Positions 1 to 64,000 of a DNA stretch of 64,000 bases are shown one piece after another (position 1 is the stretch's first letter; each line of letters opens with the position of its first letter). The stretch lies in contig NZ_LMPP01000001.1 of assembly GCF_001423885.1 (NCBI RefSeq), forward strand, positions 1,403,543-1,467,542, given 5' to 3'. Under the pieces are notes generated by a model that was given only the letters and a program-made list of their open reading frames with translations, was not told where the DNA came from and did not search any database. The DNA comes from Rathayibacter sp. Leaf185. GTDB taxonomy: Bacteria; Actinomycetota; Actinomycetes; Actinomycetales; Microbacteriaceae. The position numbers and the translations under genes are program-made.

Positions 1-587
1 ACGAGATCGCCCTGCCCGCGTGGATCGAGGACGCCGTCCGCGACGTCCCCGAGTTCCTCCCCGAGCGCGAGGACCGCATGGCGCTCGTGCACGCTCTCGC
101 CGACCGCAACTTCCGCGAGGGCAACGGCGGCCCGTTCGCCGCGATCGTCGTCGAGCGCGACTCCGGCCGCCTGGTGTCGGTCGGCGTCAACGTGGTCCTC
201 GCGAGCGGAGTCTCGTCGGGGCACGCGGAGGTCACCGCGCTCGGTCTCGCCCAGACCGCGATCGGCGGCTGGGACCTCGGCGGCGAGGGTCTCCCCGCGC
301 ACGAGCTCGTCGTCAACTGGCGCCCGTGCGTCCAGTGCTACGGAGCCACGCTGTGGTCGGGAGTCCGCCGCCTCGTCGTCGCCGGCTCCGGCCCCGAGCT
401 CGAGGAGATCTCAACCTTCGACGAGGGCCCGATGCGCGACGACTGGGCCGCCGCGTTCGAGGCGCGCGGCATCGAGGTCGTCGACGGCGTCCTGCGCGAC
501 GAGGCGCTGGCCGTGTTCCGCGCCTACCGCGCCCACGTCGACGCCGGCAGCGTCCTCGTCTACAACGCCCGCGCCGCCTCCGACTGA
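1..587 (+). CDS. Nucleoside deaminase, 5'-truncated by window edge
   Basis: Zinc-dependent cytidine/deoxycytidylate-deaminase-fold protein, probably deaminating a free base or nucleoside in the cytosol. The reading frame is open from the first base of the window, so the true start lies upstream; the Met codon at 78 is internal because the residues before it (for example EIALPAWIED) continue the same frame. The two zinc motifs are present: HAE in HAEVTAL and PCxxC in RPCVQC. The C-terminal half is short and hydrophilic, as in guanine- or tRNA-adenosine-deaminase relatives. Exact substrate cannot be read from sequence. The next gene follows 69 bp later on the same strand and may be co-transcribed. 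Confidence 0.85.
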   Translation, partial: EIALPAWIEDAVRDVPEFLPEREDRMALVHALADRNFREGNGGPFAAIVVERDSGRLVSVGVNVVLASGVSSGHAEVTALGLAQTAIGGWDLGGEGLPAHELVVNWRPCVQCYGATLWSGVRRLVVAGSGPELEEISTFDEGPMRDDWAAAFEARGIEVVDGVLRDEALAVFRAYRAHVDAGSVLVYNARAASD

Positions 588-656
588 CCCACCCGACCCG
601 TTCCTGCGGGATCTCCGCATCCCGCCGACCCCACCCCCTCGAGAAAGCAGCCCCGC

Positions 657-1610
657 ATGCTCCGTCGCTCGCAGTTCGCGCTCAACGCCATCCAGTGGAT
701 CAACGTGAAGGCCGATCCCGCCGACCCGACCAGCGAGTCGCTGTGGCGCTTCGCCGACCCCGCCTTCCGCGCCGAGTACCCGGAGGTGCTGCGCGAGATC
801 CGCGACGCCGGCTTCGGCGCCACGATGCTCGAGGTCCTCGCCACGCAGACCCTCCAGGACTACGCGCGCATGATCGAGGAGTCGGGGCTCGAGCTCGCCC
901 CGGGCTACGCCTCCGTCGCCCTGCCCGAGGACACGGGCCGCACCCTCGAGCGCGGCAGCGCCGAGTGGGTGCACTGGTTCGACGGCATCCGCCGCAAGGC
1001 CGAGGAGACCAACTACGTCGGACTCGACACGGTCTTCCTCGCGCCCGAGGTCAGTTTCGAGCCGGGCGTCGTCCGCACCCAGCAGTCGGTCGCGGTCGGA
1101 GCGGGGTTCGACGAGGGCCGGCTCGACCGCGTCATCGAGATCCTCGCCGAGGCGGCGGAGGTGCTGCGCGCGGAGGGAGTCCAGGCCGGACTGCACAACC
1201 ACGTCGGCACCTGGGTCGAGACCGAGCACGAGATCGACCGCGTGCTCGCCGCGATCGACCCGGCGCTGCTGGGCGCCTCCTTCGACATCGGCCACCTGGT
1301 CTGGGCGGGGATCGACCCGGTCGCGATGATCGAGCGCTACTCCGACCGCCTGATCGATCTGCACGTGAAGGATCTGCACCTCGGCATCGCGGAGGCGAGC
1401 CGCGCGGTCCCGACGCCCTACGACCGGGCCACCGACAGCGGCCTGTTCCTCGAGCCGGGGCTCGGTGGCATCGACCTCGACGGCGTGCTCGCCGCGCTGC
1501 CCGCGGACTTCGGCGGCTGGATCATCGTCGAGGTCGACCGCGCGAGCATGCCGCCCGCCGACAGCGCCCGCGTCAGCGGCGCCTGGCTCGACCGCGTCGC
1601 GACCGCCTGA
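657..1610 (+). CDS. Sugar phosphate isomerase/epimerase-like TIM-barrel protein
   Basis: A 317-residue protein of the AP-endonuclease-2/xylose-isomerase-like TIM-barrel superfamily. Barrel-strand motifs with likely metal or substrate ligands are visible: GLHNHVGTWVE, ASFDIGHLVW and IDLHVKDLHL, the His/Asp/Glu pattern expected for a divalent-metal site. Family members isomerise, epimerise or dehydrate sugars and inositols (IolE/IolI type); the actual substrate here is unknown. The ATG at 657 is the first in-frame start after the deaminase stop. Only a weak GA-rich stretch precedes it. The gene ends before a palindromic convergent terminator shared with nadE. Confidence 0.8.
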   Translation: MLRRSQFALNAIQWINVKADPADPTSESLWRFADPAFRAEYPEVLREIRDAGFGATMLEVLATQTLQDYARMIEESGLELAPGYASVALPEDTGRTLERGSAEWVHWFDGIRRKAEETNYVGLDTVFLAPEVSFEPGVVRTQQSVAVGAGFDEGRLDRVIEILAEAAEVLRAEGVQAGLHNHVGTWVETEHEIDRVLAAIDPALLGASFDIGHLVWAGIDPVAMIERYSDRLIDLHVKDLHLGIAEASRAVPTPYDRATDSGLFLEPGLGGIDLDGVLAALPADFGGWIIVEVDRASMPPADSARVSGAWLDRVATA

Positions 1611-1656
1611 CAGGGCGGCTGACCAGGACGGTGCCCGACCTGCACGTCGCCGAGCG

Positions 1657-1720
1657 CAACGTCGGCTGAGACGAGGTCTCAGCCACGATCAGCCGTGAGA
1701 CCCGCCCTCAGCTGACGTTG
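1657..1720. terminator. Palindromic bidirectional terminator between convergent genes
   Basis: Arms CAACGTCGGCTGAG (1657-1670) and CTCAGCTGACGTTG (1707-1720) pair with one mismatch in 14. A second stem, GTCTCA/TGAGAC, lies inside. It sits between the plus-strand isomerase (stop at 1610) and the minus-strand nadE (stop at 1740), as expected for a shared terminator. There is no U-tract. Confidence 0.6.
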
Positions 1721-1739
1721 TGCAGCCGAGCGCGAGCGG

Positions 1740-2561
1740 TCAGCGCCACCAGCCGTCGAACATCGACAGCGGGACCTGGCGCTTGTGCTCGGTCGCGGCG
1801 TAGCGCGCCTCGATCGCGTCGGCGACCTCCGGAGCGACGTCACCGCCCTCGAGGTAGGTGTCGAGGTCGGCGTAGACGAGCCCGAGGTTCGATTCGTCGG
1901 TCTGGCCGGGGTTGTCGTCGAGCAGGTCGGCCGTCGGCGCCTTCTCGTAGAGGCGGGCCGGAGCGTCGAGGTGCTCGAGCAGCGAGCGGCCCTGGCGCTT
2001 GGTCAGCCCGGTCAGCGGCAGCACATCGGCGCCACCGTCGCCGAACTTCGTGAAGAATCCGGTCACCGCCTCGGCCGCGTGATCGGTGCCGACGACGAGC
2101 ATCCCCTCCTGCCCGGCGATCGCGTACTGAGCGACCATGCGGGCGCGCGCCTTGACGTTGCCCTTGACGAAGTCCGAGATCGGCTCGCCGACCGCATCCG
2201 AGAAAGCCGCCGCCATCCCGTCGACGCCCTGGTGGATGTCGAAGGTCACCTGCCGGTCGGGACGGATGAACGTCAGCGCGAGCTGTGCGTCGGCCTCGTC
2301 GGCCTGGACGCGGTAGGGCAGGCGCACCGCGATGAAGGAGGCGTCGCCTCCGGCCGCGCGGACCTGCTCGACCGCGAGCTGGCAGAGCCGGCCGGCGAGG
2401 CTCGAGTCCTGCCCGCCGCTGATGCCGAGGACGAGGCCCTCGGCCCCGGTGTGGCGGAGGTAGTCGGCGAGGAAGCCGCTGCGTCGTTCGACCTCGGCGG
2501 CCGGATCGACGGTGGGGGAGACGTGGAGCTCGGAGATGATTCGCTGCTGGACGTCGCGCAT
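1740..2561 (-). CDS. nadE: Ammonia-dependent NAD(+) synthetase
   Basis: Catalyses the last step of NAD biosynthesis: deamido-NAD + ATP + NH3 gives NAD. The 273-residue length matches stand-alone bacterial NadE; there is no N-terminal nitrilase/glutaminase domain, so free ammonia is the likely nitrogen donor. The N-type ATP-pyrophosphatase loop GISGGQDSS is at about residues 46-54. Downstream family blocks include [34 protein letters not shown] and [14 protein letters not shown]. The start is set by ATG at 2561, where TACCGT lies 7 nt upstream in the minus sense, fitting a leaderless message. The frame stays open far upstream only as GC-rich antisense reading through acs and is not coding. Confidence 0.95.
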
Positions 2562-2667
2562 CCTCCCACGGTACTCCCGATGCCTCCGCGCGGGAGCGCC
2601 GTGCGGCGTACCTGCAGGCACCGTCGCGCCCGTCGGGGTGGCGGTGGTCCGAGACGCCGCCTCCGCG

Positions 2668-2720
2668 GCCGAGACACCTCGGTGAGCGGGCCGTCTCGCC
2701 GGCGATCGCGGTGTCTCGGC
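2668..2720 (-). terminator. Hairpin 3' of acs; member of a GAGCGGGCCGTCTCG repeat
   Basis: GCCGAGACACC (2668-2678) and GGTGTCTCGGC (2710-2720) form a perfect 11-bp stem around a 31-nt loop that itself holds GAGCGGGCCGTCTCG. It lies between the end of acs and the start of nadE on the minus strand, so it most likely ends acs transcription. The loop sequence recurs in the hairpin at 42578-42611. Confidence 0.55.
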
Positions 2721-2734
2721 GAACGCGCGAGGCG

Positions 2735-4789
2735 TCAGCTGCGGCCCGCGACGATCCGGGCGATCCGCTCCGGCACGGTGTCGTCCTGGAGGCTCGTCAC
2801 ATCGCCCAGGGGGCGGCCGTCGCGGATGTCGCCGAGCAGGCGCCGCATGATCTTGCCCGAGCGGGTCTTGGGCAGGTCGGGCACGAGGACGACGTCGCGG
2901 GGCTTCGCGATCGGCCCGATCGCCGTCGCGACGTGCTCGCGGAGCCCGGCCGACAGCGCGTCGGCGAGGTCGTTCCAGTAGGCGGGATCGTCGCGCCCGC
3001 GGTCGATCGCCTCGTCGGAGGGGATGACGAACGCCGCGATGGCCTGCCCGGTCACCGCGTCGGCGACTCCGACGACTCCCGCCTCGCCGACGGACGGGTG
3101 CGCGACGAGCGCCGACTCGATCTCGATCGTCGACAGGCGGTGTCCCGAGACGTTGATCACGTCGTCCACGCGTCCGAGCACCCAGATGTCTCCGTCGTCG
3201 TCGTACTTGGCGCCGTCGCCCGAGAAGAAGTAGCCCTGCTCGGCGAAGCGGGCCCAGTAGGAGTCGCGGTACCGCTCCGCGTCGCCCCAGACAGTGCGGG
3301 CGAGAGCGGGGCCCGTGCCGTCGACGACCAGGTAGCCTCCGGAGCCGTTCGGCACCCGGCGGCCCTCGTCGTCGACCACGAGGGTGCTGAGGCCGGGGAG
3401 AGCCCGGAGCGACGAGCCGGGCTTGAGCGTCGAGACGCCCGGCAGGGGGCACATCACCGCCGCGCCCGTCTCGGACTGCCACCAGGTGTCGACGATCGGG
3501 CAGCGCCCGGCGCCGATGTTCTCGTGGAACCACACCCACGCCTCAGGGTTGATCGACTCGCCGACCGTGCCGAGCAGGCGCAGGCTCGAGAGGTCGTACT
3601 CGGAGGGGACGCCGTCGGGGAACCACGTCATCAGCGTGCGGATCAGGGTCGGCGCCGTGTAGTAGACCGTCACTCCGTAGCGCTCGATGATCTCGAAGTG
3701 CCGTGCGGTGTGCGGGGTGCTGGGCGTGCCCTCGTAGATCACCTGGGTGAGGCCGTTCGAGAGCGGACCGTAGATCTCGTAGGTGTGCGCGGTGACCCAG
3801 GCGAGGTCGGCCGTGCACCAGTGCACGTCGTCGGGCTTCGCGTCGAAGACGGCCCAGTGGGTCCACGAGGCCTGTGTCAGGTAGCCGCCGCTGGTGTGGA
3901 CGAGGCCCTTCGGCTTCCCCGTGGTGCCCGACGTGTAGATGATGAACAGCGGCGTCTCGGCGTCGAACGCCTCGGCCTCGTGCACGTCGCTCTGCGTGTC
4001 GACGACGTCGTGCCACCACACGTCGCGGCCAGCGGTCCACGGGATGCCGGGGGTCTCGTCGCCGGTCCGGCGGACCACCAGCACGTGCTCGATCGAGTTC
4101 TCGCCCGAGACGGCGTGATCGGCGTTCTCCTTCACCGGCACTGCCTTGCCTCGGCGGAACTGCCCGTCGGTGGTGACCAGCAGCTTCGCTCCGGTGTCCT
4201 CGACGCGGAACCGCACCGCCTCCGCGGAGAAGCCGCCGAAGACCAGCGAGTGGATCGCGCCGATGCGGGCGATCGCGAGCGTGATGACGACGGTCTCGGG
4301 GATCACGGGCAGGTAGACGACCACGCGGTCGCCCTTCTCGATGCCGAGCGCGGTCAGCGCGTGCGCCGCCCGGGCCACGTCGCGCTGCAGCTCGGCGTAC
4401 GAGATCGAGCGCCGGTCGCCGCGCTCGCCCTCGAAGTGCAGCGCGACCTTGTCGCCCCGCCCTGCGTCGACGTGCCGGTCGACGCAGTTGACGGCGAGGT
4501 TGAGGCGACCGCCCTCGAACCAGGTCGCGCGCGGGACCGAGAGGGCGCCGTCCTCTTGGGGCACCGCGGGCTCCCACCGGTGCGCGGTGTGCCACGGCTC
4601 CGCCCAGTCGAGCCGGCGTGCCGCCTCCTCCCAGAACGAGACCGGGTCGGCGGCCGCCCGCGCGTACGCCTCGGCGCCGACGTTGGCCGACGCGGCGAAG
4701 TCCCTGGGCGCGGGGAACCGGCGCGTCTCGTCGAGCAGGTTCTCGATCGTCTCGGTCGCCGTCGCGTCGGTCGCTGTCACATCGGGCAC
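2735..4789 (-). CDS. acs: Acetyl-CoA synthetase
   Basis: AMP-forming acetate:CoA ligase making acetyl-CoA from acetate through acetyl-adenylate. The 684 residues are slightly longer than the usual 650. Visible are the P-loop [11 protein letters not shown] near residue 285, DTWWQSETG, the hinge region [16 protein letters not shown], and [11 protein letters not shown] near 640-650, whose Lys is the residue reversibly acetylated in this family. The start is GTG at 4789, with GAAGGA 9-10 nt upstream. The gene begins 37 bp after the end of an ABC permease on the same strand, so read-through from the importer operon is possible, an unusual pairing for acs. Confidence 0.95.
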
Positions 4790-4826
4790 GGTGCTGATCC
4801 TTCGAGGAGTCGGGAGGCGGTCATGC

Positions 4827-5747
4827 TCACGCCCACTTCTTCACGGCGTAGCGCTGGAAGACACCGACCACCGCGTCGGTGAGCTTGCCGAGCACGGCGA
4901 GCAGGATGATCGCGAGGAACACCCGGTCGATGCGCCCGTTGTTCTGGCTGTCGATGAGGCGGAAGCCGAGGCCCATCGACGAGGCGATCAGCTCGGAGGC
5001 GACGAGGAACAGCCACGACTGCGCGAGCGCCAGCCGCAGCCCCGCGATCACCGCCGGTACCACCGCCGGCAGCTGGACCGTGGTGAACAGCCGCACCCCC
5101 GAGAGCCCGAACGCGCGCCCGGCCTCGACGAGCTGCCGGTCGACGTGTCCGAGCGCCGTCGCGACGGTCGTGAAGACGGGGAAGAACGCGCCGATCGTGA
5201 TCAGGGTGATCTTCGACTCCTCGCCGATGCCCAGCCAGAGCAGCAGCAGCGGCACCCAGGCCAGCGACGGAACCGCGCGGATCGCACCGAGTGTCGGGCC
5301 GAGCACGACCTCCCACACCCGCGACAGCCCGAACAGGGCGCCGACGACGAGCCCGAGCACGGAGCCGATGCCGAAGCCGATCAGCACCCGCTGGGTCGAG
5401 ATCGCGACGTCCTGGCCGAGGTCACCGCGCTGCGCGAGGTCGACCCCGGCCGTCCAGACCATCGCTGGAGACGGGAAGACCGACAGCGAGACGAGCCCCG
5501 TGGTCGTCGCGAACTGCCAGACGGCGAGCAGCGCGACCGGGAGGATCGCCCCGCCGATCAGCACGAACCAGCGTCGCGACGACAGCGGTCGCGCCCGGGT
5601 GGTCTCGTCGTCGCGGAGCCGCTTCTGCGACGCCTCGACGCTCGGACCGACGACCGCCGCCCCGACCGCTCCCGGTGCCTGCACCAGCCCGCCGCCCCGG
5701 CGCACGAGATCGGCGTCGGTCACGGACTGGTCGTCTCGGATCGCCAT
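4827..5747 (-). CDS. ABC importer permease, SsuC/TauC type
   Basis: Membrane-spanning subunit of a nitrate/sulfonate/taurine-type (NitT/TauT) importer, 306 residues with about six transmembrane segments after a hydrophilic N-terminus of some 60 residues. The EAA-loop region with LVEAGRAFGLSGVRLFTTV contacts the ATPase. The start is ATG at 5747, preceded by a clear AGGAG; a longer open frame upstream overlaps the binding-protein gene and is discarded. It forms an operon with the binding protein (44-bp gap) and the ATPase. The substrate could be a sulfonate, but aromatic or thiamine-precursor transport is equally possible in this subfamily. Confidence 0.88.
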   Translation of the reverse strand: MAIRDDQSVTDADLVRRGGGLVQAPGAVGAAVVGPSVEASQKRLRDDETTRARPLSSRRWFVLIGGAILPVALLAVWQFATTTGLVSLSVFPSPAMVWTAGVDLAQRGDLGQDVAISTQRVLIGFGIGSVLGLVVGALFGLSRVWEVVLGPTLGAIRAVPSLAWVPLLLLWLGIGEESKITLITIGAFFPVFTTVATALGHVDRQLVEAGRAFGLSGVRLFTTVQLPAVVPAVIAGLRLALAQSWLFLVASELIASSMGLGFRLIDSQNNGRIDRVFLAIILLAVLGKLTDAVVGVFQRYAVKKWA

Positions 5748-5791
5748 GGTGGTCTCCTCTGACTGGAACTCGGGATCGGGAGCAGCGGGCC

Positions 5792-6850
5792 TCAGGCGCC
5801 GATGGCGTCGGGGTCGGCCGCCTTCGCGTACGTGTCGTCGAGCAGCGAGTCGAGCGCGTCGTCGACCTGGCTCTGCGCGGCGACGTCGCCGTTCTCGACG
5901 AAGATCGGGCCGATCACCGCGAGCACGTCGGTCTGCGCCGATCCGGGCACGTTGTCGACGTCGAGGTTGCTGCGCTGGGTGATGACGGTCGAGGCGACGG
6001 CCGGATCGATGCCCGCCACGGACGCGAGGATCGACGCGGTCTCCTCCTGGTTCTCGAGCGCCCACGCACGGGCGTGCTCGTAGGCGTTCACGACGGTCTG
6101 CGCGAGATCGGGCTTCTCGGCGAGGAAGCTCTCGGTGGCGTTGAGCAGTCCGTAGGAGTTGAAGTCGACGTTGCGGTAGAGCAGCGTCGCGCCCGCCGCC
6201 TCGGCGCCGGCCATGATCGGGTCGAGCCCGGCCCACGCGTCGACCGAGCCGTTCTGCAGCGCGGCCCAGCCGTCGGCGTGCTGGAGGTTCTGCACGGTGA
6301 CGTCGTCGATCCCGAGCCCCGCCGCCTCGAGCGCCTGCACGAGGAAGAAGTAGGGGTCGGTGCCCTTGGTCGCGGCGATCTGCTTGCCGGCGAGCTGCTC
6401 GACACCGGTGATGCCGGAGCCCGCGGGGACGACGAGGGCCGCCCACTCCGGCTGCGAGAAGATGTCGATCGTCTTGATGAGCGAGCCGTTCGAGCGAGCG
6501 AGCAGCGCCGCGGAGCCGGCGGTCGAGCCGACGTCGATGGCTCCGGCGCGCAGGGCCTCGTTGGCCTTGTTCGAGCCGGCGGACTGCACCCAGGTGACGG
6601 TGACGTCCTGCTCGGCCAGCGCCGCCTCGAGCCAGCCCTTCTCCTTGATGACGAGGCTCAGCGGGTTGTAGGTCGCGAAGTCGAGCGTCAGCGTGCCGCC
6701 CTGGGTGAGCGCGCCGGAGGCGGCCGGGGCCGCGGCCGCTCCGCCCGAGCCCTCGCCCTGCACGCAGCCGGCGAGGAGCGGCACGGCCGCCGCGGTGAGC
6801 AGGCCGGCGAGCGCCGTGCGGCGCGTGAGCGGAGTAGCGGTGAACGACAT
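5792..6850 (-). CDS. ABC importer substrate-binding lipoprotein, SsuA type
   Basis: A 352-residue extracytoplasmic solute-binding protein of the NitT/TauT group. The N-terminus has TRRTAL, a hydrophobic stretch and the lipobox LLAGC at about residues 25-29, so the mature protein is lipid-anchored; the twin arginines leave Tat export possible. The binding fold follows, with ATYNPLSLVIKEKGWLE, QSAGSNKANEALRAG (ligand-contact loop region) and QIAATKGTDPYFFL. The start is ATG at 6850, directly before the signal peptide. It lies between ATPase and permease genes of the same importer, in the order ATPase-binding protein-permease. Confidence 0.88.
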   Translation of the reverse strand: MSFTATPLTRRTALAGLLTAAAVPLLAGCVQGEGSGGAAAAPAASGALTQGGTLTLDFATYNPLSLVIKEKGWLEAALAEQDVTVTWVQSAGSNKANEALRAGAIDVGSTAGSAALLARSNGSLIKTIDIFSQPEWAALVVPAGSGITGVEQLAGKQIAATKGTDPYFFLVQALEAAGLGIDDVTVQNLQHADGWAALQNGSVDAWAGLDPIMAGAEAAGATLLYRNVDFNSYGLLNATESFLAEKPDLAQTVVNAYEHARAWALENQEETASILASVAGIDPAVASTVITQRSNLDVDNVPGSAQTDVLAVIGPIFVENGDVAAQSQVDDALDSLLDDTYAKAADPDAIGA

Positions 6851-6969
6851 GAGTGCCTCGACTTCGGTACGGGAGCTGATGGGGACGAGTGTGGGGGAGC
6901 GGGAGGAGGAGCGGGCGGGAGCGGCACCGGATCGGTGGACGACTCCGTGGATCGCCGCCTGGGGAGGAG

Positions 6970-7779
6970 TCAGTGCCGCTCGATGCCGAGGCCGGCCAGC
7001 AGGTCGGCGCGCCGCTCGGCGAGCTCGGCCGATCCGCGATCGCGGGGGCGCGCGCCGGGGACGGTCGTGATCCGCGCGATCCTCGACACCCCTCCGGGCT
7101 CGTCGCGGCCGAGCAGCACGATGCGGTCGGCCAGCTGCAGCGCCTCGTCGACGTCGTGGGTCACCAGCAGGATCGTCGCGGGCGCCGCAGCGTGCACGTC
7201 GAGCAGCAGATCCTGCATCCGGAGGCGCGTCAGCGCATCGAGCGCGCCGAACGGCTCGTCGAGCAGCAGCACGCCGGGATTGCGCGCGAGGGCGCGGGCG
7301 AGCGAGGCGCGCTGGGCCATGCCTCCCGAGACCTCCCGGGGCCGGGAGCGGGCGTGCGCCGTCAACCCGACCAGCGAGAGCAGCTCGTCGACGGCGGCGC
7401 GCGCGGCCGCACGCGGTGTGCCGCGGGGAAGCCCCAGCGCCACGTTCGCCTCGATCGTGCGCCAGGGCAGCAGTCGCGGTTCCTGGAACGCCACCGCGCA
7501 GCGCGGGTCGATCCCGGACACCGGTCGGTCGTCGATCAGCACGGATCCGGCGGACGCGGTGTCCAGGCCCGCGGCGATCCGGAGCAGCGTCGACTTGCCG
7601 CATCCGCTCGGCCCCAGGATCGCGATGACCTCGCCCGCTGCCACGTCGAGGGTGACGTCGGCCAGCACGGGAGCGCCGGGGGCGAAGGTGCGGCCCACCC
7701 CGTCGAAGCGCACCGGGAACGCCGACTGGCCGAGCTCGGCGTCGAAGGCCAGGCTCGTGCGGGAGGGCGTGTCGGTCAT
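6970..7779 (-). CDS. ABC importer ATPase, SsuB/TauB type
   Basis: Cytoplasmic ATPase that powers the importer. In its 269 residues: Walker A GPSGCGKST (56-64), Q-loop in AFQEPRLLPW, signature SGGMAQR (151-157), Walker B VLLLDEP (170-176), D-loop GALD and the switch His in LLVTHDVDEA. It is the first gene of the minus-strand operon, 119 bp before the binding-protein gene. That gap could hold a second ribosome site but no terminator was seen. The start ATG at 7779 has GGAG just upstream. Confidence 0.9.
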   Translation of the reverse strand: MTDTPSRTSLAFDAELGQSAFPVRFDGVGRTFAPGAPVLADVTLDVAAGEVIAILGPSGCGKSTLLRIAAGLDTASAGSVLIDDRPVSGIDPRCAVAFQEPRLLPWRTIEANVALGLPRGTPRAAARAAVDELLSLVGLTAHARSRPREVSGGMAQRASLARALARNPGVLLLDEPFGALDALTRLRMQDLLLDVHAAAPATILLVTHDVDEALQLADRIVLLGRDEPGGVSRIARITTVPGARPRDRGSAELAERRADLLAGLGIERH

Positions 7780-7876
7780 GGGGCTCCGGGTCGGCGGGCG
7801 AGCGGGCGGACCGTCACGATCGTACGGACGCGCCCCGACTCATTCGATTCCGTGATGACACGCGGAGTAACAGAAC

Positions 7877-7908
7877 GGCCCGGCCCGCGTGGACGCGCGG
7901 ACCGGGCC
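7877..7908 (-). terminator. Strong GC hairpin terminator after the nitroreductase gene
   Basis: GGCCCGGCCCGCG (7877-7889) pairs with CGCGGACCGGGCC (7896-7908), 12 of 13 bp, around a 6-nt loop. It lies 18 nt past the nitroreductase stop on the minus strand and before the importer operon, so it insulates the two units. No U-run follows, as usual in actinobacteria. Confidence 0.75.
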
Positions 7909-7926
7909 GGTCGGGGGAGGCGGTGA

Positions 7927-8514
7927 TCACGCCTGGACGAGCACGATCTCGTCGAGTGCGAGGCGCGTGCGCGGGGCGACCTCGCGCTCGCGCAGCGTGT
8001 CGTTCTCGAGCGCCTCGGGCGCGGCGAGCACGCCGACGGCCGCGACGGTCACCGGGTCGAAGCGCTCGTCGACGCCGAACGCCGCACGGATGCCGTCCTT
8101 CTCGAAGCCGGCCATCTGGTGCACGTGCAGGCCCTCGTGGTGCGCCTGGACGCTGAGGTGCGCGACCGCCTGGCCGAGGTCGTAGACGGCCCACGGGCGC
8201 GCCTTGCCCTCGGCGTCGACGGTCTCGGTGAGCGCCACGATCAGCGCGGCCGCGGAGCCGGCCCAGGCGGCGTTGAAGCCCATCAGGTTCTCGACGATCC
8301 TGTCGAACTCGGGGGTGCCGCGGCGGGCGACGATGAAGCGCCACGGCTGGGTGTTGCTGGCCGAGGGCGACCAGCGGGCGGCCTCGAGCAGAGAGGTCAG
8401 CGTCTCGGCCGGGATCTCGGCCGAGGAGTCGTACGAGCGGGGGCTCCAGCGCTCGGCGAGGACCTCGAGGATCGGAGCACTGGTCGAGGCGGTGCGCGGG
8501 GCGGTGAGGGTCAT
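7927..8514 (-). CDS. Nitroreductase family protein
   Basis: FMN-dependent NAD(P)H oxidoreductase of the nitroreductase fold, 195 residues. The family opening RWSPRSYD, the FMN-contact segment ARWSPSASNTQPWRFIV, the dimer/active-site stretch VYDLGQAVAHLSVQAHHEGL and the terminal VAPRTRLALDEIV are typical of the malonic-semialdehyde-reductase/nitroreductase group. The natural substrate is unknown. The start is ATG at 8514, with a GGAG-like purine stretch in the leader. It is a single-gene unit ending in a strong hairpin and is divergent from lpd, sharing a 200-bp upstream region. Confidence 0.88.
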   Translation of the reverse strand: MTLTAPRTASTSAPILEVLAERWSPRSYDSSAEIPAETLTSLLEAARWSPSASNTQPWRFIVARRGTPEFDRIVENLMGFNAAWAGSAAALIVALTETVDAEGKARPWAVYDLGQAVAHLSVQAHHEGLHVHQMAGFEKDGIRAAFGVDERFDPVTVAAVGVLAAPEALENDTLREREVAPRTRLALDEIVLVQA

Positions 8515-8714
8515 GAGGAGCTTCTTTCCTGGGTGGCGGAGAAAGGTCGGGGCCTCGTTGCCCGATCAGGTCAACCCACGGGCCGTCGGCGGCATTCCCG
8601 GGCGCCCCGTTCGCCCTCGGAGGACCGGGGGGTCGCGGAGCCCCGGAACGGTACGGTGGTAGACGGCGTGGTTCCCCGCGCTCCCACGATCACGAATCTG
8701 ATGGAGGATCATCC

Positions 8715-10115
8715 ATGGCCCAGCACTTCGACCTCGTCGTCCTGGGGGCGGGCCCCGGCGGCTACGTGGCCGCGATCCGCGCAGCGCAGCTCGGCAAGTC
8801 GGTCGCCATCGTCGAGAAGCAGTACTGGGGCGGTGTCTGCCTCAACGTCGGCTGCATCCCGTCGAAGGCGCTGCTGCGCAACGCCGAGCTCGCCCACATC
8901 TTCCACTCGCAGGCCAAGCAGTTCGGCATCTCGGGTGATGTCTCCTTCGACTTCGGGGTGGCGTTCGACCGCAGCCGCAGCGTCGCCGACGGCCGCACCA
9001 AGGGCGTCCACTTCCTGATGAAGAAGAACAAGATCACCGAGTTCGACGGCACCGGGGCCTTCACCGGCCCCAAGGGCATCGACGTCCAGCTCACCAAGGG
9101 CGGCTCGGAGTCGCTGACCTTCGACGACGCGATCATCGCGACCGGCGCGAGCGTCCGCCTCCTCCCCGGCGTCGAGCTGAGCGAGAACGTCGTCACCTAC
9201 GAGACGCAGATCATGACGCGCGAGCTGCCCGACACGATGGCGATCGTCGGAGCCGGAGCGATCGGCATGGAGTTCGCCTACGTCCTGAAGAACTACGGCG
9301 TCGACGTGACGATCATCGAGTTCATGGACCGCGCCCTCCCCAACGAGGACCCGGACGTCTCCAAGGAGATCCAGAAGCAGTACAAGAAGCTCGGCGTCGA
9401 GATCCTCACCTCGACCAAGGTCGAGTCGGTCGTCGACAAGGACGGCTACGTCACCGTCACGTACACCGCGAAGGACGGCACGCAGTCGACCCTCGAGGTC
9501 GACAAGGTCCTGATGTCGATCGGCTGGGTCCCGCGCGTCGAGGGCTTCGGTCTCGAGAAGACCGGCGTCGAGCTCACCGAGCGCGGCGCGATCGCGATCG
9601 ACGACCACATGCGCACCAACGTCCCCGGCATCTACGCCATCGGCGACGTCACCGCGAAGCTCCAGCTCGCGCACGTCGCTGAGGCGCAGGGTGTCGTCGC
9701 CGCCGAGACCCTCGCCGGTGCCGAGACGCAGACGCTGGGCGACTACCGCATGATGCCGCGCGCGACCTTCTGCCAGCCGCAGATCGCCTCCTTCGGCCTC
9801 ACCGAGAAGCAGGCGATCGACGAGGGCCACGAGATCACCGTCTCGACCTTCCCGTTCATGGCCAACGGCAAGGCGCACGGCCTCGGCGAGCCCACCGGAT
9901 TCGTGAAGCTCATCGCGAGCAAGCAGTACGGCGAGCTCCTCGGCGGCCACATGATCGGACCGGACGTCTCCGAGCTGCTCCCCGAGCTCACGCTCGCGCA
10001 GAAGTGGGACCTCACGGCCACCGAGCTGGCGCGCAACGTGCACACCCACCCGACGCTGTCGGAGGCGCTCCAGGAGGGCTTCCACGGCCTCAAGGGGCAC
10101 ATGATCAACCTGTAG
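8715..10115 (+). CDS. lpd: Dihydrolipoyl dehydrogenase
   Basis: E3 flavoprotein that reoxidises dihydrolipoamide in 2-oxoacid dehydrogenase and glycine-cleavage complexes. The 466 residues contain the FAD motif GAGPGG (11-16), the redox-active disulfide C42/C47 in [13 protein letters not shown], the NAD motif [10 protein letters not shown], the second FAD motif YAIGDVT, and the C-terminal HTHPTLSE with the catalytic His-Glu pair from the partner subunit. ATG at 8715 has GGAGGA 6-7 nt upstream. No other complex subunits are adjacent, so this is the stand-alone lpd arrangement. It is followed by a copy of the 71-bp palindromic element. Confidence 0.97.
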
Positions 10116-10135
10116 GCCCCGCCTCGAGGCACGTG

Positions 10136-10206
10136 CGGCTCGCAGGATCCGGTTCGGCTCGTCCGATCCGCCGGATCCGGCGAGCCGAACGCGTTTCCAC
10201 GAGCCG
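10136..10206. repeat. 71-bp palindromic element, copy 1
   Basis: Four 7-mers lie at fixed offsets: CGGCTCG at 10136 and 10155, CGAGCCG at 10181 and 10200 (offsets 0, 19, 45, 64). The centre GATCCGCCGGATC is itself a small palindrome. The copy begins 20 nt after the lpd stop. The same architecture and exact length recur at 47493-47563 and 57460-57530. It is likely an RNA hairpin/terminator or a protein-bound repeat. Confidence 0.85.
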
Positions 10207-10221
10207 AACGTGCCCGCGGTC

Positions 10222-10227
10222 TAGCGT
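10222..10227 (+). promoter_or_regulatory. -10 box for a leaderless acetyltransferase message
   Basis: TAGCGT ends 7 nt before ATG 10234, which would place the transcription start on the start codon. No Shine-Dalgarno is present. One of many such arrangements in the window. Confidence 0.55.
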
Positions 10228-10233
10228 GGTCGG

Positions 10234-10968
10234 ATGACCGCGCGCCTCCTCGACCACCTCGCCTCCGCCGCCTGGCCGCCGCTCGAACGCCGCGACCTCA
10301 GCGGCTGGCAGCTGCGCGCCGCCTCCGGAGTCACCAAGCGCGCCAACTCGGTGCTCACCTCCGGCTTCGTCCCCGACGTCTCCGAGGCCGTCGGCATCGC
10401 GGAGGCGTTCGCGGCCGATCGCGGGATCCCCCCGCTCTTCCAGATCGGCCCCGCGAGCGATCCCGCCGACCTGCCCGGTCTGCTCGCCGCACGCGGCTAC
10501 GAGCCCCACGACCGCACCCTCGTCCTCACCGGCTCGGTGACGGAGGCGCTCGCCGCGCTCCCCGAGGCACCGGTCGAGACGTCCGCCGCCCCCGACGACG
10601 ACTGGCTCGCGCTCTGGTGGTCGGTCGACGGCCGCGGAGGCGACCCCGAGCGGGAGGTCGCGCGGCGGATCCTCGAGGGCTGCGACTCCTCGTACGCCCT
10701 GCTGCGCGACGAGCACGGCGTCGCGGCCTGCGGGCGGCTCGCCCACGTCGGAGCCCCGGACGGCGAGCAGTGGAGCGGACTCTTCGCGCTCGCGACCCGC
10801 CCCGATGCGCGTCGCCGCGGGTACGCCTCCGCGATCATCCGCGCCCTGCTCGCGCACGCGCGCGGCGACCGGTTCTGGCTGCAGGTGCTCGAGGGCAACG
10901 CCGGAGCCCGTCGCCTCTACGCGTCCCTCGGCTGCCGCGAGACGTCGTGGTACGAGTACTGGCGCTGA
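10234..10968 (+). CDS. GNAT family N-acetyltransferase
   Basis: A 244-residue protein with the GNAT fold in its C-terminal half: the acetyl-CoA pyrophosphate loop is RPDARRRGYASAII, followed by WLQVLEGNAGARRLYASLGC, the classical motif-B region. The N-terminal ~120 residues are a degenerate GNAT-like domain (AFAADRGIPPLFQIGP), as in two-domain actinobacterial acetyltransferases. The acceptor substrate is unknown. The start ATG is set by the -10 box 7 nt upstream. The gene ends inside a 19-bp-stem terminator shared with the convergent lipoprotein gene. Confidence 0.85.
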   Translation: MTARLLDHLASAAWPPLERRDLSGWQLRAASGVTKRANSVLTSGFVPDVSEAVGIAEAFAADRGIPPLFQIGPASDPADLPGLLAARGYEPHDRTLVLTGSVTEALAALPEAPVETSAAPDDDWLALWWSVDGRGGDPEREVARRILEGCDSSYALLRDEHGVAACGRLAHVGAPDGEQWSGLFALATRPDARRRGYASAIIRALLAHARGDRFWLQVLEGNAGARRLYASLGCRETSWYEYWR

Positions 10969-11005
10969 TCGCGGCCTGACCCCTGCGGGTCAGCCCGCGA
11001 TCAGC
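10964..11005. terminator. 19-bp-stem bidirectional terminator overlapping two stop codons
   Basis: GCTGATCGCGGCCTGACCC (10964-10982) and its complement (10987-11005) match at 18 of 19 positions around the loop CTGC. Both convergent genes' stop codons fall inside the stem, so a single hairpin terminates both transcripts. Confidence 0.85.
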
Positions 11006-11979
11006 GCCCGCGCCACCGCGTCGGCCCGGGCGGCGTCGCCCGTGACCTGCACGCGCCACCAGACGGAGTCGGCGAGCACGTCGATCTCGCACGAGCCTCC
11101 ACCGCAGCCCGAGAGCGCCCGGTCGCCGAGCCCGTCGAGCGGCGCCAGCGGGATCGCGAGTCCCGAGGTCAGGGACAGGTTCCGCCAGCCCTCCTCGCCG
11201 TTCGGCAGCACGTCGACGCTGAGCCCCGAGTAGGCGCTGCTCGTCGGGTCCGTCCACGTGCACGAGGCGTACCCCGCGCGGGCGGCCGCCGCGGCCGACG
11301 CGGTCGCCGGCGCCGCACCCTCGGTGCCCGAGCCGGGTGTCGCCTGGACGAGACCCGCGGTCGTCGTCAGCTGCTCGGTGCTCAGCAGCGAGTCGCAGAC
11401 CGGAGCCGGGGCGGTGATCGGCTCGTCCAGCGCCGCCCCGACGCTCGCCGCGGCCGTCTCGGAGGCGAGGGTCGTCAGATCGGCGTCGGCCGGCGGGTTC
11501 GTCAGTTCGATCGTGATCCAGGTCGACCCGGCGAGCAGGTCGACGTCGCAGAGGTCGGCGGAGCAGGAGCTGAAGGCCTCCGTGTCGACCGCGAGACGGG
11601 TCCCCGCATGGGCTGCCGCGGCGAAGGCCTCCGCCGCGTCCTCGGCGGCCGAGGCGGTGATCGACGCCACGCCGTCCTCCTCGTACCAGGAGCACGTCAG
11701 CAGGCCGCCGTTCTCCTGCGCGGCCTCGCGGATCAGCTCGGCCGAGCCCCGGACGGCGACGTCGCGGGTCCCCTCCAGTGCGCGGGAGGGCACCCCGAGT
11801 GCCGCCGAGGCCCGGCCGACGGGCAGGAGGTCGTCGCAGTCGAGCTCGGACGGCGACGCGGTCGGCGTCGGGGTGGAGGTCGCCGTCGCGGTGCCGGTCG
11901 CGACCGGTTCCGCCGCCGTGCAGCCCGCGAGCGCGATCAGCACGGCCAGGCCTGCGGCGGCGGTGGTTCGCGCCCTCAT
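10990..11979 (-). CDS. Putative secreted lipoprotein, unknown function
   Basis: A 329-residue protein with a signal peptide and lipobox ALAGC at about residues 16-20, followed by a Thr/Pro/Ala-rich linker. Two similar halves follow, each with paired cysteines: LDCDDLL...GLLTCSWYEEDG, then VCDSLLSTEQL...ASCTWTDPTSS. This suggests a duplicated domain of ligand-binding type facing the outside. No family was recognised. The start ATG at 11979 overlaps the stop of the upstream threonine aldolase (ATGA), implying translational coupling. The link between a cytoplasmic aldolase and an exported lipoprotein is not obvious. Confidence 0.8.
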   Translation of the reverse strand: MRARTTAAAGLAVLIALAGCTAAEPVATGTATATSTPTPTASPSELDCDDLLPVGRASAALGVPSRALEGTRDVAVRGSAELIREAAQENGGLLTCSWYEEDGVASITASAAEDAAEAFAAAAHAGTRLAVDTEAFSSCSADLCDVDLLAGSTWITIELTNPPADADLTTLASETAAASVGAALDEPITAPAPVCDSLLSTEQLTTTAGLVQATPGSGTEGAAPATASAAAAARAGYASCTWTDPTSSAYSGLSVDVLPNGEEGWRNLSLTSGLAIPLAPLDGLGDRALSGCGGGSCEIDVLADSVWWRVQVTGDAARADAVARALIAG

Positions 11980-13055
11980 GCGGCCAGCTCGCGCTCGATC
12001 GCCGCCGTGAATGCGTCGATGTCGTCCTCGGTGGTGTCGAACGAGCAGACCCAGCGCACTTCGCCGGTCGCCGGGTTCCAGTCGTAGAAGCGGTAGCCCT
12101 CGCGGAGGCGGTCGGCCACGCCCGCGGGCAGCGTCGCGAACACCGCGTTGGCGTGGGTCGGCTGCGTGAAGGTCAGCCCGCGGATCCGCCCGGCCGCCAC
12201 GGCCTCGTCGAGCTGGGAGCGGAGGCGCGCCGCCATCGCGTTCGCGTGCCGCGCCGAGCGCAGCCACAGCGGCTCGCCTGCGCCATCGCCGAGCATCGCG
12301 AGGAACTGCGCTGAGATGAAGCGCATCTTGGACGAGAGCTGCATGTTGGTCTTGCGGACGAACGTCAGCCCGCTGGAGGCGTCGGGGTCGAGCACCACGA
12401 TCGCCTCGCCGAGGAGCATGCCGTTCTTCGTCCCGCCGAACGAGAGCACGTCGACGCCGGCGTCGGTCGTGAACGCGCGGAGGGAGCCGCCGAGCGCCGC
12501 AGCCGCGTTCGCGATGCGCGCGCCGTCCATGTGCAGCCGCATGCCGTGGGCGTGCGCATGGTCGGCGAGTGCCCGCACCTCCTCGGGCGAGTAGACGGTG
12601 CCCAGCTCGGTCGACTGCGTGATCGACACGACGAGCGGCTGCGCGCGGTGCTCGTCACCGAAGCCCCAGGCCTGCTCGTCGACGAGCGCCGGAGTGAGCT
12701 TCCCGTCGGTCGTGTCGACGGTGAGGATCTTGATCCCGCCGACCTTCTCGGGGGCGCCTCCCTCGTCGGAGTTGATGTGAGCGGTCGAGGCCGCCACCAC
12801 GGCGCCCCAGCGGGGCAGCATCGACTGCAGCCCGATCACGTTGGCGCCGGTGCCGTTGAAGACGGGGAACGCCTGCGCCTGCTCGCCGAACTCGCGGCGG
12901 AACGCCTCCTGCAGGCGCTCGGTGTAGACGTCCTCGCCGTAGGCGATCTGGTGCGCGCCGTTCGCGGCCGCGATCGCGGCGAGCACCTCCTCGTGCACGC
13001 CGGAGTAGTTGTCGGAGGCGAAACCGCGGAGGTCCGGATCGTGCAGAGTGCTCAT
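11976..13055 (-). CDS. Low-specificity L-threonine aldolase
   Basis: PLP enzyme splitting threonine or allo-threonine into glycine and acetaldehyde. Family features in 359 residues: FASDNYSGVHEEV at the N-terminus, AYGEDVYTERL, HINSDEGGAPE, LHMDGARIANA (the Asp that holds the PLP ring nitrogen), and SFGGTKNG with the Schiff-base Lys at about 210. The start ATG at 13055 follows a G-rich stretch; GAAGAT lies 7 nt upstream, a poor -10. It is co-transcribed with the downstream lipoprotein gene through an ATGA overlap. Confidence 0.92.
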   Translation of the reverse strand: MSTLHDPDLRGFASDNYSGVHEEVLAAIAAANGAHQIAYGEDVYTERLQEAFRREFGEQAQAFPVFNGTGANVIGLQSMLPRWGAVVAASTAHINSDEGGAPEKVGGIKILTVDTTDGKLTPALVDEQAWGFGDEHRAQPLVVSITQSTELGTVYSPEEVRALADHAHAHGMRLHMDGARIANAAAALGGSLRAFTTDAGVDVLSFGGTKNGMLLGEAIVVLDPDASSGLTFVRKTNMQLSSKMRFISAQFLAMLGDGAGEPLWLRSARHANAMAARLRSQLDEAVAAGRIRGLTFTQPTHANAVFATLPAGVADRLREGYRFYDWNPATGEVRWVCSFDTTEDDIDAFTAAIERELAA

Positions 13056-13205
13056 CCCCCCATCTTCGCAGCCCGTCGCCGAGCGCTCTCCTGGCGCGTG
13101 CCGCACGGTCGCTGTCGTGTTTCCACTGCGTGAACGTCGCACGACTCGAAAGCCGGATCCCGTCAAGAAGTTGGTATCGGCTGGGCGGCAGGCCACTCTT
13201 GTCCT

Positions 13206-13901
13206 ATGCGCATGGACACTTCGGGGGCCGTACGCGACGTGCCCGCTCCTCCCGGGGTGGACGAGATCGCGGCTCGCTTCGGCGACCCCGTCCTCGCGTT
13301 CGCCCCGCAGCCGCGACTCGAGGAGTTCGCGGCGGCTCAGACCATGGCGCTGGGGCGGTTCGTCGAGATCTCCCTGTCGTACTCGTTCTTCAAGAATCCG
13401 CGCAATCGCGCCGACCCCGTCAACCAGGTGCCGCTGACGCCCGAGCAGAAGCGCGCGATCGAGCGCGCCGAGAACGACAGCCTCCCGCCATGGATGGTCG
13501 ACCAGGTGACCCGGATGCGGTACCCGGTGCTGTGGGAGGCGGTGCGCACCTCCGTGCCGATCCCCGCCGAGCGCAGCCGCCCGCTCGAGTCGCGTCTCGC
13601 GGCGCACATGGGCGATGTGCTCCGCAACACCTTCCCGGGCCGCGTGCGCACCCGCCGCGGCGGCATGCCCGTGGTGGCCGCCGCCCTGCGCGACGAGGAC
13701 GTCGTGCGTGGCGTCCCGGTCGTCGTCGACGGGGAGGCGCTGCGCGGCTACCGCGTCGACACCGATCCCGACGTGGTGGCCATCGGCGCCCGGGTCGACG
13801 GCCGCTACATGACCGTCGTGCTCGACCGGAAGATCGTCCCCGAGATCCGGATGGAGTTCGTCCGCCGCGTCCCGCCGCGCGCCCAGGCGCCCCGGCGCTG
13901 A
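13206..13901 (+). CDS. Conserved hypothetical protein, 231 aa
   Basis: No recognised domain. The protein is soluble, without signal peptide or membrane segment. It starts with a hydrophilic tail and contains SLSYSFFKNPRNRADP and PPWMVDQVTRMRYPVLWEAV, with an Arg-rich C-terminus. The composition is normal for the window, so it is probably a lineage-specific protein. TTGGTA (13171-13176) and CACTCT (13194-13199) have 17-bp spacing and put the transcription start on the ATG at 13206, consistent with a leaderless mRNA. An alternative ATG lies two codons further on. It is divergent from the threonine aldolase. Confidence 0.65.
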   Translation: MRMDTSGAVRDVPAPPGVDEIAARFGDPVLAFAPQPRLEEFAAAQTMALGRFVEISLSYSFFKNPRNRADPVNQVPLTPEQKRAIERAENDSLPPWMVDQVTRMRYPVLWEAVRTSVPIPAERSRPLESRLAAHMGDVLRNTFPGRVRTRRGGMPVVAAALRDEDVVRGVPVVVDGEALRGYRVDTDPDVVAIGARVDGRYMTVVLDRKIVPEIRMEFVRRVPPRAQAPRR

Positions 13902-13918
13902 GCCTCGGCCGTTCTCCT

Positions 13919-13947
13919 GCTGCAGGATCCGCGCACGCTGCAGGATC
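13919..13947. repeat. Two direct copies of GCTGCAGGATC
   Basis: The 11-mer GCTGCAGGATC occurs at 13919-13929 and 13937-13947, 18 bp apart, in the 60-bp gap between two convergent genes. Purpose unknown. Confidence 0.5.
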
Positions 13948-13961
13948 GGTCCATGGGGGCC

Positions 13962-14633
13962 CTACGAGCGCCCCGGCACCGCGATCCCGTGCTCGTAGGC
14001 GAAGACGACCGCCTGGATGCGGTCGCGGACCCGCAGCTTCATCAGGATCTTCGACACGTGCGTCTTCACGGTCGCCTCGCCGACGTACAGCTGCGAGGCG
14101 ATCTCGGCGTTCGACCAGCCGCGCGCCAGATGCGCCAGCACTTCGCGCTCGCGGTCGGTGAGCTCGGAGATGCCAGGGTGATCGGGGATCTGCCGCGCCG
14201 GATCGGTGGCGAAGCGCTCGAGGACGCGGCGCGTCACGTCGGGCGCCAGCATCGCGTCGCCGCGTGCGACGACCTGGACGGCCTCGACCAGATCCTCCGG
14301 CGACGCGTTCTTGAGCAGGAACCCGCTCGCTCCGGCCGAGAGCGCGTCGAAGAGGTAGTCGTCGCGATCGAAGGTGGTCAGGATCAGCACGCTCGAGCAC
14401 AGTCGCGGATCCTGCACGATCTCGCGGGTCGCGGCGAGCCCGTCCATCCCCGGCATCTGGACGTCCATGCAGATGACGTCGGGGCACAGCTCCGCGGCCC
14501 GCTCGACCGCCTCGCGGCCGGTGCGCGCCTCGCCGACGATGACGATGCCCGGCTCCGACTCGAGGATGATCCGGAAGCCGGCGCGGACGAGCTCCTGGTC
14601 GTCCACGAGCAGGACACGGATGTCGTCGGTCAT
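13962..14633 (-). CDS. NarL/FixJ-family response regulator
   Basis: DNA-binding response regulator, 223 residues. The receiver domain (about 5-120) has acidic DD at 11-12, the phospho-acceptor Asp57 in VICMDVQMPGMDG, Thr in LILTTF and Lys in FLLKNASPEDL. The LuxR-type HTH (about 155-215) reads LTDREREVLAHLARGWSNAE...VKTHVSKILMKLRV. Its ATG overlaps the histidine-kinase stop (ATGA), so the pair is translationally coupled. Targets are unknown. It ends 60 bp from a convergent hypothetical gene. Confidence 0.93.
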   Translation of the reverse strand: MTDDIRVLLVDDQELVRAGFRIILESEPGIVIVGEARTGREAVERAAELCPDVICMDVQMPGMDGLAATREIVQDPRLCSSVLILTTFDRDDYLFDALSAGASGFLLKNASPEDLVEAVQVVARGDAMLAPDVTRRVLERFATDPARQIPDHPGISELTDREREVLAHLARGWSNAEIASQLYVGEATVKTHVSKILMKLRVRDRIQAVVFAYEHGIAVPGRS

Positions 14634-16006
14634 GCGCGGCCCCCGCTCGCTCGATCCGGGCGTCCCCTCGACACCCCGGACGACGCTACCGCCTCGGTCC
14701 CGTCGTGCTCGCCGCTGCCGCGGACGGGGGTCAGCGGAACGTGCGCGTGGACGAGGTAGCCGCCGGGGTGCGGGCCGGTCTCGACCCAGCCGCCCACGGC
14801 CGCGGCCCGCTCGCGCATCCCGGTCTGCCCGAGTCCGCACGAGGCGGGGGCGGTCGGATGCGGTCCCGTGCCTCCGTCATCGGCGATCTCGAGCTCGACC
14901 GCGTCGGCGAGGTAGCGGAGGCGGACCTCGGCGTGCGCTCCCGACCCCGCGTGCTTGCGCACGTTCGTCAGCGACTCCTGCGCGATGCGGTAGAGGCTGA
15001 GAGCCACCGTCGCGGGGATCTCCCGGGCCTCGCCCGTCTCCCTGAACACGGTCGGCAGTCCCGATCCGGTCGAGGCGGCGACGAGCTCCCCGAGCTGCGC
15101 GACTCCCCTCGTCGAGGCGGAGTCGGTCGGCGAGTGGGCGGTGACCTCCTCGCCGCGCAGGGCGACGAGGATGCGGTGCAGCTCCTCGATGGCCGAGCGC
15201 GCGTCGTTCTCGATCGCGCTGAGGGCGCGGGCCGCCTTCTCGGGGTCGCGCGCCAGCACGCGGCGGGCCGCGCCGGCCTGCACGCCCATCACACTGACGT
15301 GGTGGGCGACGACGTCGTGCAGCTCGCGGGCGATCCGCAGCCGCTCCGAGGTGACCGCCTGCCGCGAGGAGCGCTCGCGCTCGTCGTCGAGCTCGGCGGT
15401 GCGCGCCTCCAGCGCCTCGAGACGGCGCGCCGACTGCCACGACGCCTCGCCGAACACGGAGGCGCTGCCGAAGTAGAGCAGGTTGACCAGCAGCACCAGC
15501 GCCGACTCGGCGACGTAGGGCGAGAGCACGCCCGTCGAGTCGGTGGACGGGACCGCGCGCCCCATCCAGTCGCCGGTGACGAGCGAGGTGACGAGCCAGC
15601 CGAGCATCGCCACGGCGATGAGGATCCGCACGGCGAGCGCCACGCGGCGATCGCGCCCCCAGGCGCCCACGGTGTAGATCGCGAGGAACAGGCAGATCTG
15701 GTTGAACAGCGACTCCGGCACCTGCAGCACGAGGCCCAGCGTGTAGACGACCGCCAGGAGGATCGCGACCGTCGCCGGGAACCGCCTCCGCAGTGCGAGC
15801 GGCAGCGTCATGGCGACGGCCCACACCCCGCTGACCAGGGGGTGGGCGGCGTCCGGGAAGCCGGCCGAGGTGTACAGGGCGACGGAGGCGAGGGTCGCCA
15901 CGAGCAGGACGACCGCGCCTATCGTGTCGCGCACGTGGTTCGCGCGCACCGGCGGTCTCCGCGCCCAGCCTGCGGCGAACGGGTCGACGACGGCTTCACG
16001 GGACAT
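14630..16006 (-). CDS. Two-component sensor histidine kinase, HisKA_3 type
   Basis: Membrane sensor kinase of 458 residues, partner of the response regulator that follows. The N-terminal ~185 residues hold five or six hydrophobic segments with only short loops, so the signal is probably sensed in or near the membrane. A coiled coil (about 190-220) precedes the dimerisation block RIARELHDVVAHHVSVMG with the phosphorylated His at about 230. The ATPase N-box SLYRIAQESLTNVRKHA and G-boxes EIADDGGTG and GLGQTGMRERAAAVGG follow. The ATG at 16006 was chosen as the first Met before the first hydrophobic segment. The Ser/Gly/Arg-rich tail after the kinase domain is unstructured. Confidence 0.9.
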   Translation of the reverse strand: MSREAVVDPFAAGWARRPPVRANHVRDTIGAVVLLVATLASVALYTSAGFPDAAHPLVSGVWAVAMTLPLALRRRFPATVAILLAVVYTLGLVLQVPESLFNQICLFLAIYTVGAWGRDRRVALAVRILIAVAMLGWLVTSLVTGDWMGRAVPSTDSTGVLSPYVAESALVLLVNLLYFGSASVFGEASWQSARRLEALEARTAELDDERERSSRQAVTSERLRIARELHDVVAHHVSVMGVQAGAARRVLARDPEKAARALSAIENDARSAIEELHRILVALRGEEVTAHSPTDSASTRGVAQLGELVAASTGSGLPTVFRETGEAREIPATVALSLYRIAQESLTNVRKHAGSGAHAEVRLRYLADAVELEIADDGGTGPHPTAPASCGLGQTGMRERAAAVGGWVETGPHPGGYLVHAHVPLTPVRGSGEHDGTEAVASSGVSRGRPDRASGGRA

Positions 16007-16078
16007 GCCGTCCACGCTATCCGACGCCCTTCGGCGAGCGAGTGGCGCCCGGACCGTCCGCGCTCCGCGTCCGCCCCA

Positions 16079-16105
16079 GCCGGCCTGCTCGACCAGCAGG
16101 CCGGC
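16079..16105 (-). terminator. Perfect 11-bp hairpin after DUF6421
   Basis: GCCGGCCTGCT (16079-16089), loop CGACC, AGCAGGCCGGC (16095-16105). It sits 33 nt past the DUF6421 stop on the minus strand and upstream of the sensor kinase. Confidence 0.75.
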
Positions 16106-16137
16106 GGGACGCGGTTCGAAACCGGTCGCCGCCCGCC

Positions 16138-17529
16138 TCAGCCGCGGCCCGTGATCCCTGCCGTCGACGCGATCACATCGGTCATCTTCCTGCCGAGCGC
16201 CTCGTAGAACATCGAGAGGGGGAACTCGTCGTCGAGCACCGCGTCGGTCAGCCCGCGCGGCGGACCGAGCAGCACCTCCTCGGGCAGACCGCGCGCCCAC
16301 GCCGAGGCGGGGTGCGGGGTCAGGACCGAGGCGATCAGCGCGTGGGCCGCCAGCCAGTGCGCCGTCTTCGGGCGGTCGATCGAGCGCCAGTACAGCTCGT
16401 CGATCGCGTCCGAGAGGGCCACGACCACGTCGGCCACCCCGTCCCACTCGAAGGCGAGCCGGGTGTCGGTCCAGTGCAGCACCCGGTGCTGGTGCAGCCA
16501 CGCGAAGAGCAGCTGCCCGCCGAGACCGTCGTAGTTGCGGACCCGCGAGCCGGTCATCGGGAACCGGAAGAGGCGGTCGAACAGGATCGCGTACTGCACG
16601 AAGCGCGAGCGCTCGGCGAGCGCCTCCTCCTCATCGGTCCGCCCCTCGACCAGCGCGAGCCTCCGCTCGATCGCCACGGCCTCGCGGAACGCCGTCAGGT
16701 CGCAGCGCAGCTCCTCGAGCGAGTAGAGGAAGAACGGCATCCGCTGCTTGATCATGAACGGATCGAACGGCAGGTCGCCGCGCATGTGGGTGCGGTCGTG
16801 GATCAGGTCCCACATCACGAACGACTCCTCGGCGAGGCGCTGGTCGGCGAGGAGGCGCTGGGCGTCCTCCGGCAGCTCGAGCCGCGTGATGCCCGCGGCC
16901 GCCGTGACGACGCGGCGGAACCTCGCGGCCTCGCGGTCGGCGAAGATCGCGCCCCAGGTGAACGAGGGGATCGCGCGCATCGCGACCGTCTCGGGGAAGA
17001 GCACGGCGCTGTCGGTGTCGTAGCCCGCGGTGAAGTCGACGAAGCGCACCGGCACGAACATCGCGTTCGAGTAGTCACCGGCCTCGAGCTCGGCGACGAA
17101 CCGCGGCCAGACGACCTCGACGAGGACGGCCTCGACGTGCCGGTCGCGGCTGCCGTTCTGCGTGTACATCGGGAAGACGACGAGGTGCCGTCGACCGTCG
17201 ACCCGGTCGAGCTGGGGCTGGAAGGCCTGCAGCGAGTCGAGGAAGTCGGGGACGCCGAGGCCGTCGCGGCTCCAGCGCTCGAGGTCGACGACGAGGGCGG
17301 CGAGGTAGGCGGAGTCGTGGGGGAAGGCGGGAGCGAGCGCCTCGACGGCCGCGACGAGGCGCTCGATCTCGGCGCGCGCCTCCGGGAGCCGCTCGGGATC
17401 GGCCAGCGAGCCGTCCTGCGCCTGCAGCGACTGGAGCGCGGTGGCCGCCGTCGTGAGGGCGAGCCAGGCGGAGGAGTCCTCCACGACCTCGGGTTCTCCG
17501 ACGACGGTGCTCTGCACGAATTGCGACAT
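16138..17529 (-). CDS. DUF6421 family protein
   Basis: A 463-residue soluble protein matching the actinobacterial DUF6421 family as I recall it. Distinct conserved-looking blocks are HLVVFPMYTQNGSRDRHVEA, FVMWDLIHDRTHMRGDLPFD and MPFFLYSLEELRCDLTAF. The HDRTH and EELRCDL motifs hint at a metal or hydrolase-like site, but no activity is established. In other genomes the family is often next to a short-chain dehydrogenase; none is present here. The start ATG at 17529 has AGGAGGATC directly upstream. It is a monocistronic unit ended by the 16079-16105 hairpin. Confidence 0.75.
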   Translation of the reverse strand: MSQFVQSTVVGEPEVVEDSSAWLALTTAATALQSLQAQDGSLADPERLPEARAEIERLVAAVEALAPAFPHDSAYLAALVVDLERWSRDGLGVPDFLDSLQAFQPQLDRVDGRRHLVVFPMYTQNGSRDRHVEAVLVEVVWPRFVAELEAGDYSNAMFVPVRFVDFTAGYDTDSAVLFPETVAMRAIPSFTWGAIFADREAARFRRVVTAAAGITRLELPEDAQRLLADQRLAEESFVMWDLIHDRTHMRGDLPFDPFMIKQRMPFFLYSLEELRCDLTAFREAVAIERRLALVEGRTDEEEALAERSRFVQYAILFDRLFRFPMTGSRVRNYDGLGGQLLFAWLHQHRVLHWTDTRLAFEWDGVADVVVALSDAIDELYWRSIDRPKTAHWLAAHALIASVLTPHPASAWARGLPEEVLLGPPRGLTDAVLDDEFPLSMFYEALGRKMTDVIASTAGITGRG

Positions 17530-17872
17530 GGTGATCCTCCTCACGCTCGTATTGCCCAGTTGAACGGACCGGATGCGGCCCGACTCCGAGCGTATGGCCG
17601 TCGGCGCGCGTCTTTCTTGCGTTCGACCGGAGCGATGCCGCGCGGGCGGGCGAGAACGCGCACGACATCGCGCGGCCAGGGGTTTCGCAGTTCCGCACCC
17701 CCCTTCCGGGGCTAGATTCGAGGACAGCCCTCGTCGGCCCGCGACTGCAGGACGAGGATGGGGCGACATCGCGGCTGCATCCCGAGTGCAGCCATCCGAT
17801 CGACCGGTCTCTCCGAACACCTGGCGGAGCGGCTCGGGCGACGAGCCATCCTGAGAGAGAGGATCGGAGCGC
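17530..17872. other. 343-bp intergenic region, divergent promoters
   Basis: No convincing gene on either strand. It holds the upstream regions of the divergent DUF6421 gene (with AGGAGG at its left edge) and the acetyltransferase gene at 17873. A TAGATT at about 17712-17717 could be a -10 box for a long plus-strand leader. Nothing else stands out. Confidence 0.5.
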
Positions 17873-18397
17873 GTGACGGGACCCGAACCCGGAAGCGACC
17901 ACAGAACAGTCAGCATCGATCAGCAGCCCGAGACCCTCCGCCTCCTGCCCTGGCCGCAGGTGGACGCGTCCGCGCTCCGCGGCACGTCAGCGGAGCCGGG
18001 TCTCGACGCAGGAGACGACCTCCGGCACGACCGCTACCTGCGCGGTTGGGCCGAGGGGACCGAGTTCTTCTACGCGATCGTGCTCGACGGACTCTGCGTC
18101 GGCTCCATCGGCTACTGGTACGGCCACTCCCGTGGCGTGCTGGCCTACGAGACCACCTGGACTCTCGCCCCCGAGGCGAGGGAGCGGGGCATCGCCGCCC
18201 GCTCCGTGCGGCTGCTGCTCGCCGAGGCGGCGGAGTTCCCCGTGCCGCGCTTCGTGCACGCGTTCGTCCCCACGGACGACGCGGCCGACAGCGCACTCTG
18301 CGTCGAGGTCGGCTTCGATCGCGTCGACGTGGTCGAGAAGGGCGAGCCCCTGCAGCTCTGCGCCGACTGGGCGTTCGACCTGGCCGACGTGGCGTAG
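17873..18397 (+). CDS. GNAT family acetyltransferase, RimJ/RimL-like
   Basis: A 174-residue acetyltransferase with the Acetyltransf_3-like order: ETLRLLPW at the start, VLDGLCVGSIGYWYG (strand 4 region), then WTLAPEARERGIAARSVRLLLAEA, where the acetyl-CoA loop is the RERGIA segment, and EVGFDRVDVVEKG near the end. The substrate is unknown. The start is GTG at 17873 with GAGAGAGGAT upstream; there is no better ATG. The stop lies 9 nt before the convergent hydrolase stop, and the GGGCTCAGAGCCC between them can form a small shared hairpin. Confidence 0.8.
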   Translation: MTGPEPGSDHRTVSIDQQPETLRLLPWPQVDASALRGTSAEPGLDAGDDLRHDRYLRGWAEGTEFFYAIVLDGLCVGSIGYWYGHSRGVLAYETTWTLAPEARERGIAARSVRLLLAEAAEFPVPRFVHAFVPTDDAADSALCVEVGFDRVDVVEKGEPLQLCADWAFDLADVA

Positions 18398-18406
18398 GGC
18401 CCGGGC

Positions 18407-19222
18407 TCAGAGCCCGTGCTCGGCCAGCCACGGCCGCAGCACACGGAGGAACGCCTCCGGGAGCTCGACGCTCGGCAGGTGCGCCGCCGTGCGGAAGATC
18501 GTGCCGTCCGCCCCCGGGATCGCCGTGGCGAGGTACTCGTAGACGGGGAACGACTCCGACAGGTCGTGCGCTCCGACCATCACGAGGGTCGGCACCGCGA
18601 TGTCGACGACGCGGTCGTAGGCCGGTGGATCGAGGGCGATCCGCGTCGGCTTCTCGTGCTCGTGCCCCGTGCTGCCCGCGGCGAGCTCGCGCACCGTCTC
18701 GACGAACGCGGGATCCAGAGTCTCGGCGGTCCGGTCGGGTCCGAAGGCCCAGAGCTCCGCCTCCATCCGTGCCACGCGGTCGTGGTCGCCCGTCTTCAGC
18801 ACCTGGTCGATCTCGTCGAAGCGGCGGTCCTCCTCCTCCGTGAGATCGGGGTAGGGGAAGCCGTCGACGCCCGGCGTGATCGCGACGAGGCCCGCGACGC
18901 GATCGGGGTGCGCGATCGTCAGGTCGAGCACCAGGGAGCCGCCGCGCGAGCAGCCGATCACGGTGGCGCGCTCGACGCCCAGGTGATCGAGCACCGAGAG
19001 GGCGTCGGCCCGCTCGTCGAACTCCACGCTCTCGGTCGTCGTCCCGCCGAAGCCCCGCGAGTCGTAGCGGATGACGAGGTGGTCCTGGGAGAGGGCGGCG
19101 ACGAGAGGATCCCACATCCGCAGATCGGCGATGCCCGCGTGCACGAGCAGCAGCGCGGGCGCGGAGGCGTGGCCGTCCGACTCCCAGTGGAGGACGGCGC
19201 CCGGGACATCGAGATGCGGCAT
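18407..19222 (-). CDS. Alpha/beta hydrolase
   Basis: A 271-residue hydrolase of the alpha/beta fold (3-oxoadipate enol-lactonase/peroxidase-like group). The oxyanion region is LLVHAGIADLRMWDP, the nucleophile elbow is GCSRGG (Ser as nucleophile), the acid is in MVGAHDLSESF and the catalytic His in FRTAAHLPSVE. A cap domain lies between about 130 and 200. The start is ATG at 19222; TACCGT ends 7 nt upstream in the minus sense, fitting a leaderless mRNA, while the very long upstream frame overlaps other genes and is not coding. Substrate unknown. It is divergent from the AEC transporter. Confidence 0.88.
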   Translation of the reverse strand: MPHLDVPGAVLHWESDGHASAPALLLVHAGIADLRMWDPLVAALSQDHLVIRYDSRGFGGTTTESVEFDERADALSVLDHLGVERATVIGCSRGGSLVLDLTIAHPDRVAGLVAITPGVDGFPYPDLTEEEDRRFDEIDQVLKTGDHDRVARMEAELWAFGPDRTAETLDPAFVETVRELAAGSTGHEHEKPTRIALDPPAYDRVVDIAVPTLVMVGAHDLSESFPVYEYLATAIPGADGTIFRTAAHLPSVELPEAFLRVLRPWLAEHGL

Positions 19223-19303
19223 GCGGCCACGGTAGGCCCGCTCGAGGGCGGGAGCAACGGCTCCTAGGCTGGTCGAGGCCGCATCGGACATCGGGAGGAC
19301 GCC

Positions 19304-20224
19304 GTGGAGGGAGTGCTCACCGGTTTCGCGATCATCGGGGTGGTCATCGCGGTCGGCTACCTGATCGCGCGGTTCGGCCTCGTGCCTCCGGAGGGGCGCG
19401 CCGTGCTCTCGCGCATCGCCTTCTTCGTCACCACACCGGCCCTGCTCTTCACGGTTCTCGCGAAGGCCGACGTGTCGGTGCTCTTCTCCTCCTTCCTCCT
19501 CGTCTCGCTGTGCTCGGTCGCCCTCGTCGCCGCGCTCTACGTGCTCGCCTCGAGGCTGTTCTTCCGCAGGCCGGTCCCGGAGACGGTGATCGGCACCGCC
19601 TCCGCGTCCTACGTCAACGCCAACAACATCGGCCTCCCGGTCGCGATCTACGTGCTCGGCGATCCGCAGTGGGTCGCGCCGACCCTGCTCCTGCAGCTGC
19701 TCGTGCTGGCCCCGACGGTCCTCACCGTGCTCGACATCTCGACCAGCGGGAGGACGTCGGTGCGCTCGATCCTGACCCAGCCGCTCCGGAACCCGATGAT
19801 CATCGCCTCCGCGCTGGGCCTGCTGGTCGCGGTGACCGGGGTGCAGCTGCCGGCTCCGGTGCTCGAGCCGTTCTCGATCATCGGCAACGCGTCCATCCCG
19901 CTGGTGCTGATGGCGTTCGGGATGTCGCTGCGCGGTCAGCGCCCGCTCGAGGCGGGTCCGGCCAGGATCGAGGTCGTGGTCGCCTCGACGCTGAAGGCGC
20001 TGGTCATGCCGGCGGCCGCCTACCTGCTGGGCCGATTCGCCTTCCAGCTCGACGCCGAGCACCTCTTCGCGGTCACCGTGACGGCGGCTCTGCCGACCGC
20101 GCAGAACATCTTCAACTTCGCCTCCCGGTACGACCGGGGCATCGCCGTCGCGCGCGACACGGCCCTGGTGACCACCGTCGCGGCCGTGCCGGTGCTGATC
20201 GCGGTGTCGCTCCTCCTGGGGTGA
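19304..20224 (+). CDS. AEC family transporter (auxin-efflux-carrier fold)
   Basis: Integral membrane transporter of 306 residues with about ten hydrophobic segments arranged as two inverted halves, the bile/arsenite/riboflavin (BART) layout. Conserved elements include RFGLVPPEGRAVLSRIAFFV near the N-terminus and the NANNIGLPVAIYVLG crossing motif near 107-121. Bacterial relatives move malate and other organic acids; the substrate is not determined here. The start is GTG at 19304 with GGGAGGA 5-6 nt upstream and TAGGCT about 35 nt further up. The next gene follows 55 bp later in the same direction. Confidence 0.88.
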   Translation: MEGVLTGFAIIGVVIAVGYLIARFGLVPPEGRAVLSRIAFFVTTPALLFTVLAKADVSVLFSSFLLVSLCSVALVAALYVLASRLFFRRPVPETVIGTASASYVNANNIGLPVAIYVLGDPQWVAPTLLLQLLVLAPTVLTVLDISTSGRTSVRSILTQPLRNPMIIASALGLLVAVTGVQLPAPVLEPFSIIGNASIPLVLMAFGMSLRGQRPLEAGPARIEVVVASTLKALVMPAAAYLLGRFAFQLDAEHLFAVTVTAALPTAQNIFNFASRYDRGIAVARDTALVTTVAAVPVLIAVSLLLG

Positions 20225-20266
20225 CGGCGGCGGCGCCCGCGCCGCGCCACCGCGGCCCGGGTCGCT

Positions 20267-20272
20267 TAGGCT
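20267..20272 (+). promoter_or_regulatory. -10 box for a leaderless DUF4012 message
   Basis: TAGGCT ends 7 nt before ATG 20280 with no Shine-Dalgarno between, so the transcript probably begins at the start codon. Confidence 0.55.
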
Positions 20273-20279
20273 CTCTCGA

Positions 20280-22106
20280 ATGAGCACCACGACGACCTCC
20301 TCTCGCCGCGCCTCCGGAGCCCCCCGCCGCCGACGCCGAGGCCTCTGGATCACGCTGACGATCCTGCTGGTCCTCGTGATCGGCGCGATCGTCGCGGTGT
20401 TCCTCGCGATCCAGACCTACGACAAGGCGATGACGGTGCGCGCCAAGCTCACCTCCGCGATCCCGCTCGTCTCTCAGGTCGCCGACCAGCTGACCGGCTT
20501 CGACACCGCGGGCGCCGAGTCGACAGCGGGCCAGATCGCGACCCTCACCGGCGAGGCGCGCGACCAGACCGACGACCCGGTGTGGCGGGTCATGGAGATC
20601 GTGCCCGTGCTCGGGCCGAACCTCTCGGCCGTGCGGGCGGCGACCGAGATCGCCGACGACGTGTCCGGCAAGATCGTCACTCCGCTCTCCTCGACCTCGC
20701 TCGACGTGCTCAAGCCGGTCGACGGCCGGGTCGACCTCGCGGCGATCACCGATCTCTCCGAGAAGATCACCGTCGCCAAGGGCGTCGTCGACGAGGCGGA
20801 GGCCCGGATCGACGGCATCGACCGCGGTGCCCTCGTGCCGCAGGTCGCCGACGCGCTCGACGCGTTCACCCCGCAGCTCGCGACCGCCACGAAGGCGATG
20901 GACCAGGTCGAGCCGCTCACGACGATCCTCCCCGACGCCCTCGGCGCCGGCGGGCCGCGCAGCTACCTCGTGCTCTTCCAGAACCTCGCCGAGTCGCAGG
21001 CCCTCGGAGGCGGCGCCTCCTCGGTCATGCAGCTGAACATCGACGGGGGCGCGATCTCGATCGGCGAGCAGCTCTCGAGCCAGGACTTCCGCGACCTGCA
21101 GTCGGTCACGGTCGACCAGAGCGCGCTCGACACCTTCGGCGGCAACCTCGCGACGACCTTCAACGTCTCGACCAGCCGACCCGACTTCCCGACGGCGTCC
21201 TCGATCGCGACGCAGTTCTGGGCGCAGAAGTTCCCCGAGCAGAAGATCGATGGAGTGATGGCGATCGACCCGGTCGCCCTGTCGTACCTCCTCGCCGCGA
21301 CCGGCCCGGTCACCCTGACCGACGGCACCGAGCTGACCAGCGACAACGCGGTGTCGACCCTGCTGAACAAGGTCTACTTCCGGTACTCGCCGGAGACCGT
21401 CGGTGCTGAGACCGACGCCTTCTTCTCGGAGGCGAGCGCGACGATCCTCGGCAAGATCCTCGGTGGCGACATGGAGCCCACGAGGATGCTCCCCGCCGTC
21501 GTGAAGGCCGTCGGCGAGAGCCGGATCCTCGCCTACAGCACGGACCCCGAGGAGCAGGCCCTGCTGGCGCCGACCCCGATCGCGGGCGTCCTCCCCGCCG
21601 ACAACTCCGACACGACGACGACCGGGGTGTTCTTCCAGGACGCGTCGATCGGCTCGAAGATGGACTACTACCTCGACACCGCGGTGACGCAGTCGAGCGC
21701 GAACCGCTGCGCCGCCTCCGGAGCGACCTTCTCGACGCAGGTCACGCTGACCAACACCATCTCCGAGAAGGTGGCGGCGACCCTGCCGCCGTACGTCGCT
21801 GCCAACGGCGGCCGCGGACGCATCCCGCTGGGCGACTTCGTCACGAACGTGTACGTCTACGGGCCTCCCGGGACGACCGTCGTCGACAGCTCCTGGTCGG
21901 CCGGGATCGGCTTCCCGGTCGCGAACACCGACGACCTGGGGCGTCCCGTGGCCAAGGTCGCCGTGCAGCTCGCTCCCGGGCAGTCCGACACCGTCACGGT
22001 GAACTTCGCCGCGGGCGAGTCGACGGGCTTCGGAGAGCAGGCGCTCCGCGTCACTCCGATGATCAACAAGACCGACCAGACCCTGATCGACGACCCGAGC
22101 TGCTGA
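20280..22106 (+). CDS. DUF4012 domain-containing membrane-anchored protein
   Basis: A 608-residue protein with an Arg-rich cytoplasmic start, one transmembrane segment at about 21-44 (LWITLTILLVLVIGAIVAVF) and a large extracellular part. The DUF4012 core begins near 225 with YLVLFQNLAESQALGG and continues through DGVMAIDPVALSYLLAATGP and TLLNKVYFRY. The family resembles cell-envelope LytR-like proteins in topology and is often found near polysaccharide loci in actinobacteria, but its reaction is unknown. It stands alone here, facing a convergent membrane-protein gene. Confidence 0.88.
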   Translation: MSTTTTSSRRASGAPRRRRRGLWITLTILLVLVIGAIVAVFLAIQTYDKAMTVRAKLTSAIPLVSQVADQLTGFDTAGAESTAGQIATLTGEARDQTDDPVWRVMEIVPVLGPNLSAVRAATEIADDVSGKIVTPLSSTSLDVLKPVDGRVDLAAITDLSEKITVAKGVVDEAEARIDGIDRGALVPQVADALDAFTPQLATATKAMDQVEPLTTILPDALGAGGPRSYLVLFQNLAESQALGGGASSVMQLNIDGGAISIGEQLSSQDFRDLQSVTVDQSALDTFGGNLATTFNVSTSRPDFPTASSIATQFWAQKFPEQKIDGVMAIDPVALSYLLAATGPVTLTDGTELTSDNAVSTLLNKVYFRYSPETVGAETDAFFSEASATILGKILGGDMEPTRMLPAVVKAVGESRILAYSTDPEEQALLAPTPIAGVLPADNSDTTTTGVFFQDASIGSKMDYYLDTAVTQSSANRCAASGATFSTQVTLTNTISEKVAATLPPYVAANGGRGRIPLGDFVTNVYVYGPPGTTVVDSSWSAGIGFPVANTDDLGRPVAKVAVQLAPGQSDTVTVNFAAGESTGFGEQALRVTPMINKTDQTLIDDPSC

Positions 22107-22113
22107 CCCCGCT

Positions 22114-22155
22114 GATCCCCGCGCGACGCGTCAGACCAGCGCGGAGCCGGGGATC
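22114..22155. terminator. Imperfect hairpin between convergent genes
   Basis: GATCCCCG (22114-22121) pairs with CGGGGATC (22148-22155), with an inner GCGC/GCGC pairing. It begins 7 nt after the DUF4012 stop and runs into the last codons of the convergent gene. Confidence 0.45.
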
Positions 22156-22616
22156 GAGCTGGTGACGAGCCAGGACGCCAGGAAAGCCGTGCCGACGCAG
22201 AGCGCGAACGCGACGATCGGGATCCAGAACACGCGGCGGCCGACGAGGTAGCGGACGACCGTCACCCCCACGGCGATCAGCGTCAGGACCGGCGGGCCGA
22301 TCAGCGCGATCGAGACGCCCCAGTCGATCCGGTCGAAGTCGCAGGCGATGTTCTGCCCCTCGCACTGCGCCGGGAACACGGCGAGGACCGCCGCGAGGTA
22401 GCCGAGCACCACGCAGAGCAGACCGAGCGCGAGGCAGCCGAGGATCGAGAGCACGAGATCCCAGCGGCGGCGGTGGGGTCGCCCGGCCTCGAACGTCTCG
22501 CGGACCGAGCGGTACGCCTCGGTGCGGAGCTCGTCGTGCTCGCGCGACACGACCGGCCGGCTCGCCGGGCGCGGGGTCGCGGAGGCGTTCGCCCGCTTCT
22601 TCTTCGACGACGCCAT
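22131..22616 (-). CDS. Predicted small membrane protein, 161 aa
   Basis: Unknown function. The N-terminal ~50 residues are basic and hydrophilic (SSKKKRANAS). Three or four hydrophobic segments follow (about 53-80, 95-120, 128-155), with a short loop carrying two cysteines (QCEGQNIACDFD) that could form an extracellular disulfide. The ATG at 22616 lies 2 bp after the exonuclease III stop on the same strand, so the two are an operon. No catalytic motif seen. Confidence 0.75.
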   Translation of the reverse strand: MASSKKKRANASATPRPASRPVVSREHDELRTEAYRSVRETFEAGRPHRRRWDLVLSILGCLALGLLCVVLGYLAAVLAVFPAQCEGQNIACDFDRIDWGVSIALIGPPVLTLIAVGVTVVRYLVGRRVFWIPIVAFALCVGTAFLASWLVTSSIPGSALV

Positions 22617-22618
22617 GC

Positions 22619-23458
22619 TCAGAAGATCATCGGCCGGTCGTCGTCGAGCGTCGTCTCGAGGTCGAGATCGACGACGACGGGGACGTGGTCGCTCGGGGCG
22701 TCGCCCTTGCGCTCCTCGCGGTGGATCGAGGCGCCGGTCACGAGGTCGCCGAACGCGCGCGAGCCGAGCACGAAGTCGATCCGCAGGCCCTCGTTGCGCG
22801 GGAAGCGCAGCTGCTTGTAGTCCCAGTAGGTGTAGCCGCCCGGCACCAGCGGGCGCACCACGTCGTGCAGGCCGGCGCCCTCGAAGGCGGCGAAGGCCGC
22901 GCGCTCCTCGGGCGAGACGTGCGTGGATCCGGGGCCGAGCGTCGGGTCGCCGACGTCGCTGTCGAGCGGAGCGACGTTCCAGTCGCCCACGAGCGCCAGC
23001 GGCAGGTCGGGCTCGGCGGCGAGCCACTCGCGGGTGCTCGCCTCGAGCGCGGCGAACCACTCGAGCTTGTAGAACCAGTGCGGGTCGCCGACCGCGCGGC
23101 CGTTCGGGACGTAGAGGCTCCAGATGCGGACGCCGTCGACGGTCGCGCCGATCGCCCGCGCCTCGAGCGGGAACGTCCCGTCCTCCAGCGGCTCCTTGGC
23201 GAAGCCGGGCATGCCGGGGAACCCGATCGCGACGTCCTCCATCGGCAGGCGGGAGGCGATGCCCACGCCGTTCCACTGGCTGAGGCCGACCATCTCGACG
23301 TGGTAGCCGGCGGCGGCGAAGGCCTCGTGCGGGAACTGCTCGGGCTTGCACTTGAGCTCCTGCATCGCGAGGACGTCGATGTCCTCGCGCACCAGCCAGT
23401 CGACGACGCGCCCCGTCCGGGCGCGGATGGAGTTCACGTTCCAGGTGGCGATGCGCAT
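22619..23458 (-). CDS. xthA: Exodeoxyribonuclease III
   Basis: AP endonuclease/3'-5' exonuclease of base-excision repair, 279 residues. The family motifs are intact: TWNVNSIRAR (Asn7), MQELK with the metal-binding Glu at 34, LVGDWNVAPLDSDV, GLRIDFVLGSRAF, and the C-terminal catalytic SDHVPVVVDL. The start is ATG at 23458, directly before the first conserved strand. It is transcribed with the small membrane protein gene and is divergent from the ABC exporter pair across a 264-bp intergenic region. Confidence 0.95.
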   Translation of the reverse strand: MRIATWNVNSIRARTGRVVDWLVREDIDVLAMQELKCKPEQFPHEAFAAAGYHVEMVGLSQWNGVGIASRLPMEDVAIGFPGMPGFAKEPLEDGTFPLEARAIGATVDGVRIWSLYVPNGRAVGDPHWFYKLEWFAALEASTREWLAAEPDLPLALVGDWNVAPLDSDVGDPTLGPGSTHVSPEERAAFAAFEGAGLHDVVRPLVPGGYTYWDYKQLRFPRNEGLRIDFVLGSRAFGDLVTGASIHREERKGDAPSDHVPVVVDLDLETTLDDDRPMIF

Positions 23459-23477
23459 CCTGCGAGTGTAGGAGCCG

Positions 23478-23541
23478 CCACCGACAGGTTCGCCGAGGCC
23501 ACGATCAGCCGAACGGCGGATTGCACTTCCCGTGTCGGTGG
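23478..23541. repeat. 9-bp inverted repeat in the xthA/exporter divergent region
   Basis: CCACCGACA (23478-23486) and TGTCGGTGG (23533-23541) are perfect inverted copies 46 bp apart, starting 20 bp upstream of xthA. Could be a regulator site or chance; no gene lies here. Confidence 0.35.
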
Positions 23542-23599
23542 TCGATGGTTGTCTTGCGCCGTCCCCGAACGGCCCGCCATCCCGCGCCGCTCGATCCGC

Positions 23600-23629
23600 A
23601 CCGTGCTCGGTCCAAACCGTGCTCGATCC
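23600..23629 (+). promoter_or_regulatory. Tandem ACCGTGCTCG(G/A)TCC boxes before an ABC exporter operon
   Basis: Two near-identical 14-mers at 23600-23613 and 23616-23629, spaced 16 bp, lie about 95 bp upstream of the first exporter gene. Such tandem boxes are typical of regulator binding sites. The regulator is not encoded nearby. Confidence 0.4.
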
Positions 23630-23722
23630 ATACCCCGGTCCGATCGTCCCGTGCGAGCCGGCCTCCGGCTGCCCACACCTCCACTGCCTCTCCCCTTGCT
23701 CCGCTCCCGTCCGGAGGACCCC

Positions 23723-25456
23723 ATGATCCTGCTCCGTCTCGCGGCGTCGTACGCGAAGCCCTACACCCGCTGGGTGGTCGCGGTCGTCGTGCTCCAGCTC
23801 GTCTCGACGCTCGCCGCGCTCTACCTGCCGAGCCTCAACGCCGAGATCATCGACCAGGGCATCGGCCGGGGCGACACCGACTTCATCTGGGCGACGGGCG
23901 TCACCATGCTCGGCGTCTGCCTGGTCCAGGTCGTCACGGCGATCGGAGGCGTCTACTTCGGCGCCCGCACCGCGATGGCCGTCGGCCGCGACCTGCGCCG
24001 CGACGTCTACCGCCGCGTCGACTCGCTGAGCGGGCTCGAGGTGGGCGGCTTCGGCACGGCCACCCTCATCACCCGCGGCACGAACGACGTGCAGCAGGTG
24101 CAGATGCTCGTGCTGATGACCCTCAACTTCATGGTGTCCGCGCCGATCATGTGCGTCGGAGGCATCATCTTCGCGCTGCGCGAGGATGCGGGCCTCTCGT
24201 GGCTGGTCTGGGTCTCGGTCCCGCTGCTCTTCGTCGTCGTCGGGGTCCTGGTCTTCCTGCTCCTGCCGCTGTTCCGCCTCATGCAGGACCGCATCGACGG
24301 CATCAACAGCGTGCTGCGCGAGCAGATCACGGGAATCCGCGTCGTGCGGGCGTTCGTCCGCGAGCCGTTCGAGTCCGAGCGGTACCGCCGCTCGAACGCC
24401 GCCATCACCGAGGTCTCGATCAAGGTCGGCAACATCTTCGTGCTGATGTTCCCGGCGATCATGATGATCCTGCACCTCGCCACCGCGGCCGTGCTCTGGT
24501 TCGGCGGGCAGCGCGTCGACGCGGGTCAGATGCAGATCGGCTCGCTGACCGCGTTCCTGCAGTACCTCCTGCAGATCCTCACCGCGGTGATGATGGGCGT
24601 CTTCATGGTGATGATGATCCCGCGCGCGGTCGTCTGCGCCGAGCGGATCAAGGAGGTGCTCGACGCCCGCACCAGCCTGACGACCCCGGCCGGAGGCGTG
24701 AGCGCGCCGACCACCGGCCGCGTCGAGTTCTCGGGAGTGACCTTCGGCTACCCGGGTGCCGAGCGGCCCGTGCTCTCGAGCGTCGACCTGGTCGCCGAGC
24801 CCGGCCGCACGACCGCCATCGTCGGCTCGACGGGAGCCGGCAAGACCACCCTCCTCGGCCTCGTGCCCCGCCTGTTCGACCCGCAGCAGGGCGCGGTCAC
24901 CATCGACGGCGTCCCCGTCTCCTCCCTCGACCGAGCGCAGCTCGCCCGGGTGATCGGGCTCGTGCCGCAGCGGCCCTACCTCTTCTCGGGCACCATCGCC
25001 TCCAACCTCCGCTTCGGCCGCCCGGACGCGACCGACGCCGAGCTGTGGGAGGCGCTGCGCATCGCGCAGGGCGAGGACTTCGTCAGGGCCAAGGAGCGCG
25101 GACTCGACGAGCCGGTGTCGCAGGGCGGCACCAACGTCTCGGGCGGGCAGCGGCAGCGTCTCTGCATCGCGCGGGCACTCGTCGCCCGGCCCAGGGTCTT
25201 CCTCTTCGACGACTCGTTCTCGGCGCTCGACGTGGCGACGGATGCGCGCCTGCGCGAGTCCCTCGCCGACGCCACCACCGACGCGACCGTGATCATCGTC
25301 GCCCAGCGGGTGTCGACCATCCGGCACGCCGACAGCATCGTCGTGCTCGACGCGGGCCGCATCGTCGGCCGCGGCACGCACGACGAGCTCCTCGAGTCGA
25401 ACGCGACCTACCGCGAGATCGTCGAATCCCAGCTGAGCGTGGAAGGGGTGGCCTGA
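23723..25456 (+). CDS. ABC exporter half-transporter, first subunit
   Basis: A 577-residue fusion of a six-helix ABC_membrane domain (about 10-300) and an ATPase (about 335-570). Motifs: Walker A GSTGAGKTT, Q-loop LVPQRPYLFSG, signature VSGGQRQRL, then Walker B RVFLFDDSFSALD. In Walker B the catalytic Glu is replaced by Asp, the usual mark of the degenerate partner in heterodimeric multidrug exporters. ATG at 23723 has GGAGGA 6-7 nt upstream; the long frame further 5' is antisense to xthA. The second subunit begins 1 bp after its stop, so the two proteins almost certainly form a heterodimer. Confidence 0.93.
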   Translation: MILLRLAASYAKPYTRWVVAVVVLQLVSTLAALYLPSLNAEIIDQGIGRGDTDFIWATGVTMLGVCLVQVVTAIGGVYFGARTAMAVGRDLRRDVYRRVDSLSGLEVGGFGTATLITRGTNDVQQVQMLVLMTLNFMVSAPIMCVGGIIFALREDAGLSWLVWVSVPLLFVVVGVLVFLLLPLFRLMQDRIDGINSVLREQITGIRVVRAFVREPFESERYRRSNAAITEVSIKVGNIFVLMFPAIMMILHLATAAVLWFGGQRVDAGQMQIGSLTAFLQYLLQILTAVMMGVFMVMMIPRAVVCAERIKEVLDARTSLTTPAGGVSAPTTGRVEFSGVTFGYPGAERPVLSSVDLVAEPGRTTAIVGSTGAGKTTLLGLVPRLFDPQQGAVTIDGVPVSSLDRAQLARVIGLVPQRPYLFSGTIASNLRFGRPDATDAELWEALRIAQGEDFVRAKERGLDEPVSQGGTNVSGGQRQRLCIARALVARPRVFLFDDSFSALDVATDARLRESLADATTDATVIIVAQRVSTIRHADSIVVLDAGRIVGRGTHDELLESNATYREIVESQLSVEGVA

Positions 25457-25457
25457 G

Positions 25458-27533
25458 ATGGCACGCGTACGCGACACCGTCGACGAGAAGCCCGCCGAGC
25501 AGGCTCCGGTCGACCCCGAGTTCGAGCCCGGCGAGGGCGACGGCGGGATGTTCGGCGACGGCCCGCCCGCCCGCAAGGCGCAGCACTTCTGGCCGTCCGC
25601 CAAGCGGCTGTTCAGCCTGCTCGGCCCCGAGCGCGCCCGGATGATCCTGGTGGTCGCCCTGGTGTCCGCCTCCGTGGTGCTCACCGTGATCGCCCCGAAG
25701 ATCCTCGGGCAGGCGATGGACACCATCTTCAACGGCGTGATCGGCGCGCAGCTCCCCGCCGGGGTCCCGCTCGAGCAGATCATCGAGCAGCAGCGGGCGT
25801 CGGGCAACGGCACGTTCGCGGACATGCTCTCCAAGACGGACATCGTCCCCGGGCAGGGCGTCGACTTCGTCGTGCTGGGGCGCCTCATCATCATCGTGCT
25901 GCTGATGTACGTCGTCGCGTCGGTGCTGATGTGGGCGCAGGGCTTCCTCCTCAACGGGCTGGTCATGCGCGTCGTCTACGGCCTGCGCCAGGACATCGAG
26001 GCCAAGCTGAACCGGCTCCCGCTGCGCTACTTCGACACCCGTCAGCGCGGCGACGTGATGTCGCGCGTCACCAACGACGTCGACAACATCCAGACCGCGC
26101 TCCAGCAGGCGTTCTCGCAGCTCGTGCAGTCGGTGCTGACGATCATCGGCATCGCGGCGATGATGTTCATCGTCTCGTGGCAGCTCGCGCTGATCGCACT
26201 GATCTCCATCCCGCTGTCGGGGATCATCGCCGGCGTCATCGGCGCCCGCTCGCAGAAGCTCTTCGCGGCGCAGTGGAAGAACACCGGGGCGCTCAACGGC
26301 CACATCGAGGAGACGTTCTCGGGTCTCGAGATCGTCCGCGCCTTCGGGCGCGACCGCGAGATGCTCGAGGAGTTCGACCGCCGCAACGACAGCCTCTACA
26401 GCGCCTCCTTCGGCGCCCAGTTCGTCTCGGGCATGATCATGCCCGCGATGACCTTCGTCTCCTACCTGTCCTACGTGCTGATCGCCGTCGTCGGCGGGCT
26501 GCGGGTCGCCTCCGGTCAGCTGACCCTCGGCGACGCGACCGCCTTCATCCAGTACTCGCGCGAGTTCACGCAGCCCGTCACCCAGCTCGCGAGCATGGCC
26601 AACATGCTGCAGTCGGGCGTGGCCTCGGCCGAGCGCACCTTCGAGCTGCTCGACGCCGACGAGCAGGACCCCGAGACCGCCACCGCGTCGCTCCCCGAGC
26701 GCACCGACGGCCACGTCGAGTTCCAGGACGTCTCGTTCTCGTACGACCCCGAGCAGCCCCTCATCGAGGGCCTCTCGTTCTCGGCGCAGCCCGGCCAGAC
26801 CGTGGCGATCGTCGGCCCGACCGGCGCCGGCAAGACCACGCTGGTGAATCTGGTGATGCGCTTCTACGAGCTCACCGGCGGACGCATCCTCCTCGACGGC
26901 GTCGACATCACCGAGCTCGCCCGCGGCGATCTGCGCTCCCGCGTGGGCATGGTGCTGCAGGACGCCTGGCTCTTCCAGGGCACGATCCGCGAGAACATCC
27001 GCTACGGCCGCCTCGATGCGACCGACGACGAGATCGCCGACGCCGCGCGCGCCACGATGGTCGACCGCTTCGTGCAGCAGCTGCCCGAGGGCTACGACAC
27101 GGTGCTCGACGCCGAGGGCGGCAGCGTCTCGGCCGGAGAGCGCCAGCTCATCACGATCGCGCGCGCGTTCCTCGCCAACCCCTCGCTGCTGATCCTCGAC
27201 GAGGCGACCTCCTCGGTCGACACCCGCACCGAGCTGCTCGTGCAGCACGCGATGAACGCGCTGCGCACCGACCGGACGTCGTTCGTCATCGCGCACCGTC
27301 TCTCGACGATCCGCGATGCCGACACGATCCTCGTGATGGAGTCGGGCCGCATCGTCGAGCAGGGTGCACACGAGGCCCTCCTCGAACGCCGAGGCGCCTA
27401 CTACGACCTCTACATGACGCAGTTCCGCGGCGGAGGCGAGGAGGCGGGCAGTGCGGCCGCACCAGCGGGCCTTCCGGGCGGCGCAGAGGCCGCAACGGCT
27501 GCGCTCCCGGGCGGCGGAGGGAACGCGCCCTAG
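25458..27533 (+). CDS. ABC exporter half-transporter, second subunit
   Basis: A 691-residue partner of the preceding protein. An N-terminal hydrophilic extension of about 50 residues is followed by the six-helix membrane domain with an extra extracellular loop (about 100-135), and an ATPase (about 420-660) with Walker A GPTGAGKTT, signature VSAGERQL and consensus Walker B LLILDEATSSVD including the catalytic Glu. The signature has SAGE instead of SGGQ. In heterodimers the consensus hydrolysis site combines this Walker B with the partner's VSGGQ. The tail is Gly/Ala-rich. The substrate is unknown; lipid or drug export is typical. Confidence 0.93.
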   Translation: MARVRDTVDEKPAEQAPVDPEFEPGEGDGGMFGDGPPARKAQHFWPSAKRLFSLLGPERARMILVVALVSASVVLTVIAPKILGQAMDTIFNGVIGAQLPAGVPLEQIIEQQRASGNGTFADMLSKTDIVPGQGVDFVVLGRLIIIVLLMYVVASVLMWAQGFLLNGLVMRVVYGLRQDIEAKLNRLPLRYFDTRQRGDVMSRVTNDVDNIQTALQQAFSQLVQSVLTIIGIAAMMFIVSWQLALIALISIPLSGIIAGVIGARSQKLFAAQWKNTGALNGHIEETFSGLEIVRAFGRDREMLEEFDRRNDSLYSASFGAQFVSGMIMPAMTFVSYLSYVLIAVVGGLRVASGQLTLGDATAFIQYSREFTQPVTQLASMANMLQSGVASAERTFELLDADEQDPETATASLPERTDGHVEFQDVSFSYDPEQPLIEGLSFSAQPGQTVAIVGPTGAGKTTLVNLVMRFYELTGGRILLDGVDITELARGDLRSRVGMVLQDAWLFQGTIRENIRYGRLDATDDEIADAARATMVDRFVQQLPEGYDTVLDAEGGSVSAGERQLITIARAFLANPSLLILDEATSSVDTRTELLVQHAMNALRTDRTSFVIAHRLSTIRDADTILVMESGRIVEQGAHEALLERRGAYYDLYMTQFRGGGEEAGSAAAPAGLPGGAEAATAALPGGGGNAP

Positions 27534-27536
27534 AGT
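27531..27536 (+). promoter_or_regulatory. -10 box for a leaderless pyrE message
   Basis: TAGAGT ends 7 nt before the GTG at 27543 and overlaps the stop codon of the preceding exporter gene. This supports the GTG start and a leaderless transcript. Confidence 0.55.
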
Positions 27537-27542
27537 AGGGGC

Positions 27543-28091
27543 GTGAACGACGCACGCCAGAAGCTCATCGAGTACATCGGCTCCGACGCCGTCTTCCACG
27601 GGGACTTCACCCTGACGAGCGGCAAGAAGGCGAGCTACTACGTCGACCTGCGACGCGTGAGCCTCGACCACCGGGTCGCACCGCTGATCGGCCAGGTCAT
27701 GCTCGACCTCATCGCGCCGATCGAGCGGGTCGACGCCGTCGGCGGTCTCACCATGGGAGCCGATCCGATCGCCTCCGCGATCCTGCACCAGGGCGTCGCA
27801 CGCGGCCTCTCCTACGACGCGTTCGTCGTGCGCAAGCAGCCGAAGGACCACGGCCGCGGTCGCCAGGTCGAGGGCCCCGACCTCGCGGGCAAGCGCGTCG
27901 TCGTCGTCGAGGACACCTCCACCACCGGCGGCTCGCCGCTCGCCGCCATCGAGGCGCTGGTGAAGGTCGGTGCTGAGATCGCCGGAGTCGCGGTCGTCGT
28001 CGACCGCGCCACCGGGGCCCGAGAGATCATCGAGGCCGCCGGGTACCCCTACTTCGCCGCGATCGGGCTGGCCGACCTCGGCCTGAGCTGA
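27543..28091 (+). CDS. pyrE: Orotate phosphoribosyltransferase
   Basis: Converts orotate and PRPP to OMP in pyrimidine biosynthesis. The 182 residues carry the N-terminal substrate motif GDFTLTSGKKASYYVDLR, the mobile-loop basic residues RKQPKDHGRGRQ and the PRPP-binding motif VVVVEDTSTTGGS at about 119-131. The start is GTG at 27543, supported by a -10 box 7 nt upstream. The gene is not with other pyr genes. Its stop overlaps the next start (TGATG), so the following membrane protein is translationally coupled. Confidence 0.95.
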   Translation: MNDARQKLIEYIGSDAVFHGDFTLTSGKKASYYVDLRRVSLDHRVAPLIGQVMLDLIAPIERVDAVGGLTMGADPIASAILHQGVARGLSYDAFVVRKQPKDHGRGRQVEGPDLAGKRVVVVEDTSTTGGSPLAAIEALVKVGAEIAGVAVVVDRATGAREIIEAAGYPYFAAIGLADLGLS

Positions 28092-30055
28092 TGGTCGACG
28101 AGCGCGGTCGCGACGGCGACGAGCCCGGGGGAGCGGATCGCCCGCAGGACCCGGCGCGCCCGGGCGCCGGGAGCGACTGGCTCCTGCAGCAGCTCAGCGA
28201 CGGCCGGCTCAAGAGCATCTTCGACGCCCCGCGGAGGCGTCCGGCCCAGCCTGTCGCGCCTGCCGGCGAGGAGCCGACTGCCGTCGACGCGGCACCGGAG
28301 ACCGACGCACCCGTGCGCAGCGACGTCGAGTCCGGCGAGCGCGACGCCGCGACCGACGACGAGCCGCCCGCCCCGTCCGGATCCAGGCCCGTCGCCTCCG
28401 CCGTCTGGCCGGCCGAGCCGTTGCGCGTCGATTCCGCGCAGACCGGACCGGACGCGGACACTGCTGCGGAGGAGGCGCCGTCGAGCGCCGCTGAGGGCGA
28501 GTCGGTGGCGCAGGCGACCGAGTCGCAGGAGCCGGCGTCGACTTCGGCCGAGGACGCCACCGAGTCGCAGGCGGGCCCGGCCGGCGCCGCGGCTCCCGCC
28601 GAGCAGTCCGCACCGGAGTCGTCCGCTCCCGAGCCGGTTTCGGCGGCACCATCCGCACCGGAGCCGACCGTGCAGTCGCCGACCCCGCGCGCCGAGGAGA
28701 CCCCTGCCGTCGCTCCTGACGAGCCGGCGCCCGCAGCACCGCCGTCCGCTCCCGACGAGTCGCGCCGTACGCCGCAGGCTCCTGCAGCCACCCCTCCTGT
28801 CGACGCCTCTCCGGCCACGACGCCCGCTCCGCTGCCGACCGCCGAACCGCCGGTCGATCTGCCGACGGCGCCCCCGAGGCTCCGCGCCGAGGCGCACCGC
28901 CGCGACGACCGCCCCGAGGGAGCCACGCCGCCTGCGCCGCGCGATCCGGCCGAGGTGGAGGCCGTAGCCTCCGACACCGTGTACCACTGGCCCGATCCCC
29001 GGGGCGGCTGGGACGCGCCTCCGGTCTGGGAGGAGGTCGTCGCTCCGCGCGAGGAGCCCGACGACGACGGGGGCGACGAGGAGCTGTGGCGCGAGACCGC
29101 CGGCGTCTACGCCTGGAATCTCGAGCCGACCGCCGACGAGACCGCCACCGACTCGGGTGAGCCCGATCGCGCGGAGCCGGTGGGCGACGACGCTCCGACG
29201 GGCGCCGCCACACCCTTCCGCACAGCGGCCGCGGCGGCGCACGTCAATGCGACGCCGACCGGGGCGCAGGAGCCGCGATCCCGGCAGCCGCGCACCGAGA
29301 AGGCGCGCACCCCGCGCGAGCCGCTCGCCCCGAAGGAGCCGAAGGCCCCGAAGGAGCCGCGGACCCCGAGAGAGCCGCGCGCTGCGAAGGAGCCGCGCGC
29401 ACCGAGAGAGCCTCGCCCCGCACGTGTCGCCACCGCGACGAGCGCCTCGCGGCGGCTCCTCGAGCGCCCGGAGAGCCGTCGCCGGCTGCTGATCGGTCTG
29501 ATCGCTCTGGGCGTCGTCATCGTGCTCGCCGCCCTCGTCGCGCTCGGCATCGCGATCGGCTCGGCCGGAGCGCGCACCGACGGTGCCGCGGCCCCCGCGC
29601 CCGCCGCGACCGATCCCGCCTCCGCATCGGCCGCCCCGTCCGTCGCTCCGACCGCCGAGATCCCGACCGTGGGCCCGCTCCCGGCGGGCGTCTGGGCCTG
29701 GAGCACCCTCCTCGGCGGCGAGTGCCTGCAGCCCTTCGACTCGGTCTGGGCCGAGGAGTTCACCGTCGTCGACTGCGCCACCGCGCACACCGCCGAGATG
29801 GTCGACACCGGCCGGCTGACCGATGCGACGTTCCCCGGTCAGGAGGCGCTCGCCGTCGCGGTCGCCTCGATCTGCCAGGCCGAGGGAGTCGTCGACGTGA
29901 CGGGTGCCGAGGCCTACGGCGACGTCCAGGTGTCGGGCGCGTTCCCGGTCACGCAGGAGCAGTGGGACGCGGGTGAGCGCAGCTACTACTGCTTCGTCGA
30001 CCGTGCAGGCGGCGGCGAGCTGATCGGCACCCTCGACGGGACCCCCTCCGCCTGA
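28091..30055 (+). CDS. Pro/Ala/Glu-rich membrane protein with Septum_form-like domain
   Basis: A 654-residue protein. Residues ~1-430 are low-complexity, acidic and rich in Pro, Ala, Ser and Glu; about 410-450 holds a run of KEPRxP/REPRxP-type hexapeptide repeats that is strongly basic. One transmembrane segment (about 464-493) leads to a C-terminal extracellular domain (about 530-654) with GGECLQPF, VVDCATAHTAEMV and YYCFVDR, which resembles Septum_form-type domains with paired cysteines. The topology implies a large disordered cytoplasmic arm and a small outside domain, perhaps at the cell envelope. Coupled to pyrE by a TGATG overlap. The function is not known. Confidence 0.75.
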   Translation: MVDERGRDGDEPGGADRPQDPARPGAGSDWLLQQLSDGRLKSIFDAPRRRPAQPVAPAGEEPTAVDAAPETDAPVRSDVESGERDAATDDEPPAPSGSRPVASAVWPAEPLRVDSAQTGPDADTAAEEAPSSAAEGESVAQATESQEPASTSAEDATESQAGPAGAAAPAEQSAPESSAPEPVSAAPSAPEPTVQSPTPRAEETPAVAPDEPAPAAPPSAPDESRRTPQAPAATPPVDASPATTPAPLPTAEPPVDLPTAPPRLRAEAHRRDDRPEGATPPAPRDPAEVEAVASDTVYHWPDPRGGWDAPPVWEEVVAPREEPDDDGGDEELWRETAGVYAWNLEPTADETATDSGEPDRAEPVGDDAPTGAATPFRTAAAAAHVNATPTGAQEPRSRQPRTEKARTPREPLAPKEPKAPKEPRTPREPRAAKEPRAPREPRPARVATATSASRRLLERPESRRRLLIGLIALGVVIVLAALVALGIAIGSAGARTDGAAAPAPAATDPASASAAPSVAPTAEIPTVGPLPAGVWAWSTLLGGECLQPFDSVWAEEFTVVDCATAHTAEMVDTGRLTDATFPGQEALAVAVASICQAEGVVDVTGAEAYGDVQVSGAFPVTQEQWDAGERSYYCFVDRAGGGELIGTLDGTPSA

Positions 30056-30078
30056 CGCGGCTTGTAGGGTTGCCGATC

Positions 30079-30735
30079 GTGGACGAGGACAACGCGACGA
30101 CCGACGCTCCCGGCCCCACCGCCTCGGTCGAGGCCACCACCCACGGAGTAGGACCCTGGCGGGGCGAGCCGCCCGACGACGACCGGCTCGACCCCGAGCT
30201 GCTCGCGAACGGCGACTCCCGCAACGTCGTCGACCGCTTCCGCTACTGGCGGATGGACGCCATCGTCGCCGAGCTCGACCGCACGCGGCACCCGTTCCAC
30301 GTGGCCATCGAGAACTGGCAGCACGACATGAACATCGGCTCGATCGTCCGCAGCGCGAACGCGTTCGGGGCCGAGAGCGTGCACATCGTCGGCCGCCGCC
30401 GCTGGAACAAGCGCGGAGCGATGGTCACCGACCGGTACCAGCACGTGCAGCACCACGAGACGGTCGCCGATCTCGCGCAGTGGGCGGCGGCGGCGGCGGT
30501 CCCGGTGATCGCGATCGACAACGTCCCCGGGTGCGCGCCCCTCGAGACCTACGCCCTGCCGGAGCGCTGCGTGCTGCTGTTCGGGCAGGAGGGGCCGGGG
30601 CTGTCTCCGGAGGCGCTCGCCGCGTCCGCCGCGATCCTCGAGATCTCGCAGTTCGGCTCGACCCGCTCGATCAACGCCTCGGCCGCCGCCGCCGTCACCA
30701 TGCACGCCTGGATCCTGCAGCACGTCCGCTTCTGA
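30079..30735 (+). CDS. TrmH/SpoU-family RNA 2'-O-methyltransferase
   Basis: S-adenosylmethionine-dependent ribose methyltransferase with the SPOUT trefoil knot, about 218 residues. The three motifs are intact: NIGSIVRSANAFG (motif 1, catalytic Arg), LLFGQEGPGLSPEAL (motif 2) and FGSTRSINASAAAAVTMH (motif 3). The tRNA or rRNA target cannot be decided. The start was set to GTG 30079, because TAGGGT (30065-30070) sits upstream and the earlier TTG at 30070 overlaps that box. It ends before a hairpin shared with the convergent HAD gene. Confidence 0.88.
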   Translation: MDEDNATTDAPGPTASVEATTHGVGPWRGEPPDDDRLDPELLANGDSRNVVDRFRYWRMDAIVAELDRTRHPFHVAIENWQHDMNIGSIVRSANAFGAESVHIVGRRRWNKRGAMVTDRYQHVQHHETVADLAQWAAAAAVPVIAIDNVPGCAPLETYALPERCVLLFGQEGPGLSPEALAASAAILEISQFGSTRSINASAAAAVTMHAWILQHVRF

Positions 30736-30787
30736 GCCCGCAGCCTCACCAGCCTCCACGTCGAGCGAACAGCGGACCCGCCCGCCC

Positions 30788-30820
30788 GCTGGTCGAGTTG
30801 CCCCGCAGGGGCGTATCGGG
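30788..30820. terminator. GCCCC-GCA-GGGGC hairpin between convergent genes
   Basis: The element GCTGGTCGAGTTGCCCCGCA followed by GGGGCGTATCGGG centres on a perfect GCCCC/GGGGC stem with a 3-nt loop. It lies midway between the methyltransferase stop (30735) and the HAD phosphatase stop (30885). Confidence 0.55.
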
Positions 30821-30884
30821 CGCACACAGCGTCCTCCGGACCGCCGTCCGCGCTGCGGGTGCGGGCGACGGAGACAGGGCCGGT

Positions 30885-31703
30885 TCAGACGACGGCGTCG
30901 GGCGGGAACTCGGACTCGAGCGGCTCCGCGGACAGGAGCTCGTGCACGCCGCTCAGCACCTCGTCGGGGCGGAACGGGTAGCGCTCCATCTCGGCGTTGT
31001 CGCTGATGCCGGTCATCACGAGGACCGTGTGCAGCCCGGCCTCGATGCCCGCGATGATGTCGGTGTCCATCCGGTCGCCGATCATGCCGGTGTTCTCACT
31101 GTGCGCGCCGATCTTGTTCATCGCCGAGCGGAACATCATCGGGTTCGGCTTGCCGACGACGTACGGATCCTTGCCGGTCGCCTTGGTGATCAGCGCCGCG
31201 ATCGCGCCGGTCGCGGGCATCACGCCCTCGGCACTCGGGCCGGTCGCATCCGGGTTGGTGACGATGAACCGGGCGCCGTCGATGATCAGGCGGATCGCCT
31301 TCGTGATCGCCTCGAAGCTGTAGTTGCGGGTCTCGCCGACGACGACGTAGTCGGGCGCCGTCTCGGTCATGATGAAGCCCGCCTCGTGGAGGGCCGTCGT
31401 GATACCGGCCTCGCCGATGACGAAGGCGCTGCCTCCGGGGATCTGCGACGCGCAGAAGTCGGCCGTCGCGAGCGCACTCGTCCAGATGCGCTCCTCGGGC
31501 ACGTGCAGGCCCGAGGCCCGCAGCCGCGCCGCGAGATCGCGCGGAGTGAAGATGGAGTTGTTGGTGAGCACCAGGAACGGGACTCCGGCGTCCGTCCACT
31601 CCTGGATCAGCTCGGGCGCCCCGGGGAGCGCCTTGTTCTCGTGCACCAGCACGCCGTCCATGTCGGTCAGCCAGCACTCGACATCATTGCGGTTAGTCGC
31701 CAT
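30885..31703 (-). CDS. HAD-IIA family phosphatase, NagD-like
   Basis: A 272-residue HAD-superfamily hydrolase. Motif I is DMDGVLVHENK (nucleophile Asp14 and Asp16 in LTDMDGV), motif II is LVLTNNSIFTPRDL, motif III Lys lies in VVGKPNPMMFRSAM and motif IV is MIGDRMDTDIIAGIEAG. The large IIA-type cap lies between motifs II and III. Relatives dephosphorylate nucleotides or sugar phosphates; the substrate is not known. ATG at 31703 has TAGCAT ending 7 nt upstream, another leaderless candidate. Confidence 0.9.
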   Translation of the reverse strand: MATNRNDVECWLTDMDGVLVHENKALPGAPELIQEWTDAGVPFLVLTNNSIFTPRDLAARLRASGLHVPEERIWTSALATADFCASQIPGGSAFVIGEAGITTALHEAGFIMTETAPDYVVVGETRNYSFEAITKAIRLIIDGARFIVTNPDATGPSAEGVMPATGAIAALITKATGKDPYVVGKPNPMMFRSAMNKIGAHSENTGMIGDRMDTDIIAGIEAGLHTVLVMTGISDNAEMERYPFRPDEVLSGVHELLSAEPLESEFPPDAVV

Positions 31704-31808
31704 CCCCCGATGCTATCCGCGGACCACCCGACGCGCGTCGTGCGCAGTGGCGGCGCACTCACGGCCGTGTGCGCCGAGCTCCCGCAGGGTGATCGTCGAA
31801 CTCGCGGA

Positions 31809-34226
31809 TCACCCGGTCCACACCGCCGATACGGAGTCGATGCGGTCAGGTCGACGGTCGACGCAGAAGCCGACAGCGCTCCCGATCCGTCGCCACGCCA
31901 GTGCCGCCCGGCCGCGGATCGACCCGGCGACGATCGCGGCTGCGGTCGCGGCGCTGAGTCCGGTCAGCCATTCGGCCTGATTCGCCCAGACGGTGTCGTC
32001 CTCCCCCGCGGCCCGGAGAGAGGCCAGGATGTCGGGCACCAGCGGCGATGGGTCGCCCCCCGACTGTGTGACGGCGATCGCCTGGTTCAGCAGCGCGACG
32101 ACGAACTGCTCGTTCTCGGCACCCCACCGTCCGGGAGCGAGGTACTCGTGCTCGGTCACCGGCTCCTGCATCCTCGAGGACACCTCGGCCGTCGGCTCCA
32201 GGGCCGACCACGGTTGCTCCGACCAGCGCGCCTCTCGGACGTCGCGCTCGAGCAGGCGGTCGTCGTCGGCGAACACTCCGTGGACCAGCCGCGTCACTCC
32301 GGTGGCCAGCTCTGTCACGAACAGGCGATCGCCGCTGCCGTGCGCGTGCTGATGCGCGGAGTCGACGCCCGCCGGACTGAGCGTGAGCATCTCGGAGCCG
32401 TCCGGGGAGGCGGCGGGGTGCCAGAAGAACGGGAATTCGGGGTTCACGATCGTGTCCGGAGTCAGCGCTGGGAAGTCGCGGACGTGCTCTCCGGTGTTCA
32501 CGTCGTACAGGCGCGGCACGGCGAGGCCGTCCGTGTGCTCCACGGTGAGCAGGGTCGACGTCGTGCCGGGCCACCAGCCGGCGTTCCCGACGTCCACCGT
32601 CAGCAGTCGTCCCGTCGCGACCTCGATGAGTCGCGTCTGGCGGGTGCTCGTGACCAGCAGCCAGCGCCCGTCACCGCTGAAGCGGAGAGGATCGGCGCCC
32701 GAGTACTCGTGCACCACGGTGAGCAGGCGGCGTGAGCCCGTCCTGTCGTACAGGTACACCGCGCCGGTGCTGGAGCCCAGGAAGGCGAGGACCGCTGCCG
32801 TCTCGCTGGCAGCGTGGTAGTCGACGGAGCCGGCGTCGATGGTCGCGTCGACGACCGTCATCGCGCCCGTCCGGAACGACCCCGCGTAGAGGCGCGGCAC
32901 GGGGTGGAACAGTCCGCCGGGGTGTCCGGCCTCGGCGAAGGAGAAGGCGTTCCGACCGTCGATGGCGCCGAGATCGTGGGCGGGCGGCGATCCCCAGTTC
33001 TCGTGCGTGGGGTGACCGATCGCGAGGAAGCGGCCGGACTCCTCGTGGAGTACCGCCGAGGACGCCGTCGTCGTGCTCGGGAGCATCGGCGCGTCTGATG
33101 CGGAGCGCCACGAGTGCTCGAATCCGTTGCCGCGCTGCTCGCGCAGCTGATGCGCGAGCCGGTCGAGGACGTCGAAGACGGAGCCGCCGTCGGGCAGGTT
33201 CTCGCGGATCCGCTCGGTGTGGTGGAAGCGGCCGGCATCGGCTCGGTCCACCGACCGCGACGGGGCGGCATCGGCGCTCGGCCGCGTCTCGAGGACGTCC
33301 CAGAGCGAGCTGTCCGTCGACGCGGCATCCCGATCGTCCTGGAGGCCGGTGACTCGGTCGCGGTAGGCGTGGGTGAGGGAGTCGACGAAGCGCTGCCCGG
33401 CGTCGAGTACGTCGTCCGGAGTGCTCGACGGCGCCAGGCGGGTGGTCGCCGTCACTGCCGGGTCCAGCCAGAGGAGGTCGTGACCGGCACCGACGCTCAC
33501 CCAGTCGAACGGCTCGAGCATCCCGTCCGCGCTCTCGCCGACGGTGGTGAAGAGGAGAGGGACCTCGTTCCACAGGCCGGCGAAGACGTCCACCGAGTCG
33601 CCCTCCTGGTCCGTGAAGGAGCGCTTGTACAGTTCCGGCTGCAGTCGCTCCCACGAGGACAGCGACCGGCGCAACGGGGCGGTCAGTGTCGGAAGACCCG
33701 CCTCCGCGGTGCCGACGGCGTGGAAGGCAGGCTCGGTCCAGACCGGGATCACATCGGCCGATTCGATGAGGTCCCGGAGCGCCGGGTCCGTGCTGCCCCT
33801 GACGATCAACTCCCTCCGATACGGAGGGCCGGCCGATTCGAACGGAGTCAGAACGGATGCGGTGACGTTCGAGCTGTTCGTCTCCGGCCCGCAGAAGACG
33901 ATGACCGCCGAACCGCCCAGGCCCTCCACGGCGACCCAGAACACCGCCTCATCGGAGTCGAGCTGCTGGAAACCCAGCCTCCGGTGTGTCGATCGGGTCA
34001 GCTCGGGTGCGACGCGCGACGCCGTGGCGAGGAGAGTCTCGACGGGGACGTCCGCCCACAGGGCGACCGACAGTCCCATCGATTCCGCGAGGGCGTACAG
34101 GAGCTGTCTCGGGTCGTCCTCCGAGAGTCCGGGGTCGCTCAGTGCGACTGTCTCGCGGACGTCCTGCGGCGGCATCGCCGACGGGGCGCTCGCGCTGCGC
34201 GCCTCTCTGCGGCGGAACAAGCCCAT
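31809..34226 (-). CDS. Large hypothetical protein (805 aa), beta-propeller-like C-terminal half
   Basis: Not assigned to a known family. The protein is soluble, without signal peptide or membrane segment, with a short basic start (MGLFRRREARSAS). The N-terminal ~300 residues are mixed alpha/beta. The region ~380-660 contains blade-like stretches such as FSGDGRWLLVTS, TRLIEVATGRLL and ASPDGSEMLTLS, suggesting a WD40/YVTN-type propeller with several blades. An Ala-rich helical tail follows. The ATG at 34226 was chosen over the further upstream frame because GAGAGGTG lies 5-6 nt before it. It is divergent from the tiny-ORF operon at 34542, so the two may share control. Antagonism or stress roles would be guesses. 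Confidence 0.7.
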   Translation of the reverse strand: MGLFRRREARSASAPSAMPPQDVRETVALSDPGLSEDDPRQLLYALAESMGLSVALWADVPVETLLATASRVAPELTRSTHRRLGFQQLDSDEAVFWVAVEGLGGSAVIVFCGPETNSSNVTASVLTPFESAGPPYRRELIVRGSTDPALRDLIESADVIPVWTEPAFHAVGTAEAGLPTLTAPLRRSLSSWERLQPELYKRSFTDQEGDSVDVFAGLWNEVPLLFTTVGESADGMLEPFDWVSVGAGHDLLWLDPAVTATTRLAPSSTPDDVLDAGQRFVDSLTHAYRDRVTGLQDDRDAASTDSSLWDVLETRPSADAAPSRSVDRADAGRFHHTERIRENLPDGGSVFDVLDRLAHQLREQRGNGFEHSWRSASDAPMLPSTTTASSAVLHEESGRFLAIGHPTHENWGSPPAHDLGAIDGRNAFSFAEAGHPGGLFHPVPRLYAGSFRTGAMTVVDATIDAGSVDYHAASETAAVLAFLGSSTGAVYLYDRTGSRRLLTVVHEYSGADPLRFSGDGRWLLVTSTRQTRLIEVATGRLLTVDVGNAGWWPGTTSTLLTVEHTDGLAVPRLYDVNTGEHVRDFPALTPDTIVNPEFPFFWHPAASPDGSEMLTLSPAGVDSAHQHAHGSGDRLFVTELATGVTRLVHGVFADDDRLLERDVREARWSEQPWSALEPTAEVSSRMQEPVTEHEYLAPGRWGAENEQFVVALLNQAIAVTQSGGDPSPLVPDILASLRAAGEDDTVWANQAEWLTGLSAATAAAIVAGSIRGRAALAWRRIGSAVGFCVDRRPDRIDSVSAVWTG

Positions 34227-34541
34227 GGTGCACCTCTCATCTCGATGCGCCGGATGCGCGCCTCGTCCGCAGTCGACACCTGCAGTCGGTCCTTCGTTAC
34301 ATGGACATGATGTCCTCGAAGCCTGGATCACCGCTACTCCGAATCCTGGTCGGACCCTGGCCCCCGCTGCGCCGAGGAGTGGACCCTGGAACCGATGTCG
34401 ATGAGGTCAGAGCGCCGTTCCCAGCGTCCCGCGCCACTCCACTTCGGGGGGTAGGCGACTTGTTCAAGGGAGTGGCCTAATAGACGTGATGTATCAATCT
34501 CCGATACGGACGTCGGAGAGCATCCTCGTGAGGAGAAGATC
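34227..34541. other. 315-bp divergent intergenic region
   Basis: Separates the 805-aa protein gene (minus) from the tiny-ORF operon (plus). A 59-codon frame from ATG 34302 lacks a ribosome site and is not counted. TTGTTC (34460-34465) and TAATAG (34478-34483) are promoter-like but only 12 bp apart. GTATC/GATAC (34491-34507) is a small hairpin 35 nt before the first tiny ORF. GAGGAG ends 7 nt before it. Confidence 0.45.
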
Positions 34542-34655
34542 ATGGCGTGTGCGTGCACTTCGGCAGGCAAGCCCCGATGCGCCTGGTGCAATGAGGCGGT
34601 CGTCAATCGGATGCCCGTGAGCCGGCACAACTGTCAATGGGGCAACTGCTCCTGA
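34542..34655 (+). CDS. Tiny Cys-rich protein, 37 aa, zinc-finger-like
   Basis: Unknown 37-residue protein. It begins MACACTSAGKPRCAWCNEAV and ends in a HNCQWGNCS tail. Six cysteines lie at 3, 5, 13, 16, 31 and 36. The CAWC knuckle followed by HNCxxxxC about 15 residues later resembles a minimal treble-clef or zinc-ribbon site. There is no signal peptide, so it should be cytosolic and metal-bound rather than disulfide-bonded, though a peptide precursor is possible. GAGGAG ends 7 nt upstream of ATG 34542, an ideal ribosome site. It is the first of three tiny ORFs in a row ending at a strong terminator. Confidence 0.65.
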   Translation: MACACTSAGKPRCAWCNEAVVNRMPVSRHNCQWGNCS

Positions 34656-34699
34656 CGCATCTCTCCGCCGATCCGGACGAACAGAAGGGAGACGCCATC

Positions 34700-34783
34700 G
34701 TGGGGAAGCAGCAGCAGCCGCCACCGAAACCACCCTCGACCCCCGGCCCCCACCAGCCCAACCCACTGGTGAAGCCGCACTGA
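34700..34783 (+). CDS. Tiny Pro/Gln-rich peptide, 27 aa
   Basis: Starts MGKQQQPPPKPPSTPGPHQP and ends NPLVKPH; 11 of 27 residues are Pro. There is no hydrophobic segment. The start is GTG at 34700 with AAGGGAG 8-9 nt upstream, 44 bp after the stop of the 37-aa gene. The peptide is basic and unstructured, possibly a protein-binding PxxP ligand. The strong ribosome site and the position between two Cys-rich ORFs are the main reasons to believe it; the sequence itself matches nothing I know. Confidence 0.5.
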   Translation: MGKQQQPPPKPPSTPGPHQPNPLVKPH

Positions 34784-34791
34784 GAACGCGC

Positions 34792-34803
34792 GGGCTCGAG
34801 CCC
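34792..34803. repeat. GGGCTCGAGCCC palindrome after the 27-aa ORF
   Basis: A perfect 12-bp palindrome lying 9 nt after the stop at 34783. It can form a GGGC-TCGA-GCCC hairpin and may partly terminate or process the mRNA between the second and third tiny ORFs. Confidence 0.4.
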
Positions 34804-34855
34804 GATCGCGACCCCGCTGCGCGACCGCCCGCAGGGTGGCCGACAGCCCCGGAGT

Positions 34856-34872
34856 GAGACCAGGAGGGTCTC
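34856..34872 (+). promoter_or_regulatory. GAGACC-AGGAG-GGTCTC hairpin before the 28-aa zinc-ribbon ORF
   Basis: A perfect 6-bp stem whose 5-nt loop is AGGAG, placed 31 nt upstream of ATG 34904. It could present or hide a ribosome-binding sequence, or act as a leader structure for the third tiny ORF. Confidence 0.4.
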
Positions 34873-34903
34873 TCTCGTCCCGGAACATCACAGGAGGATC
34901 ACA

Positions 34904-34990
34904 ATGGCCAAGTCGAATTGCTGTGGAGAAGCCATCGAGCGCGACAACGGCGGCAAAGCCCGCTGTTCGAAGTGCGGATCGGCCCAGTAG
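34904..34990 (+). CDS. Tiny zinc-ribbon-like protein, 28 aa
   Basis: Begins MAKSNCCGEAIERDNGGKAR and continues CSKCGSAQ. Cysteines fall at 6, 7, 21 and 24; the CCG...CSKCG spacing is that of a minimal zinc ribbon, a pattern also seen in very small phage and bacterial proteins. It lacks a signal peptide. AGGAGG ends 6 nt before ATG 34904, an excellent ribosome site. It is the last of the tiny-ORF series; a 13-bp-stem terminator begins 12 nt after its stop, which argues strongly that this is a real transcription unit. Function unknown. Confidence 0.65.
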   Translation: MAKSNCCGEAIERDNGGKARCSKCGSAQ

Positions 34991-35001
34991 GCCACCGTCT
35001 C

Positions 35002-35042
35002 CTCCCGCTGCGGCACGACACCCGGAGAAGCCGCAGCGGGAG
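35002..35042 (+). terminator. Perfect 13-bp-stem terminator of the tiny-ORF operon
   Basis: CTCCCGCTGCGGC (35002-35014) and GCCGCAGCGGGAG (35030-35042) pair perfectly around a 15-nt loop. It starts 12 nt after the stop of the 28-aa gene and isolates the unit from the downstream DUF3151 gene. Confidence 0.8.
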
Positions 35043-35148
35043 CAGCGGACAGAAGACGCACATCGGCGGAGCGGAGAACCCGGGCCGGACACGGCGCCCG
35101 GAACGCGGATCGCAACCGGCTCCCCGGACCGGCACAGGGGGAGCGGGC

Positions 35149-35154
35149 TAGCCT
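35149..35154 (+). promoter_or_regulatory. -10 box for a leaderless DUF3151 message
   Basis: TAGCCT ends 7 nt before ATG 35161; only G-rich sequence lies between, with no proper Shine-Dalgarno. Confidence 0.55.
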
Positions 35155-35160
35155 GGGGGC

Positions 35161-35640
35161 ATGAGTGGCGAGAACCTGCTGGGCCCCGAACCGACCCTCC
35201 TCCCCGACGAGCCCGCGGTGACCGCGGCGCTCGCCAAGCACGCGAACCCCGGAGCCGTCGAGTTCGCCGCGCTCGCAGCGGCGCACCCGCGCTCCCCGCT
35301 CGCGTGGGCCCTCCTGGCCGACAGTGTCTGGGGCATCGACGCCGCGCTGCCGTCCTACGCCTACGCGCGCGTCGGCTACCACCGCGGCCTCGACCTGCTC
35401 CGCACCGCTGGCTGGCGCGGCCAAGGCCCGATCCCCTGGCGTCACGGACCCAACCGCGGCTTCCTCCTCGCGCTCTACGCCCTCCGCCGCGCCGCCGAAT
35501 CCATCGGCGAGACCGACGAGGTCGACCGCCTCACCGGCTTCCTCCAGCAGGCCGACCCGGCCGCCATCCCCGAGATCGAGCGGTACCACGAGGATGCACT
35601 TCCCCCCACCGCCGCCATCGTCATCCTCGGGGCGGATTAG
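35161..35640 (+). CDS. DUF3151 family protein
   Basis: A 159-residue soluble, helical protein of the actinobacterial DUF3151 family. Family signatures are the opening ENLLGPEPTLLP, the central YAYARVGYHRGLDLLR, GWRGQGPIPWRHGPNRGFL, and a C-terminal EIERYHEDALPP. The repeat-like helices look like a TPR-type scaffold. No activity is established. It is single-gene, with the transcription start probably at the ATG. Its stop codon overlaps the first bases of a 94-bp palindromic element. Confidence 0.85.
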   Translation: MSGENLLGPEPTLLPDEPAVTAALAKHANPGAVEFAALAAAHPRSPLAWALLADSVWGIDAALPSYAYARVGYHRGLDLLRTAGWRGQGPIPWRHGPNRGFLLALYALRRAAESIGETDEVDRLTGFLQQADPAAIPEIERYHEDALPPTAAIVILGAD

Positions 35641-35732
35641 CGCTCAGTCACGGCGCTCGCGGCGTTGTCGTCGGGCGCCGTAGCTCCGCTACGACTTCCT
35701 CCTCCGCCTTGCGATCACCGCAACTGAGCGCT
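35639..35732. repeat. 94-bp imperfect palindrome with 10-bp perfect ends
   Basis: AGCGCTCAGT (35639-35648) and ACTGAGCGCT (35723-35732) are perfect inverted ends. The arms continue to pair imperfectly inward, and a separate GTAGC-TCC-GCTAC hairpin lies in the middle. It starts inside the DUF3151 stop codon. It may be a terminator or a non-autonomous palindromic element. No coding content. Confidence 0.7.
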
Positions 35733-35749
35733 GATCCGCACACGGTTGC

Positions 35750-35897
35750 AGGGGTGGCCGTGCCTGCGGCACGAGCCCTCAGGGGGCCGCGCTTTCAGCG
35801 CGAGCAGTGGCCAGGGGGCCGCGCTTTCAGCGCGAGCAGTACCCGGGGGGCCGCGCTTCAGCGCGAGCGGTACCCAGGGGGGACGCCTCGAGCGTCC
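35750..35897 (+). repeat. Tandem hairpin-repeat array upstream of the PucR gene
   Basis: Five consecutive ~31-32-bp units. Units 2-4 (35781-35812, 35813-35844, 35845-35875) share AGGGGGCCGCGCTTTCAGCG then CGAGC, each forming a CGCGCT/AGCGCG hairpin. Unit 1 (35750-35780) has the same frame, AGGGG...GAGC, but a different stem, GTGCC/GGCAC. Unit 5 (35876-35897) keeps AGGGG and ends in GGACGC/GCGTCC. The stem sequence changes on both sides together while pairing is kept. The array abuts the -10 box of the regulator gene. Confidence 0.75.
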
Positions 35898-35903
35898 TAG
35901 GCT
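35898..35903 (+). promoter_or_regulatory. -10 box of the PucR-family gene
   Basis: TAGGCT immediately follows the last hairpin unit. The predicted start at about 35910 gives a 15-nt leader carrying GAGGAG before ATG 35925. Confidence 0.5.
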
Positions 35904-35924
35904 CAGCGCGACGCGAGGAGAAGA

Positions 35925-37457
35925 ATGCCCGTCACGATCGCCGACATCTGCGCTCTTCCCGACCTCGCGCTCGACCTCGTCGCGGGCCGCGGCGGGGTGG
36001 GCCGGGAGATCCGCTGGGTGCATGTCTCCGAGGTCGTCGATCCGACTCCATGGCTGCAGGGCGGGGAACTCCTCCTGGTCACGGGCCTGCGCCTCGAGCC
36101 CGGCGTCGACCTGCGCGACTACGTCCGCCGGCTGTCCGACGCCGGGCTCGCCGGTATCGGCTTCGGGGTCGGATTCGGTTTCGACGATGTTCCGGGCGAG
36201 ATGGTCGCCGAGGCGGACCGGACGGGGATCCCTCTCCTGCGCGTTCCCGTCGACACCCCCTACATGGCCATCTCGGAGGCGGTGTCCTCGGTCGTCTCCG
36301 CCGACCGCTACGAGGCGATCGGCCGAGCCCTCGCCGCCCAGCAGGACCTGACCCGCGCAGCGCTGGGAGCGGGCAGCGACTTCGTGAAGGAGCTCTCCCG
36401 CCACCTCGGCGGCTGGGTGGCGCAGACGACGGTCGCTGGGGAGGTCGTGCACGCGTGGCCCCCTCAGGCCGCGGAGCGAGTGCCCGAGCTGCTCGCCGAC
36501 CTGGCGCGAGCGCGCGAGCACGGCGGCCCCTCGGCGGCCTCGATCCTCACGCCGGGCACCTCGACCGTCGTGCAGCCGCTCGCACTCGGAGGCACGCTGC
36601 GGGGCTTCCTCCTGGCCGGGCTGGATCGCGCTCTGGGGGCGTACGAGCGCAGCGTCCTCACCGCGGCGATCAGCCTCCTGACGCTCGAGCTCGAGAGGGC
36701 GGGTCGCCTGGCCGATCGGCTCTACCGGCAGCGTGCTCGCGTGCTCGAGCGCGTTCTGGCGTCGGACGAGCTCTCGAGTGATGCGCTCGCGCAGTTCGCC
36801 GCGTGGGGTCTCGCCGACGCTGCAGTGCGGGTCTGCGTGATCCTCGTCGCGGAGGAGGATGCCGACGCGCGGTTGGAGGAGGTGATCCTGCTCCTGGCGA
36901 GCTCGGAGGCGACCGCGGCGGCCGCACTCACCCGGTACGCGGAAGGACCCGCGATCGTGGTCGCCTTCACTGAGGACGCCGACATTCTCACGGCACTGCG
37001 GGGGATGGCGGCCACCAGCGCCGGTACCGCGCTCGGGATCGGCGACGCGCTGCAGCTGGGCGACCTGCTGCGCAATCACCGGGCGGCGAGGCACGCCGCC
37101 CTCCTCGGGCGCGCGGACGGCAGGGCCGTGACGGAGTTCGCTGAGTTCGCCGCCCTGCAGATGCTGCTCCGGTCCACGGCGCCCTCGGCACTGCGGGGCT
37201 TCGTGTCGAAGACGCTCGGACCGCTCACCCGCGGCGGCGGGCGCGAGCACGACCTGCGGCGCACGCTCGAGGTGTTCCTCGCCGCGAACGGCCGCTGGGG
37301 TGAGGCCGCGCAGGAGCTCGGCGTGCACCGCCACACGCTGCGGGCACGCATGGATCGCGTGGCCGAGGCCACCGGTCGCGACCCCGACGCCGCCTACGCC
37401 CGGATGGAACTGTGGTTGGCGCTGCTCATCGAGGACTCCATCGGCCTCGACTCCTGA
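35925..37457 (+). CDS. PucR family transcriptional regulator
   Basis: A 510-residue regulator of the PucR/CdaR group. The N-terminal PucR domain spans about 8-125 (IADICALPDLALDLVAGRGG, WVHVSEVVDPTPWLQGGELL). The middle is a GGDEF-like sensor region. The C-terminal helix-turn-helix (about 445-505) reads RTLEVFLAANGRWGEAAQEL, then GVHRHTLRARMDRV. Such proteins usually activate adjacent catabolic genes in response to a small metabolite; the adjacent plus-strand ureohydrolase and binding-protein genes are the obvious targets. ATG at 35925 has GAGGAG upstream. The upstream hairpin array may belong to its regulation. Confidence 0.88.
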   Translation: MPVTIADICALPDLALDLVAGRGGVGREIRWVHVSEVVDPTPWLQGGELLLVTGLRLEPGVDLRDYVRRLSDAGLAGIGFGVGFGFDDVPGEMVAEADRTGIPLLRVPVDTPYMAISEAVSSVVSADRYEAIGRALAAQQDLTRAALGAGSDFVKELSRHLGGWVAQTTVAGEVVHAWPPQAAERVPELLADLARAREHGGPSAASILTPGTSTVVQPLALGGTLRGFLLAGLDRALGAYERSVLTAAISLLTLELERAGRLADRLYRQRARVLERVLASDELSSDALAQFAAWGLADAAVRVCVILVAEEDADARLEEVILLLASSEATAAAALTRYAEGPAIVVAFTEDADILTALRGMAATSAGTALGIGDALQLGDLLRNHRAARHAALLGRADGRAVTEFAEFAALQMLLRSTAPSALRGFVSKTLGPLTRGGGREHDLRRTLEVFLAANGRWGEAAQELGVHRHTLRARMDRVAEATGRDPDAAYARMELWLALLIEDSIGLDS

Positions 37458-37585
37458 GGCCGACGGGACGCCAGGGCCGGACGAGGTGTTCGGAGTCGAC
37501 CGGATGTCCAGTGCGCGCGGCGACTGCCGCCTCCAGACTCTCCTCACAGCACGAGGACCGCTCCTCGGTTGACGGGAGGAGACCC

Positions 37586-38506
37586 ATGACCACGCCCGCC
37601 GAGTCCCCGCGCCGATTCGACCTGTGGGGCGTCCCGTTCGACGGCGGCTCGACGCTCGGACGTCCCGGCTCCCGATACGCACCGGCCCGGATCCGGGAGT
37701 CGCTCGGGTGGATCACCCAGCGCGTCCAGGACGGCGTCGTCTACTCGCTCGAGACCGACGCGCTGCATCACATCGGCGACGACCTGATCATCGACCGCGG
37801 CGATGTCGAGGTGACCCCTTTCGATCTCGAGACGACGATCGACGCCTGCTCGGCCGCAGTGTCGGAGTCGGTGCGTGCGGGGAGGGTCCCGATCGTCCTC
37901 GGAGGAGACGACTCCCTCTTCTTCCCCGTCGTGCGCGGCCTCCACGATGCGACGGAGGGATCGGTCGGGGTGGTGCACTTCGACGCGCACCTCGACCTGC
38001 TGGATCGGAACCCCCATCAGGGCAGTCTCAGTCAGTCGAGCGGCATGCGCCGCTCGCTCGAGCTCGACCGCGTCGCACCCGCGACCTGCATCCAGGTCGG
38101 GTCGCGCCACTTCAACTTCCCCAGTTCGGGAGGCTTCAAGCGAGAGCACGGCCTCCGCCACATCAGCTCGCGCGAGTTCCAGGCTCTCGGTCCGGCCGCT
38201 GCGGCCGAGGCGATCCTGGAGCGGGTGGGAGACACGGACCACCTCTTCCTCTCCTTCGACATCGACTCGATCGATCCCGCCTTCGCCCCCGGGTCCGGAG
38301 CACACGAGCCCGGCGGTCTGACTTCGACCGACGCTCTCGAGGTCGTCCGGCTGCTCGCCCCGCACTGCGACGGTCTCGCTCTCACCGAGGTGAACCCGCT
38401 CGTCGACCTGGCCGGGGCCACCACGACTCTGGCTGCCTACCTCCTCTACCATTTCGCGGTCTTCGGCTCCCACGCGCCGATCGTGTCCGATCGTCCCTCC
38501 CTCTGA
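37586..38506 (+). CDS. Ureohydrolase (arginase/agmatinase/formimidoylglutamase) family protein with altered metal motif
   Basis: A 306-residue enzyme of the Mn-dependent family that hydrolyses guanidino or formimino groups. Present: DAHLD (133-137) in HFDAHLDLLD, SFDIDSIDPAFAPG with ligands D225 and D227, and EVNP near the end. The first metal motif is GGDDS (106-110) instead of GGDHS, so the His ligand of metal A is replaced by Asp109. This could mean altered metal use or a different substrate. The start is ATG at 37586 with GGGAGGA 5-6 nt upstream. It lies between a PucR regulator and a solute-binding lipoprotein on the same strand, suggesting uptake and breakdown of one nitrogen compound. 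Confidence 0.82.
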   Translation: MTTPAESPRRFDLWGVPFDGGSTLGRPGSRYAPARIRESLGWITQRVQDGVVYSLETDALHHIGDDLIIDRGDVEVTPFDLETTIDACSAAVSESVRAGRVPIVLGGDDSLFFPVVRGLHDATEGSVGVVHFDAHLDLLDRNPHQGSLSQSSGMRRSLELDRVAPATCIQVGSRHFNFPSSGGFKREHGLRHISSREFQALGPAAAAEAILERVGDTDHLFLSFDIDSIDPAFAPGSGAHEPGGLTSTDALEVVRLLAPHCDGLALTEVNPLVDLAGATTTLAAYLLYHFAVFGSHAPIVSDRPSL

Positions 38507-38532
38507 CCCCCATCCCTTCTCCGGAGGACACC

Positions 38533-39795
38533 ATGAACCCGCTTCCCCCCACCGCTCGACGGACCCGGCCCGCCGCGCTCGGCGCCGCGATCCTCCTCAC
38601 TGCGGCGCTCGCCGGGTGCAGCACCACGAGCGCCGCCGAGCCGGCCGAGTCTGAGGGGCTGAACCTGCGCCTGGGCACAGTGCTCCCGCAGACCGGCTCG
38701 ATCGCCTACATCGGCGCCCCGTCGCTGGCGGGGGTCGATCTCGCGATCGCCGACATCGAGGCCGCCGATGCGGGGGTGACCGTCGATGTCGAGCACAAGG
38801 ACTCGGGTGACACCACCACCGACATCGCGACGCAGTCCGTCACATCGTTGCTCGACGACGGGGTGGCGGCCATCGTCGGGCCGGTCTCCTCGGGAGTCAT
38901 GAAGACGGTGATCGACCAGATCGTCGCGGCAGGCGTCGTCGAGATCTCTCCTGCGAGCACGTCGCCCGACTTCACCGACTACGACGACGACGGACTCCTC
39001 TGGAGGACGGCTCCGTCGGACGTCCTGCAGGGGCAGATCCTGGGCAACAAGATCCTCGCCGACGGGAAGACGAACGTCTCGGTCCTGTCGATGAACGATG
39101 CCTACGGCAGCGGAATCCGCGACAACGTCATCGCGACTCTCGAGACGGGAGGCGCCGTCGTCGGCGCCGATGTCGTGTTCGAGCCCGGATCCGCCGACTT
39201 CAACTCGGCGCTCGGCACGGTCCTCGCGACTGACCCCGACGCCCTGGTCGTCGCCTCGTTCGATGAGATCTCGGTCATCGCCGAGCAGCTGGCCGCCAAG
39301 GGCTTCGACTTCGACAAGCTCTACGGACCCGACGGCAACTACGGCGTCATCACCGAGGCCGACACGAATGTCGACATCGCGGGGGCGCAGTTCACCAACC
39401 CCGGCGGCCAGGCCGATGCCGATGTCGAGTCGCGGCTGCAGGACCTGGTGGCGCAGCAGGGAGGAGATCCGCTGACCGTCTTCAACTACGCGAACGAGTC
39501 CTACGACGCGACGATCGTCCTCGCTCTCGCCGCCCTGCAAGCGGGCTCGGTCGAGAGCGCCGACATCCGCGACGAGCTGCAGTCGGTCTCGCGCGAGGGG
39601 ACGGTCTGCACGTCGTTCGCCGACTGCGCCGCGCTCCTCGAGGCGGGCACCGACATCGACTACGACGGCCTCTCGGGCCCGATCACCTTCTCGGATCAGG
39701 GAGACACCACCGAAGCCTCGGTCTCGGTGTACCGGTACGGACCGGGGAACTCCCGCGAGTTCGAGGAGCTCGTCGACGGCACGCTCGCGGGGTGA
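38533..39795 (+). CDS. Branched-chain-amino-acid-type substrate-binding lipoprotein
   Basis: A 420-residue periplasmic-binding-protein-like lipoprotein (Peripla_BP_6/LivJ group). Signal peptide with lipobox ALAGC at about residues 25-29, then the two-lobed fold: GTVLPQTGSIAYIGAPSLAG, VGPVSSGVMKTVID, SPASTSPDFTDYDDDGLLWR and VLSMNDAYGSGIRDN. Relatives bind amino acids, amides or urea. ATG at 38533 has CCGGAGGAC upstream, 26 bp after the ureohydrolase stop, so the two are co-transcribed. No permease or ATPase genes follow, so it must use a transporter encoded elsewhere, or act as a sensor. Confidence 0.88.
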   Translation: MNPLPPTARRTRPAALGAAILLTAALAGCSTTSAAEPAESEGLNLRLGTVLPQTGSIAYIGAPSLAGVDLAIADIEAADAGVTVDVEHKDSGDTTTDIATQSVTSLLDDGVAAIVGPVSSGVMKTVIDQIVAAGVVEISPASTSPDFTDYDDDGLLWRTAPSDVLQGQILGNKILADGKTNVSVLSMNDAYGSGIRDNVIATLETGGAVVGADVVFEPGSADFNSALGTVLATDPDALVVASFDEISVIAEQLAAKGFDFDKLYGPDGNYGVITEADTNVDIAGAQFTNPGGQADADVESRLQDLVAQQGGDPLTVFNYANESYDATIVLALAALQAGSVESADIRDELQSVSREGTVCTSFADCAALLEAGTDIDYDGLSGPITFSDQGDTTEASVSVYRYGPGNSREFEELVDGTLAG

Positions 39796-39864
39796 GTGAT
39801 GCCCGGAGGGGCGAGTCGGCTCAGGGCAGCTCCGGGCAGCGGCGGGGTGGCAGCGATCCGGGAT

Positions 39865-41139
39865 TCAGCGAGGGGCCGGTCCGTCCCGGAGCGGGCCCTG
39901 AACGGCGCGACCGGGGCGGGCGCGCAGAAGGAGGGCGGTCGCGAGGGCCAGGAGGGCGCCGAGGGCGGCGGCGGAGGCGGTGACGGTGAAGCCGGACTGG
40001 GGGCCGGCCGACTCGACGGCGAGGCCGCTGAGGGCGGAGCCGGCGGTGACGCCCAGGGCGAGGCCCGTGGGCGGCCAGGCGAGCGCCTCCGTCAGGCGGC
40101 GGCGCGGCGAGATGGTCTCGACGAGGCTCGAACCGGTGATCAGGAGGGGCGACGTCGCGAGGCCCGCGATGAAGGCGAGGACGGCGAGCACGGGCAGTGA
40201 ACCGGCCAGCAGGAGGACGGGCACCACGACCCCGAAGACGAGGCCCGCGACGACGAAGCGCGAGCGCGGGGTGCCGGGCAGGCGGGCGGCGCCGACGACG
40301 ACGCCGGTGAGCACGCTGCCGATGCTGTAGGCCGACAGGAGCAGCCCCGACGCGGCCTCGGCGCCCGTCGCCTCGGCCGTCGCGATCGCGGCGACGTTGA
40401 ACGAGCCGAACACCCCGCCGATGGCGGCGAAGACCGCGACGATGCCGACGAGTCCGAGCGGGAGGCGCACCCGCGCCGGCGAGCGGTCGGTGACCGCGGG
40501 CGCGAGCGGCGGCTGTGTGCCGACCTGCAGGAGCAGTGCGACGCTTCCGACGACCCCGATGCCCAGGCCCACGACGACGCCCGCGGCCGGATGCACCAGC
40601 GTGGCCAGCAGGGTCACGACCGGAGGGGCGACGACGAAGGCGGCCTCGTCCGCGACCGACTCGACCGAGTAGGCGGTGTGCCGCAGGGCGGGGTCGGAGG
40701 TGGCGGCGCTCCAGCGCGACCGGACGGCGGACCCGATGTCGATCACCGAGACCCCGGCGACGACGGCGAGCGCGAACCAGCTCCAGACCGGCGCACCGAG
40801 CAGCACGGCGGCGACGAGGCCGAGGGAGGCGGCGACCAGCAGCGGGAGCGACAGGGCGAGCGCGCGGCGCTGGCCCCAGCGGTCCATGACCCGCGACCAG
40901 AGCGGGCCGGCCGCCGCGAGCGAGAGGGTCAGCGTCCCCGAGACGGCGCCGCCCAGCGCGTAGCTGCCCGAGACGCTCGACACCATGACCAGGACGCCGA
41001 TCGCGAGGCTGCCCTTGGGGAACCGGCCGATCCAGCCGGAGGAGGAGAAGGCGAGCGAGCCGGGGATCGCGAAGGCCTGCGCATAGCGGCCGGTCGCCCG
41101 CCGCAGAGCCGAGCGCGGGGGAGCCTGGGGGTCTGACAT
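39865..41139 (-). CDS. MFS transporter
   Basis: A 424-residue major-facilitator protein with about twelve hydrophobic segments. The loop 2-3 motif is RVMDRWGQRRALALSL, a G-x-x-x-D-R-x-G-x-R-R type signature. Several Gly/Ala-rich helices and a basic tail follow. Substrate unknown; the closest general resemblance is to small Arg/sugar-efflux-like MFS proteins. The start ATG at 41139 (MSDPQAPPRSALRR) was taken because the longer upstream frame is antisense to the YjbR gene. It is convergent with the binding-protein gene and divergent from the MmcQ/YjbR gene. Confidence 0.87.
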   Translation of the reverse strand: MSDPQAPPRSALRRATGRYAQAFAIPGSLAFSSSGWIGRFPKGSLAIGVLVMVSSVSGSYALGGAVSGTLTLSLAAAGPLWSRVMDRWGQRRALALSLPLLVAASLGLVAAVLLGAPVWSWFALAVVAGVSVIDIGSAVRSRWSAATSDPALRHTAYSVESVADEAAFVVAPPVVTLLATLVHPAAGVVVGLGIGVVGSVALLLQVGTQPPLAPAVTDRSPARVRLPLGLVGIVAVFAAIGGVFGSFNVAAIATAEATGAEAASGLLLSAYSIGSVLTGVVVGAARLPGTPRSRFVVAGLVFGVVVPVLLLAGSLPVLAVLAFIAGLATSPLLITGSSLVETISPRRRLTEALAWPPTGLALGVTAGSALSGLAVESAGPQSGFTVTASAAALGALLALATALLLRARPGRAVQGPLRDGPAPR

Positions 41140-41253
41140 CGTCGGGTCCGATTCCTGGCCGGCCGAAAGCGGAGGACCCTCCACTGGCTGCTCGGACGAC
41201 CGGACGAGTCTACCGATCGCTCCGGAGACGGCCGTGGCGAGCAGAATGGGGCG

Positions 41254-41631
41254 ATGGACTCCCTCGCGACCCTCCTGAACGAGCTGCCCGGTGCCGAGGC
41301 GAGCCGTCCCTTCGGCCCCGAGACCCTGGTGTGGAAGGTCGGCGGCAAGGTGTTCGCGCTCGAGTCGGAGCGGTTCGGCCGCCCGGTCGTGAGCGTGAAG
41401 GCCCTGCCCGAGAACGTCGTGCACCTGGTCGCGGGAGTCGACGGGATCGAGCCCGGGTACCACCTGAACAAGCGGCACTGGGTGACCGTCGACTCCGGTG
41501 GGCGGGTCGACGAGGGGCTGCTGCTCGAGCTGGTGACCGAGTCGCACGCGATCATCGTCTCGAAGCTGTCCAAGCGCCTCCGCCTGACCCTCGACGGCAC
41601 GGCGAGCGGCTCGCTGAACGACGACCGCTGA
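41254..41631 (+). CDS. MmcQ/YjbR family DNA-binding-like protein
   Basis: A 125-residue protein of the MmcQ/YjbR (CyaY-like fold) family. Signatures are RPFGPETLVWKVGGKVFAL near the start, GIEPGYHLNKRHWVTVD in the middle and ESHAIIVSKLSKRLR near the C-terminus. Members are proposed to bind DNA, but their role is not settled. CAGAAT ends 7 nt before ATG 41254 with no Shine-Dalgarno, so a leaderless transcript is likely. Confidence 0.85.
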   Translation: MDSLATLLNELPGAEASRPFGPETLVWKVGGKVFALESERFGRPVVSVKALPENVVHLVAGVDGIEPGYHLNKRHWVTVDSGGRVDEGLLLELVTESHAIIVSKLSKRLRLTLDGTASGSLNDDR

Positions 41632-41723
41632 GGCGTGTTGCGGCGTGTGACGGGCACGAGTGCGTCGTCGGAGGCGCCCGCCTAGCGTGGCTCGGACGAA
41701 CACCCCCGACGAGAGGTCCCGCG

Positions 41724-42044
41724 ATGTCCACCCGCACCCGCCTGCAGATCACGGTCGAGACCGCCTGCGAGCGCGGCGGCATGTGCGTGCACGACCGCGC
41801 CGGCCACGGACTCGGCGCGCTGCAGCTGCGGCTGGCGCGCGCGACCCCGACCGGCTGGGTGGATGCGCTGGTCGCCTCCGTCGATGAGGGCGGCTGGATC
41901 GGCCTCGTGACCTGGGAGTCGGGCGCGACGGTGCGTGTCTGGCACCACGCGGAGTCGGCGCTCGCCGTGGGCGCGCCGGTCTCGCTGCACGAGCGCTACG
42001 GCGTGCTCGCGGCAGGAGACCGGGTGATCAGCGTCGCGCGCTGA
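41724..42044 (+). CDS. Conserved hypothetical protein, 106 aa
   Basis: Unknown function. A small soluble protein with no signal peptide or membrane segment; two cysteines near the start (ACERGGMC). The centre is rich in Trp and Val (WIGLVTWESGATVRVWHHAE), suggesting a compact beta-barrel. ATG at 41724 has GAGAGGT 6-7 nt upstream; TAGCGT about 35 nt further up is a probable -10 box. Probably a lineage-specific protein. It is convergent with the copper-binding gene, 12 bp from its stop. Confidence 0.6.
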   Translation: MSTRTRLQITVETACERGGMCVHDRAGHGLGALQLRLARATPTGWVDALVASVDEGGWIGLVTWESGATVRVWHHAESALAVGAPVSLHERYGVLAAGDRVISVAR

Positions 42045-42056
42045 CGCCGAACTCGA

Positions 42057-42455
42057 TCACGCCGTGGCCATCGAGGCGAGCATCGCCTCGCACGCCTTCA
42101 TGCAGTCCTCGCAGGCCATCGCGCTGAGGCGGCAGGTCTCGCTCATCTCGGCGTGACCCGCGCACTCCTCCATGCAGGCGCGGCACATCGCGATGCAGGC
42201 CTCGAGCATCGGGCGCATCGTCATCGGGTCCATGCCCATCGGGCGCATCAGCATGCGCATCATGGTCGTGCACATGTCGGCGCAGCTCGCGCACATCGAG
42301 GCGCAGCGGCCCATGCCCTCCCTGCCGGACATCGCGTCGGAGCACATCGTGCAGGCCTGCATGCAGGCGGAGCACGCGTCGATGCAGGCCTGCATCGCCG
42401 TCATGTCCATCGTGGCGCCGCCGGTCATCGGCATCGCCTTCATCATGTCGTCCAT
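42057..42455 (-). CDS. Four-helix bundle copper-binding protein, DUF326-like
   Basis: A 132-residue Cys/Met-rich protein. After a Met-rich start (MDDMMKAMPM) come four helices with repeated CxxxC or CxxC spacing: ACIDACSACMQACTMC, CASMCASCADMC, ACIAMCRACMEEC and ACEDCMKACEA. This is the pattern of copper-storage (Csp/DUF326) four-helix bundles that hold many Cu(I) ions. No signal peptide is evident, so it should be cytosolic and buffer copper. The ATG at 42455 is the first Met of the Met-rich tract; the ribosome site is weak. No copper regulator or pump is adjacent. Confidence 0.88.
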   Translation of the reverse strand: MDDMMKAMPMTGGATMDMTAMQACIDACSACMQACTMCSDAMSGREGMGRCASMCASCADMCTTMMRMLMRPMGMDPMTMRPMLEACIAMCRACMEECAGHAEMSETCRLSAMACEDCMKACEAMLASMATA

Positions 42456-42577
42456 CGTGCCGATGTCGCTTCTCCGTCGGGCTCGAGGTGGAGCGGACGT
42501 CGCGTGGGCATCCGCGGGTGGATGCGTCCGATGGTAGGCCGGTGCCCGCCCGAGGTCACGCGCGCGACGGCGGAACC

Positions 42578-42611
42578 GTCGAGACGGCCTGCCGGAGCGG
42601 GCCGTCTCGAC
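42578..42611 (-). terminator. Perfect 12-bp hairpin after the HAD gene; repeat family member
   Basis: GTCGAGACGGCC (42578-42589) and GGCCGTCTCGAC (42600-42611) pair perfectly around a 10-nt loop, 2 bp past the stop of the HAD gene on the minus strand. It shares GAGCGGGCCGTCTCG with the hairpin at 2668-2720. Confidence 0.75.
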
Positions 42612-42613
42612 GC

Positions 42614-43366
42614 TCAGATACCGAAGGAGCGGAGGTACGCGGCGGTGTCGTGCCAGCCCTCGACCGCGAAGCACTCGACGCCCATGGCCTTCACCGGGTA
42701 GTCGTTGCCGTCGGGGTCGAGGCGGTCGCCGACGAAGATCATCTCGTCGAGCGGGATGCCGGTCAGCTCGGTGAGCTTGTTCATCCCGTAGGCCTTGTCG
42801 ATGCCCTTACGGGTGATGTCGACCGAGGTGGAGCCGCCGGAGCGCACCTCGAGGTCGGGCAGCACGGCCTGGACGGCCTCGCGGAGGGTGTTCTTCTTCT
42901 CGCCCGTCGGGTCCCACTGCTGCTTGATCGCGACCGGCGCGGCCTGGCCGAGCGCCGAGAAGGTGATCTGCGAGTCGCGGTCCTCGAGGATCGGGCCCCA
43001 GGTCTCGGACTCCCAGTAGCCGAGCTCCTTCGCCTTCTCCTCGACGGCGGCGAGCGCGCGCTGCTTCTCGTCGTCGGTGAGGTTCTCGGCGTAGATCTGC
43101 TTCCAGTCGCCGTCGTCGAAGCGGTAGTACTGCGTGCCGCAGGTGGGCATCAGGTGCAGCTGGGCGAGCACCGCGGGGTCGGCGCCCTCGAGGCGGTCGA
43201 GGACCTGCATCCGGAACTGCGCGATCTGCCCGCCGGAGATGATGCAGACCTCGGTGGCCTTGAGCAGCCGCACGAAGAGGTCGGCCATCTCGGGGTCGAT
43301 CGGGGACTTCGAGGCGGCGAGGGTGTCGTCGAGGTCGAAGGCCATCAGGCGGGGCAGGGTGCTCAT
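42614..43366 (-). CDS. HAD-IIB hydrolase, phosphomannomutase-like
   Basis: A 250-residue HAD-superfamily protein with a C2-type cap. Motif I is FDLDDTLAASKSPI, motif II is CIISGGQIAQF, the cap has HLMPTCGTQYYRFDD, and motif IV region is VGDRLDPDGNDYPV. These match the eukaryotic-type phosphomannomutase (PMM) family found in actinobacteria, but the DLDDTL, rather than DVDGTL, and its genomic isolation leave a sugar-phosphatase role open. ATG at 43366 was chosen over a longer upstream frame that overlaps the divergent DoxX gene. It is terminated by the 42578-42611 hairpin. Confidence 0.82.
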   Translation of the reverse strand: MSTLPRLMAFDLDDTLAASKSPIDPEMADLFVRLLKATEVCIISGGQIAQFRMQVLDRLEGADPAVLAQLHLMPTCGTQYYRFDDGDWKQIYAENLTDDEKQRALAAVEEKAKELGYWESETWGPILEDRDSQITFSALGQAAPVAIKQQWDPTGEKKNTLREAVQAVLPDLEVRSGGSTSVDITRKGIDKAYGMNKLTELTGIPLDEMIFVGDRLDPDGNDYPVKAMGVECFAVEGWHDTAAYLRSFGI

Positions 43367-43476
43367 GGATCTCGTTTCACGGTCTGCGGACGGTACGGCG
43401 GTATCGAGGATACGGGGCGGCGTCGCCAGGACGCGCGCGGCCGGGCGGCGGTGCGGTCGGAGCGCAGACTGGAGGC

Positions 43477-43923
43477 ATGACCGCACCCACGCCTCCCACC
43501 GGCGGGCGCCGCTCCGTCCCGCGCACGATCGCCCGGGTCCTGCTGGGTCTCGTGCTCGTCATGGCGGGCGTCGGGCACCTGACCTTCGCTCGGCAGTCCT
43601 TCCAGGCGCAGGTGCCGCCGTGGCTCCCGTTCGATCCCGATCTGGTGGTCGTCGCGTCGGGGGTGGTCGAGATCGCGCTCGGGCTCTCACTCGTCGTGGT
43701 GCCGGTGCGGTGGCGCGTGATCGTCGGAGTCGTGGTCGCCGCTTTCTTCGTGGCGGTGTTCCCGGGCAACGTGTCGCAGCTCGTGACGCGCACCTCGGCC
43801 TTCGGCCTCGAGACGGATGCGGCGCGCGCGATCCGGCTCGTCTTCCAGCCGCTGCTCGTGGTCTGGGCGCTCTGGTCGACCGGCGCGCTCTCGGTCTGGC
43901 GGGCGCGCCGGACTCGCGGCTGA
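43477..43923 (+). CDS. DoxX family membrane protein
   Basis: A 148-residue membrane protein with four hydrophobic segments, family DoxX. The first helix region reads ARVLLGLVLVMAGVGHLTFA, followed by VPPWLPFDPDLVVVASGVVE, the characteristic inter-helix segment. Relatives take part in thiol redox or quinone-linked functions; this copy is untested. CAGACT ends 7 nt before ATG 43477 and GGAGG lies too close to act as a spacer-correct Shine-Dalgarno, so a leaderless mRNA is possible. It is convergent with the LAL regulator. Confidence 0.82.
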   Translation: MTAPTPPTGGRRSVPRTIARVLLGLVLVMAGVGHLTFARQSFQAQVPPWLPFDPDLVVVASGVVEIALGLSLVVVPVRWRVIVGVVVAAFFVAVFPGNVSQLVTRTSAFGLETDAARAIRLVFQPLLVVWALWSTGALSVWRARRTRG

Positions 43924-43938
43924 GCACGCTCCTCAGCC
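43918..43938. terminator. GGCTGAG/CTCAGCC hairpin shared by convergent genes
   Basis: A perfect 7-bp stem (43918-43924 and 43932-43938) with a 7-nt loop. It contains the DoxX stop codon and the last codon of the convergent regulator. Confidence 0.6.
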
Positions 43939-46806
43939 CGCCGTGGTCCTCCGCGCGAGGTAGGCGGCCTCGGTGCGCGTCGTCGCTCCGAGCTTGCGCA
44001 GGATGTGCGAGACGTGCACGCTCGCGGTCTTGATGCTGATGAAGAGCTCCTCGGCGATGGCGCGGTTGCCGAGACCCTGCTCGACCAGCGCGAGGACCTG
44101 GCGCTCGCGCTCGGTCAGCAGCTCGCCGCCGGGAGCGGGGTCTCCGTGCCCGAGGCGGCGCTCGAAGCGGTCGACGGCGTCGACGATCAGCCCGAGTCCG
44201 GCTCGCTCGGCGACGGCGCACGCCGCGCGCGCCTCCCGCTCCGCCTCCTCGCGCCGGCCCGCCGCGGCCAGCGCCTCGGCGAGGCGGAGCCGCGAGTAGG
44301 GGAGCAGGTGCACGAGCGCGGTGGGCGCCTCGTTCGCCGTGGCGGCCGCCGCCCAGAGGGCGGGATCATCGCCTGCTCCGGAGGCGCCGCCGAGCTCGGC
44401 CTCGATCACCGCGACGAACGCGGGTGCCGTCGGCCAGTCGGACGCCGTGGCGAGGATGGCGCGCAGGCGCGCCTCCGCCTCGACCGGTCGGCCCCCACGA
44501 TCGACGAGCGGGACGCCCTCGCGCCGGGCCGCCGCGACGATGCGCGCCACGACGACGAGCAGGAGCAGATCGGCGGAGGGGAGCGGACGATGCTCTGGAC
44601 CGATCGCGTCTCGGACCTCGGCCCACGCGCCTCCGACATCGCCGTTCTCGAGCGCGATCGCGCCGGCGACCTTCGCGAGACCGACGAGCGAGTGCCGCTC
44701 GGTGCGCAGCTGCCTGCTGAGGGGCTGCCGCCATCGCGCCAGCAGGGCGGCCGCCTCCCGCGGGTCGCCGCGCCAGAGCATCGTCCACAGCTTCCGGCGC
44801 TGCAGGTGCGCGGCGAAGCCCAGCGGAGCGTCGAGCTCGAGCGCCCGGTCGAGCAGCTCCTCGGCGCGGCGCCACTCCCCGACCGAGGCGAGGGCGTCGG
44901 CCGTGTTGGCCATCAGCATCGCGCCGAGAGTGCGCGCGACCCCGTGCCGACGGGCGTGCTCGGCGCCCTCCTCGGCCGCGGCCACGGCCTCGCGGAACCG
45001 GCCGAGGAGCGAGAGCGCGTCGGAGAGGTTGAGCCAGTAGCGCAGCCGCGCCGAGTCGTCGCCGCCCGCCAGCACCCCGGCGAGTTCGAGCCCCGCGAGC
45101 CCCTCGTCGACCCGGCCCAGCTCGACCAGCGCCATGCCGCGGATGTTCACGGCGACACTCCGCCGGCCCTGCGACCCGACCGACTCGGCCTCGGCGGCCG
45201 CCGCCTCGGCGACGGCGACGGCCTCGTCGAGGTCGGCCTCGAGCATCAGCCGAGCGGCGAGCTCGCCGAGGAGCCGCGCGCGCAGCACGCTCGGCTCCTC
45301 GCCCTCGAGGAGCGCGAGCGCCTCGCGCAGCAGTACGACGGAGCCGACCTGCCCGAGGTTGGCGAGGTAGGACGCCTTGTCGCGCAGGAGCGTCGCCCGG
45401 CGCGGCGCGTCGAGACCCTCGGTGGCGAGCGCCTCGTCGACGAGCGCGATCGCCCGCTCGCTCTCGCCCGCGTCGCGGAAGTGGTGGGCGGTCGAGCCCA
45501 GGAGGTCGGCCCGGTCGCGACCGCGGACCTCGGCGGGCACCTGCTCCCACAGCTCGAGGGCCCGCTCGCCCATGCGCGCGGCGAGGGCGTGGGCGAAGGA
45601 CGCGCGGGCGTGGGCCATGGCGGTCAGAGACGCGGTGAACGCCCGCTCGGAGTCGTGGGCGGCCATCCAGTGGTACGAGATCTCGGAGGCGGCGGACGGC
45701 CCCCGCGACTCGAGCGCCTCGGCGTAGCAGGTGTGCGCGCGGACCCGCTCGCCCGGCAGGAGCTCGTCGTGGATCGCGTCCCGGACGAGGGCGTGCCGGA
45801 AGGTGTAGCTGCTGCCCTCGACGACGAGCACCCCGCCGGCGATGGCCTCGCGCGCGGCGGTCTCGACGCTCTCGGCGTCGCCGTGCACCACGGTGATCAG
45901 GTCGTGCTCGACGCACGTTCCGCCGGCCGACAGCGTGCGGAGGATCCTCTGCGTCGGCTCGCTGAGCCGGTCGTAGCGGGCGAGGAGGACGTCGTGCAGC
46001 GACTCCGGATAGCACTCGGGAACCGACGCGGCCTCGGCACGCGCGAACTCCTCGACGAAGAACGGCACCCCCTCCGTGCGCTCGACCACGAGGGCGAGGT
46101 CGCGCGCGGCGACAGCTGCGCCACGGACCGAGGCGACCATCGCCTCGACCCCGCGGCGATCGAGGCGCGCGAGCTCGCGCCGCTGCACCCGGTCGCTCCG
46201 CTCGAGCTCGGGGAGCCAGGCGCGCAGCGGATCGCCCCGGCGCAGCTGATCGCTCCGGAAGGTGAGCACCACGAGGATCCGCCCGGCGGTCGCGACGCGC
46301 ACCAGGAAGCGGAGGACGCCGATCGTCGCCGGGTCGACCCAGTGCAGGTCCTCGACGACCAGCACGATCGGCCGGAGTCTCGACGCGGCCTCGAGCGCGA
46401 CCGTGACCGCCTCGAGCACGGGAGGAGCGGCGGCGGCGGGCTCACCGCTCGCCGGCAGCTCGGGAAGGAGGATGCGCAGCCCCTCGGCCGACGGACCCGC
46501 CAGCGCGGCGAGCTCGTCGGAGCCGAGGACGCGCGCCAGCTCGCGCAGCGGCGCCGTGATCGGGGCGTACGGAGGCGCGTCGCGATCGAGATCGACGCAC
46601 TGGCCGCGCAGCAGGAGCGCGTCGGGCGGCAGCCGCTGCACGAACTCGGCGACGAGCCGGCTCTTGCCGATCCCGGCCTCGCCGCCGACCACGACCGTGC
46701 GGGTGCCGTCGACGAGCACCCGCTCGTAGGCATGCTGCAGCGCCGCCAGGTCGTCGTCGCGCCCCACGAGGGCGGTCGGCGCGAGCAGGAGGGGCATGGG
46801 CATCAT
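43933..46806 (-). CDS. LAL-type LuxR family transcriptional regulator (AAA-TPR-HTH)
   Basis: A 957-residue large ATP-binding regulator of the LuxR family. An AAA ATPase domain comes first: Walker A GGEAGIGKSR (41-50) and Walker B VLVVEDLHWVDP. A long TPR-like helical region (about 400-870) rich in Ala, Leu and Glu follows. The C-terminal HTH reads LTERERQVLALVEQGLGNRA and SIKTASVHVSHILRKLGA. LAL proteins usually activate nearby genes once an inducer and ATP are bound. The start was set at the MM pair at 46806, after GGAGGT. The nearest possible targets are the small genes at 46895 and 47353, between which are inverted TCGCCCTATC/GATAGGGCGA boxes. Confidence 0.88.
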   Translation of the reverse strand: MMPMPLLLAPTALVGRDDDLAALQHAYERVLVDGTRTVVVGGEAGIGKSRLVAEFVQRLPPDALLLRGQCVDLDRDAPPYAPITAPLRELARVLGSDELAALAGPSAEGLRILLPELPASGEPAAAAPPVLEAVTVALEAASRLRPIVLVVEDLHWVDPATIGVLRFLVRVATAGRILVVLTFRSDQLRRGDPLRAWLPELERSDRVQRRELARLDRRGVEAMVASVRGAAVAARDLALVVERTEGVPFFVEEFARAEAASVPECYPESLHDVLLARYDRLSEPTQRILRTLSAGGTCVEHDLITVVHGDAESVETAAREAIAGGVLVVEGSSYTFRHALVRDAIHDELLPGERVRAHTCYAEALESRGPSAASEISYHWMAAHDSERAFTASLTAMAHARASFAHALAARMGERALELWEQVPAEVRGRDRADLLGSTAHHFRDAGESERAIALVDEALATEGLDAPRRATLLRDKASYLANLGQVGSVVLLREALALLEGEEPSVLRARLLGELAARLMLEADLDEAVAVAEAAAAEAESVGSQGRRSVAVNIRGMALVELGRVDEGLAGLELAGVLAGGDDSARLRYWLNLSDALSLLGRFREAVAAAEEGAEHARRHGVARTLGAMLMANTADALASVGEWRRAEELLDRALELDAPLGFAAHLQRRKLWTMLWRGDPREAAALLARWRQPLSRQLRTERHSLVGLAKVAGAIALENGDVGGAWAEVRDAIGPEHRPLPSADLLLLVVVARIVAAARREGVPLVDRGGRPVEAEARLRAILATASDWPTAPAFVAVIEAELGGASGAGDDPALWAAAATANEAPTALVHLLPYSRLRLAEALAAAGRREEAEREARAACAVAERAGLGLIVDAVDRFERRLGHGDPAPGGELLTERERQVLALVEQGLGNRAIAEELFISIKTASVHVSHILRKLGATTRTEAAYLARRTTAG

Positions 46807-46894
46807 GGTGCCACCGACCTCCGTCACCGGGAGTCGTGCGGCGGGGGTGGTGTCGGTTTCCCGCGGGTCGGCGACCGGATCGGCCCGCGGCGCT

Positions 46895-47065
46895 TCAGGC
46901 GCGCGCGTGGGCGGGGCGGCGGAGGGAGCGGAGCCGTGCCAGGAACCTGGGCGCGGTGCGCCGCGGCTCGCGCTCGCGGCGCAGGCGCTCGACCTCGGCG
47001 GCACGGTCGAGGCGGCGCTCCCTGTCCTCCAGGAGGGCGGGGAAGGAGTACTCGCTGAGCATCAT
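46895..47065 (-). CDS. Small highly charged protein, 56 aa
   Basis: A small ORF, easily missed, encoding MMLSEYSFPALLEDRERRLD and then a run of Arg and Glu (RAAEVERLRRERE), ending in a basic tail. It is likely a single amphipathic helix with no signal peptide. GAGAGGA lies 5-6 nt upstream of ATG 47065, a proper ribosome site, and codon use fits the window. It lies directly upstream of the LAL regulator on the same strand with an 88-bp gap, so the two may share a transcript. Function unknown; similar short Arg-rich proteins are common in actinobacteria. Confidence 0.6.
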   Translation of the reverse strand: MMLSEYSFPALLEDRERRLDRAAEVERLRREREPRRTAPRFLARLRSLRRPAHARA

Positions 47066-47131
47066 GTCGGTCCTCTCGTCGATGCGATGAGGAGAGGCTC
47101 GCGCGGCAGCAGGGTCGGGGGCATCGGGTGG

Positions 47132-47279
47132 TCGCCCTATCTCCGGAGCGGCGGCGGCGGCCGGGCATGAGTCTTCCGGCGCCTCCTGCCGGCTCGCCGG
47201 TCCGCGGGCGGCGCTGCGGGCCGATCAGGGCCGTGGATCCGCGGAACCACGCGGATCGCGCGCGATAGGGCGATCGCCC
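47132..47279. promoter_or_regulatory. Inverted GATAGGGCGA boxes between LAL-linked small genes
   Basis: TCGCCCTATC (47132-47141) and GATAGGGCGA (47264-47273) are exact inverted copies 122 bp apart in the divergent region. The second is the left part of GGGCGATCGCCC (47268-47279), a perfect 12-bp palindrome. They are candidate operator sites for the adjacent LuxR-type regulator. No gene was found in the rest of this gap. Confidence 0.5.
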
Positions 47280-47352
47280 GATGCGGCTCAGGGGGTCTTA
47301 CGCGGATCGTCGTACTCGGCGCAGACAGCGCCCGGGTCCCAAGGAGTTCGCC

Positions 47353-47484
47353 ATGGTCTTCCTCATCGTCGTCGCCGCCCTGATCGTCTGGGCGGTCGCC
47401 GCGGCCGTCGTCGTCGTCGTGCGCGACGGCTACGGTCCCCTCCCCACGCGGACCGGCACGGAGCGGGCCGCGCGCCGCTCGTGA
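47353..47484 (+). CDS. Small single-pass membrane protein, 43 aa
   Basis: Starts MVFLIVVAALIVWAVAAAVV and ends in a basic hydrophilic tail (RTGTERAARRS). One transmembrane helix spans about 2-24 with the tail inside or outside undetermined. AAGGAG lies 6 nt upstream of ATG 47353, whereas the longer reading frame from 47281 has no ribosome site. It is divergent from the 56-aa gene across the region with the inverted boxes, hence possibly a target of the LAL regulator. A copy of the 71-bp palindrome begins 9 nt after its stop. Confidence 0.65.
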   Translation: MVFLIVVAALIVWAVAAAVVVVVRDGYGPLPTRTGTERAARRS

Positions 47485-47492
47485 CGCGCCTC

Positions 47493-47563
47493 CGGCTCGT
47501 GAAACCACGTTCGGCTCGCGGAATCCCGAGGATCCTGCGAGCCGAACGTGTTCTGACGAGCCG
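47493..47563. repeat. 71-bp palindromic element, copy 2
   Basis: CGGCTCG at 47493 and 47512, CGAGCCG at 47538 and 47557, the same 0/19/45/64 offsets as copies 1 and 3. Arms pair over about 29 nt with few mismatches. It lies between the convergent 43-aa gene and the 5'-nucleotidase, so it can act as a shared terminator. Confidence 0.85.
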
Positions 47564-47586
47564 AAGGTGCTCCGGCGGTGCCTCCG

Positions 47587-49599
47587 CTACGCGGTGTGGC
47601 GGCGGCGCACGATCAGCAGCGCGGCACCCGACAGGAGCAGCAGCAGCGCCCCGCCGAGGAACGCGCCGGACTCGACTCCGGTGTTCGCGAGCGGGCCCGA
47701 GTGCGAGCCTCCGGCGACGGGGACGGCGGTGGCCGTCGGCTGGCCCGTCGGCGTGACGGGCGTCACCGGCGTGACGGGCGTCACCGGCTCGGCCGGCACC
47801 TCCGCCGCGACCGACGTCAGCGACCAGTTGGCTTCGAAGAAGTCGGCCTGGTCGATGACGCCGCGCTCGCTCGCCCAGTCGATGAGCAGCTGGCGGATCT
47901 CCTGCCGCTCGTCGTAGACGATCGGCGCCTGGGCCACGGCCGGGTAGGCGCCTCCGCCGCTCTGGCGGTAGTTGTTGACCGCCATCACGAAGACGTCGTC
48001 ATCGGCGACCGGCGTGCCGTCGGTGTGCGCGAGGTCGCGGATCCGCGAGCCGGCCGGCTGCGAGATGTCGATCAGGTAGTCCACGCCCGAGAGCGCGTCG
48101 TAGTTGTAGTCGGGGATCCCGGTCGGGCGGTCGGGCGTGACCGCGTTCGTCCCCGTCGCCGGGTCGAACGGTGCGCCCGGAGCGACCTGGGTGAAGTAGC
48201 GCGCCGAGAACTCGAGGTACTCGCGCACCTCGGCACCGGTCATCTCGACTCCACGCAGGGTGTTCTCGTAGATGTAGAGACCGGCGATGTCGCGGATGGT
48301 GACCTGCCCCTTCGGGAACACCGCGGTGCGCGAGAACGGCGACGCCTGCGAGATGACCGGGACATCGGCCCACTCCGTGCCCTCGAGCGCGGTGTCGACG
48401 GTCTCGGCCTGGACGGAGTTGATGAAGTCGATGATCGGGGTGTCCTCGTAGCGCGAGGTCTCGGCCGAGAGCTCCTCCACCGACTCCGCGACGGGGGTGT
48501 TGACGTAGTCGATCGTCGTGGCGTGCTGCTCGGCGAGCGCGTCGAGCACGGCGGTCGACTCCTCGGGGATGTCGCGCGCGTACACAGGCTTCGCGACCGG
48601 AGCCGCACCCTCCGACCAGTCGACCTGCAGGTCACCGGTCGCATCCGGCACCAGGTTCAGGGTCACCTCGGTGAGCCCCTGCGCCCAGTAGTAGGGCTGC
48701 GTCACGAGCACCTGCTCGCCGGCGACGTTCGTGTAGAGCGTCTGCGGCACGTCCTGGTGGCTGTGGCCCGCGACGACCACGTCGATGCCGGGCACCTGCG
48801 TCGCGATGTTGTTGACCACGTCCTCGTTGAGATCCGCCGGGTCGTAGTCGGCGTCGGCGACCGTGCCCTGACCGGTGTGCGCGAGCACGACGACCACATC
48901 GGCCTGCTCCTCGACGATCGGGACCCACTTCTTCGCGGTCTCGACCATGTCGTCGAAGCGGAGCACGCCGTCGACGTACTGCTTGTCCCAGACGCGGACA
49001 CCGGGGGTGACGAGTCCGAGGACGCCGACCGTGACGGTCTCGCCGTCGATCTCGCGCTCGATCAGGGTGTAGGGGTCGTGGAACGGCTCGCCGGTCGCCT
49101 CGTCGACGACGTTCGCGCCGAGCAGCGGGGCGTCCAGGTCGCCCTCGTAGGCGCTGAGCATGTCGAGCCCGTAGTTGTACTCGTGGTTGCCGACGACCTG
49201 GGCGTCGTAGCCGATGGTGTTGAAGGCGGTGGCCATCGGATGCGTCGTCTCGTCGGCGAGGACGCCCGCGGCTCCGTCGCCGAGACCGTAGTAGTAGGTG
49301 AGCGGCGTGCCCTGGATGGCGTCGCCGTTGTCGAACACGAGGACGGAGTCGTCGCCCTTCTCGGCGCGGAGGCGGTCGACCTCGGTCGCGACGCGCGTGA
49401 GTCCGAGGGTGTCCTCGCCCTCGTACGGGGCGTTCGCGAAGTAGTCCCAGTTGTAGACGTGACCGTGGACGTCGGTCGTCGACACCAGAGTCAGCTCGAC
49501 GCCGTCGTCGAGGGTGGCCGCGGTCGCGCCGGGGGCGACGGTGGCGGCCCCCACAGCGAGAACGGCGAGGAGGCTTGCGGCGCGGAGTGAGCGCATCAT
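47587..49599 (-). CDS. Cell-wall-anchored bifunctional metallophosphatase/5'-nucleotidase
   Basis: A 670-residue secreted UshA/YfkN-like enzyme that hydrolyses nucleotides outside the cell. Signal peptide at about 1-27; metallophosphatase motifs TTDVHGHV, VFDNGDAIQG, VGNHEYNYG and VVAGHSHQDV; then the 5_nucleotid_C domain (about 340-520) with SGGGAYPAVAQ. A Thr/Pro/Val repeat linker (VTPVTPVTPVTP) leads to the sorting signal LANTG (637-641), a hydrophobic helix and RRRH tail. LAxTG is the class E sortase motif, so the enzyme is probably linked to the wall. The start is at the MM pair 49599 with AGGAAA upstream. Confidence 0.92.
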   Translation of the reverse strand: MMRSLRAASLLAVLAVGAATVAPGATAATLDDGVELTLVSTTDVHGHVYNWDYFANAPYEGEDTLGLTRVATEVDRLRAEKGDDSVLVFDNGDAIQGTPLTYYYGLGDGAAGVLADETTHPMATAFNTIGYDAQVVGNHEYNYGLDMLSAYEGDLDAPLLGANVVDEATGEPFHDPYTLIEREIDGETVTVGVLGLVTPGVRVWDKQYVDGVLRFDDMVETAKKWVPIVEEQADVVVVLAHTGQGTVADADYDPADLNEDVVNNIATQVPGIDVVVAGHSHQDVPQTLYTNVAGEQVLVTQPYYWAQGLTEVTLNLVPDATGDLQVDWSEGAAPVAKPVYARDIPEESTAVLDALAEQHATTIDYVNTPVAESVEELSAETSRYEDTPIIDFINSVQAETVDTALEGTEWADVPVISQASPFSRTAVFPKGQVTIRDIAGLYIYENTLRGVEMTGAEVREYLEFSARYFTQVAPGAPFDPATGTNAVTPDRPTGIPDYNYDALSGVDYLIDISQPAGSRIRDLAHTDGTPVADDDVFVMAVNNYRQSGGGAYPAVAQAPIVYDERQEIRQLLIDWASERGVIDQADFFEANWSLTSVAAEVPAEPVTPVTPVTPVTPTGQPTATAVPVAGGSHSGPLANTGVESGAFLGGALLLLLSGAALLIVRRRHTA
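47753..47788. repeat. 18-bp tandem repeat coding for the TPVTPV linker
   Basis: GTGACGGGCGTCACCGGC occurs twice in tandem (47753-47770, 47771-47788) inside the nucleotidase gene. It encodes the linker before the sorting signal and could expand or contract by slippage. Confidence 0.7.
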
Positions 49600-49728
49600 T
49601 TTCCTGTTCGCGTGATGGGTGGAGTGTGAACGCTCTCGAACCTAGGCGCTCCGTGTGAACGAGTCGTTTCGGGTTCGAGAGCATTGCTCGACGATGGATC
49701 CGCCCCCGCCCTCCCGGAGGCTCTCCGC

Positions 49729-49734
49729 TAGAAT
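49729..49734 (+). promoter_or_regulatory. Likely -10 box of purA
   Basis: TAGAAT about 94 bp upstream of the purA ATG, giving an ~87-nt leader with two small GC hairpins (CGGATGCGGCATCCG and CGCCGAGGCTCGGCG). No purine-riboswitch core was recognised. Confidence 0.45.
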
Positions 49735-49827
49735 CGATCGGCTGGCCGCGCGGATGCGGCATCCGATGCCCGGCCGGCCCGCCGAGGCTCGGCGAACCCC
49801 GACTCCGCCCACAGCGAAGGACACGCC

Positions 49828-51104
<1,277 letters not shown>

Positions 51105-51111
<7 letters not shown>

Positions 51112-51120
51112 CGTCAGAGC
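51105..51120. terminator. 16-bp palindrome over two convergent stops
   Basis: GCTCTGACGTCAGAGC is a perfect palindrome containing the purA stop and the stop of the minus-strand DUF559 gene. It is probably a weak shared terminator. Confidence 0.5.
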
Positions 51121-51934
51121 CGGTGCAGGCCGCGCTCGATCGCGGTGCGGATCGCCGCCTCCACCTCGGGCCACGCGGTCAGAACCTGCGTCGCTGAGAA
51201 CCGGAGGGTGACGCAGCCGTTCTTGGCGGCGAACAGGTCCCGGCGACGGTCGTTCTCGAAGTCGTGCGTGGAGCGGCCGTCGAGCTCGATGATCAGGCTC
51301 GAGCCGATCAGGAGGTCGACTCGGCCGACCCCGGCGATCCAGACCTGGGCCCGGGCATCGATGCCGCTGAGGTGCAGGCGCCAGCGCGCGAGTGTCTCGA
51401 GCCCGCTGCCTGCGTCATCGCGGCGAAGTCGATCACGGCATGCAGTCTCGCTGGACAGGCGGAACGGATCAGATCCACGTCGTCGCGGTCGAGGAGCCGC
51501 TTCTCCAGCGCGGACTCGAGTGCGACGAGCATGTCCTCCACGCCGACAGTGCGGCCGAGCTGCAGGAGGGCGTGCCCGATCGAGACCCGCAGCGGCTCGT
51601 CGTCCGGCCACGCCGGATCCCAGTGCAGGCGCACTCCTGCCCGGGCCGCGTGCCGCGGCGTGTTCGGCGGTACCCACACATGCAGCTCGCTCGAACGAAG
51701 GACCCAGAGCCCGTGAGCACGAGCGGCATCGGTCGCGGCCAGCTTGCCGCCGAGACGAAAAGCCGTCAGCACGGGGCGGGGCAGGCCAGGTGAGGCATAC
51801 GATCCCCGTTTCCCCCGTACGATCTCGCCCGCTGCAACAGCCGCCGTCAGCTCTCGAGGGGATGCGCCTGCATCGACGAGCGCGCGTCGGGAGGCGATCC
51901 CGCCGCGACGGGCCAGCTCGGCACACAGATCCAT
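51114..51934 (-). pseudogene. Frameshifted AbiEi-antitoxin-like/DUF559 nuclease-fold gene
   Basis: Two frames together make one ~272-residue protein of the actinobacterial AbiEi-type winged-helix plus DUF559 (restriction-endonuclease-like) class. The first part, from ATG 51934, runs MDLCAELARRGGIASRRALV, RGKRGSYASPG, then ACPARLHAVIDFA. The second part begins about AGSGLETLARWRLHLSGID and holds VDLLIGSSLIIELDGRSTHD, the D-ExD nuclease-like core. A shift of -1 frame near 51425-51440 separates them, consistent with one missing base. It may be a true pseudogene, a sequencing error or, less likely, programmed frameshifting. It is convergent with purA and divergent from the gene at 52169, with an 18-bp inverted repeat between. 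Confidence 0.75.
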
Positions 51935-52049
51935 CCGGCGACGATCGCGGAATGGACGATGCGGCGGTGCTGGAGAGTGCCGGAACGGGACGGCAGCGGC
52001 CTTCCTGCGTCCTGTGGAGGGAGCTTGTGCCAGGCGGACGGCCCCTCTC

Positions 52050-52137
52050 CGTTCATAACGTAGGACCGATACCTCCGTGGCGGCGAGTTCTCGCGGATCG
52101 CGGATCACTGCGGCGCACTGGTCCTACGTTATGAACG
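52050..52137. repeat. 18-bp perfect inverted repeat, possible operator pair
   Basis: CGTTCATAACGTAGGACC (52050-52067) and its exact complement (52120-52137) flank a 52-bp spacer. The AT-rich core (TTCATAACGTA) is conspicuous in a ~70% GC background. It lies between the broken AbiEi-like gene and the divergent gene at 52169; the right arm overlaps the expected -35 region of the latter. AbiEi antitoxins are known to bind inverted repeats in their own promoters. Confidence 0.8.
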
Positions 52138-52156
52138 CGAGCGCAACCTGTGGCCG

Positions 52157-52162
52157 GATAAT
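52157..52162 (+). promoter_or_regulatory. -10 box for a leaderless membrane-protein message
   Basis: GATAAT ends 7 nt before ATG 52169. Its -35 region falls within the right arm of the 18-bp inverted repeat. Confidence 0.55.
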
Positions 52163-52168
52163 CGGCGC

Positions 52169-52771
52169 ATGCAGATCTACGCCGACCTCCCCGCCGTGCG
52201 CGCGCGGCAGATCACGGCCGACGCGCTCGCGATCGCCGTCGCGGTGATCGCCGTGGCGGCCGGAATCGCGGTCGGCACGCTCATCGCCGGGCTCGCCGAG
52301 ATCGGCCGCCGGCTCGAGAGCGCCGGGAGCGGCTTCGGCACCACGATGAGCGACGCCGGGTCGACGCTCGGCGGGATCCCGCTGCTCGGCGATGCCGTCA
52401 GGGCGCCGTTCGACGAGGCGAGCGGCGCCGGCGCCGTCCTCGCCGCAGCCGGACGCGACCAGCAGCAGCTCGCGACGACGCTCGCGATCGTCGCGGGGCT
52501 CGCCGTGGGAGGGCTGCCGCTCCTCCTGCTCGCCGTGCTCTGGCTGCGGCCGCGCCTGCGCTTCGCGCGGCGCACGGCCGAGCTGCGGGCGCTCGGTGCG
52601 ACGTCGACCGGCTCCGAGCTGCTGGCGCTGCGCGCACTCACGGAGGCGTCGCCGCGCGACATCCTCGCCGCGCACCCGGACGCCGTCCCGTCCTGGCGCG
52701 CGGGCGACCCCGCCGCCACCTCCGCCCTGGCCGCCCTCGCCCTCCGCCGCGCCGGCCTCCGCGCCCGCTGA
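52169..52771 (+). CDS. Hypothetical membrane protein, 200 aa
   Basis: Unknown function. Two hydrophobic segments (about 20-45, IAVAVIAVAAGIAVGTLIAG, and 102-126, LAIVAGLAVGGLPLLLLAVL) enclose an extracellular region of about 55 residues rich in Gly, Ala and Ser. The basic C-terminal ~70 residues are cytoplasmic and contain LRALGATSTGSELLALRAL. The start is supported by GATAAT at the right distance for a leaderless message. The inverted repeat upstream suggests control by the AbiEi-like protein or another repressor. Confidence 0.7.
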   Translation: MQIYADLPAVRARQITADALAIAVAVIAVAAGIAVGTLIAGLAEIGRRLESAGSGFGTTMSDAGSTLGGIPLLGDAVRAPFDEASGAGAVLAAAGRDQQQLATTLAIVAGLAVGGLPLLLLAVLWLRPRLRFARRTAELRALGATSTGSELLALRALTEASPRDILAAHPDAVPSWRAGDPAATSALAALALRRAGLRAR

Positions 52772-52903
52772 CCGGGCCATCCGACCGCCCCCGCTGACCC
52801 GCCCCCGTCCCCCGGAGGGATGACCGACCGGAGCCCACGCGGATGACGGTGCGGGCCCACCGGGCGACGACCGCGACGGACCCGCCTCCGTAGCGTCGGA
52901 GGC

Positions 52904-53656
52904 ATGCAGAACCAGACCTCCACCGTTGTGGCGCGCGTCGAGAACGTGCGCAAGCTCTACGGCTCCACGCCTCCCGTCGTCGCCCTCGACGGCGTCACCC
53001 TCTCGATCGAGCGCGGCGAGTTCACCGCCGTCATGGGGCCGAGCGGCTCGGGCAAGTCGACCCTCATGCACGTGCTCGCGGGGCTCGACTCCGCCTCCGA
53101 GGGCCGCGTGTTCCTCGGCGACGTCGAGATCACCGGGATGGGCGACGCCGAGCTCACCCTGCTCCGCCGCCGCAGCGTCGGCTTCGTCTTCCAGGCGTTC
53201 AACCTCGTCCCGACCCTCGACGTGCGCGGCAACATCCGCCTCCCGTTCGAGCTCGACGGACGCTCCGTCACGGCCGAGGAGGAGGAGTGGATCGGACGCC
53301 TCATCGTCTCGCTCGGGCTCCGCGACCGGCTCACCCACCGGCCCTACGAGCTGTCGGGCGGTCAGCAGCAGCGTGTCGCCATCGCCCGGGCGCTCGCCAC
53401 GAGACCGCAGCTGATCTTCGCCGACGAGCCCACCGGCAACCTCGACTCCCGCACCGGCAGGGAGGTGCTGACCCTGCTGCGCGCCTCGACGCGCGAGTAC
53501 GGCCAGTCGATCGCGATGGTGACCCACGACCCGATCGCGGCGGCCTACGCCGACCGGATCGTGTTCCTCCGCGACGGGGTCGTCGTCGACGACCGCCGGG
53601 GGATGAGCGCCGAGGAGGTCTCGCGCGCCATGCTCGAGATGGAGCGCGCGGCGTGA
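52904..53656 (+). CDS. ABC transporter ATPase, MacB/LolD type
   Basis: A 250-residue ATPase of the MacB/FtsE-like group. Walker A GPSGSGKST, Q-loop VFQAFNLVPTLD, signature LSGGQQQRVAIARAL, Walker B LIFADEPTGNLD and switch His MVTHDPIAA are all intact. It partners with the FtsX-type permease that follows; their genes overlap by GTGA, so translation is coupled. Such systems export peptides or lipids or transmit mechanical signals; no cargo gene is adjacent. TAGCGT ends 8 nt before ATG 52904, suggesting a leaderless start; GGAGG is only 3 nt away. Confidence 0.9.
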   Translation: MQNQTSTVVARVENVRKLYGSTPPVVALDGVTLSIERGEFTAVMGPSGSGKSTLMHVLAGLDSASEGRVFLGDVEITGMGDAELTLLRRRSVGFVFQAFNLVPTLDVRGNIRLPFELDGRSVTAEEEEWIGRLIVSLGLRDRLTHRPYELSGGQQQRVAIARALATRPQLIFADEPTGNLDSRTGREVLTLLRASTREYGQSIAMVTHDPIAAAYADRIVFLRDGVVVDDRRGMSAEEVSRAMLEMERAA

Positions 53657-55056
53657 GCGGCGTCAGAACGGGTTCGCGGCAGGGCGGAGGCGCGGTCGTC
53701 ACCGTCGCAGCGCTCTCGGCGGCGTTCGGCGGGATCCTCGTGCAGCTCATCACCGACCTCACCGCCGCCTTCGCGGCCGCCGGCCTCGAGGACATCGGCC
53801 CGATCGGCCTCCTGCTCGCCGTCGTGGGCGCCGTCTTCTTCGGCATCGCGGTGTTCGTCGGAGGCATCGTCACGGCCAACGCGGTCTCGACCGTCATCGC
53901 GGGCCGCACGCGGGAGATCGCGCTGCTGCGCCTGCTGGGCGCCTCAGGTCGCTCCCTCCGCGGCGAGATCGTGCGCGGCGGATTCCGCCAGGGCGCCCTC
54001 GGGGCCCTGATCGGCACGGTCGTCGCGGTCGTGCTGGTCGCCGGCGGCGCCGAGATCGCGTTCCAGACCGGCGCGCTCGATCGCTTCGACGTCCCTCTCG
54101 CCTCGCCGGGACTGATCCTCCCCGTGCTCGCCGTCATCGCCTCCACGGTCATCGCCTCCTGGTCGGGCTCCCGGCGCGTCCTCGAGGTCGCTCCGGCCCA
54201 GGCCGCGGGCTCCTCCGCCGAGCCGCGCTACGACGAGCTGCGCGGTCGACGCGGGCGCAACGCCGTCGCGATCGTGCTCGTCGTCGTCGGGTTCGTGCTC
54301 CTCGCGGGCGGAGTCGTGGTGGGCCTCGTCTCGCCCGCGGGTGTCCTGATCGGCCTGGTGGGCGGCATGGTCTCGTTCTCGGGAGTGATCCTCGGGGCGC
54401 CGGTGCTGCTGCCTCCGCTGACCTCGCTCGTGGGGAGGGCGTTCGGCCGAGGGCCGGTCGCGCGTCTCGCCTCGGCCAACGCGATCCGGAACCCGGCACG
54501 CAGTGCTCGCGCCGTCATCGGACTCGTGATCGGAGTGACGCTGGTCACGATGTTCGCCGTCGCCGCCGAGACCTTCGGCACGGTCGTGCGGGCCTCGGGC
54601 GAGACGAATCCGGAGGTGATCGCGGCGCTCGAGCAGTTCATCTCGGCCAGCACCGCGGTGATGAGCGTGCTGCTCGGCTTCTCGGTCGTGCTCGCGGCGG
54701 TCGGCATGGTGAACACGCTGTCGCTGAGCGTGCTGCAGCGCCGGCGAGAGCTGGGGCTGCTCCGGGCGCTCGGACTGACGGCCTCGCAGGTGCGCTCGAT
54801 GGTGGTCCTCGAGGCGGCGCAGATGATCGTCGCGGCGACCCTCCTCGGTCTCGTCCTCGGCATCGCCTACGGATGGAGCGGCGCGATCGCGGTGTTCGGC
54901 TCGCTGAGCGGCGTCGGCCTGCTGGCGCCGGCCATCCCCGTGCCCGTGCTCGCCGCCGTGGTCGTCGTCGGCACGGTGATCACCGTCGTCTCGGCGGTCC
55001 TGCCCGCGCGCCGGGCGACCCGCGTGACTCCGGTCGCGGCCCTCGCCGTCGCCTGA
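53653..55056 (+). CDS. FtsX-family ABC transporter permease
   Basis: A 467-residue MacB/FtsX-like permease with two FtsX-type membrane modules: about 15-180, with TREIALLRLLGASGRSLRGE as the coupling region, and about 290-467, with RRRELGLLRALGLTASQVRS. About eight transmembrane segments are likely. The large periplasmic domain of MacB is missing, so this is the short type. The start is GTG at 53653, overlapping the ATPase stop by GTGA; a longer upstream frame is antisense-like and rejected. It is convergent with the maleylpyruvate-isomerase-like gene. Confidence 0.88.
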   Translation: MSGVRTGSRQGGGAVVTVAALSAAFGGILVQLITDLTAAFAAAGLEDIGPIGLLLAVVGAVFFGIAVFVGGIVTANAVSTVIAGRTREIALLRLLGASGRSLRGEIVRGGFRQGALGALIGTVVAVVLVAGGAEIAFQTGALDRFDVPLASPGLILPVLAVIASTVIASWSGSRRVLEVAPAQAAGSSAEPRYDELRGRRGRNAVAIVLVVVGFVLLAGGVVVGLVSPAGVLIGLVGGMVSFSGVILGAPVLLPPLTSLVGRAFGRGPVARLASANAIRNPARSARAVIGLVIGVTLVTMFAVAAETFGTVVRASGETNPEVIAALEQFISASTAVMSVLLGFSVVLAAVGMVNTLSLSVLQRRRELGLLRALGLTASQVRSMVVLEAAQMIVAATLLGLVLGIAYGWSGAIAVFGSLSGVGLLAPAIPVPVLAAVVVVGTVITVVSAVLPARRATRVTPVAALAVA

Positions 55057-55073
55057 GTCCCGGGCCTCCAGCG

Positions 55074-55691
55074 TCAGACCACCGAGAAGCCCTCGGCGAG
55101 CCGCTCGCGGCCGCTGAGGGCCATCAGGAGCTCCTCCGCCCGCCCGGAACGAGCGGCCAGAGCGCCGGTGAGCGCGCAGCACGCCTCCACCGCTGCGGCA
55201 GGCAGTGCGTGCGGGATCCCGGTCGCCCGTGACAGGTCGATCGTGTGCACGACCAGCTCGAGCACACGGGTGCGGAGGTACTCGCCGAGCCCGATGCCGT
55301 GGCCGCCGATCGAGACGAGGCGGTCGCGGCGCTGCTCGGCGACGAGGGTCGTCGCGCGGAGGATCGCCTCGGCGACCACCTGTCCCGGCGCGTCGCCGAG
55401 CCGCACTCCCGCCTCGACTCCGCGCCGCGCGACCTCTCCCGGGTCGGCGACGGTGCCGGCGAGCGCACGGTAGTAGGCGGGGGCGTCGTCGATCGTGCTG
55501 CGCCCGGGGTCGTCGGCGAGGAGGTAGGTCTCGACGGTGAGGATCGCGCGCGCCGTGTGACCGGCGAGCCCCCGCACGTCCCAGTCGCCGAGTCCGGGGC
55601 GCGTCCACTGGTCGTCCTCGATCTGCTCGAGCAGGCGGAGGAACGCGGTGGCGGAGCTCTCGAACATCGCGGCACTGTCCATGGACCACAT
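55074..55691 (-). CDS. Maleylpyruvate isomerase N-terminal domain (DinB-like) protein
   Basis: About 205 residues of the MDMPI/DinB four-helix metal-binding superfamily common in mycothiol-producing actinobacteria. Typical blocks are WTRPGLGDWDVRGLAGHTAR with the metal His, RDRLVSIGGHGIGLGEYLRT, and ELVVHTIDLSRATGI with the second His and an Asp. It probably acts on mycothiol or another small thiol; substrate unknown. The start is uncertain between ATG 55691, ATG 55682 and an ATG 21 codons upstream. No clear ribosome site helps. It is divergent from the acetyltransferase at 55747, whose -10 box lies just upstream. Confidence 0.75.
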   Translation of the reverse strand: MWSMDSAAMFESSATAFLRLLEQIEDDQWTRPGLGDWDVRGLAGHTARAILTVETYLLADDPGRSTIDDAPAYYRALAGTVADPGEVARRGVEAGVRLGDAPGQVVAEAILRATTLVAEQRRDRLVSIGGHGIGLGEYLRTRVLELVVHTIDLSRATGIPHALPAAAVEACCALTGALAARSGRAEELLMALSGRERLAEGFSVV

Positions 55692-55734
55692 GCTGGCACG
55701 CGGTCTGGACTCCTCCGCTCCCGCCGAGGGACCC

Positions 55735-55740
55735 CAGAAT
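55735..55740 (+). promoter_or_regulatory. -10 box deciding the start of the acetyltransferase
   Basis: CAGAAT ends 7 nt before GTG 55747. This favours GTG 55747 over the longer frame from ATG 55648, whose extra residues are antisense to the divergent gene. Confidence 0.55.
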
Positions 55741-55746
55741 GGCCGG

Positions 55747-56343
55747 GTGAGCATCCACCGTCCCGTCCCCGCCGCGCTGACCGGGCGCGTCGTCGTCCTC
55801 GAGCCGCTGGCCGACGAGCACGTCGAGCCTCTCTTCCGCGCGATCGCGCGCCCCGAGGTCTTCGCCGGCGGGTACGGAGGCGGACCTGCCGGTCTGCCGG
55901 AGTCGCTCGAGGATTTCGGCGGGTTCGTCCGCCGCTACTACCCATGGGCGACCGGGAACCCCTACGCGGTGCTGCTCGGCGGCCGCGTGGTCGGAACCAC
56001 CTCCCTCGCCGACTTCGACGAGAGGAAGGAGGCGGCGCACCTCGGCTGGACCGCCTACGCCCCGGAGGTCTGGTCGACCGCGGTCAACCCGGACGCGAAG
56101 CGGCTCCTGCTCGGGCTCGCGTTCGACAGCGGCTATTCCCGGGTGAAGCTGCAGGCCGACGCCGCCAACGCGCGGTCGCGCGCCGCGATCCTCCGTCTGG
56201 GGGCGGTGCTCGAGGGCGTCCTGCGCCACGACCAGCGCCGGGCCGACGGCTCATGGCGCGACACCGCGGTGCACTCGATCCTGGTGGAGGAGTGGCCCGC
56301 GGTGCGCGATGCGCTCGACCGGCGCATCGACGCGCTGCAGTAG
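55747..56343 (+). CDS. GNAT family acetyltransferase, RimL-like
   Basis: A 198-residue RimJ/RimL-type acetyltransferase. The opening GRVVVLEPLADEHVEPLFRA is the family signature; GGRVVGTTSLADFDERKEAA and LGWTAYAPEVWSTAVNPDAK contain the beta-bulge and acetyl-CoA region; LQADAANARSRAAILRLGAV matches motif B. It may modify a protein N-terminus or an antibiotic; no evidence which. GTG start chosen from the -10 box. The ATG at 55648 would add 33 residues antisense to the neighbouring gene. Confidence 0.85.
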   Translation: MSIHRPVPAALTGRVVVLEPLADEHVEPLFRAIARPEVFAGGYGGGPAGLPESLEDFGGFVRRYYPWATGNPYAVLLGGRVVGTTSLADFDERKEAAHLGWTAYAPEVWSTAVNPDAKRLLLGLAFDSGYSRVKLQADAANARSRAAILRLGAVLEGVLRHDQRRADGSWRDTAVHSILVEEWPAVRDALDRRIDALQ

Positions 56344-56444
56344 AGCCTCGGAGGGCGCGCGATCAGGATCGGCGCGACCTAGCAAGGGCGGGGTGGCCGC
56401 GCAACGGGGATGCCCGTGTCGGACCCGAGGAGTATCAAGGACGT

Positions 56445-56813
56445 ATGGAACGCATCCACTACGCGGGCAGCTCGGTGCTCACCGGCACGGCGATCGCTCG
56501 AGCCCTCGTGCGGTACGCCGAGGCTCTCGCCCTGCGGAAGGGTTCGATGACCGTCGAGATCCCGGTGCGCCGCGCCTCCGGGGGTGACGGCCGTGCATCC
56601 CTGCTCATCGGGCCGGCCAGTCAGCTGTTCTCGGAGTCGGAGGAGGGCGGCGGCGACGAGATCGTCGACGACGAGCTGGTGGCACGGCTGACACGCGAGG
56701 CCGACGGGCTCGGAGTGTCGCGTCCGATCACCGAGACCGACTCGGACGAGGGCGCGATGCACGTGCCCGACTTCGACATCCCGCACTTCCACGACGACGA
56801 GGGCGCCCGCTGA
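56445..56813 (+). CDS. Small Microbacteriaceae-type hypothetical protein, 122 aa
   Basis: A 122-residue acidic protein of the kind that often precedes DUF7882-like genes. It begins MERIHYAGSSVLTGTAIARA and has LLIGPASQLFSESEE in the middle, then an Asp/Glu-rich tail (HVPDFDIPHFHDDEG). It is soluble; no catalytic motif. ATG at 56445 has AAGGA 3 nt upstream and GAGGAG at about 14 nt, so the ribosome site is imperfect. Its function is unknown. The next gene starts 88 bp later under its own TACACT promoter-like box at 56833-56838. Confidence 0.65.
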   Translation: MERIHYAGSSVLTGTAIARALVRYAEALALRKGSMTVEIPVRRASGGDGRASLLIGPASQLFSESEEGGGDEIVDDELVARLTREADGLGVSRPITETDSDEGAMHVPDFDIPHFHDDEGAR

Positions 56814-56901
56814 GCATCCTCAGCACGCCCGGTACACTCGCGACGCCGCCATCGACCATGACTCCGTCGCAGTGGCGCGAACTCGAAAGGACACCTCTCT
56901 G

Positions 56902-57231
56902 ATGGGCCGACTGATCTACGACTCGACCCTCGAGGCCGACTTCGACGACCGCCTGCTCGCGCACCTCCAGATCGTCATCGGCTCGAAGCTCGCCCGCAAC
57001 GAGTCCTTCTACTTCTCGTGGAAGGACTCGCAGGCCGTCGGCGACGGACGCACGTCGATCTGGCTGCACCCGGCGATCCCGCTGCGGTTCAAATACCACG
57101 GCGGTCGCGCACCCGCGATCAACGCCGAGTGGATCAGGCAGCTGATCTCGGACTCGCACACCGCTCACGGGCTCCGCATCAGCGAGGAGCCCCGCGGCGC
57201 GAGCCGCCCGACCGAGGAGGGCGTGCTGTGA
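56902..57231 (+). CDS. DUF7882-like protein (often mislabelled ATP-dependent DNA ligase)
   Basis: A 109-residue protein matching a small Microbacteriaceae family. Signature blocks are MGRLIYDSTLEADFDDRLLA, HLQIVIGSKLARNESFYFSW and SIWLHPAIPLRFKYHG. Databases sometimes attach a DNA-ligase name to this family, but it has no nucleotidyltransferase motif and is too short. It is basic-centred and probably DNA- or RNA-related at most. AAAGGA lies 12 nt before ATG 56902. The next ORF overlaps its stop by GTGA, so they are coupled. Confidence 0.7.
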   Translation: MGRLIYDSTLEADFDDRLLAHLQIVIGSKLARNESFYFSWKDSQAVGDGRTSIWLHPAIPLRFKYHGGRAPAINAEWIRQLISDSHTAHGLRISEEPRGASRPTEEGVL

Positions 57232-57434
57232 AGCGGGTCGAGATCACCTACGGCGGCCAGCCGTACAGCCTGCACGACACCACGGCCGCCGAGGTGCGAG
57301 AGAGCGTCGAGAAGGCGCTCGACGGCTCGGCGTCGCGGTGGCTCTCGGTCAACCAGGGCGAGGGGGAGCCGCGCGAGACGTCGATCCTCATCACTCCGGG
57401 AGTCGCGTTCGCGGTCGCCGACGTCGCTCACTGA
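57228..57434 (+). CDS. Small hypothetical protein, 68 aa, coupled to DUF7882-like gene
   Basis: A 68-residue soluble protein starting MKRVEITYGGQPYSLHDTTA and including SRWLSVNQGEGEPRETSIL and ITPGVAFAV. It has an Hfq/Sm-like strand pattern in outline, but I cannot assign it. The GTG start overlaps the preceding stop (GTGA), and GAGGAGG lies 6-9 nt upstream. It ends 25 bp before the third copy of the 71-bp palindrome. Confidence 0.65.
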   Translation: MKRVEITYGGQPYSLHDTTAAEVRESVEKALDGSASRWLSVNQGEGEPRETSILITPGVAFAVADVAH

Positions 57435-57459
57435 TCGGCAGTCCCCTGCGGAGGGCTTT

Positions 57460-57530
57460 CGGCTCGTGAAATCGCGTCGGGCTCGTGAGAATCCGCGATT
57501 CCTGCGAGCCGAACGGGATTCTGCGAGCCG
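57460..57530. repeat. 71-bp palindromic element, copy 3
   Basis: Motifs at 57460, 57479 (one base changed, GGGCTCG), 57505 and 57524, the same offsets as copies 1 and 2. The centre is GAATCCGCGATTC. It is located just after the 68-aa gene on the plus strand. Confidence 0.82.
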
Positions 57531-57586
57531 GAGATGCCTCGGAGGATCGCGGTGGCCGAGCGCAGGGTCACGCTAGGGTCGGGGGC

Positions 57587-58042
57587 GTGAAGCAGACGCG
57601 AGCGGCCGCTGTCCTCCTGACGGTGCTGGCGCTCGCCGGCTGCACGGCTCCGGCTCCGGAGGAGACCGCTGATTCGTCGGCCGCGGCGCGCGAGGAGTCG
57701 CGCGACAGAGTGACGGCCCTCGTCGAGTCGCTCACCGGTCCCCAGGTCGACACCTTCGCGTTCGCGCGCGAGGCGAGCGACGCGGGGGCGGAGGGCGTCG
57801 ACCTGATCGGCATCGCCTCCTACGACGCCGAGACGCCCGAGGGCGCGTTCGGCACGCTGTCGTTCCGGACGCCGGTCGATGCGACGGCGTTCCCCGACGC
57901 GGGGGCCGACGCGTTCTGCTTCGAGGTGTACTTCTCGGCCGCCGGGCCGGTCGCGAGCGACGACTCCGGCGACGGCACCGTCGGCACCATCGAGTGCCCG
58001 GACGACGCGACCGTGATCACGCCGCCGCCGGCGGAGGGCTAG
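57587..58042 (+). CDS. Small secreted lipoprotein, 151 aa
   Basis: A 151-residue lipoprotein: basic start, hydrophobic stretch, lipobox ALAGC at about residues 15-19, then a Pro/Glu/Ala linker and a small globular domain with two cysteines (AFCFEVYFS and TIECPDD) likely to form a disulfide. Unknown function; the middle resembles small secreted actinobacterial proteins. The GTG at 57587 has TAGGGT ending 8 nt upstream, a leaderless arrangement. The stop TAG lies in CTAG, which also ends the convergent hydrolase gene. Confidence 0.7.
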   Translation: MKQTRAAAVLLTVLALAGCTAPAPEETADSSAAAREESRDRVTALVESLTGPQVDTFAFAREASDAGAEGVDLIGIASYDAETPEGAFGTLSFRTPVDATAFPDAGADAFCFEVYFSAAGPVASDDSGDGTVGTIECPDDATVITPPPAEG

Positions 58043-58725
58043 GCCGACACCGCCTTCACGACGGCCTTCAGCGTCCCCGGGTCGCCGAGGATGCGGAAGT
58101 GCCCACCGGTCTCGATCCGCACGTTGGCCGCTCCCTCGAGCCTGCTGCCCTCGGGGATGTGCGGGTCGAAGAGTCCGTAGACCGAGGTGATGCGGGCGTT
58201 CGCCTCGGGGCGGCTCGACAGCAGCAGAGTCGTCGCGTCGCGCGGCGAGAACGAGCGGAGGCTCTTCAGCGGCAGGTAGGCGGCGTACCGCGAGCCGCCG
58301 AACGGGGTCGAGACCGCGACCATCCGGTCGACGCGACCCTCGGGATCGAGCTCGGTCATCACGTACTTGCCGATCAGCCCGCCCTTGCTGTGCGCGACGA
58401 CGACGACTCCGCGGAGGTCGTGCTCGGCCAGATAGGCGGCGACGTCCTCGGCGGTCCGCACCACCGGCCGGCCGTTGCGGCCGAGGCTCGTCAGCACGTG
58501 CAGCGGGTGGCCGTGCTCGTGCAGCGGGTCGATGATCGGGCGGAGGAAGGACCACGTCTCCCAGATCCCGGGGAGCACCAGGATCGGCCGCAGGTCTCCG
58601 GTGAGGTAGTCGTCGGGCGCGCGGCGCGAGACGAACCCGCGCACCTGCCAGGCGACGGCGTAGGCGTAGTCCTGCGCCCACCAGACGGCGTCGCGCAGCA
58701 GAGTCCTCAGGCGCACCGCTCTCAC
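58039..58725 (-). CDS. Alpha/beta hydrolase, lipase/triacylglycerol-hydrolase-like
   Basis: A 228-residue hydrolase-fold protein. It has the nucleophile elbow VVVAHSKGGLIGKYV (Ser in AHSKGG), PILVLPGIWETWSFL at the oxyanion region, VYGLFDPHIPEGS for the acid and ETGGHFRILGDPG for the His. The N-terminus is a short amphipathic/aromatic helix (DAVWWAQDYAYAVAWQV), possibly membrane-associated. The GTG at 58725 overlaps the stop of the upstream hydrolase (GTGA). The substrate is not known. The stop codon shares the palindrome CTAG with the convergent lipoprotein gene. Confidence 0.82.
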   Translation of the reverse strand: MRAVRLRTLLRDAVWWAQDYAYAVAWQVRGFVSRRAPDDYLTGDLRPILVLPGIWETWSFLRPIIDPLHEHGHPLHVLTSLGRNGRPVVRTAEDVAAYLAEHDLRGVVVVAHSKGGLIGKYVMTELDPEGRVDRMVAVSTPFGGSRYAAYLPLKSLRSFSPRDATTLLLSSRPEANARITSVYGLFDPHIPEGSRLEGAANVRIETGGHFRILGDPGTLKAVVKAVSA

Positions 58726-59495
58726 CGGGCCACCGGCTCGAGGTCGTCGGCGAAGCGCGCGAGGGCGCGGGCCAGCGGCTCCGCCTCGGTCCGCGGCACG
58801 ACATGGCGGGAGGAGCGCATCTCGAGCAGCCGGCCGTCGGAGGCGTGGGCGACGAGCCGCTCGCACCAGTCGCGGGCGCCGACCGGGTCGTCGACGCCGC
58901 GGACGACGAGGACGGGCCGGGTGACCGCGGCGAGCCTCCGCTGGATCGGGTAGTGCAGCATCTCGGGGAGCTGCCGGAGGTACCAGCGGACTCCTCCGCG
59001 CAGGTAGTCGGTGAGGACCAGCAGATCGACGGGAAGCGGCTCGCCGAGGGTGTCGCGGCCGAGCGCGAGGGCCTGCTGCAGTGCGGTGGGGCGCTGGGGA
59101 TCGACGACCGGGCCGATCAGGACGACTCCGTCGACGAGCTCGGGAGAGCGGGCGGCGAGCTCGACCGCGACCTGGCTGCCCATCGAGTGGCCGACGACGA
59201 CCGCGCTCGAGACGCCGCGGTCGGCCAGCACGCGACCGACGAGGCGGGCGTGATCGGCGATGCCGACGCGCTGCTCCGGTGCGCGGTTGGAGCCGAAGCC
59301 GGCCAGATCGACGGCGATCACCCGCCCGTGCTCGCGGAGGTGGACGGCGAGCTGCGAGAACGTGTGGTGGGACATCCCGATCCCGTGGACCAGCACGAAG
59401 GTGCGTGCGGCGTCGGCGCGGCCGGTGGCGTAGGAGCGGAGCTCGATCCCGTCGAACACGTGGCGCACGGAGGGATCGCGTCGGCGGAGGGGCAT
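58722..59495 (-). CDS. Alpha/beta hydrolase, lipase/esterase-like
   Basis: A 257-residue hydrolase-fold protein with FVLVHGIGMSHHTFSQL (oxyanion region), the elbow VVGHSMGSQVAVELAA (Ser nucleophile), RGVDDPVGARDW (acid) and SSRHVVPRTEAEPL (His). It is coupled to the next hydrolase by GTGA overlap, so the two may work on related substrates. ATG at 59495 has TACCCT ending 7 nt upstream in the minus sense, which fits a leaderless mRNA. It is divergent from the epimerase gene. Confidence 0.87.
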   Translation of the reverse strand: MPLRRRDPSVRHVFDGIELRSYATGRADAARTFVLVHGIGMSHHTFSQLAVHLREHGRVIAVDLAGFGSNRAPEQRVGIADHARLVGRVLADRGVSSAVVVGHSMGSQVAVELAARSPELVDGVVLIGPVVDPQRPTALQQALALGRDTLGEPLPVDLLVLTDYLRGGVRWYLRQLPEMLHYPIQRRLAAVTRPVLVVRGVDDPVGARDWCERLVAHASDGRLLEMRSSRHVVPRTEAEPLARALARFADDLEPVAR

Positions 59496-59651
59496 GGGCC
59501 CAGGGTAGGCAGCCGCCGGGCGCGGGCGCGCGGGGATGCGCCGCGGTGGGCGCGTGGGCTAGGGCCCGCTGTCAACCGCCTCCGCTGCCCGCGGGGCGTG
59601 CCTAGCCTCGGAGGACGGTGGCACTCGCGCCGCCCGCGGAGGGACCATCAC

Positions 59652-60668
59652 ATGCGCATCGCGATCGTCGGGGCGACGGGCAATCTGGGCACGGCGCTGC
59701 TGCGGCGGCTGCAGGGCGAGCCGTCGGTGGAGGAGATCGTCGGGGTGGCGCGCCGCGCCGCCCGGCCGGAGTCGCCCGAGTACCGAGGCGTGCGGTGGGT
59801 CGAGGTGGATGTCGCGTCGAGCGAGGCGCCGCGGCTGCTCCGCGAGGCGTTCACGGGGATGGACGCGGTCGTGCACCTCGCGTGGGCGCTGCAGCCGAGC
59901 CACGACGAGCCGTTCCAGCGGCTGGTCGACGTCGGAGGCACCGCCGCGGTGCTGGAGGCGGCCGCCGCGGCGGGCGTGGCCCAGGTGGCCGTCGCCTCCT
60001 CCGTCGGGGCCTACAGCTCCGCACCGAAGTCGATCCGGGTCGACGAGAGCTGGCCCACGGGCGGGCTGCACACCTCGACCTACAGCCGGCACAAGGCGGC
60101 GAACGAGCGCGCGCTCGACGCGTTCGAGGCGGCGCATCCGGAGGTGGTCGTCACCCGGCTGCGCCCGGGCCTCGTGTTCCAGCGCGGGGCGGCGACCGAG
60201 ATCGCGGGCCTGTTCGCCGGGCCGCGGTACCCGACGCGCTGGCTGAAGGCGGTGAAGCCGCCGGTGCTGCCGCTGCCGCGCACGCTGATCTTCCAGGGGG
60301 TGCACGCCGACGACGTCGCCGACGCGTTCTGGCGGGTGCTCGACCAGCGGGCCGGGGGCGCGTTCAACATCGCGGCGGAGCCGGTGCTCACTCCGCAGCG
60401 TCTCGCCGACGCGTTCGGCGCGCGCCTGGTGACGGTGCCCTTCGGGCTCCTTCGCTCGATCGTGACCGCCACCTGGCACCTGCGCCTCCAGCGCACCGAC
60501 GCCGGCTGGCTCGACATCGCGGGCAACATCCCGGTGATGTCGACCGAGCGGGCGCGCACGGTGCTCGGCTGGGAGCCGACCGTCACCGCCGAGGAGGCAC
60601 TGCGCGAGCTGGTCGCCGGCCTGGGTGACCGCGCGACGGTCGCCGGCTCACCGCCGCTGCGCGGCTGA
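59652..60668 (+). CDS. NAD(P)-dependent epimerase/dehydratase family protein
   Basis: A 338-residue extended short-chain dehydrogenase. The Rossmann motif is IVGATGNLGTAL (4-15); VVHLAWALQPSHDE and VAVASSVGAYSSAP with the catalytic Ser region follow, and the active-site YSRHKAANE gives YxxxK. The C-terminal part binds the sugar or other substrate. The exact reaction (epimerase, dehydratase, reductase) is undetermined. ATG at 59652 has GGAGGGA 7-8 nt upstream and TAGCCT about 45 nt further; the longer upstream frame is antisense to the hydrolases. Confidence 0.88.
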   Translation: MRIAIVGATGNLGTALLRRLQGEPSVEEIVGVARRAARPESPEYRGVRWVEVDVASSEAPRLLREAFTGMDAVVHLAWALQPSHDEPFQRLVDVGGTAAVLEAAAAAGVAQVAVASSVGAYSSAPKSIRVDESWPTGGLHTSTYSRHKAANERALDAFEAAHPEVVVTRLRPGLVFQRGAATEIAGLFAGPRYPTRWLKAVKPPVLPLPRTLIFQGVHADDVADAFWRVLDQRAGGAFNIAAEPVLTPQRLADAFGARLVTVPFGLLRSIVTATWHLRLQRTDAGWLDIAGNIPVMSTERARTVLGWEPTVTAEEALRELVAGLGDRATVAGSPPLRG

Positions 60669-60696
60669 GGGCCGCAGCGGGCAGGGCCCCGAGTCC

Positions 60697-61716
60697 TCAG
60701 GCCTCGTCGCTCACGCGGATCAGGACCTTGCCGGTCGCGCCGTGCTCGACGGCGTCGTGGGCGGCCGCGGTCTCCTCGAGGGGGAACCAGGTGAGCGGCA
60801 GGCCCGCGGACTCGCCGACGGGCAGGGCGCCGTCCTCGAGTGCGGCGGTGATGTCCTCCGCGGCGGCCTGCAGGGCCTCGTCACCGACGGTGTAGAGCAG
60901 CAGCCCCTGCCAGCGCGCGTTCTTCGCGAAGCTCGCGACGATCGGGACCGAGAAGTCGTCTCCGTTGTTGTTCGCGTAGTAGCCGATGCTGCCGTGGTTG
61001 GCGAGCACCTCGACGTCGAGAACCGCGTTCTGCGCGGGGGCGACCTCGACGATCTGCTCGACCCCGTCGGGCGCGATCTCGAGGATCCTCGAGGCCAGCG
61101 CGTCATCGGGGTACTGCAGCACGTGGTGCGCTCCCGCCGCGGTCGCGAGGGCGGCCTTGCCGTCGCTGCTCACGGTCGCGATCACCGTCGCTCCGGCCCA
61201 GACCGCGAGCTGGATCGCGGCGTGACCGACGGCTCCTGCACCGCCCTGCACCAGGACGGTGCGGCCCGCGAGCGCCCCGCGGGACAGACGCGTGGGCCCG
61301 TGCTCGTGCACGGTCAGCGCCCGGTGCGCCGTCATCGCCGGCACTCCGAGGCTCGCGCCGAGGTCGAAGCCCACGCCGTCGGGCAGGCGGACGACGCGGT
61401 TCGCGGGCAGGACGGTCGACTCCTGCGCAGTGCCGGTCGGGCGGCGGTGCGCGGCCAGATGCAGCCAGACCCGGTCGCCGACGGCCAGGCCCTCGACGCC
61501 GTCGCCGAGCGCGTCGACGACTCCGGCGCCGTCCTGGTTCGGGACGACCTCGGCGAACGCGAGGTCGCCTCCCGCGCGGGCCTTCCAGTCGGTCGGGTTC
61601 ACGCCGGAGGCGACCACGCGCACGCGCACCTCACCGGCCCCTGGATCGGCCGGCTCGCGGTCGACGAGCGAGAGGACGGAGGAGGCGCCGGTGGAGGAGT
61701 AGACGATCGATCTCAT
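60697..61716 (-). CDS. NADPH:quinone reductase / zinc-free medium-chain dehydrogenase
   Basis: A 339-residue member of the medium-chain dehydrogenase superfamily, quinone-oxidoreductase type, without structural zinc cysteines. Blocks: VRVVASGVNPTDWKARAG, ANRVVRLPDGVGFDLGASLG, the cofactor motif VQGGAGAVGHAAIQLAVWAG, then FPLEETAAAHDAVEHGATGK near the end. It probably reduces quinones or other electrophiles with NADPH. ATG at 61716 (MRSIVYSSTG) was chosen; the extra upstream frame has no start signal. It is convergent with the epimerase gene. Confidence 0.9.
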   Translation of the reverse strand: MRSIVYSSTGASSVLSLVDREPADPGAGEVRVRVVASGVNPTDWKARAGGDLAFAEVVPNQDGAGVVDALGDGVEGLAVGDRVWLHLAAHRRPTGTAQESTVLPANRVVRLPDGVGFDLGASLGVPAMTAHRALTVHEHGPTRLSRGALAGRTVLVQGGAGAVGHAAIQLAVWAGATVIATVSSDGKAALATAAGAHHVLQYPDDALASRILEIAPDGVEQIVEVAPAQNAVLDVEVLANHGSIGYYANNNGDDFSVPIVASFAKNARWQGLLLYTVGDEALQAAAEDITAALEDGALPVGESAGLPLTWFPLEETAAAHDAVEHGATGKVLIRVSDEA

Positions 61717-61809
61717 ACGGGTGGCAAGAGCGTCCGGCCCGGAGGTATTCCCGGGAGACGACGACGGGCGGCGGACCCGGAGGTCCACCGCCCGTCGATC
61801 GAGCAGAGG

Positions 61810-62391
61810 CTAGGCCTGTCCGTTCTCCTGCACCGCGTGCTTGGCCTCGCGGGCCGAGTCCTTGACGTCGTCGGTGGCGGAGGCGCCCGCCTCCTTGACG
61901 TTCTGCGCGGCGTCGGTCGCGGTCTCCTTGACCGAGGCGAAGGCCTGCTGGGCGGGCTCGCGGAGCTCGCCCGCGACATCCTTCGCGGCCTCGGTGACCT
62001 TGTCGACGACCGGCTGGGCCGTCTCCTTGACCTTCGAGGCGGCCTGCTTCTCGGCGGTCGAGGCCGGGATCAGCGAGGCGATGAGCATGCCGGCGCCCAG
62101 CGCGATCAGGCCGACCGCGAGCGGGTTGCCCTCGGCCTTGCCCTTGACGGAGCCGGCACCGCCCGAGACGGAGTCGCCGGCGTCGTGCGCGGCGCCCATC
62201 ACGCGGTCGCGGACCGAGCCGACGGCCGACTTCACCTTGTCGGTCTGCCGCTGCGCGATGGCGCTGGGGCTGACCTTCTCGGCGAGGGCGTCGACGTCGC
62301 CGCCGAGCTCGAGGCGGGTGCGCTCGATCTCGGCGCGGATCTCCTCCGGCGTCTTGTTCGAGTAGTCGGTGCTTGCAGAGTCGTACGTCAT
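61810..62391 (-). CDS. DUF3618 domain protein with apolipoprotein-like helices
   Basis: A 193-residue protein. The N-terminal DUF3618 motif is KTPEEIRAEIERTRLELGGD (about 13-32), one hydrophobic segment at about 98-117 (PLAVGLIALGAGMLIASLIP) and a long Lys/Ala/Glu amphipathic helical tail typical of LEA-like stress proteins. Such proteins usually accompany a Holin-X gene in actinobacteria, as here. It likely acts at the membrane in stress conditions, but is untested. The start ATG at 62391 overlaps the stop of the holin-X gene (ATGA). Confidence 0.82.
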   Translation of the reverse strand: MTYDSASTDYSNKTPEEIRAEIERTRLELGGDVDALAEKVSPSAIAQRQTDKVKSAVGSVRDRVMGAAHDAGDSVSGGAGSVKGKAEGNPLAVGLIALGAGMLIASLIPASTAEKQAASKVKETAQPVVDKVTEAAKDVAGELREPAQQAFASVKETATDAAQNVKEAGASATDDVKDSAREAKHAVQENGQA

Positions 62392-62831
62392 CGTCCTGCC
62401 CCGTTCGGCTTGAGGGTTTCGGGAATCTTCTTGAGGGAGTCGACCGTCTCGGGTGCTCCGTCCACGGTCTTCAGGCTCTTGCGCCCGACGGAGTAGAGGA
62501 TCGCGGCGACGATGCCCCAGAGGACGGCGACGACGACTCCGGACCAGCCGTTGCCGATCAGAGTGCCGAGCGCCCACCAGAGGGCGATCGAGAGGAACAG
62601 CACGGCCATGATCGCCGCGTAGCCGGCGCCGCCGAGGAGGCCCGCGCCCTTGCCCGCCTTGCCGGCGGACTCCTTGAGCTCGGCCTTCGCGAGCGCCATC
62701 TCCTGGCGGATCAGGGTCGAGAGATCGCGCGAGACCTCGCCGAGCAGGTCGCCGAGCGACGTGCTGCCCGCACGCTGGTCGGGTGTCGGCTCGCCGATCC
62801 CGGCGCGATGCGCTCCGGTGGAGTCGGTCAC
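62388..62831 (-). CDS. Actinobacterial Holin-X family membrane protein
   Basis: A 147-residue protein. A hydrophilic start, then LGDLLGEVSRDLSTLIRQEM and ALAKAELKESAGKAGKG, which is the Holin-X signature region, followed by two transmembrane helices (about 63-88 and 94-114). Despite its name no phage genes are nearby; it is a chromosomal membrane protein. The start is GTG at 62831, overlapping the stop of the preceding gene by GTGA. The three genes 63610-61810 are thus translationally coupled. Confidence 0.87.
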   Translation of the reverse strand: MTDSTGAHRAGIGEPTPDQRAGSTSLGDLLGEVSRDLSTLIRQEMALAKAELKESAGKAGKGAGLLGGAGYAAIMAVLFLSIALWWALGTLIGNGWSGVVVAVLWGIVAAILYSVGRKSLKTVDGAPETVDSLKKIPETLKPNGAGR

Positions 62832-63610
62832 GGTCGCGTTCCCGTCGGGAAGGAGTCGTAGCCGGCCGAGGTCGGCGGCACGCTCAGCGGGTCGGCGATC
62901 GGCTCGGTGGGGAGATGATCGGTGTTCGTCGTGCCGTAGCTCGCCGCATCGGGGGCGGCGAACTCGGGACCGGAGGTGTCGCTCGCGGTCTCCTTCTCGT
63001 CCTTCGCCTCGGCGGTGAGGGCGCGCACGAGGCGGCCGGCGACGAGGCCGGTCGCGGCGGCGATCAGGATGAACGCTCCCGGACGGCGGCGGGCGAACGA
63101 CTTGACGTCCTCCAGCAGCTCGGCGGGCTCGCGGTCCTCGAGCCAGGTGGCGACGCCCTGGGCGCGGCCGGCGAGGTTCGAGACGAGGTTCGCGGCCATG
63201 TTGTCCTGGCCGCCCTCCCCGTTCGCGAGCGAGGTGAGGTCGTCGCTGAAGGCGCGAGCGCCCTTGGCGGCGTTCTCCTTCTGCGCGTGGGCCTGCTCGG
63301 TGAGCTGGCTGCGGCTCTGGTCGAGAAGGTCCTTGACCTGGGTCTTGGCCTCCTGAGCGACGGTGGCCGCCTCTTCCTTGCCGGTGGCGACGACGTCGCC
63401 CGCGGCCTGCTTGGCGTCGCCGGCGACGGAGGCGGCCTGCTCCTTGGCAGCGCCTGCCTGCTCCTTCGCGGCGTCGACGGTGCTCGACGAGCCGGAGCCC
63501 GACGTGGAGTGCGAGGTGGCAGTGGTGGTGTCGTCGGAGGTCGTGTCGGTCGCGGCGAAGTTTGCGGCGCCGTCTCCGAAGGGGGGTGAAGCGGGATCGA
63601 TGGTGGACAT
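62828..63610 (-). CDS. LEA-like membrane-anchored hypothetical protein, 260 aa
   Basis: A 260-residue protein, first gene of the DUF3618/Holin-X operon. The first half is Ala/Lys/Glu/Gln-rich amphipathic helix (KEQAGAAKEQAASVAGDAKQ, TQVKDLLDQSRSQLTEQAHA), like late-embryogenesis or apolipoprotein-type helices. One hydrophobic segment lies at about 177-196 (GAFILIAAATGLVAGRLV). It may stabilise membranes under desiccation or stress, but this is inference. ATG at 63610 has GGAAGGGA 6-8 nt upstream. Confidence 0.8.
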   Translation of the reverse strand: MSTIDPASPPFGDGAANFAATDTTSDDTTTATSHSTSGSGSSSTVDAAKEQAGAAKEQAASVAGDAKQAAGDVVATGKEEAATVAQEAKTQVKDLLDQSRSQLTEQAHAQKENAAKGARAFSDDLTSLANGEGGQDNMAANLVSNLAGRAQGVATWLEDREPAELLEDVKSFARRRPGAFILIAAATGLVAGRLVRALTAEAKDEKETASDTSGPEFAAPDAASYGTTNTDHLPTEPIADPLSVPPTSAGYDSFPTGTRP

Positions 63611-63814
63611 CGTCGTTCCCTTCCAGGATCGAGTGGGGATGGATGCGTGCCGGCGTCGCCAGTCTGCGAGGCCCCCGAATGCGCGCCAAGGCCGTAGCGC
63701 TCGACCCTCGTCCGGGGCTACCATCGCGCGCCTCGGCGACGCCACCGCCACGCGCGGGGGTCGGAGAAGTCAAGCCCCTGCTGTCGGCGGGGAGTCGCGC
63801 CTAGCGTCGCCAGC

Positions 63815-64000
63815 ATGACTCCCCTCCGTCTCGACCCGGCCACGCCTCCCGCCCGCACCCTCGGCCGCGGGGTGCGCGTACTGGGGGCGCTCGGCGCCTC
63901 CGCTCTGCTGGTCGGACTGCTCGCGGGCTGCACGGGGGACGCGCAGACGCCGGTGCAGTCGGGGGTCGTCGTGCCGACCAGCGCCGATGACGGGTCGAGC
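63815..64000 (+). CDS. Lipoprotein, 3'-truncated by window edge
   Basis: The frame is open to the last base of the window (62 codons). It has a basic/Pro-rich start, a hydrophobic stretch (about 22-37) and lipobox LLAGC, followed by a Thr/Gln/Val-rich linker. The rest is outside the window. TAGCGT ends 8 nt before ATG 63815, a leaderless-type promoter. Function cannot be assigned. Confidence 0.65.
   Translation, partial: MTPLRLDPATPPARTLGRGVRVLGALGASALLVGLLAGCTGDAQTPVQSGVVVPTSADDGSS

Follow-up and report, generated by a model that had tools for sequence, protein, structure and literature searches.

The window analysed here, a 64,000-nt stretch of the Rathayibacter sp. Leaf185 genome, contains three consecutive tiny open reading frames on the plus strand. 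ORF1 (34542-34655, 37 aa, ATG start) is preceded by the Shine-Dalgarno (SD) sequence GAGGAG and encodes a peptide with six cysteines (C3, C5, C13, C16, C31 and C36). ORF2 (34700-34783, 27 aa, GTG start) encodes a proline-rich peptide with the core PPKPPSxPGPxQPNPLxxPH, and ORF3 (34904-34990, 28 aa, ATG start) encodes a minimal zinc-ribbon-like peptide with four cysteines (CCG...CSKCG). Divergent from them, on the minus strand, lies the gene for an 805-aa protein of no known family (31809-34226). Downstream of ORF3, a perfect 13-bp hairpin stem on the plus strand (35002-35014 / 35030-35042) possibly marks the transcript end of a small-ORF operon. The stretch 34991-35055, which includes the hairpin, has a fold of -36 kcal/mol (z -4.86); a T-run is absent after it, and the consensus scan listed neither a terminator nor a promoter in this region. 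Thus, the three tiny ORFs of the original prediction, with the SD-like sequences GAGGAG, AAGGGAG and AGGAGG, were found where they had been placed, and so was the perfect stem, but the latter begins 11 nt after the ORF3 stop codon and not 12 nt as claimed.

In dinucleotide shuffles of 34227-35160, at least three SD-preceded ORFs of 25-60 aa that did not overlap arose in 420 of 2000 sequences, so that the number of tiny SD-preceded ORFs is in itself little proof of genes. Two SD-preceded ORFs with at least four cysteines each were obtained in 0 of 2000 shuffles, by a criterion picked after the data had been seen. As judged from the homologues described below, it is conservation that lifts ORF1 and ORF2 above chance. 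Searches of Pfam, PHROG and NCBIfam gave no match at the curated cut-offs or at E <0.001 for ORF1, ORF2, ORF3 or the 805-aa protein, and an Rfam scan gave no match. A search of the open-licence PMC literature with the ORF2 letters returned no paper, and no description of such a module was found either. The stretch 34796-34828, between ORF2 and ORF3, matched several same-genus genomes, at two places in what reads like transporter coding sequence, and these matches were taken as chance.

The small ORFs and the 805-aa gene occupy a segment of ~3.4 kb (approximate extent 31725-35117) flanked by a HAD hydrolase gene on the left (30885-31703) and a DUF3151 gene on the right (35161-35640). The distance between the two flanking genes is 3457 nt in the window. 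DUF3151 was present in 13 other same-genus genomes, with the hydrolase gene within the fetched 1.5 kb in eight and beyond this reach in five; among those eight, the gap measures ~90-170 nt in seven and ~410 nt in one (G007). This comparison identifies the segment as an insertion in the window with respect to the same-genus genomes, and the gap between the HAD hydrolase and DUF3151 genes is possibly an insertion hotspot. No word of at least 9 bases was found to be shared between the two junction regions. The GC content is 69% in the segment, 62% in the divergent intergenic region and 72% in the 64-kb window. The stretch upstream of DUF3151 in the window is common to the relatives without the insertion. 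Within 35118-35163, a TAGCCT-like hexamer lies 6-7 nt before the ATG of DUF3151, both in the window and in those same-genus copies that were read. We take it to be a promoter sign, which suggests that DUF3151 has its own, leaderless transcript.

Beyond the window, homologues of ORF2 were found at five loci in unrelated contexts. Among 15 same-genus genomes, a search at the DNA level returned a single ORF2-covering match besides the window, on a 252-kb relaxase-bearing contig of genome G001 (L003/L126), and among 249 family genomes, a search with the peptide returned a copy in Amnibacterium flavum (G242, L071/L103; E 1.1e-6), which was also recovered by a pattern scan. A plasmid DNA search identified a copy on a 72-kb plasmid of Microbacterium sp. 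J1-1 (L100), where no gene is annotated under the match. The two remaining copies, in Aeromicrobium ginsengisoli of the order Propionibacteriales (L101) and on a 6351-bp contig of an uncultured Microbacteriaceae metagenome-assembled genome (MAG; L102), were obtained by an exact-pattern scan of a genome collection, in which all three stretches returned were full-length ORF2 genes, from two orders. The insertion in the window, the plasmid copy and the occurrence in two orders indicate that the segment is mobile.

Across the six loci, the 20-codon core of ORF2 varies at 2 of 20 first, 3 of 20 second and 19 of 20 third codon positions, with pooled values of pS 0.69 and pN 0.076. In the C-terminal part, the pattern by which L101, L102 and (again) L103 were found left few first and second codon positions free, so that pN is lowered for L101 and L102; the four copies found without the pattern (G001, J1-1, Amnibacterium and the window) gave the same picture, with pN 0.03-0.10 and pS 0.38-0.81. 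Conservation extends over most of the peptide, including residues distant from the proline tracts. Since the peptide is nearly fixed across two orders and its synonymous sites have turned over, ORF2 appears to carry a selected function at a length of 27 aa, and we regard this substitution pattern as direct evidence that so small a protein can do so. SD-like matches of 4-6 nt stand before the ORF2 start at all six loci, the weakest (4) being those of the window and the MAG. Directly 3' of ORF2, strong hairpins were found in G001 (L003, z -9.45), Amnibacterium (L071, z -6.48) and Aeromicrobium (L101, z -5.95) and a weak one in J1-1 (z -1.92); the window (z -0.64) and the MAG (z 0.96) have none at this position.

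In the MAG, the GTG of ORF2 overlaps the stop codon of a 31-aa Asn/Asp-rich ORF (L102:1471-1566, minus strand), an arrangement that suggests translational coupling. Directly upstream of ORF2 in A. ginsengisoli lies a charged 54-aa ORF whose SD is strong (7-nt match; L101:3567-3731, plus strand), and upstream of the J1-1 copy a hypothetical protein reads like a frameshifted Ser/Thr kinase remnant (L100:3169-3996, plus strand).

ORF2 is rare. At E <=0.001, it was found in one of 396 order genomes and one of 396 phylum genomes, in each case the window's own, and in one of nine genomes of the genus of A. flavum. Four scans of viral contigs with ORF2 gave no confirmed match. In the plasmid DNA searches, J1-1 alone stood out (E 2e-7, 5e-10 and 4e-42, the last with its own sequence), the other plasmid records listed having E >=0.006 with under half of the query covered. 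In a DNA search, the Aeromicrobium form of ORF2 gave no phage match and two plasmid records, at E 0.9, and 17 phage records obtained with the G001 form were taken as chance, those listed having E 0.007-0.08 and covering at most 47% of the query. The null result of a tblastn search with the G001 form against plasmids and phages is void, J1-1 having been missed, probably through the low-complexity filter. A scripted check for an SD-preceded ORF of at most 60 aa over the ORF2 matches was passed by 2 of 33 loci, namely the true Amnibacterium gene and an unrelated 54-aa ORF (L087), and by none of the four weak order-level hits (E 0.005-0.009) among the 33.

Short ORFs rich in proline or cysteine are known as regulatory elements, and the cysteine-rich ORF1 and the PPP and PP tracts of ORF2 could be read as leader peptides, that is, as Cys/Pro-codon attenuators or polyproline-stall sensors for a downstream gene. 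We consider this highly unlikely, as the layout of the loci does not fit it. The next genes are convergent at three of the six loci (G001, Amnibacterium and J1-1), the strong hairpins follow ORF2 at three, and in the window the hairpin separates the small ORFs from DUF3151, which retains the upstream stretch of its insertion-free relatives; as judged from gene layout and the hairpin, a co-directional downstream gene on the same transcript appears to be lacking at these loci. Moreover, conservation covers most of ORF2, even far from the tracts. A second reading, which takes the peptides for precursors of a modified natural product of ribosomal origin, is very unlikely. Bacteriocin-like and PrAMP-like precursors are Cys-rich or cationic and Pro-rich, a likeness to the Cys-rich ORF1 and the cationic, Pro-rich ORF2 that is superficial: neither peptide has an evident leader, and ORF2 is conserved along its length, with no division into a leader and a variable core. 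Pfam found no peptide-modification or export gene among the scanned neighbours, which comprised four window proteins, five of L101, three of L126, two of L127 and the proteins of L102 and L134. The only peptidase-type matches there were to a VanY-like carboxypeptidase convergent to the Amnibacterium ORF2 and to a DUF2201_N putative metallopeptidase domain on L134.

A homologue of ORF1 was found on the MAG contig (L102:3057-3173, plus strand, 38 aa; E 4e-16), sharing 65.8% (tblastn) to 68% (alignment) identity with ORF1 and keeping all six cysteines and the CAWC and QW motifs. This single pair, the only one on which the selection estimate for ORF1 is based, has pS 0.91 and pN 0.26, and every alternative forward frame is interrupted by a stop codon in one of the two copies. 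At E <=0.001, ORF1 was detected in no other genome of the 249 family genomes (best E 0.00123) and in no other of the 15 same-genus genomes. For the candidates listed at E 0.001-1 in the family genomes, 0 of the 29 fetched non-window loci carried an SD-preceded ORF of at most 60 aa at the match. The plasmid search gave one match only, at E 7, and one scan of viral contigs gave none that was confirmed. No PDB sequence matched ORF1; its MAG homologue had sub-threshold matches only in Pfam and a best E of 0.0026 in PHROG, with none <0.001. The structure prediction for ORF1 was weak (pLDDT 64.1).

The absence of homologues of ORF1 and ORF3 at E <=0.001 elsewhere in the 249 family genomes, together with the fair frequency of three small SD-preceded ORFs by chance, might suggest that both are Cys-rich chance ORFs and that ORF2 is the sole gene. 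The MAG homologue, with its six cysteines kept, contradicts this for ORF1, making such a reading extremely unlikely. From these comparisons, we conclude that ORF1 and ORF2 are almost certainly real genes. The original prediction of unannotated tiny genes therefore stands for these two, for which homologues with preserved frame and start codon exist, with the cysteines of ORF1 kept and signs of purifying selection; it is plausible but unsupported for ORF3, of which no homologue was detected. Its emphasis was on the Cys-rich peptides, but the widest conservation belongs to the proline-rich ORF2.

Relatives of ORF3 were found neither in the 249 family genomes and the 15 same-genus genomes nor in phages, plasmids or the other ORF2 loci. 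Six phage and 17 plasmid records were listed for it, all at E >=3, and for the candidates listed at E 0.001-1 in the family genomes, an SD-preceded ORF of at most 60 aa at the match was present in 0 of the 29 fetched non-window loci. In Pfam, ORF3 scored 17.4 bits against Zn_ribbon_4 (cut-off 30.3) and 15.0 against Zn_Ribbon_TF (cut-off 29), far short of both, and up to E 10 the PDB sequences yielded a single match to it, 8q5b, a small CPxCG-related zinc finger protein (E = 1). On balance, we lean towards ORF3 being a real gene. Between the ORF1 homologue and the large gene of the MAG contig, two further tiny Cys ORFs are present, one of 46 aa on the plus strand (CCNCG...CPHCG; L102:3324-3464) and one of 38 aa on the minus strand (CPQC...CQLC; L102:3678-3794). 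Both match zinc ribbons, Com-like ones among them, below threshold; for the 46-aa ORF, E is 0.0066 with Zn_ribbon_Com and 0.0086 with a PHROG that bears the name translational regulator. Interchangeable mini zinc ribbons may thus be part of the theme.

The 805-aa protein showed propeller-like matches in Pfam that are non-significant (E 0.12 and 0.32). Its homologue on the MAG contig runs from ~4564 to the contig end, with 37.7% identity over 608 aa (E 8e-128), and a fitting remainder of this large gene (38.4% identity over 177 aa) lies at the end of another contig of this MAG, C30 (L134). The protein was found in one of the 249 family genomes, the window's own, and, among 18 further genomes or records, in the MAG alone; it was found in no plasmid record, and one viral-contig scan gave no confirmed match. 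The window's own genome also contains, on contig C4, a 40% identical paralogue (match G000:C4:18545-19957) of 590 aa (L125:8527-10299, equal to G000:C4:18527-20299) that is shorter at the N-terminal side, and in the stretch read upstream of it no peptides like ORF1, ORF2 or ORF3 were seen. PADLOC assigned none of its families to the 805-aa protein, its MAG homologue or its paralogue, and the MAG copies of both ORF1 and the large protein were without a match in Pfam, PHROG and NCBIfam at the cut-offs or at E <0.001. The best match among PDB sequences with an 805-aa profile had E 0.1, and the predicted structure had a pLDDT of 32.8, too low to be of use.

Homologues of ORF1, ORF2 and the 805-aa protein are found together on the 6351-bp MAG contig, the second such locus besides the window. 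This contig was fetched for ORF2 alone and also holds the two rare partners, which is strong evidence for a recurring module. This lends support to the suggestion of a common system for the small ORFs and the divergent 805-aa protein. The MAG arrangement differs from that of the window in strand and order: ORF2 is encoded on the other strand, and ORF1 precedes the large gene by 1.4 kb and shares its direction, so the operon order is not conserved. The full trio is present at two loci only, and the module is very rare among the sampled genomes.

The other four ORF2 loci would also suit a different explanation, in which ORF2 is a self-contained mobile micro-gene with a function of its own that came to lie beside ORF1, ORF3 and the 805-aa gene by accident, as cargo of accessory regions. 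At these four of the six loci, neither ORF1 nor the 805-aa gene occurs within the 8-20 kb compared, and the 805-aa protein is absent from the whole J1-1 plasmid and from the complete set of contigs of G001, Amnibacterium and Aeromicrobium. When the 1.5-kb regions around ORF2 were compared in pairs, DNA similarity was limited to the ORF itself, plus the SD region in one pair, and a strong hairpin lies directly downstream of ORF2 at three of the six loci. Nevertheless, the joint presence of three rare genes on a 6.35-kb contig fetched for ORF2 is hard to call chance, and we consider the self-contained micro-gene rather unlikely. That ORF1, ORF2 and the 805-aa protein constitute a functional module is, on this genomic evidence, probable.

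The proposal that we derive from these data, the chances of which we judge to be even, is a rare, horizontally spread accessory module made up of a large protein and a divergent micro-operon of tiny proteins. The large protein, perhaps with a propeller-like C-terminal half, would be a scaffold or sensor served by the peptides. The products of ORF1, ORF2 and ORF3 would be translated as stand-alone peptides, with the GC-rich hairpin closing the micro-operon. ORF1 would give a six-cysteine, probably metal-binding peptide folded around a metal ion, and ORF3 a minimal zinc-ribbon-like peptide likewise folded around a metal ion, and the disordered ORF2 product would bind, in extended polyproline II form, to a protein of the host or of the module. 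In this scheme, the peptides would serve or regulate the large protein.

The neighbours of ORF2 include genes of mobile or defence type. Near the G001 copy are a relaxase and a DUF1016/YhcG nuclease (PADLOC candidate PDC-S02), and near the Aeromicrobium copy is a DUF4268 protein (PDC-S11). An integrase gene lies nearby on the J1-1 plasmid, which is typed as non-mobilizable in PLSDB. The contig that seemingly continues the MAG large gene carries an AAA_5 ATPase gene paired with a DUF2201_N/DUF2201 VWA-like gene (L134:645-3040, plus strand). Both the patchy occurrence of the module and the mobile or defence-type character of some neighbours favour a role in conflict with phages or plasmids over a housekeeping role. 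It is a lead only, since the neighbours differ from locus to locus and PADLOC gave no match at the J1-1 and Amnibacterium loci, where one neighbour each was scanned; we rate a conflict or defence role as tentative and less likely than not. The more specific idea of a previously undescribed mobile actinobacterial conflict system, in which a propeller-type protein is combined with nano-proteins of fewer than 50 residues, is doubtful as it stands. Its nano-protein set may comprise the six-Cys metal peptide, the polyproline ligand and interchangeable mini zinc ribbons. If true, a conflict system would be spreading on islands and plasmids and would almost entirely escape standard annotation, since only one of its partners exceeds the limits of gene callers. 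ORF1, ORF2 and the 805-aa protein mark a mobile module hidden by length cut-offs (90 bp, 50 aa), and if accessory or defence islands commonly hold nano-proteins, surveys restricted to large genes overlook working parts.

Among known systems, small zinc ribbons of phages and plasmids (Com and Lar-like) resemble the 46-aa ORF of the MAG contig, weakly or below cut-off, a likeness that was seen for this ORF. ORF3 stayed below the gathering cut-offs of the Pfam zinc-ribbon families and ORF1 matched no Pfam family, and a phage or prophage origin found no sign in PHROG at E <0.001 or in six viral-contig scans with ORF2, the 805-aa protein and ORF1, whose matches were unconfirmed. MoxR-vWA ternary conflict systems include a beta-propeller subtype (PMC7159879). 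The AAA_5 ATPase and DUF2201 VWA-like genes on the MAG continuation contig, and the non-significant propeller-like matches of the 805-aa protein, are reminiscent of such systems (PMC7159879). Different from the pair of MoxR AAA+ ATPase and vWA genes next to the third component by which these systems are recognized, the MAG pair is more than 3 kb from the 3' end of the large gene, across other ORFs, and no such gene was seen among the four window proteins scanned; a search counted no mention of DUF2201 in that paper (PMC7159879).

Ribosome profiling in Mycobacterium tuberculosis has uncovered short ORFs missed by annotation, of which a minority are under codon-level selection (PMC9094748). Unlike those, the ORFs described here are known from sequence alone and lie on a mobile segment, and selection on them was read from cross-species substitution. 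The C(P)XCG zinc-finger microproteins of Haloferax volcanii are defined by two C(P)XCG motifs (four cysteines) in fewer than 70 aa, and AlphaFold2 cannot decide whether they bind zinc (PMC11241148). Their homology to ORF1 or ORF3 does not reach a significant E. In contrast to their double motif, ORF3 combines a single CxxCG (CSKCG) with a neighbouring CCG, and ORF1 has CxC (CAC), CxxC (CAWC) and Cx4C with no following glycine (PMC11241148). Like ORF3, they are very small, contain four cysteines and long went unannotated, and their functions are mostly unsettled (PMC11241148). Small C(P)XCG microproteins are the nearest described kind (PMC11241148).
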